A stretch of DNA of 64,000 nucleotides from positions 1 through 64,000 of the forward strand of contig JAIRKL010000004.1 of the NCBI GenBank assembly GCA_031260145.1, written 5' to 3'. Below, in pieces: positions 1-64,000 of this stretch; position 1 is the stretch's first letter; each line of letters opens with the position of its first letter. Source of the DNA: Mycoplasmataceae bacterium. Its GTDB lineage: Bacteria > Bacillota_I > Bacilli_A > Mycoplasmatales > Mycoplasmoidaceae. The notes beneath the pieces were generated by a model. That model ran no database searches. It was not told the DNA's origin and saw nothing but the letters and a program-made list of their open reading frames with translations. The position numbers and the translations under genes were made by a program.

Positions 1-168
1 ATCCCCCCAACTATTGTATTTATACTCCCAACTCCCCCCATAAACATCAGCTGGATTGGTATCGGTATTAATCATAGCAACATAAGTGCCAACAGGGATG
101 TTTAATTGATTAGCACTGATTTCACTAACCCCCAAACAAAGGAATAAGGAGGGGATTAAGGAAGCAAT
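1..168 (-). pseudogene. Truncated surface-protein gene with phage tail-like motif (runs off window edge)
   Basis: Read on the minus strand, an open frame begins just after an in-frame TAA (172-174) and has no ATG. Its first residues, ASLIPSLFLCLGVS, are the hydrophobic core of a signal peptide that is repeated exactly in the gene at 782-1501. It continues with PVGTYVAMINTDTNPADVYGGSWEY, here cut to its key part NPADVYGGSWEY, which resembles the NPxxLFGGTWE motif of phage tail-fibre/collar domains. The start of the signal peptide (the Lys-rich part) is missing, so this is probably a 5'-truncated paralog, although ATT (168) is a permitted start in genetic code 4. Tryptophan is written TGG here, unlike most genes in the window. 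Function is unknown. Confidence 0.5.
122..166. repeat. 45-bp direct repeat, copy 1 (signal-peptide core)
   Basis: These 45 bases are identical to 1398-1442. Both copies encode the hydrophobic signal-peptide core of minus-strand surface proteins. The segment is much richer in G and C than its surroundings. Confidence 0.9.
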
Positions 169-192
169 TAATTAACTATTTAATAGTTACCA

Positions 193-720
193 TTAATTAT
201 TTGTTTTAACCCAATAGTTTGTTCCAAAAGTATTAGGAGATTTCTGAATTTTATCATATAAGCAAGTGAAGTTGAGATAATTTAATTTTTTTTCATCAGT
301 ATTAAAAAAACCATATCCAGAAATAAAATTGTTAAATGAATAAAGATACAAAGTACCATTGTTTGAACCGTTCCCTGAATCTCAACAAAAATCTATCCCA
401 TGATATTCGGGTAGAATATAAATATGTCTTGTAACACGAAAAGAATCTTCCGTTAGTCCATAGTTCCCTCCAATCGGTAAAATTCAAAAGTTACAATGTT
501 TTAACCCTTTGTGAACTATGATAAAATAAGTGAATGTATAAGAAGAATTATAAAAAGAGATTCAAAAGAAGCAAACCCCCTCATTGTAATTAATGGAAAC
601 GAAAACTTTATAGTCAGTAATTAGTGATGCGAAGTTGGTAGTGGGTGTTTGTACTTCGGTGACAGTGTCATTTTTTCATTCGGAATTGGCTGTTGTTGTA
701 AAATTTGCAAACGCTCCCCA
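193..720 (-). pseudogene. Orphan C-terminal part of a surface protein paralog
   Basis: A minus-strand frame is open (TGA as Trp) from just after a TAG at 721-723 to the TAA at 193-195, about 175 residues, with no ATG, GTG or TTG near its beginning. It starts WGAFANFTTT and ends NYWVKTNN. The middle part (TEVQTPTTNFASLI, then aromatic-rich strands) resembles the middle of the neighbouring protein at 782-1501 (DTRTPTLHHMTELV), so the two are diverged paralogs. It lacks the signal peptide and tail-like motif and looks like a 3' fragment left by recombination or decay. An undetected non-standard start cannot be excluded. Confidence 0.5.
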
Positions 721-781
721 CTATTGTAAAATCTTTTTTTAATATTTTCTCTTTTTTTTCTTTTTTGCTTATTAACTAATT

Positions 782-1501
782 CTAACTAACTCTTTTATAA
801 CAATTAAATCCTGAACCAACATTAATTCCAAAAACTATTAAATTAATGCTATTACCATAATAAGTGTTTTGCAGATGAATACTATATACTTTGTTATCCG
901 TATTTAAATCAGAATTTTTTCAAATTTTGTTAAAACAAATAGGGAAATCTACTTTTTGATTGAAATTACCATCTATAATGGTAGCATCATTAAATCACTG
1001 CTTAAAATAAATAAAAGAGAAATCATTATCATCGGGAGCAATATAAGCTACTAATTCGGTCATATGATGTAAAGTTGGTGTTCTTGTATCAATATTAGGA
1101 ATAACTATGTAAGAAGAATCATAAGAAAAATTATTAAGTACACAATTAATATTGTTGATTTTTATCCCTTCTTCATAATTTGATATTCTTTCCTTTCGCA
1201 GCTTTTGAATTAAAAATACTGGATGATGTTTAGTGCATGAAAATGATGAATTGTTAGTAAAATTTACAATAGTTGGTGCATCGGAATATTGAAATTCATA
1301 GGTTCCAATACCAAATAAATTAGAGGGAGTAGCTTTTCCATAAATTAAAAATTCTTCATCAATAGCAGGAGTTCAATTAATTGAATTCTTTTCAATCTCA
1401 CTAACCCCCAAACAAAGGAATAAGGAGGGGATTAAGGAAGCACAAGAGCAAGCGAGAAGGGTGGAGAAGAAGGAGATTTTTTTCTTGATAAGTTTTTTTA
1501 T
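782..1501 (-). CDS. Putative secreted or lipid-anchored surface protein, paralog family
   Basis: The minus-strand frame runs about 240 residues. The N-terminus is a Lys-rich segment (KKLIKKKISFF), then a hydrophobic stretch STLLACSCASLIPSLFLCLG, consistent with an export signal; LLAC could be a lipobox. About 25 residues later, TPSNLFGIGTYEFQY matches the tail-like motif of the truncated gene at 1-168. The rest is rich in Asn and aromatic residues. No ATG is in frame: a TAA lies upstream and the first plausible initiation codon is ATA at 1501, allowed in code 4, so the true start is uncertain or lost. No promoter is obvious. The role, perhaps host or surface interaction, is an inference from the signal peptide only. 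Confidence 0.5.
1398..1442. repeat. 45-bp direct repeat, copy 2 (signal-peptide core)
   Basis: Exact copy of 122-166. It lies inside the signal peptide region of the minus-strand gene at 782-1501. Confidence 0.9.
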
Positions 1502-1620
1502 AAATTGTGAAGATTTTAAAAGAAGTTATAAAGAATACATATCTATATTTATTAAAAAAACAAAATATATGACATCCGCTATCTATTTTAAGAATAATTT
1601 TGCATGTTTTTTTAAAAAAG

Positions 1621-1657
1621 TTTACTTTTTCATTTAATTTTACAATATAAAGGATGT
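1621..1657 (+). promoter_or_regulatory. Shared leader/promoter box of the coiled-coil family, copy A
   Basis: TTTACTTTTTCATT, then TTTTACAATATAAAGGATGT, directly precedes the ATG at 1658. TTTACT to TACAAT is a 20-nt step. Near-identical boxes precede 2211 and the minus-strand family copy at 63234, and a shortened form (TATAAAGGATGTATGG) precedes 33491. AAAGGA is a weak ribosome-binding candidate. Confidence 0.6.
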
Positions 1658-2011
1658 ATGATATTTAATAAAAATAAAACAAGTAACACTAACAAAGCAC
1701 AAAAATCAAAACAAGTGAACTCTTCTGGTTCTATAATTAATAAGAAAATGGGAAAGGAAAGGAATTTCATAGTTAACAGAACCTCAAGTAATATACTTGA
1801 ACAAGGAACTGATTTTAGTGCAATAGAATATTCCTATTCTAGAAGAACGCCAAAACCAGATATTATTGGCGAGATTTTAAAAAGATTAGAAAAGATTGAT
1901 TTAAAATTGGATAAAATGGATGAAAAGATTGATAATATGGATGAAAGACTTACAAAACTTGAGAGTAAAGTTGATAATATCATCATTTTAAATAACTTAA
2001 AAACAAAATAA
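1658..2011 (+). CDS. Coiled-coil protein of a dispersed three-copy family (DUF16/UPF0134-like layout), copy 1
   Basis: This 117-residue protein has no signal peptide or membrane segment. Residues 1-35 are Asn/Lys-rich. A conserved block contains KMGKERNFIVNRTSSN and YSRRTPKPDIIGEILKRL at about residues 30-73. Then heptads KIDLKLDKMDEKIDNMDERL form a short coiled coil, and it ends VDNIIILNNLKTK. Two relatives lie at 33491-33886 and 62851-63234; they share both ends but differ in the number and sequence of coiled-coil repeats. The layout recalls the UPF0134 (DUF16) family of Mycoplasma pneumoniae, but I claim similarity of architecture, not homology. Its leader box is shared with the following secreted-protein gene at 2211. 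Function is unknown. Confidence 0.75.
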   Translation: MIFNKNKTSNTNKAQKSKQVNSSGSIINKKMGKERNFIVNRTSSNILEQGTDFSAIEYSYSRRTPKPDIIGEILKRLEKIDLKLDKMDEKIDNMDERLTKLESKVDNIIILNNLKTK

Positions 2012-2167
2012 TTTTATCAAAATTTACAGTGTTTTATATTGACATTATGCAGAATAATGATGTATTTATTGATATCAAAAAAGAGGTTTACTAAATAAGC
2101 AAACTTTTTCTTTATAAAAAAAGATGAATGTTCTGTCTTATATTTAAGACTTTTCTATTACTAAAAG

Positions 2168-2210
2168 TTGACTTTTTAATTTTTTTTTACAATATAAAGG
2201 TTGAGAGTGT
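2168..2210 (+). promoter_or_regulatory. Shared leader/promoter box, copy B
   Basis: TTGACTTTTTAATT with TTTTTACAATATAAAGG repeats the box found before 1658, again with 20 nt from the -35-like hexamer to TACAAT. It precedes an unrelated secreted protein (ATG at 2211), so the box is not confined to the coiled-coil family. Confidence 0.6.
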
Positions 2211-3257
2211 ATGAAATTTTTAAGACTTTTTTTCTCGTTATTTATCACTAGTGTTATTTTATTAACATTTTTTCCATGTATAAATAATAAACATACACAG
2301 AAAAGTTTTAATAAAGTTCAAACTAACAGCACAGGTTCAAGTTTTTATGACTTTGACGACATAAGTAGACATTTTAATGCAACACAAAAATTTAAACAAT
2401 TCACTGGAGACTCTGGAGAAGATAAGATGTTGTTTCTTGCTTTTGCAAAGAAAACATTTCTTAATACAAAAATTAATATGATTATACCTGGAAATGTTAT
2501 TATTACGAATGTTGATGAAAATCATAAACCTACACCTCAAATGTATACTAAATCTTCTACATTTAGCCATGCATTAGAAACATGAAAAGATTTATTGATA
2601 GATTATTTATATTTTGAACAAAAAAATATTAAACCTTTCATAGTTAATGAAATGCCTATAAAGATTAAATGTACAAATGTTTTAAGTGACAATCAATGGT
2701 TCACTGGCATCAATGCAAGGATAATTTATTCAAAAACTGGGCAATCAAGAGATATTTTTAATTCTTGTGAAGAATTAGGACTTTATGTTAATAAATATCT
2801 TTTTGAGATAAATTGAAAAACAAACATTTATTCAATACCTTATATTTCATTATCAGGATGTCCTAGTGGAAACTTTTATATTCGGTGATTGGATTTCTCA
2901 GAACTAGCACAATGTATACCAATGTTTGGATTTAACATTGATAATATGTGAAAATTTAGAAATATTGATGAAAATACAGAAGAAATCTATTTATCCCAGG
3001 AATTTAAACAAAAAAGTAAAGAAGCTACTTATTTTATTGATAAGATTAAAAAACATGCGAAATTTACAGTTTTTTATAGTACGGAAAATATTAATGAAAC
3101 TAATAATACTAAAAATTATTCTTTTAATTTTTCTTTCAATAATGAGGAACAATATCGCTTCCCAATAAATAATGGTAGCTTCAAACCACTATATGTGGTA
3201 TTAAACCAAGATAATGAGGAAAACTTATTTATTCAGCAAGCGGTGCAGGAATTTTAA
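2211..3257 (+). CDS. Hypothetical secreted protein
   Basis: The gene encodes 348 residues when TGA codons at 2583, 2814 and later are read as Trp. Residues 1-24 (MKFLRLFFSLFITSVILLTF) form a typical export signal; FFPC follows and might be a lipobox but is not a good match. The mature part is rich in Asn, Lys, Phe and Tyr, with no motif I recognise. The start is fixed by the leader box at 2168-2210. Its stop overlaps by two bases the stop of the convergent lipoprotein gene (3254-3256), leaving no room for a terminator. A role at the cell surface is inferred from the signal alone. Confidence 0.7.
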
Positions 3258-4276
3258 GCACCTTTTGTGTAAATTGATTTAAGGTCAGCAGTGATTAATT
3301 TACCAGAGGTAATAAGATCAATCTTATTCATTTTTCCTTTTCTGTAATAAAAAGTAATTAGATTAGTTGAACCAGCTTTGCCATCAACTTTATCTTTCAT
3401 TGTAACAGGCATTAATTTTTCCATTTCTTTCAAAGCGGAACGGTAATTTTTAGCACTTTCAGTATTATTTAAATAATCAGAAGGGTTGTGGTGTTTTTCT
3501 CAATCTGTTCAAGTTCCACTATCATTTTTTAAATCATTTTTATTATTTCTTCAGTTGTATAAAATATTTCAAAAATCAGATTCTGTTCATTTTGAAAATA
3601 CACTAGCAGGAAAATAAAAATCATGTTTTTCATTCATATCAGCTCGATTTACACGAGATTCATATAAAGTAGTGTCAGCGCCATTGACATATGAAATTAA
3701 TGTAGCAGGAAGAATAAAAGAAAAGAATTGAATTTCATATTCATCATGAGTTTCCCAATTATTTTTTGGTGCATCATTATTATTATGTTTAGAAGATTCT
3801 CACTCCTTTATTGATTTTAATAAATTACTATGTTCAGAATATTCTTCTTTAGGAAGAGAAAGAATAGAATTAGGATCTAATGCCAATGATTTTTGAGTAT
3901 CATAATTTGAATATATTTCAGAATTAAAAAATTTATATGACTCATTAACATTAAAATAAGATGTATTTCAAGGATTGTGTACATTACCAGTATAAGGATT
4001 AACAGTTGTTCCGGTATCACCAAAAAAAATTACATAATTTCCATTGTTGACATTTTTGTTGCCTTTAAATAAATCTCAAAAATTTGTGTTAGAATCCATT
4101 TGTGAGAATTTTTTTCCGACATTAGATAAACCATCTTTTTCATTTGTAACACCAAGATTTGTTAAAAAAATTTTTCTAATTGGATTAGAACAAGATGTGG
4201 TTGTCAAAATAATTGGTGCCATAATTGCAGCAATTGAAAGAGGTGCAAAAAGGTATAAAATAGATAGTTTTTTCAT
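3254..4276 (-). CDS. Lipoprotein
   Basis: The protein has 340 residues, reading TGA as Trp. The N-terminus MKKLSILYLFAPLSIAAIMA followed by PIILTTTSCSN is a classical mycoplasma lipoprotein signal, with acylated Cys expected at about residue 29. The mature part is hydrophilic, Asn/Lys-rich, with several Trp residues (for example WDLFKGNKN and SGTWTDWEKHH) and no catalytic motif I can name. It is divergent from the small membrane gene at 4307; the 30-bp spacer holds TATAAT boxes facing both ways, 7 nt before this ATG. It may be a surface antigen or substrate-binding lipoprotein; neither is shown. Confidence 0.8.
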
Positions 4277-4306
4277 TATTATAATTATATTATAATTTGC
4301 CCTTAA
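4277..4306. promoter_or_regulatory. Overlapping divergent promoters
   Basis: The spacer is almost pure A/T and holds TATAAT at 4291-4296 (plus strand, 10 nt before GTG 4307) and ATTATA at 4284-4289 (minus strand TATAAT, 7 nt before ATG 4276). Both transcripts would be leaderless or nearly so. Confidence 0.6.
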
Positions 4307-4525
4307 GTGAAAAAAACTAAGATATTTTTTGTATTAAGTGTCACAAGTTTTTTGGTCAGTATTTTCTTCCTTTTTTCAAGCTTTTGATACTTTATTGATC
4401 CTGAAAATTTTATAAAAAAACATCTTCCAAATCTTCCTGATACAATTCCAATACTTTTCTTATTTCTTTTTATTGGTTTTTTACTTTTAGGATTCAATTT
4501 TTTATTTACTTTTAAAAAAAAATAA
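4307..4525 (+). CDS. Small two-TM membrane protein, probably truncated by a poly(A) frameshift
   Basis: From GTG 4307 the frame gives about 72 residues: a membrane helix at 5-30 (IFFVLSVTSFLVSIFFLFSS), a loop DPENFIKKHLPNLPD, and a second helix at 48-66, then FTFKKK and TAA at 4523. The stop falls inside nine A, one T, nine A (4514-4532). One extra A in the first run would continue the protein into an acidic tail NESEKKVLQISENEEKEELK ending at a TAG near 4608. That tail looks like real coding sequence, so this is a candidate for slippage, mutation or an undercalled homopolymer. Function is unknown. Confidence 0.55.
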
Positions 4526-4647
4526 AAAAAAATGAATCAGAAAAAAAAGTTTTACAAATTTCAGAAAATGAAGAAAAAGAAGAATTAAAAGACAAAAAAA
4601 TAGACTAGTTCAATTTAATTTGTAAATTAATTTAAAATAAATAAATA

Positions 4648-5433
4648 TTAGATTTGATTTTCCTTTTTCGTGAATGCTTTAGGTTCTGTTTTTTTAAATA
4701 ATCTAATAATATTCAAACGGTGACGATACCAAATAAAAGAAGTCGCTAAAAGCATAAAAAGAAATAAAAGACCGATAAAATATCAACCATTCGCAAATAA
4801 TGCTTCATTACTTTCCCAAACTTTAAAATATATAAGATCAAGTTGTTTAATTCAAACAAGACAAGAAAGAATTAATGTAGAAAGTAATGAAGATAAAGAA
4901 ACATATCGGAAAATTAATAATAAAACAAAAAACATAGCTAAGCCAATTAACATTAACCATGGACTAATAGCAGAAACTAAACCGCCAAAAGAACTTACTC
5001 CTTTTCCACCGGAAAAATCTTTGATTTTTTCTTTATCTCCTTTAAATTTAATAAAATAAATGATGTATTTTAAGGGAAAGCAATGTCCAATTATTACAAA
5101 GACTCCTGGTAGGAAAATTAAAGCACCAAGTGTAAGATTAGAATCTTTCCAATATTCACCAATAAATACATATTTAACTATTAATCAACTAATAAGAATT
5201 ATGAAATAACTTTTAAAAGCATCACAAATGGTTGCAACAATTCCAATATATCGATTTTTTGTTGTTCTAATAAGATTGGTTGCTCCCGGGTTCATGCTTC
5301 CTTCCTTACGAATATTCTTTGAAAGAAATTTCCCAAATATTGGAGCAAATAAAATTCCACCAATTAAATATCCAATTATTGAAAGTAAAATAATTGTTAC
5401 AATAAATCATTCAAAATGATTAATTTGTGGCAT
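4648..5433 (-). CDS. plsY: Glycerol-3-phosphate acyltransferase PlsY
   Basis: PlsY is an integral membrane enzyme that transfers acyl from acyl-phosphate to sn-glycerol 3-phosphate, the first step of phosphatidic acid synthesis. The 261-residue protein has the family landmarks: an N-terminal helix with GYLIGGILFAPIFGK, the conserved loop GSMNPGATNLIRT (about residues 45-57), LGALIFLPGVFVIIGHCFPL, and GGKGVSSFGG near residue 141. Several further membrane helices and a basic C-terminal tail follow. It is longer than many bacterial PlsY proteins (about 200 residues). A TATAAT box ends 6 nt before the ATG. TGA Trp codons are present. Confidence 0.93.
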
Positions 5434-5493
5434 AGATAGATTATATTGGTTGTAATAAGAAAGTAAGAAAAAAGAAGATTAAAAAAGGCAAAA

Positions 5494-5499
5494 TATAAT
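5494..5499 (+). promoter_or_regulatory. -10 box of the SRP RNA gene
   Basis: TATAAT ends 4 nt before the first paired base of the SRP RNA, so transcription would start at about 5504-5506. No clear -35 hexamer is visible. Confidence 0.6.
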
Positions 5500-5503
5500 A
5501 TAT

Positions 5504-5586
5504 TTGCTATCGCAATATAGTTGACAAAATGTGTCAGGTCGGAAACAAAGCAGCACTAAGTCACATAACTATATGTACGGTAGCAA
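5504..5586 (+). ncRNA. ffs: Signal recognition particle RNA (4.5S-like)
   Basis: The RNA has the domain IV core GTCAGGTCGGAAACAAAGCA followed by GCACTAAG, the binding site of the Ffh M domain. The ends pair: TTGCTATCG at the 5' side with CGGTAGCAA at the 3' side, and CAATATAGTT with AACTATATG further in, forming one long hairpin of about 83 nt, as expected for a minimal mollicute SRP RNA. It targets membrane and secretory proteins through Ffh and FtsY, which are not in this window. The following gene starts 8-17 nt downstream, so read-through transcription is likely. Confidence 0.92.
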
Positions 5587-5602
5587 TTATTTTATGCATT
5601 TA

Positions 5603-6409
5603 ATGGAAAAACCTGAACTTTTAGCACCAGCAGGTGATCTTGAACGAGGAATTATTGCCCTTGATTTTGGTGCTGATGCAATATACTTAGGGGGACAAGC
5701 TTTCTCTTTACGTGCAAATGCAAGTAATTTTAACTTAAATACTATCAAAAAGATAAGTGAATATTGCAAAAAAAACAATAAAAAATGGTTTTTAGTTATC
5801 AATGTTTTATGTCAAAATCCAATGATGAAAGATTTTTTACCTTACTTAAAAAAAGTTATTAAATTTAAGCCTAATGCTTATATTGCATCTGATCCATTCA
5901 TTATTACACAAATTAGAAAAATTGATAAAAAAACACAAATTCATATTTCAACTCAACAAAGTGTAACAAATTCTAAAGCAGCTCTTTTTTGAGCAAAAAA
6001 TAAATGTCAAAGAATAATCTTAGCAAGGGAAGTTAGTTTTAAAGAAATGAAACTTTTAATTAAGAATGTTAAAAAGAAAATAGATATTGAATGTTTTGTT
6101 CATGGTGCGGTTTGTGTATCTTATAGTGGCAGATGCATGTTATCTAGTAACTTTTGTCTGAGAGATGCTAATATTGGTGGTTGTGCTCAATGTTGTAGAT
6201 GAGTAAGTGAACTTTATAATAACAAGAGGAAAATTTCTACTAATTTTACAATTAGTGCTAAAGATATGTGTTTGATCACGAAAGTTAATGATTTAATTAA
6301 AATTGGTGTAAAATCATTCAAAATCGAGGGAAGAATGAAGAATGAACATTACATTGCCACTGTTGTTAATGCTTATAGAAAAGTTATTAATAATTTTTTT
6401 GAAAAATAA
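5603..6409 (+). CDS. Peptidase U32 family protein, probable tRNA hydroxylation protein TrhP
   Basis: The 268-residue protein starts MEKPELLAPAGDLERG, the usual beginning of U32 proteins; an alternative ATG lies at 5594. It holds the U32 signature ECFVHGAVCVSYSGRCMLS (about residues 163-181), Cys residues in GGCAQCCRW, and FKIEGRMKNEHYIA near the C-terminus. U32 proteins of the TrhP group (YrrN/YrrO in Bacillus) work in 5-hydroxyuridine formation at tRNA position 34; others were once called collagenases. The TrhP role is inferred from family and from the TrmR-like methyltransferase at 48635. It is shorter than YrrO-type members (about 420 residues). It converges on dnaI with only 5 nt between stops. 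Confidence 0.8.
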
Positions 6410-6414
6410 AATTT

Positions 6415-7275
6415 TTATTTCTTTTCAATTCAATCAAATAAGGAAATAAATAATGAACGAATATCAAAATATTTTTTTTTAAGATAAGCTAAGATTTCAT
6501 TTATTGGTTGAGAAAAATGATAAATTATTGGTTTATTCTTATCATCTGAACTATATCTTGATCTTATAATAGGTAAGAAAAATTCTTGAATAAAAGAAGA
6601 ATCAGTGAATTCTAAAAAATCAAAATTTACAAAAAGAATAGAAACATTTTCCAAGTCATCTTTTAACTTTTTTAAATATTCCTTGTTTTCGTTAATGTTA
6701 TTTTTATATTCATTATAAAGGATAGCAACATCAACTCTTGCAATATCATATTTTTGTACTAATGTTAATGAATAATAAATTCATAATTCAAAAAAAATAC
6801 TTTCAGGTCCCGAAACGCAAAGGCTAGAGAACTTACCATTTTTATATTGCTCCAACATTTGCTTCCAAATTTTATTGATTTGTTCATTCTTTTCAATATT
6901 ACTTTTTTTGATTTTAATTGAATTTTTTTGGTATTTTGGAAAATGATCAACAATCCAATCTAAATCATTGTTTTTGGAACATTTTACCATTTTTTCTGAA
7001 ATTTTTCCTTCATCATTACGATATAGAATTTTGTGCATTCCAGAAGAAAAATAGCATTTATCTTTAATTAATGAACATTTTTCTTCTTCTTCTACTTGGC
7101 AAATGATTTTAAAAATGTTAGCTTTTATCTCTTCTTCTGAAAGATTAAGATTTTTTATTAACTTATTTTCCAAATATTTTTGCTTAAATTCATTAGTTTT
7201 TATAAAATCTGAAAAACTCGTATTCGTTTCTTTGTCTTTAAAAAGTGAACCATTTTTTTTGTTTTCTTCACTCAT
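6415..7275 (-). CDS. dnaI: DnaI-like helicase loader with degenerate Walker A
   Basis: The 286-residue protein has an N-terminal charged region (1-110), then a C-terminal AAA-type region. KNGKFSSLCVSGPESIFFEL sits where DnaI has its Walker A loop, but Gly-Lys-Thr is gone. NVSILFVNFDFLEF matches the Walker B strand but lacks the acidic pair. Downstream IQEFFLPIIRSRYSSDDKNK and IIYHFSQPINEILAYL fit the DnaI pattern of sensor strands. DnaI loads the replicative helicase with DnaB and DnaD in Firmicutes. The neighbour upstream by 5 nt is the DnaB-like gene, which supports the call. If correct, it probably cannot bind or hydrolyse ATP normally. Confidence 0.6.
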
Positions 7276-7280
7276 AAAAA

Positions 7281-8477
7281 CTATTCAAAGGAAATATTAG
7301 TATCATCATTTAAAGAATCAGATATATCATTATTTGATGAAGTTGAATGTGTGGAAGAATTATTCCATGGAAGATCAACAATAGCACCTTTAGTGTAATT
7401 CTTAATAAAGTGTAAAAGAAGTTGATCAATAGCAGAAAAACCACTAGAAATAATTGTATCACAAACTTTTGTGAAATATTTAGAATTAATCTTATCACTT
7501 TTTAAATATTGGTATTTACACACATTAATTGCATAGTCAATAGTGATATTAATCATTTCATCGCTTATATTTCTTTTTTGAGCACAAGAAATAGTATAAG
7601 AGTCTTGATTTGAAATGTTTATTTTATAAATTTTTTGTAAATATTCTTGTGGTGTATTTGTAAAATAAGAATTAACAACCTTTTCTTTTTCCTGCAAATT
7701 GCATTCACCAGTTCAAATTTTTGGATTACGATATACAGTATTAGTTTTTAAAGGTTGAATGATATTTCTATTAATATTAGCTTTTTCTTCCAAAACTTTT
7801 GTGTCGATTTCAACCATGTTTTGCACAATATTTGCAGATGCTATTAATAATTCAGTTGTTTTCTCAATACTAAATTCTTTTTTCATTCGAACAATAATTT
7901 TATTTAATTCATCATTGTATTTAATTGGCATTTTAAAATAGGAACATAAAAGTTTATTAATAGCTTCATCTTGAATAAAAGAAATATCGTATTCATTGAC
8001 ATTTAAAAAACTTTCTGCAGTGGTTGAAATATCCTCAAAATTCGTTTTATCTTTAAAAGGATGAGAAAAATATGATTTATATTCTTCATATTTTTCTAAT
8101 CCAATTTTCTTCTTTATGAAAGAGTTTAATAAAATATTTGAAGAAATAACTGAAAAATCAGGAATTTCATTTATAACAACAGTTATAGAATTATCAAGAA
8201 CATTTTTAAATACAGATATGAGTCCAAAAGCTTCTAGTGAACATTGGAAATTCTTGATTTCTTCAATTGATAATTGCATTTTTGTACTAATAGTATTAAT
8301 ATTGCACTTATTATTTTTAAGTATTTGAGTTTTCTTAAATAACGAATTAAAATTTTTGTATAACTCGATTGTTTTTTTGCCTAAAACTTCTTCAAAAAAT
8401 TCGATAAGGATTTCATCTTTATTGGAGTTATCAATATTTTTTGAGATAAAGAATGTAGTAGGAAAAAAAGTAGACAT
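7281..8477 (-). CDS. dnaB: DnaB/DnaD-family replication initiation (helicase co-loader) protein
   Basis: The gene encodes 398 residues, joining two frames through a TGA Trp codon. It begins with a winged-helix-like region (FNSLFKKTQILKNNKCNINT and ISTKMQLSIEEIKNFQCSLE, about 45-95), typical of DnaB/DnaD. A C-terminal DnaB_2-type helical repeat follows, including NISDEMINITIDYAINVCKY and KVCDTIISSGFSAIDQLL. The acidic Ser/Asn tail is probably disordered. In low-GC Gram-positives DnaB works with DnaI to load the DnaC helicase at origins. The dnaI-like gene lies 5 nt downstream, so the two form one unit. The call rests on architecture and context; no single motif is decisive. Confidence 0.65.
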
Positions 8478-8642
8478 AAATTAAACGTAAAAAAATATAT
8501 TTATTTTTTCACTAAGTTTATAAACTTAATGTAAATATATTATATTTAATGACAAGTGACATTTTATATAGAGAAAACCAACAAATTAGTTACCAATCTT
8601 AACAAAAAAGTTTATTTTTTTGGATAAAAAATGGTGAAAAAA

Positions 8643-9722
8643 CTAAATATTCAGTTCTTGTAACAAACGAACTTGTTCATCCTCTATTAAAGAATCAATA
8701 ACTTCATCTAAATAACCTTGCATAATATAATCAAGTTTATTCAAACTTAAACTGATTCTGTGGTCAGTTATTCTATTTTGAGGATAATTGTAGGTTCGTA
8801 TCTTTTCACTTCGCTCTCCGGTTTTCACTTGTTCTTTTCTTGTAGAATCTATTGAATTTTTCCTATCTTCTTCAGCTTTTTCTCAAATTCTTGCATAAAG
8901 CATTTTCATTGCTTTTTCTTTGTTTTTTATTTGACTACGTTCTGCATCACAAGCTGCAACAATTCCAGTAGGAAGATGAACTATTCTAATTGCTGATTCG
9001 ACCTTATTAACATGTTGCCCTCCAGCACCACCACTACGCGAAGTTTCAATTCTTAAATCTTCTGGTCTTATCTTGATATCAATTTCATCAAGTTCAGGCA
9101 TTACTGAAACAGTAATTGTTGAAGTGTGTACTCGTCCTTTTGATTCAGTAGCTGGAATTCGTTGTACTCTGTGTACACCACCTTCAAATTTCATTCTTTG
9201 ATAAACATCGTCCCCTTTTATTGAAAAATAGATATTATCATACCCGAAAGTTCCTACTGAAATATCAATTATTTCAATATTCCAATTTTTGTGTTCTGAG
9301 TAACGTTTGTATGTTTCAAAAAGATCAGCAACAAATATCGAAGCTTCATCACCACCAGCAGCAGAACGCATTTCCACAATAATATTTCTTTCTGCATAAG
9401 GATCAGCTGGAAGAAGAGAAATTTTTAATTCATTCTCAACCTTTCCAATTTCTTCTTTAATTTGGTTTAATTCCATTTGTGCCATTTCCTTTAATTCATC
9501 ATCTTTTGAAGTTGATAGGATTTCCTCGCTTTGGGTTCCGTTTTCAATCATTTTTTTATATAAAAGGAATTTTTCATTAATTTCATTAATCCTTTTAAGT
9601 TGCTTGTTTATTGAAGCGACTTTTTTAATATCGATGTTTGGATTTTCCAACTCAGTATTTAATTGAATAAGCTTATCACTCATTTTAAGTAAAGAGTTAT
9701 AAAGATTAATATTGTATTGCAT
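8643..9722 (-). CDS. prfA: Peptide chain release factor 1
   Basis: RF1 reads UAA and UAG and triggers release of the finished peptide. The 359-residue protein carries the anticodon-reading region [20 protein letters not shown] (PAT tripeptide, about 185-205) and the catalytic GGQ loop in [16 protein letters not shown] (about 228-243), whose Gln is normally methylated. [10 protein letters not shown]-type signature appears as [13 protein letters not shown]. The length is normal. RF2, which reads UGA, should be absent in an organism with UGA as Trp. It stands alone between the dnaB unit and a lipoprotein gene. Confidence 0.97.
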
Positions 9723-9802
9723 ACTTAAAACAAATATATATATGATTATTGAAAATTATATTTTTGATTTATATCAAAATATTATCAAAATGAATAAAAT
9801 AA

Positions 9803-10888
9803 CTATTCAACAATAATTAAATGAAGCACTTTTAAATTTCCACTAGCATCAAAAGCTTGAACATTCAAAGTACAAGGTTCATTAAAGGAAAGAGTTAAGG
9901 GGAATGTATTTCCACTTAATACTCAAAATAATACTTCATCTTTATTTTGTATTTTATCAGCAATAGCAATTAAATCAAAATTTATTTCAATAAATTTGCT
10001 AAAATCAGAACCAAAACTTAAATTTAATTTCTTCATTTCTTCTGTTACATTAATTTTTTCGCCAACTTTTTTAGTAATAGAGAAAGAATCAGATTTTTCT
10101 TTTTCAACAATTTTTAATGTTAAAATTACTGGATTTCCATTTGAATCAAGAATTTTAATTTCTAATAAACAAGGTTTGTTAAAAGAAAGTATCAATGATT
10201 TTTCAGGTATTTTATCATCAAACAAACCACTTATAACTCATGGTGCAACATTATCTAAAAAATCATTAATAGCACCAGCTTGATTTGTTAAACCAAGGTT
10301 ATTAGAAATAAATTCAGTAAAACTTGGGTTGAATTTAAATCCTAATTTTTGCATTTCGGCATAAACATCAATTTTTTCATTAACATGTTTAGTAATTGTT
10401 ACATTATTATTTGAAGGGTCAACAGGAGTTGGTTGTGGAATAGTTTTAGTTACATTAATTACAATATCAAAATCATGTGAAGAATGAATTTTTTGAGTAT
10501 CTCAAACATATCAATTAGGTTTACTAACTATGAATTTAGCATGAACTAGATGCGATCCTTCTTTGATATCATGTCTAACAACTATTTTTTTGTTTTTAGC
10601 ATTAAATTCACAAATATCATTTGCTTCAATTTCAAAAGTACCTTCAATGTTTGCATAAAGAGGGAATTCAAATGAAGATTCCGAACCTAGATCGATGTTT
10701 ATAATGTTTCCAGAAATCTTAACATCATTAGCAATTGCATTGTTAATTTTATTTATATCTTCATCACTAATTGAAGAAGAAGCATTACTAGCTTTTTCAC
10801 TTTTTGAACAACTTGCTAATGTTATAACTGGTGCAATAGCAGCAACAGTTGCTAATGGAAGAGTGAAAAGAACTTTTAAGTTTTTCAT
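9803..10888 (-). CDS. Lipoprotein with repeated beta-rich domains
   Basis: The 361-residue protein begins MKNLKVLFTLPLATVAAIAP followed by VITLASCSK: a lipoprotein signal with acylated Cys near residue 27. The mature part has at least two related segments of about 110 residues. Each has a VTxxMxxLxxxFxxxFxxFI helix (for example VYAEMQKLGFKFNPSFTEFI and VTEEMKKLNLSFGSDFSKFI) followed by strands such as SFNKPCLLEIKILDSNGNP and SFNEPCTLNVQAFDASGN. This points to an internal domain duplication. A TATAAT box ends 6 nt before ATG 10888; an upstream in-frame ATG (10930) is less likely. Function is unknown. Confidence 0.8.
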
Positions 10889-11082
10889 ACCTACATTATA
10901 CAAAAAAAAGAAATGAAATGGTGAAACCATTTGGGAAAAACAATGATTATTTTTTTTAAATATTTAAAAAATAAACTTTTTTATTAAGAAACCATAAAGT
11001 GGAATTCTTAGGGAATTAAAACATGTTTTAAGGAATTAGCTTGAAAAAGGTTTAAAACCTTAATTAATTAAGAAAGAAAGAT

Positions 11083-12267
11083 TTAAAGCGCTTTTTTGAT
11101 TTTTTCTGCTAATCCTTTAACTTCATTTTTATTTAAATAGCCTAATGAAATTCTTATTCCACCGTCAATTGGAGCGATATAAACCGCTTCTTTTTTAAGC
11201 TTTTGATAAATTTTAAATGAATTTTTACAAGGTATAAAAATAAAAAAACCACCTAGGTATTTACAATGAACTAATTTATTTTCTTTTGCTTCATTAAGAA
11301 AAATTTTCGCTCTTTCATTTAAGGTATCTTTATGAATTTTTAATTCATTTATATATGTGTTAAAATACAATTCATTGGAAAAAATTTTGTTAATTATTGA
11401 TATTGGTAAAGTCGGAGGGTTCGAATAAATGGCACGAGTGTATTTTAAAAGTTCGGTGGATATTTTTTTATCATTACTTATTGATTTTTTTGTTAAAATA
11501 AATAATACTCCTAATCGTAAACCATATATTGAGAATGTTTTTGAGCAAGAATAAGAAAGAAAAATATTAATATTTTTGTTAAAATTCAAAATTTGTTTAA
11601 AAAAGATTTCAGATGTCCAAGAAAATTCAATATATGCGGTATCTAAAATTAAATTAATTTTTTTATTTACAAAACCATTTAAAATTTCGACAATTTTTTT
11701 TCAATCATTTTTATCCATTGTGTAGCCAGTTGGGTTATGACAAGGATCATTAAAAATGATATTAATAGCTCCATATTTTTCAAATATTTTATTAATTGTT
11801 CTTTTAAAAGAAACATCATTAAATGTGTACTTATTAGAAAGAAAAGAATAAGAAAAGTATTTTTGTCCCACAACTTGTGCTGCTTTCTCATACATAGGCC
11901 ATGTTAAATCAGAATTCAATACTGGTATTTTATTATTCATTGAAAGTGAAATAAAAAGTGCAGTAGAAGTTCCCGGAGTGATTGCAACTGACATGCTAAA
12001 TTTTTTTTCATATTTTGGCAACACTTTGCCAAAAACCCAATGCTTCATATGAGAAATAAAAGTTTCGCTTTGAATAGCAGAATTGTATTGATATATTTCA
12101 GAATCAAAAAGTTCCTTATTAATTTTATTAACTATATCAAAAACTCACAATTTTCCTTCTTCATCTTTCAAAGCTCCAAGTACTGCGTCAATTGTTTCTT
12201 TATTAGTTTTTTTTGCTTCTGAAGCTTCATTGAAAGCTAGTGCTAAATAATCATTACTTTTTTTCAT
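11083..12267 (-). CDS. PLP-dependent class I/II aminotransferase
   Basis: The 394-residue protein is a fold-type I aminotransferase. Visible landmarks are NDPCHNPTGYT near residue 178 (PLP-contacting Asn), LILDTAYIEFS (Asp and Tyr that hold the cofactor) and SYSCSKTFSIYGLRLG, where Lys at about 243 forms the Schiff base and the Arg is the conserved phosphate contact. The C-terminus carries GGIRISLGYL, the substrate-carboxylate Arg. It resembles aspartate or aromatic aminotransferases of the AspC/TyrB group; substrate cannot be told from sequence. It stands alone and starts at ATG 12267. Mollicutes keep few amino-acid enzymes, so the gene is notable. Trp codons include TGA. Confidence 0.88.
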
Positions 12268-12310
12268 TAATATTTAATTAAATAATTTTTAAAAAATTAT
12301 ATTTTAAAAA

Positions 12311-13336
12311 TTAATGCAATTCCATTTGTTGTTGTAAAATTACAGAATCATCTTGTGAATCTTCTTCATGATGCTTTTTTTTTGAAGAAAGAAAAGGGTT
12401 GTGTTTTGATTTATGTTGTTTTTTATAAGCAAATTTTATTTTTTTTTCTTGTTCTTTAAGACGTTTATTTCTCTCTTTATCAAATCATTTTTCGAGTCTT
12501 TGTTGTTTTTTTTTCTCTTTTGCTTCTTCTTTTGCATTTTTACCTTTTTGTGTTTGCAATATTTCTTGCATACTTTGTACTATGATAAATGCATGATTTT
12601 TTGATAAAGTATTTTTTCTCGCTCTTTCTTTGATAACTTTGTTTGCTTTTTTAATTTGTTTAATAATTTTATCCAAATCTTGTTCTTCATTATTATTTTG
12701 AGTATTAGAGGTTTTTTCAGTTTCATTTTTGTTCAATATAAAAATATTAGTTTTTTGATTTTTAATTGTTTTTTTTGATTTTAATTTTAAATTTTTGTTT
12801 TTATTTTTTGAAACACTTTCATTTATTTCATCATCTTTAACAATTAATCCTATTGAATCATAGAACATTTTAATACTAAGAAGTTTAGTAGTAGTCTCAA
12901 CTTTCTGTTGTTCATTTTTTTTTGAATCTTCAATCATTTTTTCAACATTTTTAAAGGATTTTTCTAAAAGTTTTAATAAATATGCCCACTCATATTCTTT
13001 TTTTATTCTTTCTTTTAAATTGTTATCTACATTTTTTTGTTTATTTTTCACAACATTATAAAATTTAAGTAAGAATAATTTAATATTAGAATATGAAAAA
13101 TTAAGATACCCTTTATTAGAATCCTGATGAAATAATTCATTTAATAGTAACATGCTTTTTACAGCTTCCTCATTTATTTGTCCAATATTGGAAAATATTG
13201 AATCTATTAATTTAAGAGTTTTTTTTTCAATTTTTTGTATTTTTTCTTTATCATTGCCTAATTCTTTATTTTGTTTAATTAAATTAGATTTAAATAGTTC
13301 TCATATTTTTCGTGAGAATTGTTTGGAATTGTTCAT
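12311..13336 (-). CDS. Hypothetical Lys/Glu-rich protein with predicted coiled coil
   Basis: The 341-residue protein has no signal peptide or membrane helix. Residues 1-130 are predicted mostly helical (NLIKQNKELGNDKEKIQKIE). The rest is very rich in Lys, Glu, Asn and Gln, with KNKNKNLKLKSKKTIKNQK in the middle, a helix QDLDKIIKQIKKANKVIKER, and KKHHEEDSQDDSVILQQQ near the end. A TATAAT box lies 20 nt before the ATG at 13336. It is divergent from the helicase-nuclease gene at 13501, 164 bp apart. I recognise no family. A nucleic-acid-binding role is possible from charge only. Confidence 0.65.
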
Positions 13337-13480
13337 TTTCTTGGTTGTTCATCAGGATTATAAAAACATCTAATAATTAATAACTTAATTGATAATAGTG
13401 AAAAGATTGAACATTTTCGAAAATATTAAAAATGATTGAAAAATTAGTAAATTAGACAAAAGGATATTAAAAATCAAAAA

Positions 13481-13507
13481 TATAATTTCCATAATTTATT
13501 ATGGAAA
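13481..13507 (+). promoter_or_regulatory. -10 box and inverted repeat over the start of the helicase gene
   Basis: TATAAT (13481-13486) lies 14 nt before the ATG. TTTCCATAA (13486-13494) and TTATGGAAA (13499-13507) form a perfect 9-bp inverted repeat with a TTTA loop, with the start codon inside the right arm. It could be an operator or an RNA hairpin masking initiation. Confidence 0.5.
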
Positions 13508-16500
13508 AAAACAATGAAAAAGATTTAGTTAAAAAACCAGATTTAGCTATATATATAGGAAATAATGAAACCGATATAGAAACGGAACAAATAGTTTTAA
13601 ATGAGAAGAGAAAACATATCAAAATTCTTGCTTGTGCTGGAAGTGGAAAAACATATTTAATGGTAAGTAAAGTTATTGAACTTATTAAAAATAATAAAAA
13701 TAATCTTAATTCCATTGCAGTCATGACATTCACTGAATTAGCTGCGAAAGATTTAAAAAAAGAAATTTATTGCAGAACTGTTGAAAATAAAATATTTAAG
13801 AGTAAGAATGAAACTTTTCAAAAATTGCAAAAAATATTTATAGGTACAATACATTCTTTCTGTTTAAATGTAATCAAACAAATAAAAAGTGAAGCAATAA
13901 ATTTTAATGAAATGAAAGTACTTAATGAAAGCCAGGTAAAGTTACTTATTTATCGTTTTTACAAAGAACTTAATTTTAATAAGGTTTTGCCTTTTACAAG
14001 AAAAATAAATAAGGGTTTTGATGTTAATTCAATAACAATACCTGATTATTTAAAATTAGTTTACAAAGCTTGTGAAGAAGATATTTATTTGCCAAAATAC
14101 AATACTTCTTCAAAAATGCCAGAAAGTATTAAAAATTTGTATGAAAAATTTAATGCCTTCTTATTAAAAAGAAAAAATCTAACTTTTAGTTTGATATTAA
14201 AAAATTTTATTGATTCTTTCAAAAAATTCAAAGAACAAATGAAAGAATTGATTAAAGATATCAAATATATGATTATTGATGAATATCAAGATGTGAATGC
14301 TATTCAAGAAAAAATTACTCAAATCTTTATTGAAAATAATACTTTTTTATATATTGTCGGAGATGATGATCAAGCAATATATCAATTCAGAGGGGGAAAT
14401 GAAAAATATTTAAACGATTTTGAAGAAAATATTAAATTATTAAAAGTAAAAAATGGCGTTTTAAGTCTTAAAAAGATAAATACTAGAAGATGCAGCACTG
14501 GAATAGTTTACTTAGCTGATAAAATAGTTGGAAATATGATTTTAGGAAAAAGATGTGAAAAAGTATTTAAAACAATATCGAAGTACTCTTTTGAAGAAAA
14601 TGACTTAACAAAAAGAATTTATGAAACCAAGGAAGAGGAAATAAAAAGCATTATTGATTTAATAAAGAAATATCATGAATTAGGAGTTGAATATGAGCAT
14701 ATTGCGGTAATAACAAGAAGAAATGTAAATATCGATGATTTTTGCTATGCTTTTTTGCAAAATAATATACCTTACAAAAGAAATGAAAATGGGGGGATTT
14801 TTTGCTATGATAAATTTGAAAAAGAAGAATATTTAGCATTTATTTTTTTATTATTAAATAAGCCTGAAAGTATCAAAAAAAATGATAATTCATTCAGTGT
14901 TAATTATTTAAAAAATAAAAATAAAATAATTGGAAATAAATATATGACATCGGAAATGTTTGATTTTATTGAAAATGAATATTGTAAATTTGAAAATGCA
15001 GAAATTGATGTTGAAAAGATAATTCTGTGAAATAGAAAATTTTTAAATAAGTTTTTGTATAAAAATGTTTTAATCCCTCATTTAGAAGAATATGTTTTAA
15101 GTTTAGAAAAAAGGAATATTAAATACTCAGATATTATTTCTTTATATTTAAAAGATGAAAAAATTCCGTTTGTTCTTAAATATAAAGGAAAATACCCATT
15201 AGCTTTTTCATTATACAAAATTCTTCTTCAAATTAATGATTTTGATAAAAAATATCATCAATTAGCTGCAAATGATTTACTTTTTTATTTGTTTGGAAAA
15301 AATGATAAAGAAAAAAACGAGGATATTGTTGGATTATTAAATGAGTTTCAACAAGCTATTGTGGATTTCAATGTAAATAATATCAATAGGAATACCACCT
15401 TTACTTGCTTTTTAAAGAAGCTCATCAAAATAATTAATCCTATTGAAATAAAGGATGAAATCATTTATGAGGAATTTTTACTTAACATTGAACAAATTAT
15501 GAAAATTGTCAAAGAATATGAAGAAATATATTTTGATGTTGGTTGAATACAAAAAGTGAGGGATTTTTATGAATTCCTAAATTCTTGCAATGATACATAT
15601 AGTTATTTATTTTCAAAATGTGAAAATAAGGATGGCGAAGTAAGTATCCTTACGGCACATGGAAGCAAAGGATTAAGTTTTTTTATAACCTTTATTCCTT
15701 TTTTAAATAATGATATTTTCCCAAGTAAAACAGCAAAAAGTGAGGAAGAAGAAAAATTCAATGATATCAATAAAGATGAAAAAGAACTTAAAGAAAATAG
15801 AGAGAATGATGAATTTCACTTTAAAAGTTTTTTTGATAAACTTTTTTTACAAGAAAAAGACTTTCATCCAATTGATCCAGAGGTTAAATTATTTTATATT
15901 GCAATAACAAGATCAAGAAAATATATTCATTTTTCATGTAATAATGAAAACAAACCTTCTTATTTCTTTGAATTTTTATATAAAGAATCTTTAATAAATG
16001 ATTCCTTACCTACTTTTTCAAATTCAATTTATTCAGAAATGAAAGAATATATAAGTTTAAAAGAAGACATTGAATTTTCTCATACAAGTCTTGAACAATA
16101 TGATTTTTGTCCACAAAGTTATTACTTTTCACACATTTGCAAATCTTTCGAGAAAAAAGAAAATGAGATAAATGAAGTTTTAACAAATGTCTTTGCAAAC
16201 AGAGGAGTGTTGTTTCATGAATTTATGGAAATATTTGCCAAACCACGTGATTATTCAGTTAATTTCAAGTTACATGTAAAAAAAATAGTTAATGACTTAT
16301 TTGAAGTAAGAAATATTAAATGTAAAGATATTGTTAGTAAAAAGGAAGATATTATAAATAAAATTTTAAGATATGAACAAATTTTTTTTACAAAAGAAAT
16401 TGTTGAACACACAGAATGCGAGAAAAAGTTTGAATGATATTTAGAAAATGATGAAGGAAATAATATAGTTTTCAAAGGTTCAATTGATAATTTATATGTT

Positions 16501-16863
16501 GATGATGAAAAAGTAATAATAACAGATTATAAAACTTCAAATTGGGATGTTGAGGACTCAAAGATTAAAAGACAATTGATTAGATATGCACTTGCATATG
16601 TTAATACAATTTCCGTAATTGATGTTTTGAAAATAAAACTTGTTGCTATAAATTTAGATACAAATAAAAAAATTGAATATGGATATAAAACTGAAAATTT
16701 AATTTCTTTACAAGAATTTGAAAAAGAAAAAAAGCACTTAAAGGATGTTGCAAAAGAACTAAATAAAAATATTAGTGAAAAAAGTTTCAATACTTGTTTG
16801 TTTAATTGCAACAAGTGTTCTTTTTATCATTTGTGTAATAAAAGGAAGGAAAATAAAAAATAA
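13501..16863 (+). CDS. UvrD/AddA-type helicase fused to RecB-type Fe-S nuclease
   Basis: The 1120-residue protein needs three or more TGA Trp codons. Superfamily 1 helicase motifs: Walker A ACAGSGKT (44-51), motif Ia VMTFTELAAKDLK, Walker B IIDEYQDVN (258-266), motif III GDDDQAIYQFRGG (from 287), and LTAHGSKGLSF (from 717). A PD-(D/E)XK nuclease follows: LEQYDFCPQSYYF (Cys 870), RGVLFHEFME (metal His), GSIDNLYVDDEK, TDYKTS (from 1009) and QLIRYALAY. Cys 1099/1103, 1106 and 1112 (CxxCx5C) with Cys 870 match the AddB/Cas4 iron-sulfur staple. All active-site residues appear present. The likely role is DNA-end processing in recombination or defence. A second nuclease gene follows at 16875. Confidence 0.88.
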
Positions 16864-16874
16864 TTATTGTGGAA

Positions 16875-17906
16875 ATGGATAAGAAAAAATATAAAAAAGA
16901 TTTTAAAACAATCAAAGAATGTATTAAAACAAGTTCTTTACCAAATACAATAAGTTTGAAGAATGAATATTTAAATAGCATTTATGATATTAAAGAAGGA
17001 CTAACAATTAGGCAAAAATGTATTACTGGTTCATATTTCTACAAAATTATTAAAGAAAATAATGAAAGTGAACAATTTTCAATATGAAGCAAAATAGTAT
17101 TTGGAAATTTATTACCTGAAACTAAGACATCAAATTCAATAACTGGACAAATTTATGAAGAATTAATTATTAAAAATAAATATGGTAATGATTTAGAATT
17201 ACAAAAAAAAGTTACTGATAAAGAAGGATATTTTAAAGGTGATATTGATGCTTATAAAAAAAATAAGTTGATTGAGATAAAAACAGTTTCATTAGATAGA
17301 CTATTTTATATTGAAGAAAATGATTGGAAAAAAGAAATCTTCTTCAACCCTTTTGATAATTTACCAGTTATCAAGAAAAAAGAAGGAAAATACAATGATT
17401 TATTTGATGTCAAACAAAACACTAAAACAAATGAAAGAAAAATAAGACTACTTTACAAATATGAAAAGGGAATGAAAAGAAGAAATATTAATGAGATAAT
17501 TGAATATATTTTTACAGAAGTCGAAGAAAAACATTTTTATAAAGTGGAAAAGATTATCGAAAACATTTATCAAGTTCTTTTTTATTTATATATTTTAGAG
17601 CAAAATAATGAAAAAGCAGGTGCAGAAATTTGTTATATTTTTTTGCCAAAAGATTTATATATTAATGATGAGAAAAACAAAAATATATATATTGAAAAAT
17701 TCAATAGAACTTTTGATAAATTAAGATGTGAAACTATACATTTTTCTTATGAAGAAATAAAGGATAATAAATATTTAAGATTTGGTGAATGTTTACAAAT
17801 AGCTAGGGAATGAGTTGAGAAACATATAAGAACTGGACAAAGCCCTAAAATGACATTAGATGATAAAGTTTTTATGGAAAAGATTATTTCTGAAATAAAA
17901 AAATAA
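16875..17906 (+). CDS. PD-(D/E)XK-type nuclease, partner of the helicase-nuclease
   Basis: The 343-residue protein (from ATG 16875; GTG 16869 also possible) follows the helicase-nuclease by a few bases and is probably cotranscribed. The candidate active site is GDIDAYKKNKLIEIKTVS (about residues 121-138): Asp of GDID and EIK form the D...ExK core. A conserved Glu lies upstream in TGQIYEELIIKNKYG, and a QVLFYLYILE helix (about residue 233) resembles the QxxxY motif. It contains no Fe-S Cys cluster. The family is not one I can name. An AddAB-like division of labour is suggested by the order but not shown. Confidence 0.6.
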
Positions 17907-18134
17907 ATATTCAAGTATTTCTGATTCGAATTTTATTTAATCAATAAAAAATTATTCAAATAACATAGCTCATTTTAGTGCTATTTTATTTATTTCAGCA
18001 ATTATTTTTATGAGTTAAAAATTTTAACTTAATAATTATGAATTTTGAAAAAAGTTGTATCTCTTTTTAAGGACACTATTATCTTATTCAAATACAGTTG
18101 GATATAGTTTTATTGATTTAGATTTTTCGAAAAT

Positions 18135-18140
18135 TATAAT
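18135..18140 (+). promoter_or_regulatory. -10 box of the giant membrane protein gene
   Basis: TATAAT ends 8 nt before ATG 18149 and supports that start. Confidence 0.55.
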
Positions 18141-18148
18141 TATTTATA

Positions 18149-21100
18149 ATGCTTCCGGAGTTTAATTTACCTATTAATGGTTTAGATTTTTTACCGGATT
18201 TTGTTCCAATAATAATATTCTTTTTAATCCTTTTTATTTCAGCATTTTCTTCATTGACTTATAACTGAAAACGTTCTATTTTTATTGCTTCTTGACTTTT
18301 TAGTTCTTATGCTTTAACAGTTTTAATTACTTTACTTGCTCCTAATATTTTGGTTGATATCGTGAAACCATTGGTACAAAGTTTTTTAACTGGAAATGAA
18401 ATGATAAGTGTTGAAGTTACAAATAGACAAATTCAAGATTTATATTTTTTATTTATTCCTATTTTATACTTTATTCTTTTCTTATTAATTTTATTAATAC
18501 TTACACCAGTACTTTTTATTTTGATGCAAGTTTTTTCAAAATGAATTAATCCAAAAAAACAAGAGTCATACATTAAAATAGAACAAGGAAGATATCAAAG
18601 AATTACAAAAAAAAATAAAACCTTAGGAGGAGGAACAAGAATTATTTCTTTTGGATTAATTTTAGCAGGAAGTTTCCCGCTAGCTGTTGCAAGTTTTGAT
18701 TTTTTTTCCATTGCATCAGAAAAAACAAAAAATACAGGAATTGCAAAATTCTCATCTCAAATAGAAAAAACACATGATTTTTTAAATCATACTCTTGATA
18801 ATGGAACAAAAAACCATGATTTATTTGATAGTTTAATAAAATCTTTTAGTTCAAATAACAAGGAGGACTATATAACTATTACTGGAAAAAATGAAGGTAA
18901 GTACACAACAGAAACCAATTCTTTAACACCGATTAATAGCTTTGTTAGTTTGTTCACAAAATTATTTTCAAATATTTCAATACCAAGTGATTTTGCAACA
19001 CCAATGAAAGCAATTGAACAAATTTGATGAGGAACAGAAGAACATCCTATTGGTATAAGTGATGCCATTCACAATGCACAAATATCTATTGCACAAATGA
19101 ATGGTTATGATTATGATGTTTCAAATGATACTATTTCACAGCAAAAAAATAATCAAAGAACTGATCATTCTACTCTTATATCTAAAATATTTTCAAATGT
19201 TCAACTTTTAGATTTAGTTGCTAGTATTATTGAAGGAGCAAAAATGTCTATCGGTAGCATTAACCCTAATTTTATTATTGCTTATGTTTACCTTGTTCTT
19301 TTAGCAACAGGAAAATTACAAAGCACTAAAAATCTCACCGTTTCTGGGGAATCGCAATGAAATACATTGATTAAAAGTTACCAAGATATGAAAATTTTAA
19401 AAATTAAAAAGAATGCTTTATTAGGAGAAATGGAAATAACCTTGTATGATCTTTTTTGTATTTTCAACCCACTTACTGATATTAATTTTCTAACTTCTGG
19501 TGATAGTGCTTTTTCACAAATAAATATGCAAACACTTTTAGAAAAAAAAAATTACGGTTACTTTGTTCCAAAAGTAGGTTCACTAATTTGGGAATTAAGT
19601 ATATTGAATGATCAAAATAAATTATTTTTATTTGATAATCAAAGTGTTTTTAACAGTAATGGACACAAAATAGAAACTCATCCTCTTTTAAAATTTTCAC
19701 AAGAAAAAATTAGCTTAGGTTTGTCAAGTATTGAAGGGATTGAAATTGATGTTCCAGATGAAATACAACTTAATTTACAAATTGGAAGTAAAAATGAAAA
19801 TGAGCCTTTAATTGATTTATCACTTGATACTTCAAAAGAACAAAAACTAGAACAAATTAATAAACAAGATAAATTATGCAAGCTAGTCAACAATAAAACA
19901 AACAAAAAAAGTTTTGTTAGAAATGATAATAGTTCAAAAACATTCAACATAGTTGTTCCAATGATTTTTTTAAATAAAGGAGACCAAGAAAAAATTTCTG
20001 AAAAGGCAGATATTATGAGTGTAACCTTTGAAAATGGTTCTCCTATCTCTCCTATTGTTGGAATTGTTAATGAAGAATTAATTAGTGGAAAAGAAACAGA
20101 ATTAACAGCAACTCTACCATTTAATTTTAGTTACAATGAAAATGAATGAAAAATCACATGTGATAGTTTTAATACAAATGATGATGGAATTAATTTAGAA
20201 GTAACAAAAAAAGATGGAACTTCTGAAAGTAATTCAGTTTCTTTTGTCCTTAAATTTGAACAAACTGGTACTAATGCTTTTGGAACTAGTTCTCCAATAA
20301 AACCGAAAAGAAGTATTTGCGGAACCTATGTTATCAATATCGAATATTCAGCAAGCGATTGTATTTATAAAACATCAGTTGTTAACCCGATTAATATTGT
20401 TTCTGCGAATATTATTTCCCCTCAAACAACATGTGAAAGTTGTGAAAATGTTTCAGATGGTTTACCACTTATTGGCTTTACTTCTCAGAACCTAGATGCA
20501 TTGAAAAATATTGATTCAAGTAGCATGAAGAAAATGCAAATTGTTCAAGATGGAGATTCTACGACTTATACGCCTTATTGGCTTTTAAATACAAATGAAG
20601 TTAATACTAATCCTATTCCTTTTTCTAACAAAAAACCAATAATAAGTGGGAAAGATGTAACTGATACAAATATTACAATGATTGAAAATAATTATTTTCA
20701 GTTGGATGAAGATTCAAAAACTGTTATTGTTAAAGAAACACCAAATTGAACTTCAGAAAGCAAAAATGGAATGTATTGAATAAATATTGCTTACACTGGA
20801 ACAGAAGGAAATTTGAAAAATACTCACAATGACTATTTTGGTTTATATGGGGATTTTTCTAAAGATACTACCTTATATATTCCTGAAATTTATGAAAAGA
20901 CAAATGAAGAAAACTGAACAAAAATAGAATTGTTAAATTTAACAAAGGATATTGCTATTCCCGAAAAGACTTATAAAGTAATTATTAAAAAACAAACTCA
21001 AACTGGTCAAAGTATGAATTTAATGGATTTAAGAACTTCAGAAGATGAAGAAAATGTTAATGTAAGTGACTTTAATAATTCTTCTCTTCCGGAAGGTATT

Positions 21101-21832
21101 AGTATAACAAAAGATTCAAATGATAACAATTGGTATCTTTCTGGAACTCCAACTGATGAAGAAAAAGGAACATATAAAATAATCCCAAGTATTTCAGAGA
21201 TTTCAAATGATACTGGAACTATTTTTCCTTTTATCATTACTGATATTGAGAATATCAAAATAACTGGTATTGATAAAATTTTCACTTACTTAGGAGATAA
21301 TTCTTCAAAAGAAGAAGAAATAAAATTTTATCTTGGAAATGCCCAGATTTTTCCAGAAATTACTAATATTAGCTCTTCAAATCTTGAAAATGTTACTTTT
21401 GAAAAAAATGAAAGTGTTTATAAAATGAAATTCAATGTTCAAGAAATGACTAAAAAATTATTAAGTAAAATAAACAAACAAAATATTTTAAAAGATACAC
21501 AAGATGACAAGCAAGAAAGAGGTTCATTTACAATTGATGTAAAATATAAAAATGATAACAATGGTGTTTTATACATTGGTTCAATTACACAAGAATATAT
21601 TATTTATAAAGACGAAAATGAATACAAGAAACATCAAGAATATGAAGCACCATTATTCTTCAATAGCGATAAGTCATTTATTAAATTAGAAAATCGAGAA
21701 GAAGGGAATAATATAAGAGACATTATTGGTATGGCTTTTTCAAATCTTTTCGAGCCTAATGATTCAAATAAATCCACTTATGCTGAATTAGCTGGAATAT
21801 TAGTTGATTTATTATTTTTTAATTTCATATAA
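18149..21832 (+). CDS. Giant membrane-anchored protein with Ig-like domain
   Basis: The 1227-residue protein needs at least seven TGA Trp codons. Four hydrophobic helices lie near residues 18-37, 43-66, 98-125 and 165-185 (GLILAGSFPLAVASF). The rest, over 1000 residues, is hydrophilic and strand-rich. Around 981-1015 it shows LPEGISITKDSNDNNWYLSG then TPTDEEKGTYKI, the pattern of the He_PIG putative Ig domain (LPxGL...SGTPT..GTY). Cys residues cluster at SICGTY, SDCIYK and TTCESC. It ends LVDLLFFNFI. An adhesin-like role is inferred only from this layout. A frame with a strong membrane helix follows at 21827 and may be its detached C-terminus. Confidence 0.75.
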
Positions 21833-22059
21833 AATTTTTCTTATCACGAATATTTATCTTAACACTATTTTTGATATTTCTTGTCATTTTTTTATTCCAA
21901 CATCATATTTTTTGATCATGAAAAGTGAAAAGGCTACTATGAAAAAAGTGAATTTTAGAATGACTTAAATCGAAGATAATAATTAGAATAATTATTAAAT
22001 ATATAAAAGAAAATACTCTTCAAACCAAAATAGAAAAATATGCTATAATATTGATAGAA
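21827..22059 (+). pseudogene. Orphan frame with membrane helix and basic tail, possible detached C-terminus of the giant protein
   Basis: After an in-frame TAA at about 21821, a frame reads IKFFLSRIFILTLFLIFLVI, FLFQHHIFWSW and a basic tail (KVKRLLWKKWILEWLKSK). There is no ATG before the SWIB gene, whose ATG (22060) is in the same frame. A hydrophobic helix followed by a basic tail is what a C-terminal membrane anchor of an extracellular protein looks like. One extra base near 21823 would fuse it to the giant protein. Alternatives are an ATA-initiated small membrane protein or a membrane-anchored long form of the SWIB protein. Confidence 0.4.
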
Positions 22060-22311
22060 ATGGCAAACGCAGCTTTTAACAAACCATTAACACCAAGTGC
22101 CACATTAGCAGCTATTATAGGATCTAAAGAAATATCTCGTCCTGAGTCATTAAAGAAGATTTGAGATTATATTAAATCTTCAAAAGAAACAAAGAAGGAT
22201 GCCAAGGATGGACGTAAGTATCATTCTACAGATGCAAAATTAGTTGCATTATTAGGCAGTGATTTTTCTATGTTTGATATTGCTGGTAAGGTTTCAAAAA
22301 ATTTAAAATAA
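22060..22311 (+). CDS. SWIB/MDM2 domain protein
   Basis: The whole 83-residue protein is one SWIB domain. It starts MANAAFNKPLTPSATLAAII, then ISRPESLKKIWDYIK (matching the RTEIxKKIWDYIK core of chlamydial and eukaryotic SWIB), a basic loop KKDAKDGRKYHSTDAKL, LLGSDFSMFDIAGKV (matching VFG...MFxMxKxV) and SKNLK. SWIB domains occur in chromatin remodelling factors, in Chlamydia (free or fused to topoisomerase I) and in some other bacteria, usually with DNA-linked roles. TATAAT at 22044-22049 lies 10 nt before the ATG, predicting a leaderless mRNA. The grpE gene follows but has its own box. The role here is unknown. Confidence 0.88.
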
Positions 22312-22337
22312 TTTTTTAATTTATATAATAATTTTAT

Positions 22338-22970
22338 ATGAAAGACACAATCGATAATCAAAATGATTCTTCAACTAAGGAAGATAAAAAAATAGAAAAA
22401 GAAGGTGAAGATTTAGTAACTAAAAATGTTGAATTGCTAGAAAAAATAGCAAAGTTGGAAGAACAATTAGTTTCTAACAATATTAAGATATTAAATTATG
22501 AAAATCAATTAGAAGAACATAATAAAACTTATTCTGAAAAATTAAAAGAAAAAATGGAACAAGCAAATAATCTTGTTCAAGAAAAAATAGCAAAGTTGGA
22601 AGAAAAATATTCTAGTGAAAACCATGAAATTAAAAAATATGGTATTGCAAAATCAGCAAGTGAAATAATTGAAATAGTTGATCAATTTAAAAAAGCAATT
22701 AATTTCAATACAGAAGATGCAAAAATTAAAAATTTTTTAATGGGTTTTAAAATGTTTGCAATTATGTTTGATAGTCTGCTTTCAAATTTAAATGTTAGCG
22801 AAGTTAAAGTTGAAATTGGACAAGAATTTGATCCTGCAATGATGGAAGCTTTCGATACAACTAATGATGAAAAATTTAATGATAACATTGTCACAAAAGT
22901 TATTTCTAATGCATATAAATTACATGATCGGGTTATTAAATATGCAGTTGTTGCCGTTAACAAAAAATAG
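22338..22970 (+). CDS. grpE: Nucleotide exchange factor GrpE
   Basis: GrpE releases ADP from DnaK in the chaperone cycle. The 210-residue protein has an acidic N-terminus, a long coiled coil (NVELLEKIAKLEEQLVSNNI to about residue 95) and the compact C-terminal domain: GFKMFAIMFDSLLSNLNVSE, then GQEFDPAMMEAFDTT (usual GxxFDPxxHEAV, with His replaced by Met), DNIVTKVISNAYKLHDRVIK and YAVVAVNKK. TATAAT (22324-22329) ends 8 nt before the ATG. It is not beside dnaK here, and neither hrcA nor a CIRCE element is seen next to it. Confidence 0.93.
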   Translation: MKDTIDNQNDSSTKEDKKIEKEGEDLVTKNVELLEKIAKLEEQLVSNNIKILNYENQLEEHNKTYSEKLKEKMEQANNLVQEKIAKLEEKYSSENHEIKKYGIAKSASEIIEIVDQFKKAINFNTEDAKIKNFLMGFKMFAIMFDSLLSNLNVSEVKVEIGQEFDPAMMEAFDTTNDEKFNDNIVTKVISNAYKLHDRVIKYAVVAVNKK

Positions 22971-23007
22971 TTGTTTTAAACATAGTTTAAAACTATAATA
23001 TACATAT

Positions 23008-23244
23008 ATGATAACCAAAGCTCAAAAAAATGCATTTAAAAAATATTCTTTAAAGAAAAGATTGGAACTTGCTATCTCACAAAAAGACATTGAAAAAATT
23101 GAAAATTTATCGACAAAACTTAAAGAAATTGAAAAAGAAAAAATAAGAAACTTCTTAAAGACAATAAAACTAAATAATGACTATTTAAAGAATAAACAAG
23201 AAATATTAGAATTCATCAAACAATGAGCAAATAAAGAAAATTAA
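23008..23244 (+). CDS. Small basic hypothetical protein
   Basis: The 78-residue protein is helical and charged (KAQKNAFKKYSLKKRLELAI, then NLSTKLKEIEKEKIRNFLK) and ends EFIKQWANKEN, where the Trp is TGA. TATAAT at 22994-22999 ends 8 nt before the ATG. Its TAA is 3 nt before parC, so the two are probably cotranscribed and parC may be translated by reinitiation. I recognise no family. Confidence 0.7.
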
Positions 23245-23247
23245 GAT

Positions 23248-25713
23248 ATGGCTAAAAAGGAAAAATTTATCGATAACTCAATAATAAGAAATGAAAAAAT
23301 CGAAGACATATTTTCTTTCTCTTTTGGGAGATATGCAAAATACATAATCCAAGACAGAGCTTTACCTGATATTCGTGATGGATTAAAACCAGTTCAAAGA
23401 AGGATTATATATGCTATGCATAATTTACAAATGCTTCATGATAAACCGCACAAGAAATCAGTTAGAACTGTTGGTGAAGTAATCGGAAAATATCATCCTC
23501 ATGGAGATACTTCTATTTATGATGCGATGGTTGTTATGAGTCAACAATGAAAAAAGAATATTCCAATGGTTGATATGCACGGTAATAATGGTTCAATAGA
23601 CAATGATGCATGAGCAGCAATGAGGTATACCGAAAGTAGAATGAGTCTTTATTCTGAATTATTAATTAAAAATATTGAAAAGAATACTGTTCTTTTTATC
23701 GAAAACTTTGATGGAAGCGAAATTGAACCAACTGTTTTACCAACATTGCTACCTAACCTTTTAATAAATGGTGCGAATGGTATTGCGGCTGGTTATGCAA
23801 CAAATATTCCACCTTTCAACATTCTCGAATTAATCGAATGTTTAATTAAAAAATTAGATAATCCTGATTTGAATCTACAAAGTATTTTGAAAATATTACC
23901 TGGTCCTGATTTTCCAACTGGTGGTATTATTTTAAATAAGGAGGGAATAATTGAAGCTTATCAAACAGGAAAAGGAAAAATTAATATTAGAGGTGTAATT
24001 GAACTTGTGAATAAGAAACAAGCTTACATAACACAAATACCTTATGAGGTTAACAAAGCTATTCTTATTGATGAAATCAATGAATGTGCAGAAAAATATG
24101 AAACTTTAAATATTTCCGAATGTCATGATGAAACAGATGATAATGGTATTTCAATATGCATAAATTTAAAGAACTCAGATAATTTTCAATTCTTAAAAAA
24201 CTTCTTATACAAACACACACAATTACAAATCGCATACAATTTTAACATGATTGCTATCAAAGATAGGAAGCCTTGTCTTATTGATATTATTACCTATTTT
24301 GATACTTTCTTAAAATATTGTGATGAAATTGTAGAAAAATATACAAAATTTGATTTAGAAAAAGTTAGCAAAAGAAAAGAAATAGTTTCAGGCTTGATTA
24401 ATGCTATTAGTATCTTAGATAAAATTATTTTGACAATTAGAAAATCAAACGACAAAGCATCTGCTATATCAGAACTTATTAATAAATTTAATTTTACAAA
24501 AAACCAAGCTGAAGCAATTGTTAATTTGCGTTTATATAGATTAAGTAACACTGATATTTTGCAACTTAAAAATGAACTTGAGGAACTTGATAAATTAATT
24601 ATTGAATATGAAAAAATACTTAATGATAAAGATTATCGCAATTTACATATTAAAAATGTTTTTAAAGAATATAAAAAAATATTCAAGGATTACAAAAGGA
24701 AATCAACATTTAGTGATGAAGAAAGTAATATCAATATTGATATTAGTGAAACAATTGAAGATAAGGAAATAAGCTTTGTCGCAACTAGAGATGGATATTT
24801 AAAAAATGTTTCTAAACGAAGTTTTGAAAATAATGAGTTTAAAGAGATAGGAATTAAATCTGGGGATATTCCAATTGTACATTTTATTTCAAACCAAAGA
24901 AACAAAGTTGTTCTTATAACAAACAAAGGAAATTTTATCACAATCCCTGTGCATAAAATTGAACAGACAAAATGAAAGGAACATGGTATTCATTTGAATA
25001 GTATAAGTGCAATAGAAGGAAATGAAAAAATTATTTTTGCTTGTGAAATTAATAATGAGAACCAGAAAAATACTATCGTTCTAGCAACAAAGAATGGTAT
25101 GATAAAACAAGTAATGTTAGAAGATTTAAATACCAAAATTATTAAGACTTCAAAAGTAATTAACTTAATTGATGATTCATTAATTGGGGCAGTTTTAAAT
25201 GATACAAATGATGAAAATATCTTAATTGGTTTTTCAACAATAAGTGGGAAAACTTTAATGTACCCTTTAAGTCAAATTCCTTGTGTTGGAAAAAATGCAA
25301 GCGGTGTTAAAAATGGAAGCTTCATTGAAGAAATCGGTTCTTTATTTATTGATTATCCGAATAAGAAATATCTTGTGATGGTTTGCAATGAAGGGGTTAA
25401 AAAAATAGGAAAAAATGAAATCTTTGTCGGAAAAAGAACCAGTGTTCCAAAACCACTTATTAATATCACTAAAAGTAATATTATTAATTTATTCTTTTCC
25501 ATTGAAGCAAATAATAATGATGAGATAATTTTCTTGCATGAAGATAATAAAATTTCATACAATAAAGTTAGTGAAATTGAGAAGAGTTCTTCGAAAGAAA
25601 AAATTGATAAATTATTTAATAAAAAAATATTATTTTGTTCACTAATGAGTAACTTTGAAGTTTTAAAAGATGAAAAAGACGAACAAAAAAAAGTGAGCAT
25701 TTTTGATAATTAA
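23248..25713 (+). CDS. parC: DNA topoisomerase IV subunit A
   Basis: ParC breaks and rejoins DNA in topoisomerase IV and decatenates daughter chromosomes together with ParE. The 821-residue protein shows [32 protein letters not shown] (quinolone-pocket region), and [22 protein letters not shown] with the catalytic Tyr near residue 126. NNGS-ID favours ParC over GyrA (NFGS-MD). C-terminal beta-pinwheel blades include [16 protein letters not shown] and [12 protein letters not shown]. parE, usually just upstream, is not in the window. An upstream 78-residue gene is 3 nt away. Confidence 0.93.
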
Positions 25714-25827
25714 ATTAATATTTAATTAATATATTAATTTATTAATAATAAATAAAAACACCATTAGTTTTTAAAGAAAAAACAAGGTTTTAATATTAAA
25801 AAAAAGTAATATAATATTCGTAAATTA

Positions 25828-25962
25828 ATGGGTTTATTAACCGCTTCTCCTTCTAATGCAGATCCATATATAATGAGTATTCAAATTATGGCAGTTTTTT
25901 TTGTTCCTATGTTCATGTTTTCATTAGTTAACATTAACCCATTAGCTCCAGTAAAAAAATAA
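25828..25962 (+). CDS. 44-residue membrane peptide
   Basis: From ATG 25828 a 44-residue frame encodes a polar start (GLLTASPSNADPYIM), one hydrophobic segment (IQIMAVFFVPMFMFSLV) and NINPLAPVKK. TATAAT at 25810-25815 ends 12 nt before the ATG. It stands alone between parC and dnaX. Promoter, start and clean hydrophobic segment support a real gene; function is unknown. Confidence 0.55.
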   Translation: MGLLTASPSNADPYIMSIQIMAVFFVPMFMFSLVNINPLAPVKK

Positions 25963-26112
25963 TAAAAAAATTAGTAAACTAATTGCTAAAATAATAAATT
26001 AATTATTAGTGTTTTTATGATAAATTTCATAGCAAAAAAAGAAAATATTTATACAAAATTTAATTTATAAAAAAATAAACAAAATAAAGAAACTAAAAAT
26101 ATAATTTTAAAA

Positions 26113-27882
26113 ATGTCTTTTGTTTCTTTTTATAAAAAATACCGGCCAAATAAATTCACAGAAATTATTGGTCAAAAACACCTCACAAAAACACTTATGA
26201 ATGAGGTTAAAGATAACAAACTTTCAAGTGTTTACATATTCTCAGGTCCAAAAGGAAATGGCAAGACATCAAATGCCAGAATTTTTGCAAAAGCAATTAA
26301 TTGTTTAAATAATAAAAATGGTGATGCATGTGGTGAGTGTGAAAATTGTAAAAGTATTCAAGAAGGAAATTGTTTAGATATTATTGAACTTGATGCCGCT
26401 ACAAATAATGGAGTTGGTCAAATTCGTGAAATTGTTAAGAATACTTTTTTTTTGCCAACAATTCTTAAGAAGAAAATATATATTGTTGATGAGGCACACA
26501 TGATTACTAATGAAGCATGAAATGCTTTATTAAAAACATTAGAAGACACTCCTGAACATGTGATATTTATTTTTGCAACGACTGAATTTCATAAAATACC
26601 AGCAACAATAGTTTCAAGGAGTCAATATTTTAATTTATCAAAATTAAACGATGAAGAAATGAACTCTGTTCTTTCAAATGTTGTTGAAAAAGAAAAAATT
26701 AATATTTCTAATGATGCATCTAAACAGCTTATTGAATTAGCAAATGGGCATGCTCGTGATTTATTATCTATGCTTGAACAAATGTACATGGTAAGTAACA
26801 ACAATATCAATACAGAATTAATATATTCCATGTTTGGAATTGTTGCAATTGATAAAAAAATTAAACTAATAAATTTAATTATTGAAAATAATCTAGCAGA
26901 ATGTTTGAATCTAGCAGAGAGTTTTATTCAATCTGGAGCTAATATATATCTACTCACTCTTGATATTTGTGATATTTTAATTGATAAGTTAGTTTACATT
27001 CAAACAAAAAACCAAAAGTTATTAAAAAAAATTAATTTAAAGGAATTTGATTCTATTAATTCTTCACAATATAAATACTTATTAAATTTATTGAATATTT
27101 TTGAAAAAGAATTAGGAAAAGTTAAAACTTCAAATGAAGCATATTTTTATTTTAAAAAAATGATTTTTGAATCATTAGCTATTTGTGATACTCAAAATAA
27201 TAACAGTGTTAACATTATTGAAACAAAGGAAAACATCAAGGAAGAAAAAGTATTAAAAAACACTAAAGATTCTAATTTAAATAAAATAATAACTAATTTA
27301 GAACATTCATTTACCTTAGAAGGTATGTTTAGCACTAAAGAATACAAAAATAATAAAAGTGATATACACGAAAGCGTTAATCAAGAAAGTAAAAATCAAG
27401 AAAAACCAAACATATTTAATGAAATAAAACAAGATTCCAAAAATGAAAAAGAAAAAAATGTAAAAAGAGATTTAGAAAAAATATTTTTACAAGTTGCATT
27501 CAACTATTCAAAGGAAAACAATGCTAAAATGCAAAGTAATTTGCAAAAAATGATCGAATCAAATTTAGCAGCTTTTGCTAACATAGGAGACTGCGAAAGG
27601 GTATTTATTTCCTCTAATAACGCTGTGATCATTAAATTTAATAACACAATTGATGCTGAACTTTTTAATGAATATTCATTACGACAAAAGTTTATGGATG
27701 CTTATAAAAAAATGTTTAACCAAGAAAGTGTCTTTATCGGCTTGGATAATAAAAAGATTGATGAATTTAAGATTAAATTTCAAGAATTTAAGAAAAAAAA
27801 TAATCCTTTACCGGATGTAAATTTAAGTGAATTTTTATCAAATGATATCATTTCAAAAGCCTTTGATGAATTCTTAAGATAA
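26113..27882 (+). CDS. dnaX: DNA polymerase III subunits gamma/tau
   Basis: DnaX is the ATPase of the clamp loader and links core polymerases at the fork. The 589-residue protein begins FYKKYRPNKFTEIIGQKHL, has Walker A GPKGNGKTSNAR (about 46-57), the zinc-binding CGECENC with an upstream Cys (about 66-82), Walker B VDEAHMIT and the arginine-finger SRSQYF. The C-terminal third is Lys/Asn/Glu-rich and unlike standard tau. TATAAT ends 7 nt before the ATG. It is followed by a 137-residue gene. In many bacteria ybaB and recR follow dnaX, but neither is here. Confidence 0.96.
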
Positions 27883-27898
27883 TAAAAAAGTAATAAAT

Positions 27899-28312
27899 AT
27901 GAAAAAAACATCAAAAAAATCACAAAAGAATATCTTTCAATATATAAATGATATTAAAAAAGCTGCTAATAGAGAAACAAATTTAGCATGATTTAATGGT
28001 AAACCAGGTATTGATAAGATGCTTTATCATGAAGAACAAAGAAAGGTTATTCAAAATTTTGGATTTACAATTATTAAAAAAGTTAATTCATTTTCATACT
28101 ATGTTCTATCAAGAAATAAATTTTCTTTATCCGATACATTTGAGATTTTAAGCCCTTTGTTAAATGAAATAAAAAAAATTAAAATAGTTCAAATGTTTGA
28201 TAAAGATAATATAAGTGTTACAGTCGTTAATACACCTATGTCTGTTGTAAAAGTTATTTTTGATACTCACATTGAATTAAAAAAGAATGATATTGTGAGA
28301 ATAGTTAGATAA
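27899..28312 (+). CDS. Hypothetical protein downstream of dnaX
   Basis: The 137-residue protein starts 16 nt after dnaX at ATG 27899 and has one TGA Trp codon (NLAWFNGKPGIDKM). A basic N-terminus is followed by alternating helices and strands (NFGFTIIKKVNSFSYYVL; KIKIVQMFDKDNISVTVV; MSVVKVIFDTHIELK). It lacks a membrane segment. It does not look like YbaB or RecR. Cotranscription with dnaX suggests, but does not prove, a link to replication. Confidence 0.65.
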
Positions 28313-28692
28313 TTTTCATTCTAGCATCAAACTTTTGGTGGGGTGGTACTTTTATACTCCTTAACTTATTTTGAGCAAAAATCAAGCAAATAAGTGCTAA
28401 ATACATACATTATAGTTAAGTACTATTGATTGTTATTCTCGTTTTTTAAATTTTTCATACTTATTATTTTTCTTCCTTGTCGCAATTCCATCTTTTTTTA
28501 TAAATTAAAATTTATATTTAATTAAGATTAAATATAATACATATTTTTTTATTTTTATCTAATATCTTAATATTAGATAAGCATTTTTCAAACAATAATA
28601 TATTGTACTTAATAATTAATAAAATTAATTAATTAATAATAAATATATAAATTTAAATAAAATAATTATTAATAAATAATAATGTTTAATAT
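28313..28692. other. AT-rich gene-free stretch between convergent operons
   Basis: No gene is supported in these 380 bases. The left half has some G (a TTTTGGTGGGGTGGTAC stretch near 28332) and tiny basic minus-strand frames (for example DGIATRKKNNKYEKFKKRE) that look like decayed coding sequence. From about 28621 to 28680 the sequence is only A and T. No hairpin terminator is clear. Confidence 0.6.
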
Positions 28693-30117
28693 TTAAATAA
28701 AACATAGTATTAGTTTATCAAATAAATTTTTAACAATATTAGGATTAGCTTGCCCTTTTGTTTCCTTCATTACTAATCCAATAATAAATTTTTCTATTCT
28801 TTCCACCCTTTCCTTATTTTGTAAAATCATTTCTTTATTATTGTTTAAAATTTTCATAATTATTTCTTCAAGTTCGTTCTTATTAGTGATTTGTTTCATA
28901 CCAAGTTCTTTTATTAGCTGATTAACATCCTTTTTTGAGGCATACAAGTGTTCTAATAATACTTTTGCTTGTTTTTGATTAATCTCATTCTTTTTAATCA
29001 ATAAAAGCAGGTCTAAGAAATTTGATTTTAAGGAATTTGAAATTTCTAAAATTTTAATATTATTTTTATTTAATATTTTTAACAATTCTACTATTATCCA
29101 TGTAGACGTTAAATTAACATCATTGATTACATTGTTAATAGAAATAAAAAAAACATATAAATCATAATCATCAAGTAATTGTTCAATGTAAAATTCAGGT
29201 AGGTTTTGTTTCTTTAATGAATCAAAAATATTTTGTGGAAGTTTTTCTTGTTCAAGAAATGTTAAATTAATAATTTTAGATATATTGAAAGGCAAGATAT
29301 TTGTTTCATTATTATAAAAGTATTCACTTTGTTCTTTCTTTTCTCTCATAAATTCTGTTTCTTCATTTTCATCATTTCACTTTCGTGTTTCTTGAATAAC
29401 TGCTTTTCCACTTTCTAATATTTTTTTTTGTCTGTTAAATTCATGTTCAATTGCTTTTGATACAGAATTGAAGGAGTTTAAATTTTTAATTTCCACTCTT
29501 GTACCAAGAGATTCGGTATTGCTAATTGAAATATTAACATCAACTCTGAGATTCGACTCTTCCATTTTTCCATCACTAATATTTAAATATATTAGCAATC
29601 TTTTTAATTGTTTTAAAAATTCAATTACTTCTTCTTTTAAATAAAAATCAGGTTTTGTCACAATTTCAATTAATCCAACTCCACATCGATTGTAATCAAG
29701 AAAGTTTAATTCATTTTCTTTTGTTTGTTTTGCAGTGTCTTCTTCAATATGAAATTCTTCAATCCTGATTGTTTTATTTTTGAGATTTATAATGCCATTT
29801 TTCGCAATTGTATTTTCACCAAATTGTGTTATTTGGTAACCTTTCGGAAGATCATAATGAAAGTAAACTTTCCGATTAAAAGCTAATGTATTATTAATGT
29901 CCATTTTTAATGCTTTTGCAAGTATTATTGCTTTTTTCAATACATCTAAGTTAAAAAACGGTAATGTTCCAGGTAAACCTAAATCAATTTCATTAACACA
30001 TGTATTGCTTTGTGATGTTGAAGAATTTAAAGATTGAGAAAAAACCTTATTAAATGTATTAACTTGTGTATGAATTTCTAAACCAATAGTGATTTGATAT
30101 TTATTATTCTTTTCCAT
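28693..30117 (-). CDS. gatB: Asp-tRNA(Asn)/Glu-tRNA(Gln) amidotransferase subunit B
   Basis: GatB binds mischarged Glu-tRNA(Gln), or Asp-tRNA(Asn), and phosphorylates it while GatA supplies ammonia. The 474-residue protein starts YQITIGLEIHTQVNTFNKVF and contains LGLPGTLPFFN, RKVYFHYDLPKGYQITQF, HIEEDTAK, DYNRCGVGLIEIVTKPD, LRVDVNISIS and RVEIKNLNSFNSVSKAIEHE, all family landmarks. The C-terminal GatB/YqeY tail domain is present. Its ATG overlaps the end of gatA by 14 bp, so gatA-gatB is one translationally coupled unit. Confidence 0.96.
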
Positions 30118-31795
30118 ACTTTATATTATCTTCAAATTTCCTTGCGATGTTTAATAATTTAAAGTCATCAAATTGTTTACAATTTATATTAAGACCAAAA
30201 GGCATGTTTTTTGCTTTTCCAAATGGAATGGTTATTGAACAAAAACCACAATAATTAGCGAGTTTTAAATATTCATTTATTTGGTTTCTTGTGTAGTTGT
30301 GTATTTTGAAATTTATATCAGGTGCAATATCACCACTTCCAGGGAGTAAGAAACAGTCAATAGTTTTAAACAATTCATTAAAATATGTAATCAATAAATC
30401 ACGAATTTTTGATGCTATTCTATCAATTCCTTTATTTATAAATTGAGTTCCTAAAAGCATTTTCTTTTTTGTATTAAAACTGTATAATTCACTTCTATTT
30501 TGGAACACATGTTGATAATAATCACCTATAAATTTATGTTCTTTAATGGTATTTATACCAGTATCTTTTGCTCTGTTTGAAAAAAAGTCAGAATAACAAA
30601 TTACATGATATAGCTCAAATAATAGTTTTTCATTTATTCAAGAAGGCAAGTTTATATCTACATATTCAAAATCATCATTAAACTTATGTTTTAATTGTTC
30701 ATACTCTTTTTTAATAATGTCTCCTTCTTTAAAACTTTTTTTTATTTCTTCATCATCTCATTGTTCATCATTAAATTTAATAATTCCAACTTTTATTTTT
30801 TTCTCACTTGTTTGTATTATTCCATTTCTATTAACTTTCTCATCTTTGGTACAAATAATTTGACTAGTCATATCCTTTTCATCATATCTAATTAGGATAT
30901 TAGCAATAATCCCGGCATCACTAACGTTTTGTGCTAGTATACCAACAGTATCCATTGTGTTGCAAAAGGAAAAAGTACCATATCTGCTTATAAGTCCATA
31001 TGTTGGTTTATATCCAACTATTCCAACAAGACTCGCAGGGTGTCTTACAGAATCACAAGTATCAACACCTATTGAGAAGATTACTTCACTAGAAGCTACT
31101 TTGTTTGCACTACCACTGCAACTTCCGAGAACCACTTTTTTTTCATTGTGAAAATTAATTACTGGTATATCTCCAATTGCAGAACATTCGAATCCACTTC
31201 CACCACATCCAAACTCATCACAAGTATCTTTCCCAACTAGATACCCCCCATTTCTTGAAAGCATTTCATAAACAGTAGAAGAATAGTTAGGTGTAAAATT
31301 TTTGTAGAATTTTGACCCGCCTGTGGTTTTGATATCTTTTGTGCAAAATAAGTCTTTTAAGGAATATGGGACATTGTAAATAATTGATTCAGAAGAAAGA
31401 GGAGTGTTTTCAAAAGTTGGTGTTATGGTTGAGTTTAAGTATTTGTTTTTTTCATAAATTTTCAATGCTTGTTCTTTTATTAAAAAAAAATCATTATTTT
31501 TTTTAATTTTATTAAATTTAATAATTTTGGAATTTCCTTCATCAATATTTTTAAATCCTAATCCTATTTTTTTTGATTCATTTTCAGTTTGTAATAAAAA
31601 ATTTGATTTGAATATATCACTGAATTTTATTATTTTATCTCAAATAATGTTTTTTTTAAAATTAAAGTTGATGATTTGTGAATATTTTAAACTGTTAAAT
31701 AAGCATAGGTCCAAATATTTTTCATTCTCTAACTCATCCTTTTTAAGTTCAAATTTTAGACTTTTTGCCAATGAAATAAGCTTATCTTTTTTCAT
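30104..31795 (-). CDS. gatA: Amidotransferase subunit A with N-terminal extension (possible GatC fusion)
   Basis: GatA hydrolyses glutamine and channels ammonia to GatB. The amidase signature is present: PYSLKDLFCTKD (catalytic Lys), GSCSGSANKVASS (cis-Ser) and DTCDSVRHPASLVGIVGYKP (Ser nucleophile), although canonical GGSSGG and DTGGS are changed. The 563-residue protein needs several TGA codons. The first roughly 105 residues before the usual TEEAA-like helix are about twice the normal length and start KKDKLISLAKSLKFELKKDE, reminiscent of the GatC start (IAKLARLELSEEE). No separate gatC is visible. TATAAT lies 7 nt before the ATG, divergent from 31859. Confidence 0.88.
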
Positions 31796-31858
31796 AGTTA
31801 AAATTATATTTTTGAAAAATTTAATCTATTGAAAACAAAAGTTCTTATAATCTTTTCA
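31796..31858. promoter_or_regulatory. Divergent promoter region, gatA and amidohydrolase
   Basis: Minus-strand TATAAT lies 7 nt before gatA ATG 31795, and plus-strand TATAAT (31846-31851) lies 7 nt before ATG 31859. The second box argues for ATG 31859 rather than the upstream TTG 31829. Confidence 0.6.
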
Positions 31859-33148
31859 ATGAACCTACTTATTAAAAAATGTTGTTTAATAAGTATGGAT
31901 GAACAACAACCATTAGTTCAAAATAAAATTGATATTTTAATTAAGGATGGGAAAATCTTTAAGATCGGAAAAAACATAAAATATGAAGGCGATAATATAA
32001 AAATCATTAAAGGGAAAAACAAAATTGCAATCCCTGGTTTAATTAATTGCCACACCCATATTCCAATGGGACTTTTTAAAGAAATCATTGATGGAAAAAA
32101 ACTTCAAAACTGATTAGAAGAGTCAATTTGGCCTTTGGAAAATAAAATGAATGATAAAGATATTTATTATTTTACTAAACTTAGTTTACTTGAATGTTTA
32201 GAAAATGGAACTTCTTTCATTAATGATATGTATTTTAAAGATGACATAATCATTAATGTAATGGATGAGGTTGGCATTGATGGAATAACTACATGTACAC
32301 TAATGGATGCAGATTCAAAAGAAAAAGGTGAAGAAAGATTAAATAATTTTATTAATTTGGTTAAAAAATTTCCAGATAAAAAAATAAGTCTTTCTATACA
32401 TGGACTTTATACAGCATCGCCAGAATATATTGAAAAATGTATAAGTGTCGCAAAGGAATTGGGAATAAAAATTCTTCATTTACATTTTTGTGAGAATGAT
32501 GATGAAGTTAAGATAATTAAAGATAAACACAAAACCGCAACTCCAACTAGTGTACTCTTAAAATATTTTAAGGACTTTAAAATAGTATTAGCACATGGTG
32601 TTTCATTAACAAAAAAAGATATTAGTAATCTAAAACAATTAGATTGTTCAATAGCACATAACCCATTATCCAATATGAGACTTGGTTGCGGTGTTGCAAA
32701 AATTCATGAATTATTGAAAAACAACATTAATGTTTGTTTAGGAACAGATGGACAAGGATCAGGAAGCAATCTCTCTTTATTGGAGTCGGCAAGAATGGCA
32801 TGTTTATTACAAAAAGGAATAAATAAAGATCCTTGCATAATAAATTCTTATGATGTTTTAAAAATGGCAACAATTAATGGAGCAAAAGCGTTGGGAAAGG
32901 AAGAAACAAAAGGAACAATAAGCATTGGGAAAGATGCAGATTTGATTTTATTTAAGTTTAAATCCGCACAACTTTTTCCTATAAATGATATTATTAGTGA
33001 TATAGTCTACAATGCAAATTCTTCTGATATTGATTATCTTATATCAAGAGGAAATATTTTAATTAAACATGGAAAACACATTAACATTAAAAAATATAAA
33101 TTAATAAAAAAATGTCAAAAACTTTTAGAGGAAATTAAAAAAAGATAA
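31859..33148 (+). CDS. Amidohydrolase, probable S-adenosylhomocysteine/methylthioadenosine deaminase group
   Basis: The 429-residue protein is a TIM-barrel metal-dependent hydrolase. It starts MNLLIKKCCLISMDEQQ; metal ligands are NCHTHIPMG (HxH), HLHFCENDDE, LAHGVSL and GTDGQGSGSN, with HNPLSNMRLGCG typical of the MtaD/Atz/TrzA deaminases that act on SAH, MTA or related nucleosides. LSIHGLYTASPE fits the substrate-Arg/His loop. The C-terminal strand GTISIGKDADLILFK is normal. Substrate is inferred from family only. It could also be a guanine or other nucleoside deaminase. Divergent from gatA. Confidence 0.82.
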
Positions 33149-33490
33149 AAAATTATCTTAATAATAACATTTCTTATTTTTGCACATTTAAAATAAAGTG
33201 TCTTTTGAAGAAAAAGATGGTAATATTACCGAGGTTTTTTTCAATAAAGCCCTTTGTTGTTTCTTCAATAATAAATAATAATTGATTCAATAATAGGTGA
33301 ATTCGGAAAAGGAATTTCAACTGTGCAAAGAAGAAGAAAAAACATAAATTTTCTTTTTTATTTTCATTTTACTAAATTTTAAAATTGTAAAATATAGTTC
33401 AAAAACACTGCTTGAAAGCGGAGAATTGTCTCATATTTTGAGGCTTTTCACCTCTTTTTTTTAAAAAAAGTATATCTATATAAAGGATGT
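33149..33490. other. Gene-free stretch with inverted repeat and decayed coding traces
   Basis: This 342-base stretch holds the inverted repeat at 33205-33244, short frames such as DSIIGEFGKGISTVQRRRKN that look like remnants of a lost gene, two small hairpins (33421-33432 and GAGG/CCTC with eight T at 33440-33462, terminator-like), and the leader of the family gene at 33491. No intact gene is seen. Confidence 0.55.
33205..33244. repeat. Imperfect 20-bp inverted repeat with perfect GGTAATATTACC centre
   Basis: Left arm 33205-33224 and right arm 33225-33244 pair at about 15 of 20 positions; the central 12 bases (33219-33230) are a perfect palindrome. It lies 56 bp after the amidohydrolase stop. 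It may end the transcript (it is followed by T-rich sequence), or bind a protein. Confidence 0.5.
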
Positions 33491-33886
33491 ATGGTATTTA
33501 ATAAAAATCAAACAAATAACATAAATAAAGCACAAAAATTAAAACAAGTGAACTTTTCTAATCCTATAATTAATAAGAAAATGGGAAAAGAAAGAAATTT
33601 CATAGTTAACAGAACCTCAAGTAATATCCTTGAACAAGGAACTGATTTTAGTGTAATAGAATACACTTATTCTAGAAGAACGCCAAAACCAGATATTATT
33701 AATGAGATTTTAAAAAGGTTAAAGAAGTTTGATTCAAAATTAGATGTTCAAGGAAAAGAGATTAAAGAAATAACAGAAACGCAAAAAGTTCAAGGAGAAA
33801 AAATTGACAAAATTGATGAAAGACTTGCAAAACTTGAAAATAAACTCGATACTGTTATTATTTTAAATAACTTAAAAATTGAATAA
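33491..33886 (+). CDS. Coiled-coil family protein, copy 2
   Basis: The 131-residue protein keeps the family N-terminus (VFNKNQTNNINKAQKLKQVN), the KMGKERNFIVNRTSSNILEQ block, YSRRTPKPDIINEILKRL and the C-terminus LNNLKIE. Between them the coiled coil is longer than in copy 1 and carries VQGKEIKEITETQKVQGEKI, the same 14-residue repeat type found twice in copy 3. The DNA of the conserved block is almost identical to copy 1, so duplication or gene conversion is recent. The short leader TATCTATATAAAGGATGT precedes the ATG. Function is unknown. Confidence 0.75.
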   Translation: MVFNKNQTNNINKAQKLKQVNFSNPIINKKMGKERNFIVNRTSSNILEQGTDFSVIEYTYSRRTPKPDIINEILKRLKKFDSKLDVQGKEIKEITETQKVQGEKIDKIDERLAKLENKLDTVIILNNLKIE

Positions 33887-34244
33887 TTTTATTAAATTTT
33901 TAAGGTTATTTATTAGCACATATTGAATCAAATTGTTTGAATTAAAACTATTAATTATTTTATTCAATTAATTAACTTCTTATTAAGTTATTGAAATCTA
34001 AAGTTGTTAAACAATTAAATTATTTTATTATAAAAAATATCCTCTGAGAGCTTATTATTAGTTTAATACCAATTCTTAAAGTATTTAGTTTAAAAACACT
34101 AAAAAACTTCTCTTTGTACAATTAACACTTGACTAATGAAATAATGTGCAAAAACACAAAGTTTTCCCAGATTTTGGGTCAAAACTAATTTTAAATAAAT
34201 CATCCTTTTAGTCTAATTATCTTTAAACTACAATTTGTTATTTA
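33887..34244. other. Gene-free AT-rich stretch
   Basis: Both flanking genes end here (convergent). In these 358 bases I see no frame with a credible start, no tRNA and no clear terminator, only A/T-rich runs and a short AACACAAAGTTTTCCCAGATT segment of higher complexity. Confidence 0.5.
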
Positions 34245-34855
34245 TTATTTTTCTTGTTGAATTTGTTGTGAATTGTCAGAATTATTTTTTTTATGTTTAA
34301 GAAAATTTAAATTAATGTATTTTTTTTCAATTATTAAACATAACAAAGAAACTATGAACGTTAAATATATAAGTGCAACAACAATTTTTCCACCTATTGT
34401 GTATTCCGCTGTTCCATCATTAACCACTTTAAATAATCATCCAATAGTAGAAGGATTTTCACCATTTTCATGAATTTTATTTGAACTTAAAAAACAAGCT
34501 AATAAACTTAGTATTAAGATTAATGGCAAAGCCTGTGTTATAGTTGAAAGATACTTTTTCTCTCTTATTTTGCAAAGTAAATTGTATATGAAACAAACCA
34601 ATGCTAATGAGGAAAACACTATTGAAACAATACCTCAATCATTTAATATTAATGAATTTAAATGTACATTATGCATTCCTATTGAAATTTGATAAACATC
34701 ATCATTTTTTATTTTAACTCTCATGCCTTCATAAAAAAAAACAAAGTAAATTATGGCTAAATTTAAAAAAATTAGTGTTCAAAAAAATAAATTTACAAAC
34801 TTATTTAAGAGTTTAATTTCAAAAATGTTTTTTTTTTAAATCCTATTCCTTCCAT
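34245..34855 (-). pseudogene. Four-helix membrane protein gene, interrupted by a one-base shift in a poly(A) tract
   Basis: A TATAAT box 8 nt before ATG 34855 marks a leaderless-type start, reading MEGIGFKKK and then stopping shortly after ten A (minus strand; 34828-34837). One extra A would continue into IFEIKLLNKFVNLFFWTLIF and a long open frame to TAA 34245, with four hydrophobic helices (LNLAIIYFVFF; IVSIVFSSLALVCFIYNL; ALPLILILSLLACFL; IVVALIYLTFIVSLLCLI) and a polar tail DNSQQIQQEK. The total would be about 203 residues. The distal frame is clearly maintained, so the gene may be expressed by slippage, recently mutated, or mis-sequenced. Function is unknown. Confidence 0.65.
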
Positions 34856-35089
34856 TTTTATAAATTATAGGTGATGTACTATTAATTAAATAAATTAATA
34901 TTATAACTGAAATTTTGATATAAAACATCCCTAAAATGAGATGCTGCTTTTCTATTACCTTTTGCTTTATCATAAATTTTTATTATCATAATTATTCTGT
35001 TTTTACACTATTTTAAAAACATAATTTATGGTGAAACATATTTTATATATGCGTATTTATATAATAAATAATATAAGTTTATTTTATAT

Positions 35090-37192
35090 ATGGCTCGTCA
35101 ATTTCCAATAGAAAAATATCGTAATTTTGGTATCATTGCACACATTGATGCTGGAAAAACAACAACAAGTGAAAGAGTTCTCTTTTATACTGGAAAAACT
35201 CATAAAATTGGTGAAGTTCATGATGGCGGTGCTACTATGGATTGAATGGCACAAGAAAAAGAACGTGGCATTACAATAACTGCTGCTGCAACATATGCAA
35301 ATTGAAAACATAGTGACCCTCAAGAAGGAGATGATGATGGCGAATTTGAATTTAATCTTATTGACACGCCTGGTCACGTTGACTTTACAGTTGAGGTAAA
35401 TCGTTCTTTAAGAGTTCTTGATGGTGCTATTGTAGTTCTTGATTCTCAAAATGGTGTCGAACCTCAAACGGAAACCAATTGAAGATTAGCAGATAATTAT
35501 GAAGTTCCAAGAATTGTTTATTGTAACAAAATGGACAAAATTGGTGCTAATTTTGAAATGAGTGTTAAAAGTTTAAAAGAAAGATTAGGTGCTAATGGAG
35601 TTGCAATTCAATACCCAATAGGTTCGGAAACTGATTTTAGAGGGACAATAGATCTTGTAACTATGACTGCTCGTTTTTATGATGGCGGAAAAGATGAAGA
35701 ATATAAAAAAGGACCAATTCCAGAAGAATTAATTGGAGTTGCAAATGATTACCGTTCAATAATGTTGGAAGAAATAGTAAACTTCGACGAAGAATGCATG
35801 GAAAAATTTTTAAATGGTGAAGAGTTAACAGTTCGGGAAATCAAAACTTGCATCAGAAAAGGAGTATTAACTGGCAAATTTTTTCCTGTAATTTGTGGTT
35901 CATCCTTTAAAAATAAAGGTGTTAAGGCAATGCTTGATTCTGTTATTGATTATCTTCCTAATCCATTAGATGTTAAAAAAGCTAAGAAAATTGATGCAAA
36001 TGGAAAAGAATTTACTATTCTTCCAAATGATAATGAGAAATTTGTTGCCTTGGCTTTTAAAGTTGCAACTGACCCTTTTGTTGGAAGACTAACATTTATG
36101 CGTGTTTACAGTGGTCATATTAAGAGTGGTACTTACGTTTACAATTCAAATAGAGGCGAAAAAGAAAGAATTTCAAGATTAGTTAAGATGCATTCTAATA
36201 ACAGAAATGAAATTTCTGAAATATATGCTGGTGATATTTGTGCGGTTATTGGTTTAAAATGTACAACAACTGGTGATACTTTATGTGAAGAAGGAGTTGA
36301 TGTTAAATTAGAAGCTATGGAATTTGCAGAGCCAGTTATTAGTTTAGCAGTTGAACCAAAAACAAAAGGAGACCAAGAAAAAATGGGAATCGCATTAAGC
36401 AAATTAACTGAAGAAGATCCAACTTTTAGAGTTGCAACAAATGAAGAAACTGGGCAAACAATTATTAGTGGAATGGGAGAATTACACCTTGATATTATTG
36501 TCGACCGTATGAGACGTGAATTTGATGTCAATGTTAATGTTGGTGCTCCCCAAGTATCATATCGTGAAACATTTACACAAACTGGTGAAGCAGAAGGAAA
36601 GTATATTAAACAATCTGGTGGGCGTGGTCAATATGGACATTGTCAAATTAGATTTGAACCTAATCCAACCAAAGGCTATGAATTTGTTAATGCAGTAGTT
36701 GGAGGAAGAATACCTCGTGAATATATTAAACCGATTGATTCTGGTTTACAAGATGCAATGAAATCTGGACCTTTAGCAGGATATCCAATGATCGATATTA
36801 AAGCCACAGTATATGATGGTTCATACCACGATGTAGATAGTAGTGAAATGGCTTATAAAATTGCTGCCGGTATGGCTTTAAAAAATGCTGCTGATAAATG
36901 TGGTTTAGTCTTATTAGAACCAATTATGTCTGTTGATATCATTGTTCCACAAGAATATTTTGGTGATGCAATGGGTGATGTTACAAAAAGACGTGGTAAT
37001 GTTGAAGGAACCGAAGAAAGAAGTAATGCTACTGTAATTAAAGCGAAAGTTCCTCTTGCTAATCTTTTTGGTTACGCAACAGACTTGCGTTCATTCACGC
37101 AAGGACGTGGAAATTATTCTATGCAATTCTCCCACTACTCTCAAGTTCCTAAATCTATAGCAGAAGAAATAGCTAAAAATAAAAAGAAATAA
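35090..37192 (+). CDS. fusA: Elongation factor G
   Basis: EF-G is the GTPase that drives ribosomal translocation. The 700-residue protein has G1 AHIDAGKTT, switch 2 DTPGHVDFT and G4 [30 protein letters not shown] and [11 protein letters not shown] are typical. The loop before the DTPGH strand carries an acidic insertion ([15 protein letters not shown]) of about ten residues compared with common EF-G. Domains IV and V ([32 protein letters not shown]) are intact. It stands alone; rpsL and rpsG, the usual upstream partners, are not in this window. Candidate -10 boxes lie at 35060-35065 and 35073-35078. Confidence 0.97.
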
Positions 37193-37247
37193 TCTTTTAC
37201 TTAATATTTCTTTTTTTATATAACTCAAAAACCTCTCTTTGATTAAT

Positions 37248-37358
37248 TTACTCCTTTTTAATAAAATCATAATATTGTTTTTTAGCATTTTTTAAAAAAG
37301 TCATAACTTTTATCACATTAATATTTTCTATATATTTCTCATTATTTGCTAAACTCAT
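37248..37358 (-). pseudogene. Fragment related to the membrane protein locus at 50480-52649
   Basis: A 36-residue frame begins MSLANNEKYIENINVIKVMT. Its first part matches NMSLANNNEKYIDNIK at the C-terminus of the frame ending at 51878, at DNA level as well. The rest (FLKNAKKQYYDFIKKE) has no counterpart there. It is probably a leftover of a duplicated, decayed paralog between fusA and the exonuclease gene. The remainder of 37193-37474 shows nothing else. Confidence 0.5.
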
Positions 37359-37474
37359 AATACCTAATATTAAATCATTTAAATATTATTTGTGTCATTT
37401 TTTAAAACCAAATAAAAAATAAATTTTATATCATTTTCCCAGTTCGAGAATATTTGAGTTCTTAAAACTACTTT

Positions 37475-38386
37475 TTAATTTAAGTGTTTTTCAAACCCTT
37501 TAAAATTGAATTTATTAATAAATTGATTTAATTCTTTGAAATTAATTTCTTTTTTTGTGTATAAACAAATATCTTTTGACACTTCCCTTATATCTTCATC
37601 AATCTTTGCCATTTGAAAAGCAATTTCACATTTTTCTTTATTGTTAAAAAAGTCATTAAGTTTTGTTTGAATAGAATTTGGCAAATATGCAAGGTTTCGT
37701 TTTATATTTTCTATACTTTGATACTTTTCAAGCAAATCTAGAGTTGTTTTTTCCCCTAAAGGTCCTTTGTAATTATCACTTGAATCACCAAAAAGAACCT
37801 TAAAATCAATTATTGAACATGGTAGGAAAGGAAAAAGTGTTTTTTCTTTAAAATTTTCTTCATTTATTCTAACTCAATTTTTTTCACCTCCATTTTTAAC
37901 TAATATTAGTTCTGAATCTTTATTAATAAGTTGCATTCAATCTTTATCTGATGAATATAAATCAACTTTTATATTTTTTTCATTGAAAATTTTTGTTAAT
38001 GTTCCGCCTATGTCATCAGCTTCAATTCCGGCAATGGCAAGATTTGTTCCTCCTAAAATTTCAATAATTTCTTTAACATCATTTATTTGAACTCTCATTT
38101 CTTCTGGCATGTGAACTCGGTTAGCTTTGTATTCTTTATTTATCAAAGAACGTTTTGTTATAAGTCCACAATCTCAACATGTTATGAAATAATCATATGA
38201 ATTTTTTTTGACAATTGATAAAAACCAAAATAGACAAAGCTTAGTTGCGTTATTCGGTTTTATATTATTTTTTTCAAAAAAAGGCATAATCGATTCCCAT
38301 TTTTTTGTTTCTTTATTGAATTGGGTTGAAGTTGCATGAAAAGCGCGATGAAAAAGAGAATTACCATCAATTATTAAAGCTTTCAT
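37475..38386 (-). CDS. 5'-3' exonuclease (PolA N-terminal domain type)
   Basis: This 303-residue enzyme corresponds to the 5' nuclease domain of DNA polymerase I, which removes RNA primers and flaps. Metal ligands appear in LIIDGNSLFHRAFHA, GIEADDIGGTLTK, DLYSSDKDWMQLI and VLFGDSSDNYKGPLGEKT (helix-hairpin-helix start). Free-standing versions are usual in mollicutes. The ATG overlaps the dnaG stop by one base (TAATG), so the two are translationally coupled and serve lagging-strand synthesis together. TGA codons supply several Trp. Confidence 0.9.
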
Positions 38387-40290
38387 TATTTTTTATTTTC
38401 CTCTTTTATTTTTTTAATTTGTTCAAAATAATCCTTTGTTTTATTTTGATCATTTTCTTTTTTGATTTTTTCTAAAAGTTCACTAATTTTGTATTCGTTC
38501 ATCTTTTTTTCTAATAATGCAATATTTTTAATACCTGATTCTAAATATTCATTTTTTAAATTCATTCTTGGATTAGAATTAATAAAAATTTTTATTTCAC
38601 TTGCATATTCTTGTCCATTTTTTTCTTCAACATAATTTAGAAAATCTTCTAAAGAATATGGTTTTTTAGCATTGTTTGTGTAAGATAAAAGCAGTTTGAA
38701 AATGTTGTAATATTCTGGAAAATATTTTTGAGGCATAAAAAAACCAATTTTGTTAAAAAAAATTTGGATCAATTCTGGAAAATTTATAGCATTAAAAAGA
38801 AAATCAGCTAATATTTTTTTACAACCAATTTCAAAAAGATTTAATTTTTTGTTGTTAATACTTTCGATGTTTTTAAGATTATCATCATTGATTTTGCTAT
38901 TATCCTTGTCGTTATGTTTATTGTTTGAATCATCAATCTCGTTGACATCATAATTTAAAAAATCATCATCATTTTTAGCAATATTATTGAAAAAGGATTT
39001 AATATCTTCAAAAGGAATATTTGTTTTTTCTGAAATAAGTTGCAAATGATTGTTTTTCAATAAAATATCATTAGTTTCAATCATAACTTTTATGATTTCT
39101 TCAATAACATTTTTTTCAACTTTTTTTTCATTAATTTTTAGATTGATAAAATACGTGATAAAATCTGATATATCTTCAACCGCTATTTTTGCATCATTGA
39201 TATTTTTTTTATTTAAAAGTTCATCAATATCTTTGGAATCTTTAAAATTATTAACAACATAAACTTCAAATCCATTCTTTAATAATGAAATACCATTTGT
39301 AAATGTTGCCAGTTTTCCAGCATTATCATTATCAAAACAAAGAATTATTTTTTTAATACTTTCAAGCGAAATAATGGTTTTAATATGAAAAGGACTCAAG
39401 TTTACCCCCATTGTTGCTACTACATTTAATACCCCTATTCTGTAAAATGCAATTGTATCCATGAAACCTTCAACAATATATAAACTGTCAATATTTTGCA
39501 TTTTAACAACATTGTTGAGATTGTAAAGAATTTTTGATTTGTTAAAAATTTGATTTTCTTTCGAATTTGAATATTTTGGAAGAATATTTTGCATAGTTCT
39601 TCCTGAAAAACCAATAGGTTTATCATCAATATTGAAAATTGGAAAAATAATTCTATTAACTAGAAAAACAGAAAGGTCATCATTTATAACACCGGTTTTT
39701 AATAATTGTTCATTGTTTCAAATAAGATTTTTATTATATTGATTTCCAAACATTTCATTCTCGTTAGTTAATATTTGTTTTATTAATGATGTATTATTAG
39801 GCGCAAAACCAAGATGAAAATATTTGATTGTTTGTTCATCTAAACCTCTTTTTTTTAAATACTCAAGTTCTAATATATTTTTTTTGTCAAATAAAAATTG
39901 TTCATAAAGACTAAGTAAAAAAGAATTTATATCAAACATAAATTTAACTTTTTGATCTAGTTCGGTATTAGTAAAAAGAGATTGATATTTTGTAAGATCA
40001 TAATTTATCTCTTCACTTATTTTTTTTATTGCTTCAATTTGTGAACATTTGAAATATTTTTCAATAAATCTAACAACATTTCCTCCTTCTCCACAAACAA
40101 AGCATTTTCAGTATTTTCTTTTCGGACTAACTGAAAGACTTGGATTTTTATCAGGGTGAAAGGGACAAATTCCAAGAAAATCATTTCCTCTTTTTTTTAA
40201 TTTAACATATTTTCCGATTATTGAAACAATATCTGTTTTTTCACATAAATCTTGGATAATTTTAATATTGTTTAATCTATTCCTTTCCAC
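38386..40290 (-). CDS. dnaG: DNA primase
   Basis: DnaG makes RNA primers for replication. The 634-residue protein starts at GTG 40290, 6 nt after a TATAAT box. It has the zinc-binding domain with CPFHPDKNPSLSVSP and KCFVCGEGGNVVRF (about residues 42-80), then the catalytic region LGFAPNN, PIFNIDDKPIGFSGR, the TOPRIM YIVEGFMDTIAFYRIGV and ILCFDNDNAGKLAT. The C-terminal helicase-binding part is Asn/Lys-rich and diverged. The 5' exonuclease gene follows directly. Sigma factor rpoD, often next to dnaG, is absent here. Confidence 0.95.
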
Positions 40291-40740
40291 AAGTAAATTA
40301 TAAATTTTAAACTTGTTTAAAATGTTATTTTTTTGAGTTAAATTATTATTTCATATTTCATTTATTTTTTATTTTTTTGCAATTAATGTCGGAAATTTGT
40401 CCTTTATATTATTTAAAAATAAGGTATTCACGATCTTATTATTTCTTTTTTTATTTTATTTTTTTGGGCATCTTCAAGTATTTGAAAATTAAAAAATTTA
40501 CCTACCTTCTTTAATTTCCAAAGATCTTAAATGAAAGCCTTCACATATCTATAAAAAAATAAAGGTTTTTAAGAGTCATTATCTCCTAAACTCAGGTTTT
40601 AGGATATCGTATATATATATATATGTATTATGTATCAATACTTTGACTAAAAATTACATTTTATATATAATAAAAATAATAAATCTTTTTCTTTACTCAA
40701 AAGCTAGTAATGAAAGTATAGATTTTTGTTAATTAATTTA
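40291..40740. other. Long intergenic leader between dnaG and rpoB
   Basis: These 450 bases separate divergent dnaG and rpoB. They contain the dnaG -10 box (40297-40302, minus), a stem-loop TCCTAAA/TTTAGGA at 40584-40604, a TA dinucleotide run at about 40610-40624 and further AT-rich promoter-like sequence (TATATAATAA near 40664). No coding frame is credible. The rpoB transcript may therefore carry a long leader, unlike most genes here. Confidence 0.55.
40584..40604 (+). other. Stem-loop upstream of rpoB
   Basis: TCCTAAA and TTTAGGA pair perfectly around a 7-nt loop. It is followed not by a T run but by a TA repeat, so it is not a classical terminator. It could be a leader structure or an operator for the rpoBC operon. 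Confidence 0.4.
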
Positions 40741-43700
40741 ATGGAAAAAAATAAGATTCTTAAACACAATAAATATGCTCAAAGAAAAGATTATAGTAAA
40801 ATTGATACTTCTTTCTTTAAAGAGCCAGATTTATTAGAATCAATTCGTAATTCATATTCTGAAAAACAATTAAAAGAAGATTTGGATGAAATTTTTAGTC
40901 TTTATTTTCCAATTACTCATGAAAAAAATACCAAATATGTAGTTCATTATAATGGCATTTTGCCTTTTGCAAAACATAAAGGATTTGTTGAAGAGGCTGA
41001 AGCTAAAAGATTAGGACTTACATATTCTAAATCCCTTTATGTAAATATTACATTAGAAAACACCGAAACTGGTGCTATTGAAAAAATGACTAAAACTAAA
41101 ACTGGTGTTAGCGATGGTTTATATTTTGGTCAAATACCACAAATGACAAAAAATGGTACATTTATTATTAATGGTATTGAAAAGAATGTTGTTTCTCAAA
41201 TAGTTAGAGCACCTGGTTTATATTATTTACCAAGCTCAAAATTTAAAGCTTTTGGTAAAAAAGAAATGAAAAATATTTGCGAAATCTATCCTGGAAAAGG
41301 TGCAATGATGTGTGTTTATGCAACAAATGGTTCTTTATTTATTTCTATAGTTTCTATTGCAAGAACAAGTGCACAAACATTTACTTGTACAGAATTTTTA
41401 AAAGCTTTCGGCATGACAGAAGACCAATTAATTTCAATTTATTCTAATGATGAACTTATTTTAAATTCTTTAAATCTTTCTTCAAAGAGTAATTCAAGTT
41501 CAATCAAAGAATCTAAAACAATTGATACTTATACCCGTGCTAACATTTTACAAGATAAACAACTTCAACTTATCATTAAAGATTTGAATAATGAAAAGAA
41601 GAATGCGAATTTAGGCATTCTTTCTCATACTAAGAAACTTCTTAGTTCATATTTTGCTATTGAAGATAAAAATTCTAAAAAAGCTATTGAAGTTCTTGAT
41701 GCTATTATCTCCGAATGAACAGCAAGAAATATTGTTGAAAAATTAGGAATTTCTATTAGAAAAGCTGATAATTCTGATGGCAAAATTTCATATTCGGATT
41801 TATTGATTAATGGATTTATGACTCAAAAAGGTTACGATTTATATCGTGCTGGTAGATATAAACTCAATAAAAAGTTATATCTTACTGATAGAATTTATAA
41901 TAGAATTTTAACCGCAAATTTACATGGTACAAATTTAAAAGCAGGTCAATATATTGAAAAAAATGAAATTGATATTATTAGGAAATTATTTGTTGAAAAC
42001 AAATTTACAAACACAATAAAGTTTGATTTTAATCTTGAGAATAAAATTTTGAGAAAACAATCTAATGTTTTAAATTTCTTTGATGTTTATGCTTCTCCAA
42101 CTTCTACAAAACTTATTAGAATGCTCGCTCCTGCAAAATTTATTGACCACTGCAATTCATTTCAACTTATTGATTTTATTTCAATCTTCTCTTATGCATC
42201 AAATGTTCATTCAATTCCAACAAATTATGATGATATAGAAAACCTTCAAAATAAGAGAATTAAATTAATTAATGAGCAATTAAAAGCAAAATTATTAATA
42301 GGTATTTCGCGTATTGAGAAAAAAGTTCGTGAAAAACTTGCTTCATTATGAGTACCAACAGCGACAGGTGATGCTGCTAAAAAAATTGAAGATAAAGCAA
42401 ATATTGCTAATGTTGTTGGAACAAAAGACTTTCAATATCAACTTAATGCTTTTTTTAATACATACCAATTAACTAATTTTTTGGATCAACAAAATCCTCT
42501 TTCAGAATTAGCAAGTAAACGTAAAATTTCTGCTATTGGTGAAGGTGGTATTTCTCGTGAAGATAAAAATATCAATGTTCGTGATATTCAAATTTCTCAA
42601 TATGGTCGTATTTGTCCAATTGAAGCTCCGCAAGGACAAAATGTTGGTTTAATTATGGCTCTTAGTGCCTATGCTAAAATTGATGAATTTGGTTTTATTG
42701 AAGCTCCATATAGAATTGTTAAGGATGGTAAAATAACTGATGAAGTTGAATATTTAACAGCTAACGCTGAATCCAATCACATAGTTTGTGATTCTTCAAT
42801 TCCTTTTGATGAAAAAACTGGTAAAATATTAACTGATACATATGTTGCAAGGTATAAATTTGAAACAGGAATTTTCGATGCTTCAATGATTGAATACGTT
42901 GAAATTTCTCCACGTCAAGTATTATCAATTTCAACAAACTTAATTCCATTTGCAGAATGTGATGAAGGCCATAGATGTGAAATGGCAGCAAACATGCAAC
43001 GACAAACTATTCCTTTATTAAAACCACACGCTCCTTCTGTTGGTACCGGTTTTGAACACAAAATCGCTATCGATTCTTCACTATGCTTAACCTCCGAAAA
43101 TTCAGGTGTTGTTAAATATGTTGATGGAGAAAAAATTATTGTTGGAACAAAAGAATATAAACTTTCAAAATTCTTAAAATCAAACCAAGATACTTGCATT
43201 AACCAAAAACCATTTGTTAAAGTTGGCGATTCAATTAGAGAAGGAGATATTCTTGCTGATGGATATGCTATGGATAATAATGAAATTGCACTTGGACAAA
43301 ATATTAATGTTGCTTTTATTTCATGAAATGGTTACAACTTTGAAGACTCTGTTGTTCTTAGTGAAAGAATGTTCAAAGAAGATTTATTCACCTCAATTAA
43401 AATAGAATGTATTGAGTGTAGAATCTTAACTACAAAAGAAGGTGATGAAGAAGTAACAAGAAAAGTTCCTGGTGTTAATGAAGAATTTTTATCATTCCTA
43501 GATAGAGATGGAATTGTTTCAATTGGCACATATGTTGAAGAAGGTGATATTTTAGTTGGTAAAATAACTCCAAAACCAAAAACAGAAAAGAATAGTGATG
43601 AAGAAAAATTTTTTAGCATCTTATTTGGTTCTGATGTTTCAAACTTTAAAAACTCTTCTTTAAAACTTGATTATGGTAAAGAAGGAGTTGTATTCGATAT

Positions 43701-44787
43701 CCAAAGAATTAAAGTTGGAAAGAATGATAATATTGATAATGAATGTATTGAATTAATCAAAATCTATATTGCACAAAAAAGAAAAATTCAAGTTGGTGAT
43801 AAACTTGTTGGTCGTCATGGTAACAAAGGCTGTGTCTCAATAGTAGCTCCTATTGAAGATATGCCATTCACTTCTGATGGTATGCCAGTTGATATATGTT
43901 TAAATGTTTGTGGTGTTCCTTCTCGTATGAATCTTGGGCAAATTTATGAAACTCACTTAGGACTTGCATTAAAACAACAAACTGTTAAGATATTTTATGA
44001 TCTTATTGTAAAAAATAATATTGAAGAAATTTCTGGAAAATTTGGTATTCAAAATCATGTTGCTAAGCAACTTGTTATTGCTGGAAAAAAATATATTGAT
44101 GGATACAAATTAACTTCATTAGATATTGTAGATATTTCTATTATTTGTCGTAATACCGGATTAACATTTGATGATTTAAATCTTAAAGTTTCTTCTCCTT
44201 CATTTATTGGTGCTAATAGGAAAGATATTATTGAAGAATTTATTGAAGCAGATATTAAACCAGAAGATATGGGCAAAGTTGTTCTTTATGATGGAAAAAC
44301 TGGAAATGCTTTTGATAATCCTGTCACTGTTGGTACAATTTACATACTTAAACTTAACCACATGATTGATGATAAAATCCATGCACGTTCAGTTGGGTCA
44401 TACTCTAAAATTACTCAACAACCTCTTGGAGGTAAGAGACAAAATGGCGGACAACGTGTTGGAGAAATGGAAGTTTGAGCATTTGAAGCATATGGTGCAT
44501 CTTATAATTTAAGAGAGTTAATGACTATTAAATCTGATGATGTTATTGGAAGAAATAAAACATTCAAAGCAATTCTTGAAGGAAAAGAAATTCCAACACC
44601 TGGTTTCCCTAGCTCATTTGGTTATATGACAAAACTTCTTCAAGGACTTGGCTTACAACTTCTTGTTAAAGATGTCAATGGTGACCAATTTGATGCTAAT
44701 GAATTCTTTTCTACTGAAGTGCCAACAAAAACAAATTCTAAACTTGTTTCGTCAACATCTAGTTCATATGAGGAGGTACAAGAATAA
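40741..44787 (+). CDS. rpoB: RNA polymerase beta subunit
   Basis: The beta subunit forms half of the RNA polymerase active cleft. From ATG 40741 the protein has 1348 residues (TTG 40726 would add five). Landmarks include GVSDGLYFGQIPQMTKNGTF, INGIEKNVVSQIVRAPGLYY, SEL-type rifampicin region LDQQNPLSELASKRKISAIG, RICPIEAPQGQNVGLI, KPHAPSVGTGFEHK, ISWNGYNFEDSVVLSER, VGRHGNKGCVS, and QPLGGKRQNGGQRVGEMEVW. The C-terminal tail is Ser/Thr-rich. The stop overlaps the rpoC start (TAATG). The ribosomal genes rplJ/rplL that often precede rpoB are not here. Confidence 0.98.
44770..44776 (+). promoter_or_regulatory. Strong Shine-Dalgarno of rpoC
   Basis: GAGGAGG at 44770-44776, inside the end of rpoB, lies 10 nt before the rpoC ATG (44787). 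It shows that the ribosomes of this organism use Shine-Dalgarno pairing within operons, in contrast to the leaderless starts elsewhere. Confidence 0.8.
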
Positions 44788-47700
44788 TGCGTAAAAATAA
44801 TATTAAAAATCTTCAACTTAAAATAGCTGATAATAAAACAATTCTTGGTTGATCTTGTGGAGAGGTTACTAAGGCTGAAACTATTAACTATAAAACAAAT
44901 CTTCCTGAAGAAGATGGTTTATTTAGTCAAAGAATATTTGGACCAATTAATAATTATGAATGTGCTTGTGGAAAATACAAAGGTTATAGATATGATGGTT
45001 TAATTTGTGAAAAATGTGGTACTAAAGTAACAAACTCTAACATAAGAAGGGAAAGAATGGGACATATTCATCTGCCTTTCCCAATTGTTCATACATGATA
45101 CATTAATGAAAGTCCAAGTATTTCTAAATTATCATTAATTCTTAATTTTACAACTGATAAGATCATTAACGAAGTTGTTTATTTTAAATCTTATATCATT
45201 ATTGACAATGCTGGATATTCAAAATATTTTAAAAATAAATCTTTATTTAATTTAGATGAAAGATATGCAGAATCGACTGGAAATAGAAATATATTAATTA
45301 AATTCCTCAAAGAAATTTTAATTCCTTCTTTTGAAAAAGATTCTATTCAAGAAACTGTTGCTAATGAATATATTGAAACTTTAAATTCTGGTGCGTTTAC
45401 TTTTGATATTGATGGAATCGTTGAATTTGTTAATACATATTCAAAAGTTAGAATTGGAATTGGTTCTGAAGCAATTTATGAATTAGTAAAACAAATAAAT
45501 CTTGATAAAGAAATTTCTTTAATTAAAGAAAAACAAGCAGAAAAGAAAGCAGTTGATTATGATAAAGTTAGATTGAAAATACTTTATGCTTTCAAAAATT
45601 CTGGAAACTCATTAGAATCTTTATTCTTAACTGATGTTCCAGTAACTCCTCCTGATACAAGACCATTTATTAGACTACAAAATGGTAACTATAGTACAAG
45701 TGAAATTAATGAGTTATACCGTAAAATAATTATGCGTGTTTCTACACTTAATGAATTAATTGATTTTGATTCTCCCCTACGTTTAATTTATGAACAAAAA
45801 TGTAATCTTCAAGTTGCTGTTGATAATTTATTTGATTCAAGTTCACAAATTTCAAACAATCAAAATCAAGATACTTCCCCAAAATCATTGACTGAGTACT
45901 TAAAAGGTAAAACAGGATTATATCGACAAAACCTTTTAGGAAAACGTGTTGATTTCAGTGGTAGAAGTGCGATTGTTTCTGGACCTGATTTAAAACTATA
46001 TGAAATTGGTATGCCTATTGATATGATTCTTAAAATATTCGAACCATTCATTTGCTATGAATTAACTAAGAAAGTTGATAATAATCCAGTTTGTGAAACT
46101 GTTGCACAAGCAAAAGCACTTATAACTGCTCGTGCTGATGAAATTTGGCCGTTTGTTTACAAAGTTGTTAAGGAAAGACCTGTTTTAATGAACCGTGCTC
46201 CTACACTTCACAAATTAGGTTTCCAAGCTTTTGAAATTAAACCAACAAATGAAAAAGCTATCAAGTTTCCATCACTAGCATGTACTGGATTTAATGCAGA
46301 TTTTGATGGCGACACTATGGCTCTTCATATTCCTTTAAGTGATGATGCAATTAATGAAGCGAGAGCAATCATGATGACTACAAATAATATTATCGCTCCA
46401 AAAGATGGAAAGCCTGCAATTGCTCCTACTCAAGATGTTGTTTTAGGAATTTATTATTTAACTTGTGCTAAATTAAGCGAACCAGGACAAGCTTTAATTT
46501 TCTCTTCGTTTAATGAAATTCAAAAAGCTTTTACAAATAAAGTTGTTAGTATACATTCAATTATTGCTATATCTACAAATGAATTAGTTAATAAAAAATT
46601 ACCCGCAAACATGCTTTTAATTACAACTGTTGGACGAATTTTATTTAATAGCACTATTCCAAATGGTTTTGCATTTAGGAAAGCTATTGATGTAGTTCCA
46701 ACATCAACTGATGTTCAAAAATTCATTGAAAATCTTGATATTTCTAAACATGCAGAAGGTGTTAAAAAAGGTGAAACGAGTTCATTAATTTCAGAAGTTT
46801 TTGCTACTACAAAAGATTCTTATATTGCTAGTAAAATGGCTGATAAGATTAAAACATTAGGGTTTAAATATGCTACAAAATCTGGATACTCTTTCTCTTG
46901 TTTTGAATTTCCAATTTATCAAAACAAAAAAACTTATATTGAAGAAGCAAATGAAAAAATTTCTATTATTAGAAAGAAACATCAAGAAGGTTTTTTAACC
47001 GAAAATGAAAGATACCGTTGTTCTATTGATATTTGAACCAAAGTTAATGAAAAGGTTACTGCTGACATGAATAAAATTATTACCAATCCGCAAAACTTAT
47101 TTAACCCAATTATTCAATTAAACAAATCCGGAGCTCGTGGTAATTTGTCACAATATACACAAATGCTTGGTATGAGAGGTTTGATGGTTCGTTCATATAA
47201 CTATTCACTTGCTTCTAAAAACTCTGGTGCAGTTGTAAAAGATATTATTGAACAACCAGTTCTTAACTCCTTTGTTGAAGGCTTAAATATTTCTGACTTC
47301 TTTAACTCAGCTTATGGTGCAAGAAAATCAATGGTTGACTTAGCCCTTAAGACTTCTAAATCTGGTTACATGACAAGAAAATTAGTTGATTCTGCACAAG
47401 ATGTTATTATTACAACTGATGATTGTGGTACTGAAGAAGGTGTTTTCTTAACTCCAATCAAAAATGCTGAAGGACAAATTATTGTTAAATTAAGTGAATT
47501 AATTGCTGGTCGTTATGCAAGTGCTGATGTTGTTCATAATTCAGAAACTTTTGTTAAAAATGGTGAGTTGATTACGCAAGAAATTGCTAAGAAGATTGAA
47601 GCAGCTGGTGTTAAAGGTGTTGAAATATTTAGCCCAATTAAATGTAAATGTAAACATGGTATTTGCAAAAAATGTTATGGTATTGATTTAGCAACAAATG

Positions 47701-48575
47701 AACCAGTAAAACTTCATACAGCTGTTGGTGTTATTGCGGCACAATCATTAGGTGAACCAGTTACACAATTAAATATGAACTCGAAACATAGTGGTGGTGT
47801 TGCTTCTGGCGGTCAAATTTCGCAAGGTTATGAAAGAATTAAGCAATTATTTGATATTGTTGAACCGAAGGAACATGAACTTGCTGTTTTAACTGAATAT
47901 GATGGAAAAGTTACTTCTATAACATTAACTGGTTCTTTCAATCAAGTAAATGTTAGCTATGATAATGGTATAAACAAAGTATTTAATATTCCTTCAAACC
48001 TTAAATTAAATTATGAAGTTGATAGCACCTTCAAAGCTGGTTCTGCTCTTTCTCATGGTTCTTTATCATTAAAACAAGCATTAGCTATTAATGGTGTTCC
48101 TTTTGTTGTTGATTACTTAATTGAGGAAGTTCAAAGAGTTTATAGAAGTCAAGGTATTGAAATTAATACCAAATATTTAGAAATAATTACTAAAAAAATT
48201 ATTGAAAATATGTTTGTCACTTCAACTGGAGATTCAGAAGATGTTTACCTTGGACAACATATTAAAATTGCTGATTTATATGAAAAGAACAAAATCTTAT
48301 TTGATAGGAAAAAACAACCAATTACTGCTGCTTTCCAATTAACTGGACTTGATAAGATACCTGCTTTTTCTTATTCATTCCTTTCTGCTGCTTCTTTCCA
48401 ATATACTAAGAAGATATTGATTAATTCGGCTATTAATGGTGAAATTGATGAACTTAAATCATTAAATGAAAATGTTATTTTAGGAAAACTAATTCCTGCT
48501 GGTACTGGGAAAATGGAAGATAAAATTTCTCTTAAAGAAATTGCTGATGATATTTGTAAAAACAAAGAATATTAA
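44787..48575 (+). CDS. rpoC: RNA polymerase beta' subunit
   Basis: The 1262-residue beta' subunit has the N-terminal zinc motif [20 protein letters not shown], the catalytic loop [16 protein letters not shown] with the three Mg-binding Asp, the lid/rudder region [14 protein letters not shown], bridge helix [25 protein letters not shown]-type sequence, and the second zinc cluster [13 protein letters not shown]. The residue after the third Asp is Thr where bacteria normally have Gln (DFDGDQM). The protein follows rpoB with a one-base overlap and its own Shine-Dalgarno. The C-terminus ends [10 protein letters not shown]. Confidence 0.98.
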
Positions 48576-48634
48576 TAATATTCAATTTTTATTTACTTAT
48601 TTGCTAATAAACAATATTTGTTTTTTTTATTCAA

Positions 48635-49216
48635 TTACTTTAACTGTAAAATAGCATATCCATCATCAATATCATATATTTCACATTTGAAAATTAAGTT
48701 ATTTTGTAATCAATTTCTAAAATTTGTAACTTTTTCAATTAATTTTATTTGGTTTTTGGTTTTTTGAACAATATTATCAAATTTTTTTAAAAAAATGTTA
48801 TCAATAAATACGGTACCATCCTTGTTTAAAAAATTTAAATATTTAGTCACAAGCTTTTCCTGATGCGATTTTGGACCATCAACAAAGATGAAATCAAATT
48901 TCATATCAGGTGTATACAAGAAAGCATTATCATTGATTAGGTTTATTGAATAATTTTTAAGAACATTCCTTGCGATTTTATAATTTTCAATATTTTTTTC
49001 AATACTTGTTAATAATTTTATGTGTGTATTTTCTATGATTTTTGATATACTGTACCCATAAGCTGTTCCAATTTCGAGATATGAGTTGTATTTTTTATTA
49101 TTTATTATTTCAATAATTTTGTTAATTGTTTTTTCTCGTACAATTGGGATGTTATCTTTTAGAGAAATGTTTTTAATTTTTTCGACAATTTCTGATATGT
49201 TTTGTTTTTGTTCCAT
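48635..49216 (-). CDS. O-methyltransferase, probable TrmR (tRNA 5-hydroxyuridine methyltransferase)
   Basis: The 193-residue protein is a class I SAM methyltransferase of the CCoAOMT-like family 3. SAM motifs are SYLEIGTAYGYSISKIIEN (about 37-57), LTSIEKNIENYKIARNVLKN, INLINDNAFLYTPDMKFD and FIFVDGPKSHQEKL (metal/substrate loop), then NKDGTVFIDNIFL. Bacillus TrmR (YrrM) of this family methylates 5-hydroxyuridine at tRNA position 34, acting after TrhP; a U32/TrhP-like gene lies at 5603. The assignment combines family and this pairing. It might instead be a small-molecule methyltransferase. It is followed on the same strand by the GT2-like gene upstream at 49229. Confidence 0.75.
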
Positions 49217-49228
49217 GAAAAATAAAAT

Positions 49229-50290
49229 TTAACCTAGGAAAGGTGAATTTGGAAAATAACTTGGGATATTTTTTCTAAGTAATTTTGAAACGATTTTGTA
49301 TTCTTTTTTTTCAGTTTGAGGCAAGAAAATATTTGAAATAAAACTTCTTTTTATATTTTTTTTATAAAAAATAAATTCATTGTATCCCATTTTTCTTATT
49401 TTTTCTCAAAAAATATTAATATTTTGTTCAACAATTTTTGTATTTGTTTTTTTGAAAATAATAATTAAAATGTATTTTATTATTTTAATAAAAAAAAGTT
49501 TTTCTTTTTTATAAGAAATATCTTCCTTTTTGAAATTATTTAAAAAGAATTGAAACATTTCATTTTGTTCTTCTGATATTTTTACATTTATATTATTATC
49601 GTTATAACCATTTGAAGCAGTTTTTAAATTATTTTTTATTGTGAAAGTTTTATTTATAAATCGCATATTCTTTGCTTTTAAAAAAAGAAGAATTGTAAGA
49701 CAAGGTTCATATAAATATGAATATTGTTCGATTTCTTCTTGGTTTTGGTAATATTTATTAAAAAAATTAACATTTCATATTTTGTCATATACTGAAGAAA
49801 AATATTTTTTCATTTTTCGAAAAGAATAATGTTTTTTCGAGAGAAAATGATTTAAAAAAAATTTATTATCATTGTTGTTACTTATCAAAATATCATTTTC
49901 TTTTTCACTATTTGATATAGAATGGATAGCGGAATTTAATCCATCAATATTTAAATCTTCATTGAGTTTTGTGAATAAGATGTACTTTGTTTTGCATAAA
50001 AATAAGAGTTCTTTAATAGAATTGGGAAAGGCTATATTTTCTGTTTTAAAGACGTATATATTTTCTTTTAAAATTGATTTTCATTTTTCAATTATTTCAT
50101 TTTTTGTCAATATTTCTTCTTGATTTATTTCTTTGTTCTCTTCCTTTTTTTTATTTAATAGAATAAGGATTTCAATGTTATTAATTTTTCCTGCAAAAAA
50201 AAAATTATAAAATTTATTTAAAAAAACATCTAAGTTTTTATACTCTTCATTATTTAAAACAATTCCTAATGTTAAAATTTTTTGTTCCAA
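49229..50290 (-). CDS. Degenerate family 2 glycosyltransferase-like protein
   Basis: The 353-residue frame starts at TTG 50290 and needs several TGA Trp codons. ILTLGIVLNNEEYKNLDVFL resembles the first strand and helix of family 2 glycosyltransferases (VSIIIPVYNEE), and IAFPNSIKELLFLCKTKYIL then FTKLNEDLNIDGLNSAIHSI aligns with the GxxxARN...YIxFLDSDD region. The acidic DxD metal motif is replaced (TKLNED). The rest is basic and aromatic, without membrane helices. It may be inactive or much diverged. It lies 12 bp upstream of the methyltransferase gene on the same strand and may be cotranscribed with it. Confidence 0.45.
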
Positions 50291-50479
50291 TATATTATTT
50301 TTAATAATTATAGTAATTTATTTAATTGGATAGTAAATATTTCTGTTAAAAATTTAAGTTAGAAATATTAAAACTTTTAAAGTTTATATCATTAAATAAA
50401 TTAACACAAATAATATTAATTATTAAGCAATATAACTATAAAAACATTAATAATAAAAAATATAAAAAGTACTTAATTA

Positions 50480-51878
50480 ATGAATTACTTTTGAACTAAG
50501 AAACAAAAAAATAAGCAACCTAAAAAATTAGTTTATTGGCAGAATTTTATAAATCACCAAATTATTGATGTAAACAAAATGATACGAAAACCTAAAAGAT
50601 TCCAAACTTTTAAAAAAGCAGTTCATGTTTTAAGCATAATTGGGGTTGTAAATCTTATTTGCACTCCAAGCATTTTTTTCACTAATTATGCAATCGAAGA
50701 CCCTATTTCATTTGTTCCTATTAGTAATGGAGAAGGTACAAAAGATGAAAGATATTTAAAATTTTCTCTAAAAGAAGCTTTCATTGAACAAACACAAAGT
50801 TTTGAAATAATTGCATTTGGTAGTCATTGAAATGGAAGAAGTGTCAGCTGAATGAGAAATAATAATCCAATTTTAAATTTAGAAGGAATTACTTATTCTA
50901 TTTCAGGCGATTCTAATTCAAAATTTACCATCATCAATAATTTAAATTCTTTCTTTCCTAAATCTTTTGAAATAACTGCAAATATTGCCAATGTTTTAGC
51001 GAGAATACAAATCACTTGTGAAAACGAAGAATATGAAAATTATGTACAAGATAATATGCTAGAATGTTATCAAAAACAAGAAATAACACAAGAAGAAAAT
51101 GATGAATTAATAGAAAATAATTTAAAAAACTTTTTTGAATAAAAAAAATGCAAATGAACTTAATGATAAAATTAATGAGATTAAGAATAATGAGGAACTA
51201 ACTGAAAAAGAGAAAAGCAAACAAATAAAATTTTTAGCTTTAGATAAACACATTAATATTATTGATCCTTATTTTAAAGCAACAATTTTATTGGATAATT
51301 TGCAGTTTGATCGAAACAACATAGCGTATGTTATTGATGAAATTGTTAAAGGAAAAGTGGAATATAGAATTAATATTCAAGATTTAATAAATGATACTTC
51401 AAAAATATTTGAAAAAGAAGAAATCTATTTAACAAAAAATATAAGTGATGAAATGATTCTTTCTCAATACATTTATTTAATTGAAAATTGTGCTTTATTG
51501 TCACAAAATCAAGAAAAATATGAAGAGATGAAAAATCTCATGATTGAACATTTAACTTGTACAATCACATTACACATTGAAGCTATTATTCTTCAATTAA
51601 TTAATATTGTAAGACTTTCTATTGCATTAGCAAGTATGAATTTTATTCTAATTCCTATTTTGGTTATTGAAATTTTATTTTTCATTTATGCAATTTTCGA
51701 ATTTATCAAAAATATTAATTTTGATACTAAATTTATCAGTTTAATTTCAGAAATTATTTATCTTAATTTTTTTGAACTTCCAACACATTTTAAAAAAACA
51801 ATAAATTTAAGTTTTGAAATAGAAAACAATATGAGTTTAGCAAATAATAATGAGAAATATATAGATAATATTAAATAA
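50480..51878 (+). pseudogene. Membrane protein split by a probable frameshift
   Basis: Frame 1 runs from ATG 50480 to TAA 51140-51142 (220 residues): a basic start, a hydrophobic segment VLSIIGVVNLICTPSIFF near 50-68, then an extracellular-looking part. Frame 2 starts at TTG 51135 and runs to 51878 (247 residues) with a charged region and two close membrane helices (TITLHIEAIILQLINIVRL; ILIPILVIEILFFIYAIF). They overlap by 8 bp at TTTTTTGAATAAAAAAAA. Removing one T gives a single frame with continuous charged helix (LKNFLNKKNANELNDK). So this is one protein of about 465 residues or two coupled proteins. A fragment of a paralog lies at 37248. Confidence 0.55.
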
Positions 51879-52250
51879 ATAAAAATATAAAAAAACTGAC
51901 TCAATTAATTCAGAAGCTAATCTTGATTTTTTAATAAAAGATATCACAATCTATATTATCGAGAAAATTATAGACGAAATAATTGAAAATATTTTTTTGA
52001 ATGCTATTGAAAAATTTTTTAATATTTCAATTATCATTGTTGCCTATGATATTTCTTTCAATAAACGGTTTGAAAAAATCAATAGTCTCCCTTTATATAA
52101 TCCGCAATATATACAATTAGCAAATTTGTATGGAATCAACGTATAGAAAAGCTCTTAAAGAATATAAAAAAAATAAAAAAACTTGATTAAGATAACTTCG
52201 ATGATTTAAAAAATAGATGCAAGTTAACGAAACATATTGTTCCTGCATTG
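51879..52250 (+). pseudogene. Decayed coding fragments downstream of the membrane protein
   Basis: In the plus strand an open frame without a start codon reads DSINSEANLDFLIKDITIYI, IEKIIDEIIENIFLNAIEKF and YDISFNKRFEKINSLPLYNP before a TAG near 52148. A further short frame (MESTYRKALKEYKKNKKTWL) follows in another phase. They look like consecutive parts of one protein broken by frameshifts. Confidence 0.45.
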
Positions 52251-52649
52251 ATGTGCAATCTATATTATTATCGATCAAAAAAATGATTATATAAAAATTA
52301 TTTTCACGATGATAAAAAAACATTCCTACATTCTACTATCTATTTAGATTTCCATTATGTTCTAATTTGTAATTTTTCAATATTTATCATTTCCTCTATT
52401 GTTATATATTCATATCTTTTTCGACTTTTCTTACTTTTGGGCAAGAATTATTTTCTCGATATCTTTTTTAATTTTTCTTCCATCGAATCAATTTCTATTT
52501 GAGTTCTAATTATTTTTATTCACTATCTTTGTTTATTTCAACCAATTCGTTTGCTTTGCATCTTTAATATAAAAGATGCATATAAACAATACAAAGATTT
52601 TTTAAAAGTTCATAACATTATTAAACCAAAAAGAAAAGATTTTAAGTAA
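52251..52649 (+). CDS. Hypothetical two-TM protein, possibly the 3' part of the decayed locus
   Basis: From ATG 52251 a 132-residue frame has two hydrophobic segments, VLICNFSIFIISSIVIYSYL (about 38-62) and ISIWVLIIFIHYLCLFQPI, and a basic tail YKQYKDFLKVHNIIKPKRKD. The frame is open some 60 bases further upstream without a better start, and no promoter box is seen. It may be an expressed protein or the C-terminal remnant of the broken gene before it. Confidence 0.4.
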
Positions 52650-52848
52650 TTTATGTCCAAAATGCAAAGTAGTTTTTTAAAAATTTAAATTAATTTAAAA
52701 AGAATGAATACAAAGAGTTGATTAAAACATATTTGCAAAACTATGCATAGAAATAACTCTTGTAACAATGGATAATATTGTCATGTATTTATGTGCAATT
52801 AAAACCCTGTTAACTTAAAATATAATAGACTTATCATTAAATATTTTT

Positions 52849-53739
52849 ATGCCATTAAATAAAAAAAATATTGATTTTTGGCAAATAAGTGACAATAAAA
52901 TTCTGCTTGATCCCAAGTATTTAAAATCTGGACTTGATAAAAAAAATATTTATGGAAGATTTAAAAAAATAACAGGTACTAAATTCTCTGCAATTTTGGG
53001 ATACAATAAATACAGTTCTCCTTTTAAAACATGAATGGAAATGACAAACCTTTTCAAATCTGAAATGGATCCTACATTAGCCGAAGCTGGTAATGTTATT
53101 GAACCAAAATTAAGAGAATATGCTGCTTTAGTTTTGAAACAGAAATATGTTGCATATGAACCTAAACAAGTTGGATTTGATCTATTCCATGAAAATGATA
53201 TTTTTGGTGGTATTATTGATGGTGAACCAGCTGATGAAAATGGGCATTTTGATTATTCAAATAATCATTTTATGCTTGAAATCAAAACATCATCAATTGA
53301 TAAAATATGTTATTCATGTAATGAAAATGGTTCATTAATGATGATGAAAGATTCGAAAGGTATCCCATTGGTAAGTAAGGATGGAAAAGGGAAAAAAAAA
53401 ATAGAATGATTCGATGAAAATAATAATATCAAGATTCCAATAGATTATCAATTTCAATTAGCTTTATATATGTTACTGAGAAATGTTGATAAAGGAATGT
53501 TTGTTGTTACTTTTCTTGAACCAATTGATTATGCAAAACCATATGATTTCGACGTTAAAAAACATGAAGTTTACATGGTTGAATTTAATATTGATGATAA
53601 GAAGAAGTTTAATGATATATATGAATATGCTAAGCGATGATATTCTAAATACATTGTAAATGGTGAAAGCCCTTTAATGACTCATGAAGACAAAAAATGA
53701 CTAGATACAGAAATGAAAAGAATTAATATTGTAAAATAA
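52849..53739 (+). CDS. YqaJ-like PD-(D/E)XK nuclease family protein
   Basis: The 296-residue protein has YGRFKKITGTKFSAILGYNK (about residues 35-54), the xxG(T/S)(K/D)xxxILG start of YqaJ/exonuclease-type nucleases. Then AEAGNVIEPKLREYAA (the Glu of motif I), GGIIDGEPADENG (catalytic Asp) and FMLEIKTSSI (ExK) make a complete PD-(D/E)XK site, and IPIDYQFQLALYMLLRN supplies the QxxxY helix. YqaJ-type enzymes are often phage recombination exonucleases; related conserved chromosomal proteins are found in mycoplasmas. TATAAT lies at 52821-52826, 22 nt before the ATG. It converges on dnaN with no gap between stops. Confidence 0.75.
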
Positions 53740-54840
53740 TTATCTTCTCAAAGGTAAAGTAAGACTAACAAAATTAGAATTCTTTTCTTCTTTAATTAAA
53801 ATTGGCAAAAGAGGAGATGTGAATTGAATCACAACATTTTCGGTTTCAATACATTTAAGTAAAGAAAGGATTTTAGAAGGGTTAAAAATAATTTTAATTT
53901 CTTCTTTAATGTTAGTGTTGTTTATAAAAGGAATTTTTTCGCTATAAACACCTCTTTCGATATTTTGGCACGAGATTATTACTTCATCTTTTAAAAAAGT
54001 GAAATTTGCTCGGATATCATTTCCACCAATAATAATAGCTTTCTCTATGCAATTGATAAATAAGTTATTACTTAACATTACTGTGTATGGCGGTTCAGAA
54101 TTGATGATTTTTGATGCGCTTTGATATTTTCCTTCGATTAATGCACAGTTATAAATAATGTTATCTTGTTTGCAAATTATTCTTCTGTTAGAAAAAAAGC
54201 ACTCAGTATCCGATGAGGAAAGAATTAAACAAGAGAATAATGAAGGAAAGAGAGTATTACAAAACTTAACACCTTTAAAAGGGAATTTAATATAGGAAAG
54301 TTGGTGAGTATCAGTGCATGTGAACTCAATAAACCCATCTTCTTTCTCGCTATTTACACAAACACCCTTATATGGCGTAATATCATCTTTATTCTTAATT
54401 GCAGAAATAAGTATTTTTGCATTAACTTGCACTATCATTTTATTATTTAAAATAAATTTTTCTTGTCCATTTTCTTCAAATGATAAATCAACAAATTCTT
54501 GTTCAGAAAAAAGATTTAGGGTTACTGAAGAATTCTTATCATAAATTAATAAAGAATTCTCACTTATTTTCAATAAAATAGAATCACATTTTATTTTTTC
54601 AATAATTTTATTAAGAACCGCGAATTCAATAACAAAAGAACCATTTTTCTTTATTGTTATTTTTTCATCAATACATAATTGTATTCCCATAATTTCATTT
54701 GAAGCATATAAAAATATTTTTTCGTCTTCACAAACAACCTTCATGTATGCGAAAATATTGTTTAAATCATTAGTTTTTATTATGTTTGATATCTTCTTAA
54801 GTTGTAAAGAAAAATATTTTTTATCTATTAAAAATTCCAT
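53740..54840 (-). CDS. dnaN: DNA polymerase III beta sliding clamp
   Basis: The 366-residue clamp has three repeated domains. MEFLIDKKYFSLQLKKISNI begins domain 1; CTDTHQLSYIKFP (usual ATDxHRLA) lies in domain 2; NPSKILSLLKCIETENVVIQ (usual NxxYLxDxL) and the terminal VSLTLPLRR (usual MPM/LR) are in domain 3. It tethers the polymerase and binds partners such as DnaX-assembled loader and ligase. It is not next to dnaA here. TATAAT ends 9 nt before the ATG. Confidence 0.93.
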   Translation of the reverse strand: MEFLIDKKYFSLQLKKISNIIKTNDLNNIFAYMKVVCEDEKIFLYASNEIMGIQLCIDEKITIKKNGSFVIEFAVLNKIIEKIKCDSILLKISENSLLIYDKNSSVTLNLFSEQEFVDLSFEENGQEKFILNNKMIVQVNAKILISAIKNKDDITPYKGVCVNSEKEDGFIEFTCTDTHQLSYIKFPFKGVKFCNTLFPSLFSCLILSSSDTECFFSNRRIICKQDNIIYNCALIEGKYQSASKIINSEPPYTVMLSNNLFINCIEKAIIIGGNDIRANFTFLKDEVIISCQNIERGVYSEKIPFINNTNIKEEIKIIFNPSKILSLLKCIETENVVIQFTSPLLPILIKEEKNSNFVSLTLPLRR

Positions 54841-54907
54841 CCTAACTTCATTATATTTTTACAATATTTTTAAAAAAAATTTTGAATTGTTTGTATATAA
54901 CATATTT

Positions 54908-55313
54908 GGGGATGCAAAGGTATCGACAAGATTATTGTTTTTCCAAACGCAGTAGGGTCAGCCCTTTATAGCTCGAGGTATTGTTACATGACAACACTAA
55001 ATCTGAAGCAGTTCAACTTTCTGACTATGAAGTTGCATTGTTTTCAAGTCAAAACCAATCTAACTACGCTTTTGTAGCATAAGATAATTTGACTCTAAAG
55101 TATTTTTGGTTTTAGATTTTTACCAAATTTACAAAGAATAAAAATCTATGTTTCTTATTTGATGATGGTAAGGAAATGAAATAATAATTATCTATATTAT
55201 GAATGGTTGTCATATTACCATAATTCATAATGAAAGCCAAAAATATGACTAAACTGTAGTGTTTGTTTAAATCTTAATTTTGGAAAGGAGTTCGACTCTC
55301 CTCATCTCCACCA
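54908..55313 (+). ncRNA. ssrA: Transfer-messenger RNA
   Basis: The one-piece tmRNA is about 406 nt. GGGGATG at the 5' end pairs with CATCTCC at the 3' end, followed by A and CCA encoded in the gene. The T arm GGAGTTCGACTCTCC precedes the acceptor. The internal tag frame (54990-55082) probably reads DNTKSEAVQLSDYEVALFSS QNQSNYAFVA in two parts, then TAA; the Asp start and NYAF(V)A ending resemble the DKxN...NYAFA tags of mycoplasmas. It rescues stalled ribosomes and marks products for proteolysis. It converges on miaB 35 nt downstream. Confidence 0.95.
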
Positions 55314-55348
55314 TTTATATTTCTAAATGTTTCCTTTTTTTTAAAAAA

Positions 55349-56776
55349 TTATTTTTCATTATTATCTATAATTTCCCCATTTAAACTAAATCGACTTGCT
55401 GATATTATTTTAACATCAACAATATCACCAATTTTGCAATTGCCTTTGAAGTTAACAAGTTTTCATTGTTCTGAATAACCACTTTGCATACTTTCGTTAT
55501 TTTTGCTTTCTCCTTCAACTAATACTTTTAATATTTTTCCAACGAATTTCTCATTATTTAATTTACTATAGTATTGAACTAATTCATTAAGCTGTTGAAG
55601 TCTTTCTTTTTTTGTTTCCAAAGTTAGTTTATCATCAATTGTGGCAGCATATGTACCTTCCTTTTTCGAATAGATAAATGTGTAAGCATTATCATATTTT
55701 ATTTTTTTATATAATTTCAACGTTTCTTTAAACTCTTTTTCAGTTTCATTTGGAAAACCAACTATTAAATCAGTAGAAACAACGCAATCTTTAACATTTT
55801 TTCTGATATACTTAATTAAGTTTGTATAATCTGAAATTTTCATTTCACGATTCATTTTTTTAAGCATTGTTTCACTACCACTTTGGATTGGAAGATGAAA
55901 TCATGACATTAGATTTTTATATTTTTTGTATAAATCAATTGCTTTTTTACTAAAATTTCAGGGATTATTAGAAGTAAATCTAACGCGTTCAATATTAGTT
56001 TTGCAAACATCTTCTAAAAGATTGACAAAAGTATAACCATCATTTTTATCAACGCCATAAGAATTCACATTTTGTCCTAATAAAACAACTTCCTTATATC
56101 CTTTTTTTACTAAATCATTAACTTCCTTTAAAATATCTTCCTTACTTCTACTTCTTAATTTTCCCCTTGTGTAGGGAACAATGCAATAAGTACAAAATTT
56201 ATCACAACCATATGAAATGTTAACGTATCCTTTAACTTGACTATCTCGTGTTGAAGGAAGGTCTTCAATCATTTCAGTTTGACTGATATTAACTCTAATT
56301 ATTTGTTTCTTTTTGTTTAAATATTCTTTAATAATTTGAGGTAATTCATATAAATTGAAGGTTCCAAAAACAAAGTTAATATATGGTTTGTTTTGAATTA
56401 TTTCTATAATTACATTTTCCTCTTGTGCCATGCAACCACAAATTCCGAATATAAAATCTTTCTTCTTTGTTAAATTTTTTAAAAATCCCACTTCGCCAAA
56501 AACCTTTTTTTCTGCATTTTCACGAACTGCACATGTGTTTAGAATAACAATGTTTGCTTTATTAAAATTAGATGTTTCTTTATATCCCATTTCTTCTAAT
56601 AAACCCTTTATATTTTCTCCATCTCTTACATTATTTTGACATCCATAAGTTCTTACATAGTATAACTTTCCTTTTCCAATGGTTTTTAAGTCTTCTTCTA
56701 AATAAAAAGTTTTTCGTGGAAAAACTTCTTTTGTTCTGTTTCTTGCTTTTTTTAAATTTGGTAGAGTATTTTCCAT
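55349..56776 (-). CDS. miaB: tRNA-2-methylthio-N6-dimethylallyladenosine synthase MiaB
   Basis: MiaB is a radical-SAM methylthiotransferase that adds a methylthio group to A37 of tRNAs reading U-starting codons. The 475-residue protein (ATG 56776; TTG 56800 is also possible) has the three N-terminal cluster Cys in YVRTYGCQNN, ILNTCAVREN and GICGCMAQEE, the SAM cluster GCDKFCTYCIVPYTRG, VVLLGQNVNSYG, and VSTDLIVGFPNETEKEF. A C-terminal TRAM-like domain ends it (GDIVDVKIISASRFSLNG). It requires isopentenylated A37, so miaA should exist elsewhere. It faces pepD upstream, 25 bp away on the same strand. Confidence 0.95.
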
Positions 56777-56800
56777 TTTATTTTTAAGAAGAAAAATCAA

Positions 56801-58216
56801 CTAAATTTTTTTCATTACTTCTTTTAATAATTCATATATATATTTAATTGAATCAATTTCAGCATATTCATTTGGAGTATGAACTTCAAAAATATTTGGT
56901 CCAATTGAAACTGGTATCATTTTTGGATATTTATCAACAATATAACCAAATTCAAGACCAGCATGAATACTCATTATTTTCATTTCCTTATTAAACTTTG
57001 TATTAGCAATGTTAACAATAAAATTAGCTAGAGGGTTATTTAACATTGGAGTTAATCCAGGCAAATAATGTTCTCCAACAGTTGCTTTAACATTGGCGAT
57101 TTGAGTTAATGCAACAAGCTTGTTAGCTAATTTTTTATCAAAATATTTATAGGAACTTCTATTTAATCAAATTAATGTTACCACATTTTCTAAGACAAAT
57201 ATTTTTCCAATGTTAGTTGAACTTGTTGTCATATTTTGTTTAAAACTATATGTATTCATACCATTATTTGCAGCTACAATAAAATTAATTAGATTTTTTG
57301 TTGAATCATCATCAAAATCATCAAGTTCATAGTTATCAATTTCATCTATTGCAAGTTTTAAATTTGGTTCATATTCCTCGTAAGCTTGTTTAAATTGATT
57401 AAATATTTCATTTGATTCTTTTTTAAATTCTTCGATGTCATTTTCGAAACTAATTATTACTTCACAACTTCCAGGTATTGCATTAGCCACCTCTCCAGCT
57501 TTAACATTTACAATATTGAATTTGAATTTTTTATACATTTCAAATAAAATATTAAAAGTTTCAACAATACAATTCGCACGTTTTTCATGAATAGTTGCAC
57601 CACTGTGACCGCTGATTCCATCATAAATCTTAAAAATGTATTTTTTGAGACTCATTTTTTTTCTAATCATTGGAATATCAACAATTACATTATTTGAACT
57701 TGCGCTACCAATTGTTATTGCTCATTCTTCTTCGCTATCTAGGTTTATTAGATATTTAGAAGTGAAGAAACCTTCTTGCAACATCGCTGCACCAATTGTT
57801 GTTGTTTCTTCTTCAACTGTTAAAAGTAATTCAAATTCAAAGTCCTTTGTTTCTTCATCAGTTGCAAATGCAAGTATGTAAGCTACTCCAATTCCATTAT
57901 CGGCACCCAATGTGGTTTTATTGGCTTTAATTATTTTATTATCAATACACTGAATTTCAATCGGGTCTTTTAAGAAGTTATGTTTTGAATCTGGAGTTTT
58001 TGAACCAACCATGTCAATGTGTGCTTGATAAAGAATTCCTGTTTTATTTTTTCCACTTTTTTTGCCATAAATATTACCAACTGAGTCAACATATGTTTCA
58101 ACACCAACATCTTTTAATTCCCTTAATAAGTATTCACGAATTTCACCTTCATTTCCACTAGTATGTGGAATATTACAAATTTCCGCAAAATATTTAAGTA
58201 CTAAATCTTGTTTCAC
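56801..58216 (-). CDS. pepD: Aminoacyl-histidine dipeptidase (M20 peptidase)
   Basis: PepD (peptidase D/carnosinase-like) hydrolyses Xaa-His dipeptides and supplies amino acids. The 471-residue protein starts at GTG 58216, 6 nt after TATAAT. Metal-binding residues occur in YQAHIDMVG (His, Asp), TLGADNGIGVAY (bridging Asp), TVEEETTTIGA (general base Glu and ligand Glu), INLDSEEE (Asp) and IHAGLEFGYI (His). An internal lid domain, YDGISGHSGATIHEKRAN, contains the dimer-domain His. Divergent promoters serve pepD and rplW. Confidence 0.93.
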
Positions 58217-58259
58217 AAATTAATTATAATTGCAGGCATGTTTAATATAATATCTATAT
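58217..58259. promoter_or_regulatory. Divergent promoters of pepD and rplW
   Basis: Plus-strand TATAAT at 58246-58251 ends 8 nt before the rplW ATG (58260). Minus-strand TATAAT ends 6 nt before the pepD GTG (58216). Confidence 0.6.
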
Positions 58260-59069
58260 ATGGATTTTACTAATATCATTATTTCAACATATGCTACTGA
58301 AAAAACTCATAAGGCACAAACTAATGATGTTGCTCCAAAATATTCTTTTATTGTCGCAATGAAAGCATCAAAAGAACAAATACTTTTAGCTTTTCAATCA
58401 CTTTATGGTGTCAGAGCTACAAATATTTCGACACAAATTAGAAAATCTGTTAGAGTTAAAAAAGGAACTGATAAACCAGGTTTCTCACAAGCTTTTAAAA
58501 TTGCTCATATTTCATTAGAAAAAGGTTTGAAATTAAATATGACTGAGGAAGAATTAACAAAGTGAGAAGAACAAAGAAAATCAAAAATCCAAACAGCTAA
58601 GGAAAAGAATAAAATTAGTCATCCTAAACAAACTTCGGCAAAAAAAGTTGAGAAAAAAGCTAAGAAAATTGAGAAGAAAAATAAAAAATATGAAGATAAA
58701 ACAAAGCCTAAAAAAGAACATGAAGTAGAATTCTCAAATATTACGAAAAAATTAAGAGTTAAAAAGATTGAAAATGAAGAAGAGAAAATAACTTCTAATC
58801 TTGTTAAACAAAAAGAACCTTATATTATTGTGTCCTCTACTGATAAAGGAAATTTAGTTTTAAAAAGTGGTGAAATAGTTACAAAGAAATATGTTATTAG
58901 TGAAATAGATGAAAACGACCAGCCTTTTGCTCTTAAGACAAAAAATAATCTTTTAATTACTGTTCATCCGAAAGCTGATATTGTTGATTATGTCCGAACA
59001 AAGCCGAATAAAGCTTCTCATGATAACCTTTCAGAATCTGAAGTTGTAAAAGAAGATTCAAAGAAGTAA
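58260..59069 (+). CDS. rplW: Ribosomal protein L23 with long C-terminal extension
   Basis: L23 lies at the peptide exit of the 50S subunit and docks SRP and trigger factor. Residues 1-100 form the L23 fold: IISTYATEKTHKAQTN, YSFIVAMKASKEQILLAFQS LYGV-type helix, and VRVKKGTDKPGFSQAFKIAH then ISLEKGLKLNM. About 165 extra residues follow: Lys/Glu-rich (KKVEKKAKKIEKKNKKYEDK), then a strand-rich end (PYIIVSSTDKGNLVLKSGEI). Usually rplW lies in the S10 operon between rplD and rplB; here it stands alone between pepD and a phosphoesterase. Whether another L23 exists elsewhere is unknown. Confidence 0.9.
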
Positions 59070-59072
59070 TTT

Positions 59073-60083
59073 ATGAAAATAGAACAACTAATAAAAATTA
59101 GTTCTTCTAAATGAGAAAAAAAGCGAATTGAAGAATGAAATAAAAAATGTAAAGAAGCACTAAACTTGCCTCCTACTTCATATTTATCAAATAAAAAAAG
59201 ATATATTTCTCTTTTAAAAAAGGTAAAAAAAGCAGGATTTAATGCTAAATTAACTTCTGCAATCTTGCAACCCGAAAATGAAAATCTTTGACAAGAATAT
59301 CGTTTTTCTATGTGAAAAAAGAAAATGAGCGTTTTTCATGGAGGAATCCCAAAGTGGTTTATGGAAAGAAAATACTTTAATAAGTTAAAAGATTATTATA
59401 AAAATCCTATTAAGCATGAACTTATAGAATGAAAAGATGAAAAAAAAATAAAAATCATTATTATTGGAGATACACATACTTCAACAAAATGAGAAAGTTT
59501 ATTTAAAAAAGAAAAACCTAATATTACAATACACACCGGGGATTTTATTGAATTTGATTGTTTTGGTTTTAATATTGAAAATGGCAGGAAAAATAAAAGT
59601 TTTCAATATTGAATAAATGGAAATCATGAGGTTGTTAATCAAATATGAAGGATGAATTTAGATGATTCATATTTTTCTCGCATGTTTGAAGAATATAAAG
59701 TTTTCAAAATACAAAAAAAAGTTTTTTTGTTAACTCATTTTTTCGAAGATCCTGCAAGAATTATTAAGACCGTTTCAAAAAGAACTGGAAAATTTTTCGA
59801 TGTTATAAAATGAGAAAATGATTTGATAAAAAAATATAAACCGGATTTTATTGTTAGCGGCCATACACATGTGGCGCATATTTTAAAGAAGAAAGAATAT
59901 ACTCTTTTAAATCCTGGTTCAGCAGTAAAGGAAGCGGTACGAAAAAGTGAAGGTTCTGAAATAAATTATCCTTCTTATATAGTTGGGTATGCACAAAATG
60001 GTAATTTTGAGTTTTTATTTTCAAAAGCAATAGGATTTAAAAAATCCAAAAAAGTAAAAACTTATAGCAATAATGATGAATAA
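59073..60083 (+). CDS. Calcineurin-like metallophosphoesterase
   Basis: The 336-residue protein follows rplW by 3 nt and is probably cotranscribed. After a basic, Trp-rich N-terminal region of about 120 residues (at least five TGA codons), the phosphoesterase motifs appear: IIGDTHTS (usual GDxHG), HTGDFIEFD (GDxxD), WINGNHEVVN (GNHE), LLTHFFED and VSGHTHVAH (GHTH), then LLNPGSAVKEAV (NPGS). The NPGS end is typical of YfcE/MJ0936-type enzymes. Likely substrates are phosphodiesters or nucleotides; I cannot say which. The N-terminal part has no match I recognise. Confidence 0.85.
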
Positions 60084-60105
60084 AAGATAAATTAATTAAC
60101 TTATC

Positions 60106-60543
60106 TTAATTATCAATCCCTAATCTTTCTCTTGCAGTTTTAGCGTTACTTTTTCCTTTAATACTTTTCCCACCATTTGGTTGCGAAACTAAATAAACCG
60201 CTTCTTTAGCAATATCTTTTGAAGATTTAAAACAAAAGATAATGATAAAACTAATAAATAACATAATTGCAACTAAAATTGTAGCACCAAATGCAACTCA
60301 TCCAGCAATTGTAAATTTGTGATTTTCATCAGTAATTAAGAATAATTTTTGAAATCAGTCAGGAGATTTACTTTGAAAATCAACATTATTTAAATTCATA
60401 TTTCCAATTAACATTAAAAGTATGTAAGTAATGTATACACTTGTAATAATGATAGTAAACACTACTCATGCTTTTTTTCCAGAATTACCCTTATATAACT
60501 TATTAGCTCTACTTTCTCGTTCTGCTTTTGAAATAAAAGGCAT
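60106..60543 (-). CDS. Hypothetical two-TM membrane protein
   Basis: The 145-residue protein starts MPFISKAERESRANKLYKGN and has membrane helices near 26-48 (VVFTIIITSVYITYILLMLI) and 82-107 (VAFGATILVAIMLFISFIII), with an Asn/Asp-rich loop between. The cytoplasmic tail is basic (SIKGKSNAKTARERLG). TATAAT ends 9 nt before the ATG. It converges on the phosphoesterase gene. The family is unknown to me. Confidence 0.7.
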
Positions 60544-60648
60544 ATTATGAATATTATAAAGAAATACTAAAAACTACTGTTTTTGTTTCTAATATTTTTT
60601 TTCAGTTTTAATATTGTTCTTTTTAATTTTTATGCTAATTATGAAAAT

Positions 60649-60676
60649 TAGTATGTTATAATTTATTAACATACTA
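60649..60676 (+). promoter_or_regulatory. Perfect inverted repeat spanning the -10 box of the serB-like gene
   Basis: TAGTATGTTA (60649-60658) and TAACATACTA (60667-60676) form 10-bp perfect arms around 8 bp; the TATAAT box (60657-60662) begins in the left arm and extends into the centre. It lies just before GTG 60681 and looks like an operator. Confidence 0.6.
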
Positions 60677-60680
60677 TATT

Positions 60681-61355
60681 GTGAAAAAATTAATTTTTGT
60701 TTTTGATGTTGATTCAACAATCATAAAGATAGAATCATTAAATAATATTATTTCAAAAAATATTAAAAATGAAGATGAAATAAAAAGATTAAGTGAAATT
60801 TCTGCAAAAGCATTGAATGGTGAATATGATTATCATAAGGCTTTCTTAGAAAGATTTTATTTAACCAAATTAACAAAGGAAAATTTCATTAATGAAAATA
60901 AAATAATTGAAAAAAATTTGATTCATGGGATAAAGAGAATTATTAATTTTATTAAAAAACAAAAACATGAAATATTTTTGGTTTCCGGAGGATTTCGTAT
61001 TAACATTTTACATGTTGCTAAATTGCTTAAAATAATCCCTTCTAAAATTTTTAGTAATGATTTTTCAATTAATAAAAGTGATAATACTCTTTCTTTAATT
61101 GAAAGCTCTTTAATTTATGGAAATGGAAAAAGTATTATTTGCAAAAAAATTAAAGATATGTTCGAAAATCCAACACTAATAATGATAGGGGATGGAGTGA
61201 CTGATTTAGAAGTTTACAAAGAAAAAATAGCAGATGAATTCATTGGAGTAGGATATGTTGTTAGTCGTGAAAAAGTATTAAAAGAATCTAATTATTTTGC
61301 GAAAAATATCAATGAACTTAGAGACATTATTAAACAAATTATTTTAAAATATTAA
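60681..61355 (+). CDS. HAD phosphatase, SerB-like
   Basis: The 224-residue protein starts at GTG 60681. HAD motif I is FDVDSTIIKIES (both Asp present), motif II FLVSGGFRINIL, and motif IV IMIGDGVTDLEVYK; Lys of motif III is probably in GNGKSIICKK. The helical cap SEISAKALNGEYDYHKAFLE matches phosphoserine phosphatases (HAD-IB). Serine synthesis is rare in mollicutes, so it may act on another phosphomonoester. Its promoter carries an inverted repeat, so it may be regulated. The ligase gene follows 15 nt downstream. Confidence 0.8.
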   Translation: MKKLIFVFDVDSTIIKIESLNNIISKNIKNEDEIKRLSEISAKALNGEYDYHKAFLERFYLTKLTKENFINENKIIEKNLIHGIKRIINFIKKQKHEIFLVSGGFRINILHVAKLLKIIPSKIFSNDFSINKSDNTLSLIESSLIYGNGKSIICKKIKDMFENPTLIMIGDGVTDLEVYKEKIADEFIGVGYVVSREKVLKESNYFAKNINELRDIIKQIILKY

Positions 61356-61370
61356 AAATATAATAGGGTT

Positions 61371-62729
61371 ATGCTTAAAACTCAATTAGAATTTTTAAAA
61401 AAAATTGTTTTAGAACTTCAGGCTTCAAATTCAGTGATAGACAAAACCATGATTTTACAAAAATATCATGATTTAAATCCTGAATTTTTTGAAAAAATAT
61501 TTGACTATATATATTCATATGACAAAAAATATTGAATCACAAGTGATAATATTGAAAAAATGAAAAATACTTTTTCAAAGAATAAGTACGCCTTTTCTTT
61601 TGAAAATGATTTATTTGAAATCCTTAACCCATTAATTAATAGAGATATCACTGGACATAATGCAATTCATTATGTAATTGATTTTATTAATTTCATCGGG
61701 AAAGAATACGAAGAAATATTCTTCTTTATAATCAATAAAGATATTAAAGCAGGAACAAATGCTGCTTTAATTAATAAGGTTTCGCCAAATTCAGTAAAAG
61801 AATTCCATGTGTCATTAGCTCAAAGAAATGATGAAGCTCCCAAAGTACACGAAGTAAACTTTAACAATCAATCTTGAATGATTAGCCGAAAACTTGATGG
61901 TGTTCGTGTTATTTCTTATCTTAATGGAACGCAACCGATATTTTTTAGTAGAACTGGCACAATTTTTACAACACTTGGAAGGTTAAATGATGATGTGATA
62001 AATATTTTAAAAAAAGCAAAAGAAAAATTTAATGATGACTTCGTTCTTGATGGCGAATGTTGTTTAATTGATGAAAATGGCAAAGAAGATTTTAATGAAA
62101 TTATGAAACAAATTACAAGAAAAAATTTTACTATTATCAAACCAGTTTATATCCTTTTTGATTTAATAAGTAAAAAAGAATTTGATTCAAGAAAAGGAGA
62201 AACTATTTTCAAAGAAAGAATGAAAAAATTGGAAGAACTTGAAATTGAAAAAAAATGCAATTTTATTAAACTTGTTGAACATAAAAATGCAATAAATGAA
62301 ATAGACTATAAGGAATGAGTTGAAAAAAGCCAAACATCTCAATGAGAAGGGTTGATGTTGAGAGATGAAAACTCAATATATACCGGAAAAAGGAGTTTTG
62401 ACTTGCAAAAAATCAAAGCTTTTTATGATGCTGAATATGAGGTTATTGGAATTGAAATAGGTAATAAAAAAATGCTTGATATTAGTGGAGTTATGCAAAA
62501 CACTGAGTGCGTAAAAAGCTTAATAATTGAACATAAAAATACACACACTAATGTCGGAAGTGGTTTAAGTGATGAACAGCGTGTTGTCTGATTCAAAAAT
62601 CCAGAATTAATAATGAATAAAATCATCACCGTTCAATACTTTTCAGAATCTATAGATAGTAAAACAAATAAACCAAGTTTGCGCTTCCCAACTTTAAAAT
62701 TTGTTCATGGTGAAAAAAGAGAAGTTTAA
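61371..62729 (+). CDS. ATP-dependent DNA ligase, phage-like
   Basis: The 452-residue protein has the nucleotidyltransferase motifs of ATP-dependent ligases: motif I SRKLDGVRVIS with Lys 174 as the adenylated residue, FVLDGECCLID (motif III, Glu 229), YILFDLIS, EGLMLRDENS (motif IV, from 326) and LQKIKAF (motif V). The N-terminal region FFIINKDIKAGTNAALINKV resembles the DLxCGVxxxxINKV segment of T4-type phage ligases. The C-terminal OB fold follows (GSGLSDEQRVVW). Mollicutes normally use NAD-dependent LigA, so this may be a replacement or an addition. TATAAT ends 6 nt before the ATG. Confidence 0.88.
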
Positions 62730-62850
62730 TAAATAAAACAACTTTTCTCTTTATTTTTTTTCTTAAAAATAGTTTAATCATTTTATTGTAAAATAGATGA
62801 ATCATCTTTTACATATTTTCTGTATGTACTTACTGGAAAATTTGATAAAA

Positions 62851-63234
62851 TTATTCTATTTTTAAGTTATTTAAAATAATAACTTTATCTAATTTTTCTC
62901 CTTGTATTTTCTGAACTTGTTCAATATTAGTAATTTTCTCTCCTTGAAGTTTTTGTACCTCTTTTATTTCTTTAATTTCTTCTCCTTGGATATCAAGTTT
63001 TGAATCAATCTTCTCTAATCTTTTTAAAATCTCACCAATAATATCTGGTTTTGGTGTTCTTCCAGAATATGAAAACTTGCTCATTACTATCTCATCTCCT
63101 TCTTTTATATATTTATTAGTGGATTCGTTAACATAATAATTCTCTTTCTTACCCATCTTTTTAATTATAGACTCGAGTTTTTTTGAATTTTCTGGTTTAT
63201 TAGTGTTATTTACTTGATTATTATTGAATATCAT
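62851..63234 (-). CDS. Coiled-coil family protein, copy 3
   Basis: From ATG 63234 the protein has 127 residues. It shares the IFNNNQVNNTNK start, KMGKKENYYVNESTNKYIKE, SGRTPKPDIIGEILKRLEKI and the LNNLKIE end with copies 1 and 2, but the front block is more diverged. The coiled coil has two 14-residue repeats, EVQKLQGEKITNIE and QVQKIQGEKLDKV. The start is fixed by the shared leader box; a longer frame from 63348 would ignore it. It lies between the ligase and a membrane-protein gene. Function is unknown. Confidence 0.75.
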   Translation of the reverse strand: MIFNNNQVNNTNKPENSKKLESIIKKMGKKENYYVNESTNKYIKEGDEIVMSKFSYSGRTPKPDIIGEILKRLEKIDSKLDIQGEEIKEIKEVQKLQGEKITNIEQVQKIQGEKLDKVIILNNLKIE

Positions 63235-63274
63235 ACATCCTTTATATTGTAAAAATAAATGAAAAAGTAAACTT
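63235..63274 (-). promoter_or_regulatory. Shared leader/promoter box, copy C
   Basis: On the minus strand TTTACTTTTTCATT, then TTTTTACAATATAAAGG and ATGT, precedes ATG 63234. It matches the box at 1621-1657 almost base for base. Confidence 0.65.
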
Positions 63275-63424
63275 TTAAGATTAACATGAAAAATTATTTT
63301 TAAAATAGCACATTTATTTAGTAAATATTTAAAAGATTTAATTTTCATTTTTTAGAGATAAAAGTTATCCCATTTTTTGTGATTAATCCAAAAAAAATCT
63401 ATATTTGTAAAATATAATTTATTG

Positions 63425-64000
63425 GTGGAAAAAGTTATCATCTTAAAAAACAAAAGTTTTAAAATAACTAATAAATTTTTCGCTTATTTATTATTACTTT
63501 CGGTTCTCACCGGTGTTGTTTTACAAATTTTTGGTGAATATCATTTTGGACTTTCTGAGAATGATGTTTGTACAAATGAATGACAAAGATTTTGTAAAAT
63601 TGTACTTCGAGATTATTTATTTTTTTATACCAATCAGTCCAATATATTATTAGGTATATATGCTTTAATGACAATTTTTAATTACAAAAAACAATCAATT
63701 ATGGGAATTATTTCATTAGGAAATATGTCTATTGTTTGTATGTTTTTTTGAATTGGATATGGAATTATTAATTTTGATTTTAATTGGAATATTTTCATAA
63801 ATATTGCTTCTATATTGAATCATGGCATTAATATTTTATTGGGTATTGTTGTTTTTATACTTTATTGTGTATATATAAGGAGAGATGACACATATAAATA
63901 TCAGGACGTTCTTAAATATTTTTTAATTGTTCCTTTTTTCTTTGTTTGTTGTGATATAATAATGAATTTTTCACCTTTTTTCTCTAAAGATGGTTCAACT
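63425..64000 (+). CDS. Integral membrane protein, Pr6Pr-like (cut by window end)
   Basis: The frame from GTG 63425 (TATAAT ends 6 nt upstream; TTG 63422 is also possible) runs off the window after 192 residues. At least four or five membrane helices are visible. FFYTNQSNILLGIYALM (about 68-84) matches the xFTxQSN motif of the Pr6Pr/FAR-17a-type membrane proteins, and WIGYGIINFDFNW then ILNHGINILLGIVVFILYC fits the same pattern, with the conserved His. Function of the family is unknown in bacteria. Confidence 0.6.

Follow-up and report, generated by a model that had tools for sequence, protein, structure and literature searches.

The window, a stretch of 64,000 nucleotides, contains an open reading frame that raises the question of whether a phage-type, ATP-dependent DNA ligase can take the place of the NAD-dependent ligase LigA in a bacterium. 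LigA is required by practically every bacterium. Bacterial ATP-dependent ligases were described in a 2016 review as always additional to LigA (PMC5052709). In M. tuberculosis, the NAD-dependent ligase alone is reported to be essential, even when an ATP-dependent ligase was overproduced (PMC6155577). The results presented here make it very probable that, within an uncultured genus of Mycoplasmataceae, the function of the essential LigA passed in one lineage to a phage-derived ATP-dependent ligase. No report of LigA replacement in a natural bacterium was found among open-access titles and abstracts; subscription papers lay mostly outside this search and priority is therefore unproven.

The window encodes an intact ATP-dependent DNA ligase

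The open reading frame at 61371-62729 starts with ATG, encodes 452 aa and is intact under genetic code 4, with five TGA codons read as Trp. The gene and the domains of its product are as follows.

61371..62729, + strand: ATP-dependent DNA ligase gene, T4/PHROG-114 type (open reading frame, profiles, motif residues)
61371..61790, + strand: predicted N-terminal all-helical DNA-binding domain, approximately residues 1-140 (helices H2-17 to H131-137, block pLDDT 85-96; aligned with the T4-type ligases 6dt1 and 6rar)
61815..62420, + strand: nucleotidyltransferase domain, approximately residues 149-350, containing Lys174 (PF01068 at 158-349; invariant motif residues)
62421..62726, + strand: OB-fold domain, approximately residues 351-452 (PF14743 OB_2 below cut-off; strands in the model)

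The Pfam profile PF01068 (ATP ligase domain) matched residues 158-349 with an E value of 1.2e-21, and PHROG 114, 'ATP-dependent DNA ligase', matched essentially the full length of the protein (residues 6-450, E 5e-65). DNA_ligase_OB_2 (PF14743) aligned with residues 373-442 at 27.4 bits, just under its cut-off of 28. Of the family models compared with the protein, only those of ATP ligases and related nucleotidyltransferases matched; there was no match to LigA, and the Pfam profile search found no LigA accessory domains. The initial annotation had reported all ATP-ligase motifs, with Lys174 in KLDGVR, and the alignment bears this out. This KxDG lysine (61890-61892) is unchanged in 19 of 19 aligned ligases, nine from the genus and ten from viral contigs. 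The other nucleotidyltransferase motif residues, R194, LDGE 226-229, D264, EG 326-327 and K347/K349, are likewise invariant. The identity of the protein as an ATP-dependent DNA ligase is thus confirmed, far beyond chance. Comparison of the G000 and G016 ligase genes gave differences of 0.27, 0.17 and 0.49 at codon positions 1, 2 and 3 (random, about 0.7), indicating that the protein is under constraint. Each of the nine host copies contains three to six in-frame TGA-Trp codons, while no in-frame stop codons were found in 13 of 13 viral ligase genes (the loci from the viral-contig scan with the nine-member alignment).

An AlphaFold2 model built from 19 aligned sequences (pLDDT 90.8) displays a helical N-terminal domain, a nucleotidyltransferase domain and an OB fold, the domain names and their approximate limits being our own reading of the model. 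The best sequence matches in the PDB were three bacterial ATP-ligase chains (6rau, 6ras and 6rar), nearly full length and in the case of 6rau covering residues 8-449, followed by T4 ligase (6dt1) over residues 9-238. The top Foldseek matches, scored by query length, were 6rar (titled Pmar-Lig; TM 0.65) and T4 ligase 6dt1 (TM 0.64), with identities of 21-23%. The source of 6rar is Prochlorococcus marinus (PMC12121391). The T4-like character first noted for the N-terminal segment agrees with the alignment of the helical domain to 6dt1 and 6rar and with the presence of T4 ligase among the top structural matches. Collectively, the ligase is confidently predicted to be a three-domain, T4-like enzyme.

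LigA and the ATP-dependent ligase exclude each other

The LigA model TIGR00575 had no match in the genome that contains the window (658 kb in 33 contigs, 79% complete). This absence is weak evidence alone because the metagenome-assembled genome (MAG) is 79% complete, and relatives were therefore compared. Among 36 genomes of the host genus, including its own, 26 had LigA only, nine had the ATP-dependent ligase only (G000, G002, G004, G008, G009, G012, G013, G016 and G028), none had both, and one, G030 (81% complete), had neither (Fisher exact test, p 1.1e-7). The 11 genomes that are at least 90% complete comprised eight with LigA only, three with the ATP-dependent ligase only and none with both (p 0.006). 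The nine ATP-ligase genomes are related, so that the exclusion represents one or two evolutionary events and the Fisher values overstate independence; kinship makes them optimistic with regard to independent events, not with regard to assembly gaps. All nine genomes are draft MAGs, 74-93% complete and none closed, and within the limits of draft status each has this gene as its only ligase, with no LigA and no second PF01068 match over the cut-off. Nor was a second ATP-dependent ligase found over the PF01068 cut-off in 95 genomes of the family. The suggestion that a viral ligase replaces LigA is therefore upheld by the distribution (9/9 ATP-ligase genomes without LigA, 26/26 LigA genomes without the ATP-dependent ligase), and by the tree described below with respect to viral origin.

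Across the whole order (320 genomes), the ATP-dependent ligase was found in nine genomes, every one in the host genus, and LigA in 304. The 16 genomes without a LigA match were the nine ATP-ligase genomes, G030, five g22 genomes and one g25 genome (G307, 64% complete). The five g22 genomes (G276, G279, G280, G281 and G283, of ten in all), of which G276 is 93% complete, had neither LigA nor the ATP-dependent ligase. No substitute was found in them by PF01068 or PHROG 114, the latter giving only weak matches in two LigA-bearing g22 genomes. LigA can therefore be undetected or missing for other reasons, and in g22 this reflects either a binning gap or a different ligase. Phytoplasmas are described as having an NAD-dependent ligase and no annotated ATP-dependent ligase (PMC3322544).

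These data bear on the strongest of the alternatives, that the ligase is an accessory extra and that LigA lies in the unassembled part of each MAG. The incompleteness of the window's own genome is compatible with this explanation, as is the failure to match LigA in half of the g22 genomes without any substitute. It requires, however, that LigA was missed in 9/9 ATP-ligase genomes when it was found in 26 of the 27 other genomes of the genus. The product of the nine missing fractions (1 - completeness) is ~2e-8, assuming independence, and three of the nine genomes are 91-93% complete. We consider this explanation improbable.

The ligA site and the species tree

We inspected the genes around ligA in 20 of the 26 LigA-bearing members of the host genus. 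In 14 of these 20, a gene that we take to be cysS lay within four genes of ligA, directly adjoining it in nine; this name and that of rlmB were assigned from the sequences. Among the ten LigA-less genomes of the genus, cysS was found in nine and not in G009. In none of these nine genomes, G030 and eight with the ATP-dependent ligase, was ligA present in the vicinity of cysS. G012 has kept the presumed rlmB-cysS pair without ligA, and an unrelated divergent gene occupies the place where ligA would be expected.

RpoB trees were calculated for 34 of the 36 genus genomes (G029 gave no match and G007 only a fragment); for the rooted tree, six further LigA rows were dropped and 11 of 12 outgroup genomes were used. 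Seven of the nine ATP-ligase genomes formed a clade with G030 (support 100). With the outgroup, all nine, together with G030 and the LigA-bearing G014, formed one clade (96), the order of G004, G012 and G014 being without resolution. G030 lies inside the ATP-ligase clade, and a missing stretch would therefore explain why it has neither ligase. Constraining the ATP-ligase genomes and G030 to group together was not rejected (p-AU 0.41 without the outgroup and a borderline 0.066 with it). The LigA of G014 fell among the genus' own LigAs in a tree of 20 of the 26 genus LigAs and eight others, which argues against its re-gain from elsewhere. The most economical scenario places G014 just outside a lineage that captured the ligase once and lost LigA once; an alternative history has a capture, a period with both genes and then separate losses. 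Several ATP-ligase genomes (G008, G004, G012, G013 and others) have long RpoB branches, the longest reaching 1.25 changes per column where the median is 0.18, which suggests that this lineage evolves fast. We infer the 'gut' habitat of these mycoplasmas from one relative, G016.

The ligase gene lies among chromosomal genes

The gene directly upstream of the ligase is a possible operon partner.

60681..61355, + strand: HAD phosphatase, SerB-like, separated from the ligase by 15 bases (TIGR01488, 71.6 against a cut-off of 45; SerB model below cut-off)

The neighbours in the window further include a MiaB-type radical SAM protein, an M20 peptidase, ribosomal protein L23 and a phosphoesterase, and rpoB is located on the same contig at 40777-44661. 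The ligase neighbours were scanned against family libraries in the window and in G028, G012 and G004. The ligase is beside Fpg, which follows Ffh, in G028; beside a 5'-3' exonuclease, with a Clp ATPase also among the neighbours, in G012; and two genes from a uracil-DNA glycosylase in G004. Fpg adjoins the ligase, or lies within some genes of it, in G002, G009 and G028. Sharing of other neighbours is partial (L23 in G000 and G016; the phosphoesterase and M20 peptidase in G000 and G008), and no fixed neighbourhood is common to all nine genomes. A scan of genome contigs for the ligase returned one locus only, that of G016. Two further features of the window were observed. The L23 (58260-59069) has a C-terminal extension of ~170 residues and lies between the M20 peptidase and the phosphoesterase, not among ribosomal genes, and the protein encoded at 62851-63348 matches DUF16 below the cut-off (27.4 bits, cut-off 40).

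The DNA-repair or DNA-processing genes beside or near the ligase in three genomes might point to an end-joining or repair enzyme of the LigD, LigB or LigC kind rather than a replicative one, and the 2016 review regards bacterial ATP-dependent ligases as non-essential enzymes without a replicative role (PMC5052709). Against this, Ku, the partner of the end-joining LigD, was absent from 36 of 36 genus genomes, the NHEJ ligase models scored far below cut-off (66.6 against 227.75), and no LigA remains to do the replicative work. A repair ligase is thus a very improbable explanation.

The ligase descends from viral sequences

Viral contigs (IMG/VR) were scanned for relatives. The nine-member host alignment identified 13 loci, and with viral members added at least 595 relatives were found, the best 80 at 36-41% identity. 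A scan of 395 genomes sampled from the class, among them the one that contains the window, found besides the window ligase only three distant partial matches (E values between 1e-21 and 6e-24; reading frames of 771-783 aa). The ligase tree was calculated from the host ligases, 39 of the best 80 viral loci, ten of the 13 first-scan loci (three duplicates were left out) and nine named references (L249 was not used); 19 of these 67 rows, more than 75% identical to others, were dropped, leaving 48. The nine host ligases formed one clade (SH-aLRT 96) nested among viral-contig sequences (98, 99). Placement among long-standing bacterial ligases, which would have spoken against the initial annotation, did not result. 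Several independent captures are not needed, as the host ligases form one clade.

Some of the viral loci have phage-family genes near the ligase, namely thymidylate synthase, nicotinamide phosphoribosyltransferase and RNA ligase (8/10 proteins matched). On one viral contig near the host clade (L182:1804-5676), the ligase is followed by a nicotinamide phosphoribosyltransferase and a cytidyltransferase/Nudix protein, a gene set that suggests NAD salvage. Some bacterial ATP-dependent ligases are described as prophage-derived (PMC8455567), and ATP- and NAD-dependent ligases are described as complementary among jumbo phages (PMC7824862).

As the nearest relatives are in viral contigs, the ligase could reside in a prophage or other mobile element and serve phage replication. 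We find this scarcely credible, since the neighbours in the window, G028, G012 and G004 are chromosomal housekeeping genes and the host copies are one clade whose identity to the window protein extends down to 43%. With housekeeping neighbours and no Ku, the ligase is explained neither by a prophage nor by end joining. That the replicative work is done by a further ligase that escapes recognition, or by one from a host cell, as G030 and the g22 genomes with neither ligase might suggest, is hardly believable either, since PF01068 exceeds its cut-off only at this gene in the ATP-ligase genomes and viability is explained without anything further.

A proposed model for the replacement of LigA

In the preferred explanation, replacement of LigA by a phage ligase, an ancestor would have acquired the gene from a lineage of large phages, after which LigA presumably became superfluous and disappeared. 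The viral ligase would since have been inherited vertically as the only recognisable DNA ligase left. Capture before loss is the order that we infer. Catalysis would begin with adenylation of Lys174 by ATP and transfer of the AMP to the nick's 5'-phosphate. The nick would then be sealed with the DNA enclosed by the helical N-terminal domain, the nucleotidyltransferase domain and the OB domain. The cellular tasks of the enzyme would be the joining of Okazaki fragments and the completion of repair; both the use of ATP and the replicative role are suggested by the absence of any other ligase.

Seven of the nine host ligases start with the pattern QLx[FY][LF] (window 61371-61400), which was seen after the fact. 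None of the 48 viral relatives checked (48 of the best 80 loci) starts in this way. The pattern resembles a bacterial sliding-clamp-binding peptide. One ancestral substitution could give rise to it, and in the AlphaFold2 model the peptide lies within a helix. A fuller reading, in which the sole replicative ligase is viral, ATP-dependent and also refitted to the bacterial replisome through this clamp-like N-terminal peptide, is tentative and on balance doubtful. If it is true, these symbionts would join their DNA independently of NAD, and this step would be intrinsically resistant to LigA inhibitors.

On the preferred explanation, a component of bacterial replication that is regarded as fixed seems exchangeable, with a phage enzyme standing in for a core one. 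The lineage makes directly testable why other bacteria keep LigA, and the replacement is relevant to the standing of LigA as a broad antibacterial target.

Comparison with known ligases

T4 ligase (6dt1) and the Prochlorococcus marinus ligase (6rar) are the best fold matches to the window ligase, yet have low identity to it (21-23%). T4 ligase serves phage T4 itself, and P. marinus has LigA besides its ATP-dependent ligase. Bacterial LigA (TIGR00575) has in common with the window ligase its presumed role as the cell's only ligase but differs in cofactor family, being reliant on NAD and having other accessory domains. Lig E and LigD share the nucleotidyltransferase and OB core, and LigD goes with Ku. 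Lig E is described as minimal, with a leader peptide (PMC8455567), whereas the window ligase has 452 aa and an N-terminal helical domain. The PHROG 114 phage ligases and those of IMG/VR contigs (e.g. L162, L182 and L148) match over the full length with a like three-domain layout by alignment, the nearest having ~36-44% identity to the window ligase and all motif residues being present in the ten aligned. These ligases come from viral contigs and some of them have phage metabolism genes alongside, whereas the window ligase is chromosomal, reads TGA as Trp and stands in the place of LigA. The enzyme is thus of a known kind, and what is new is its position as the sole ligase of a bacterium.
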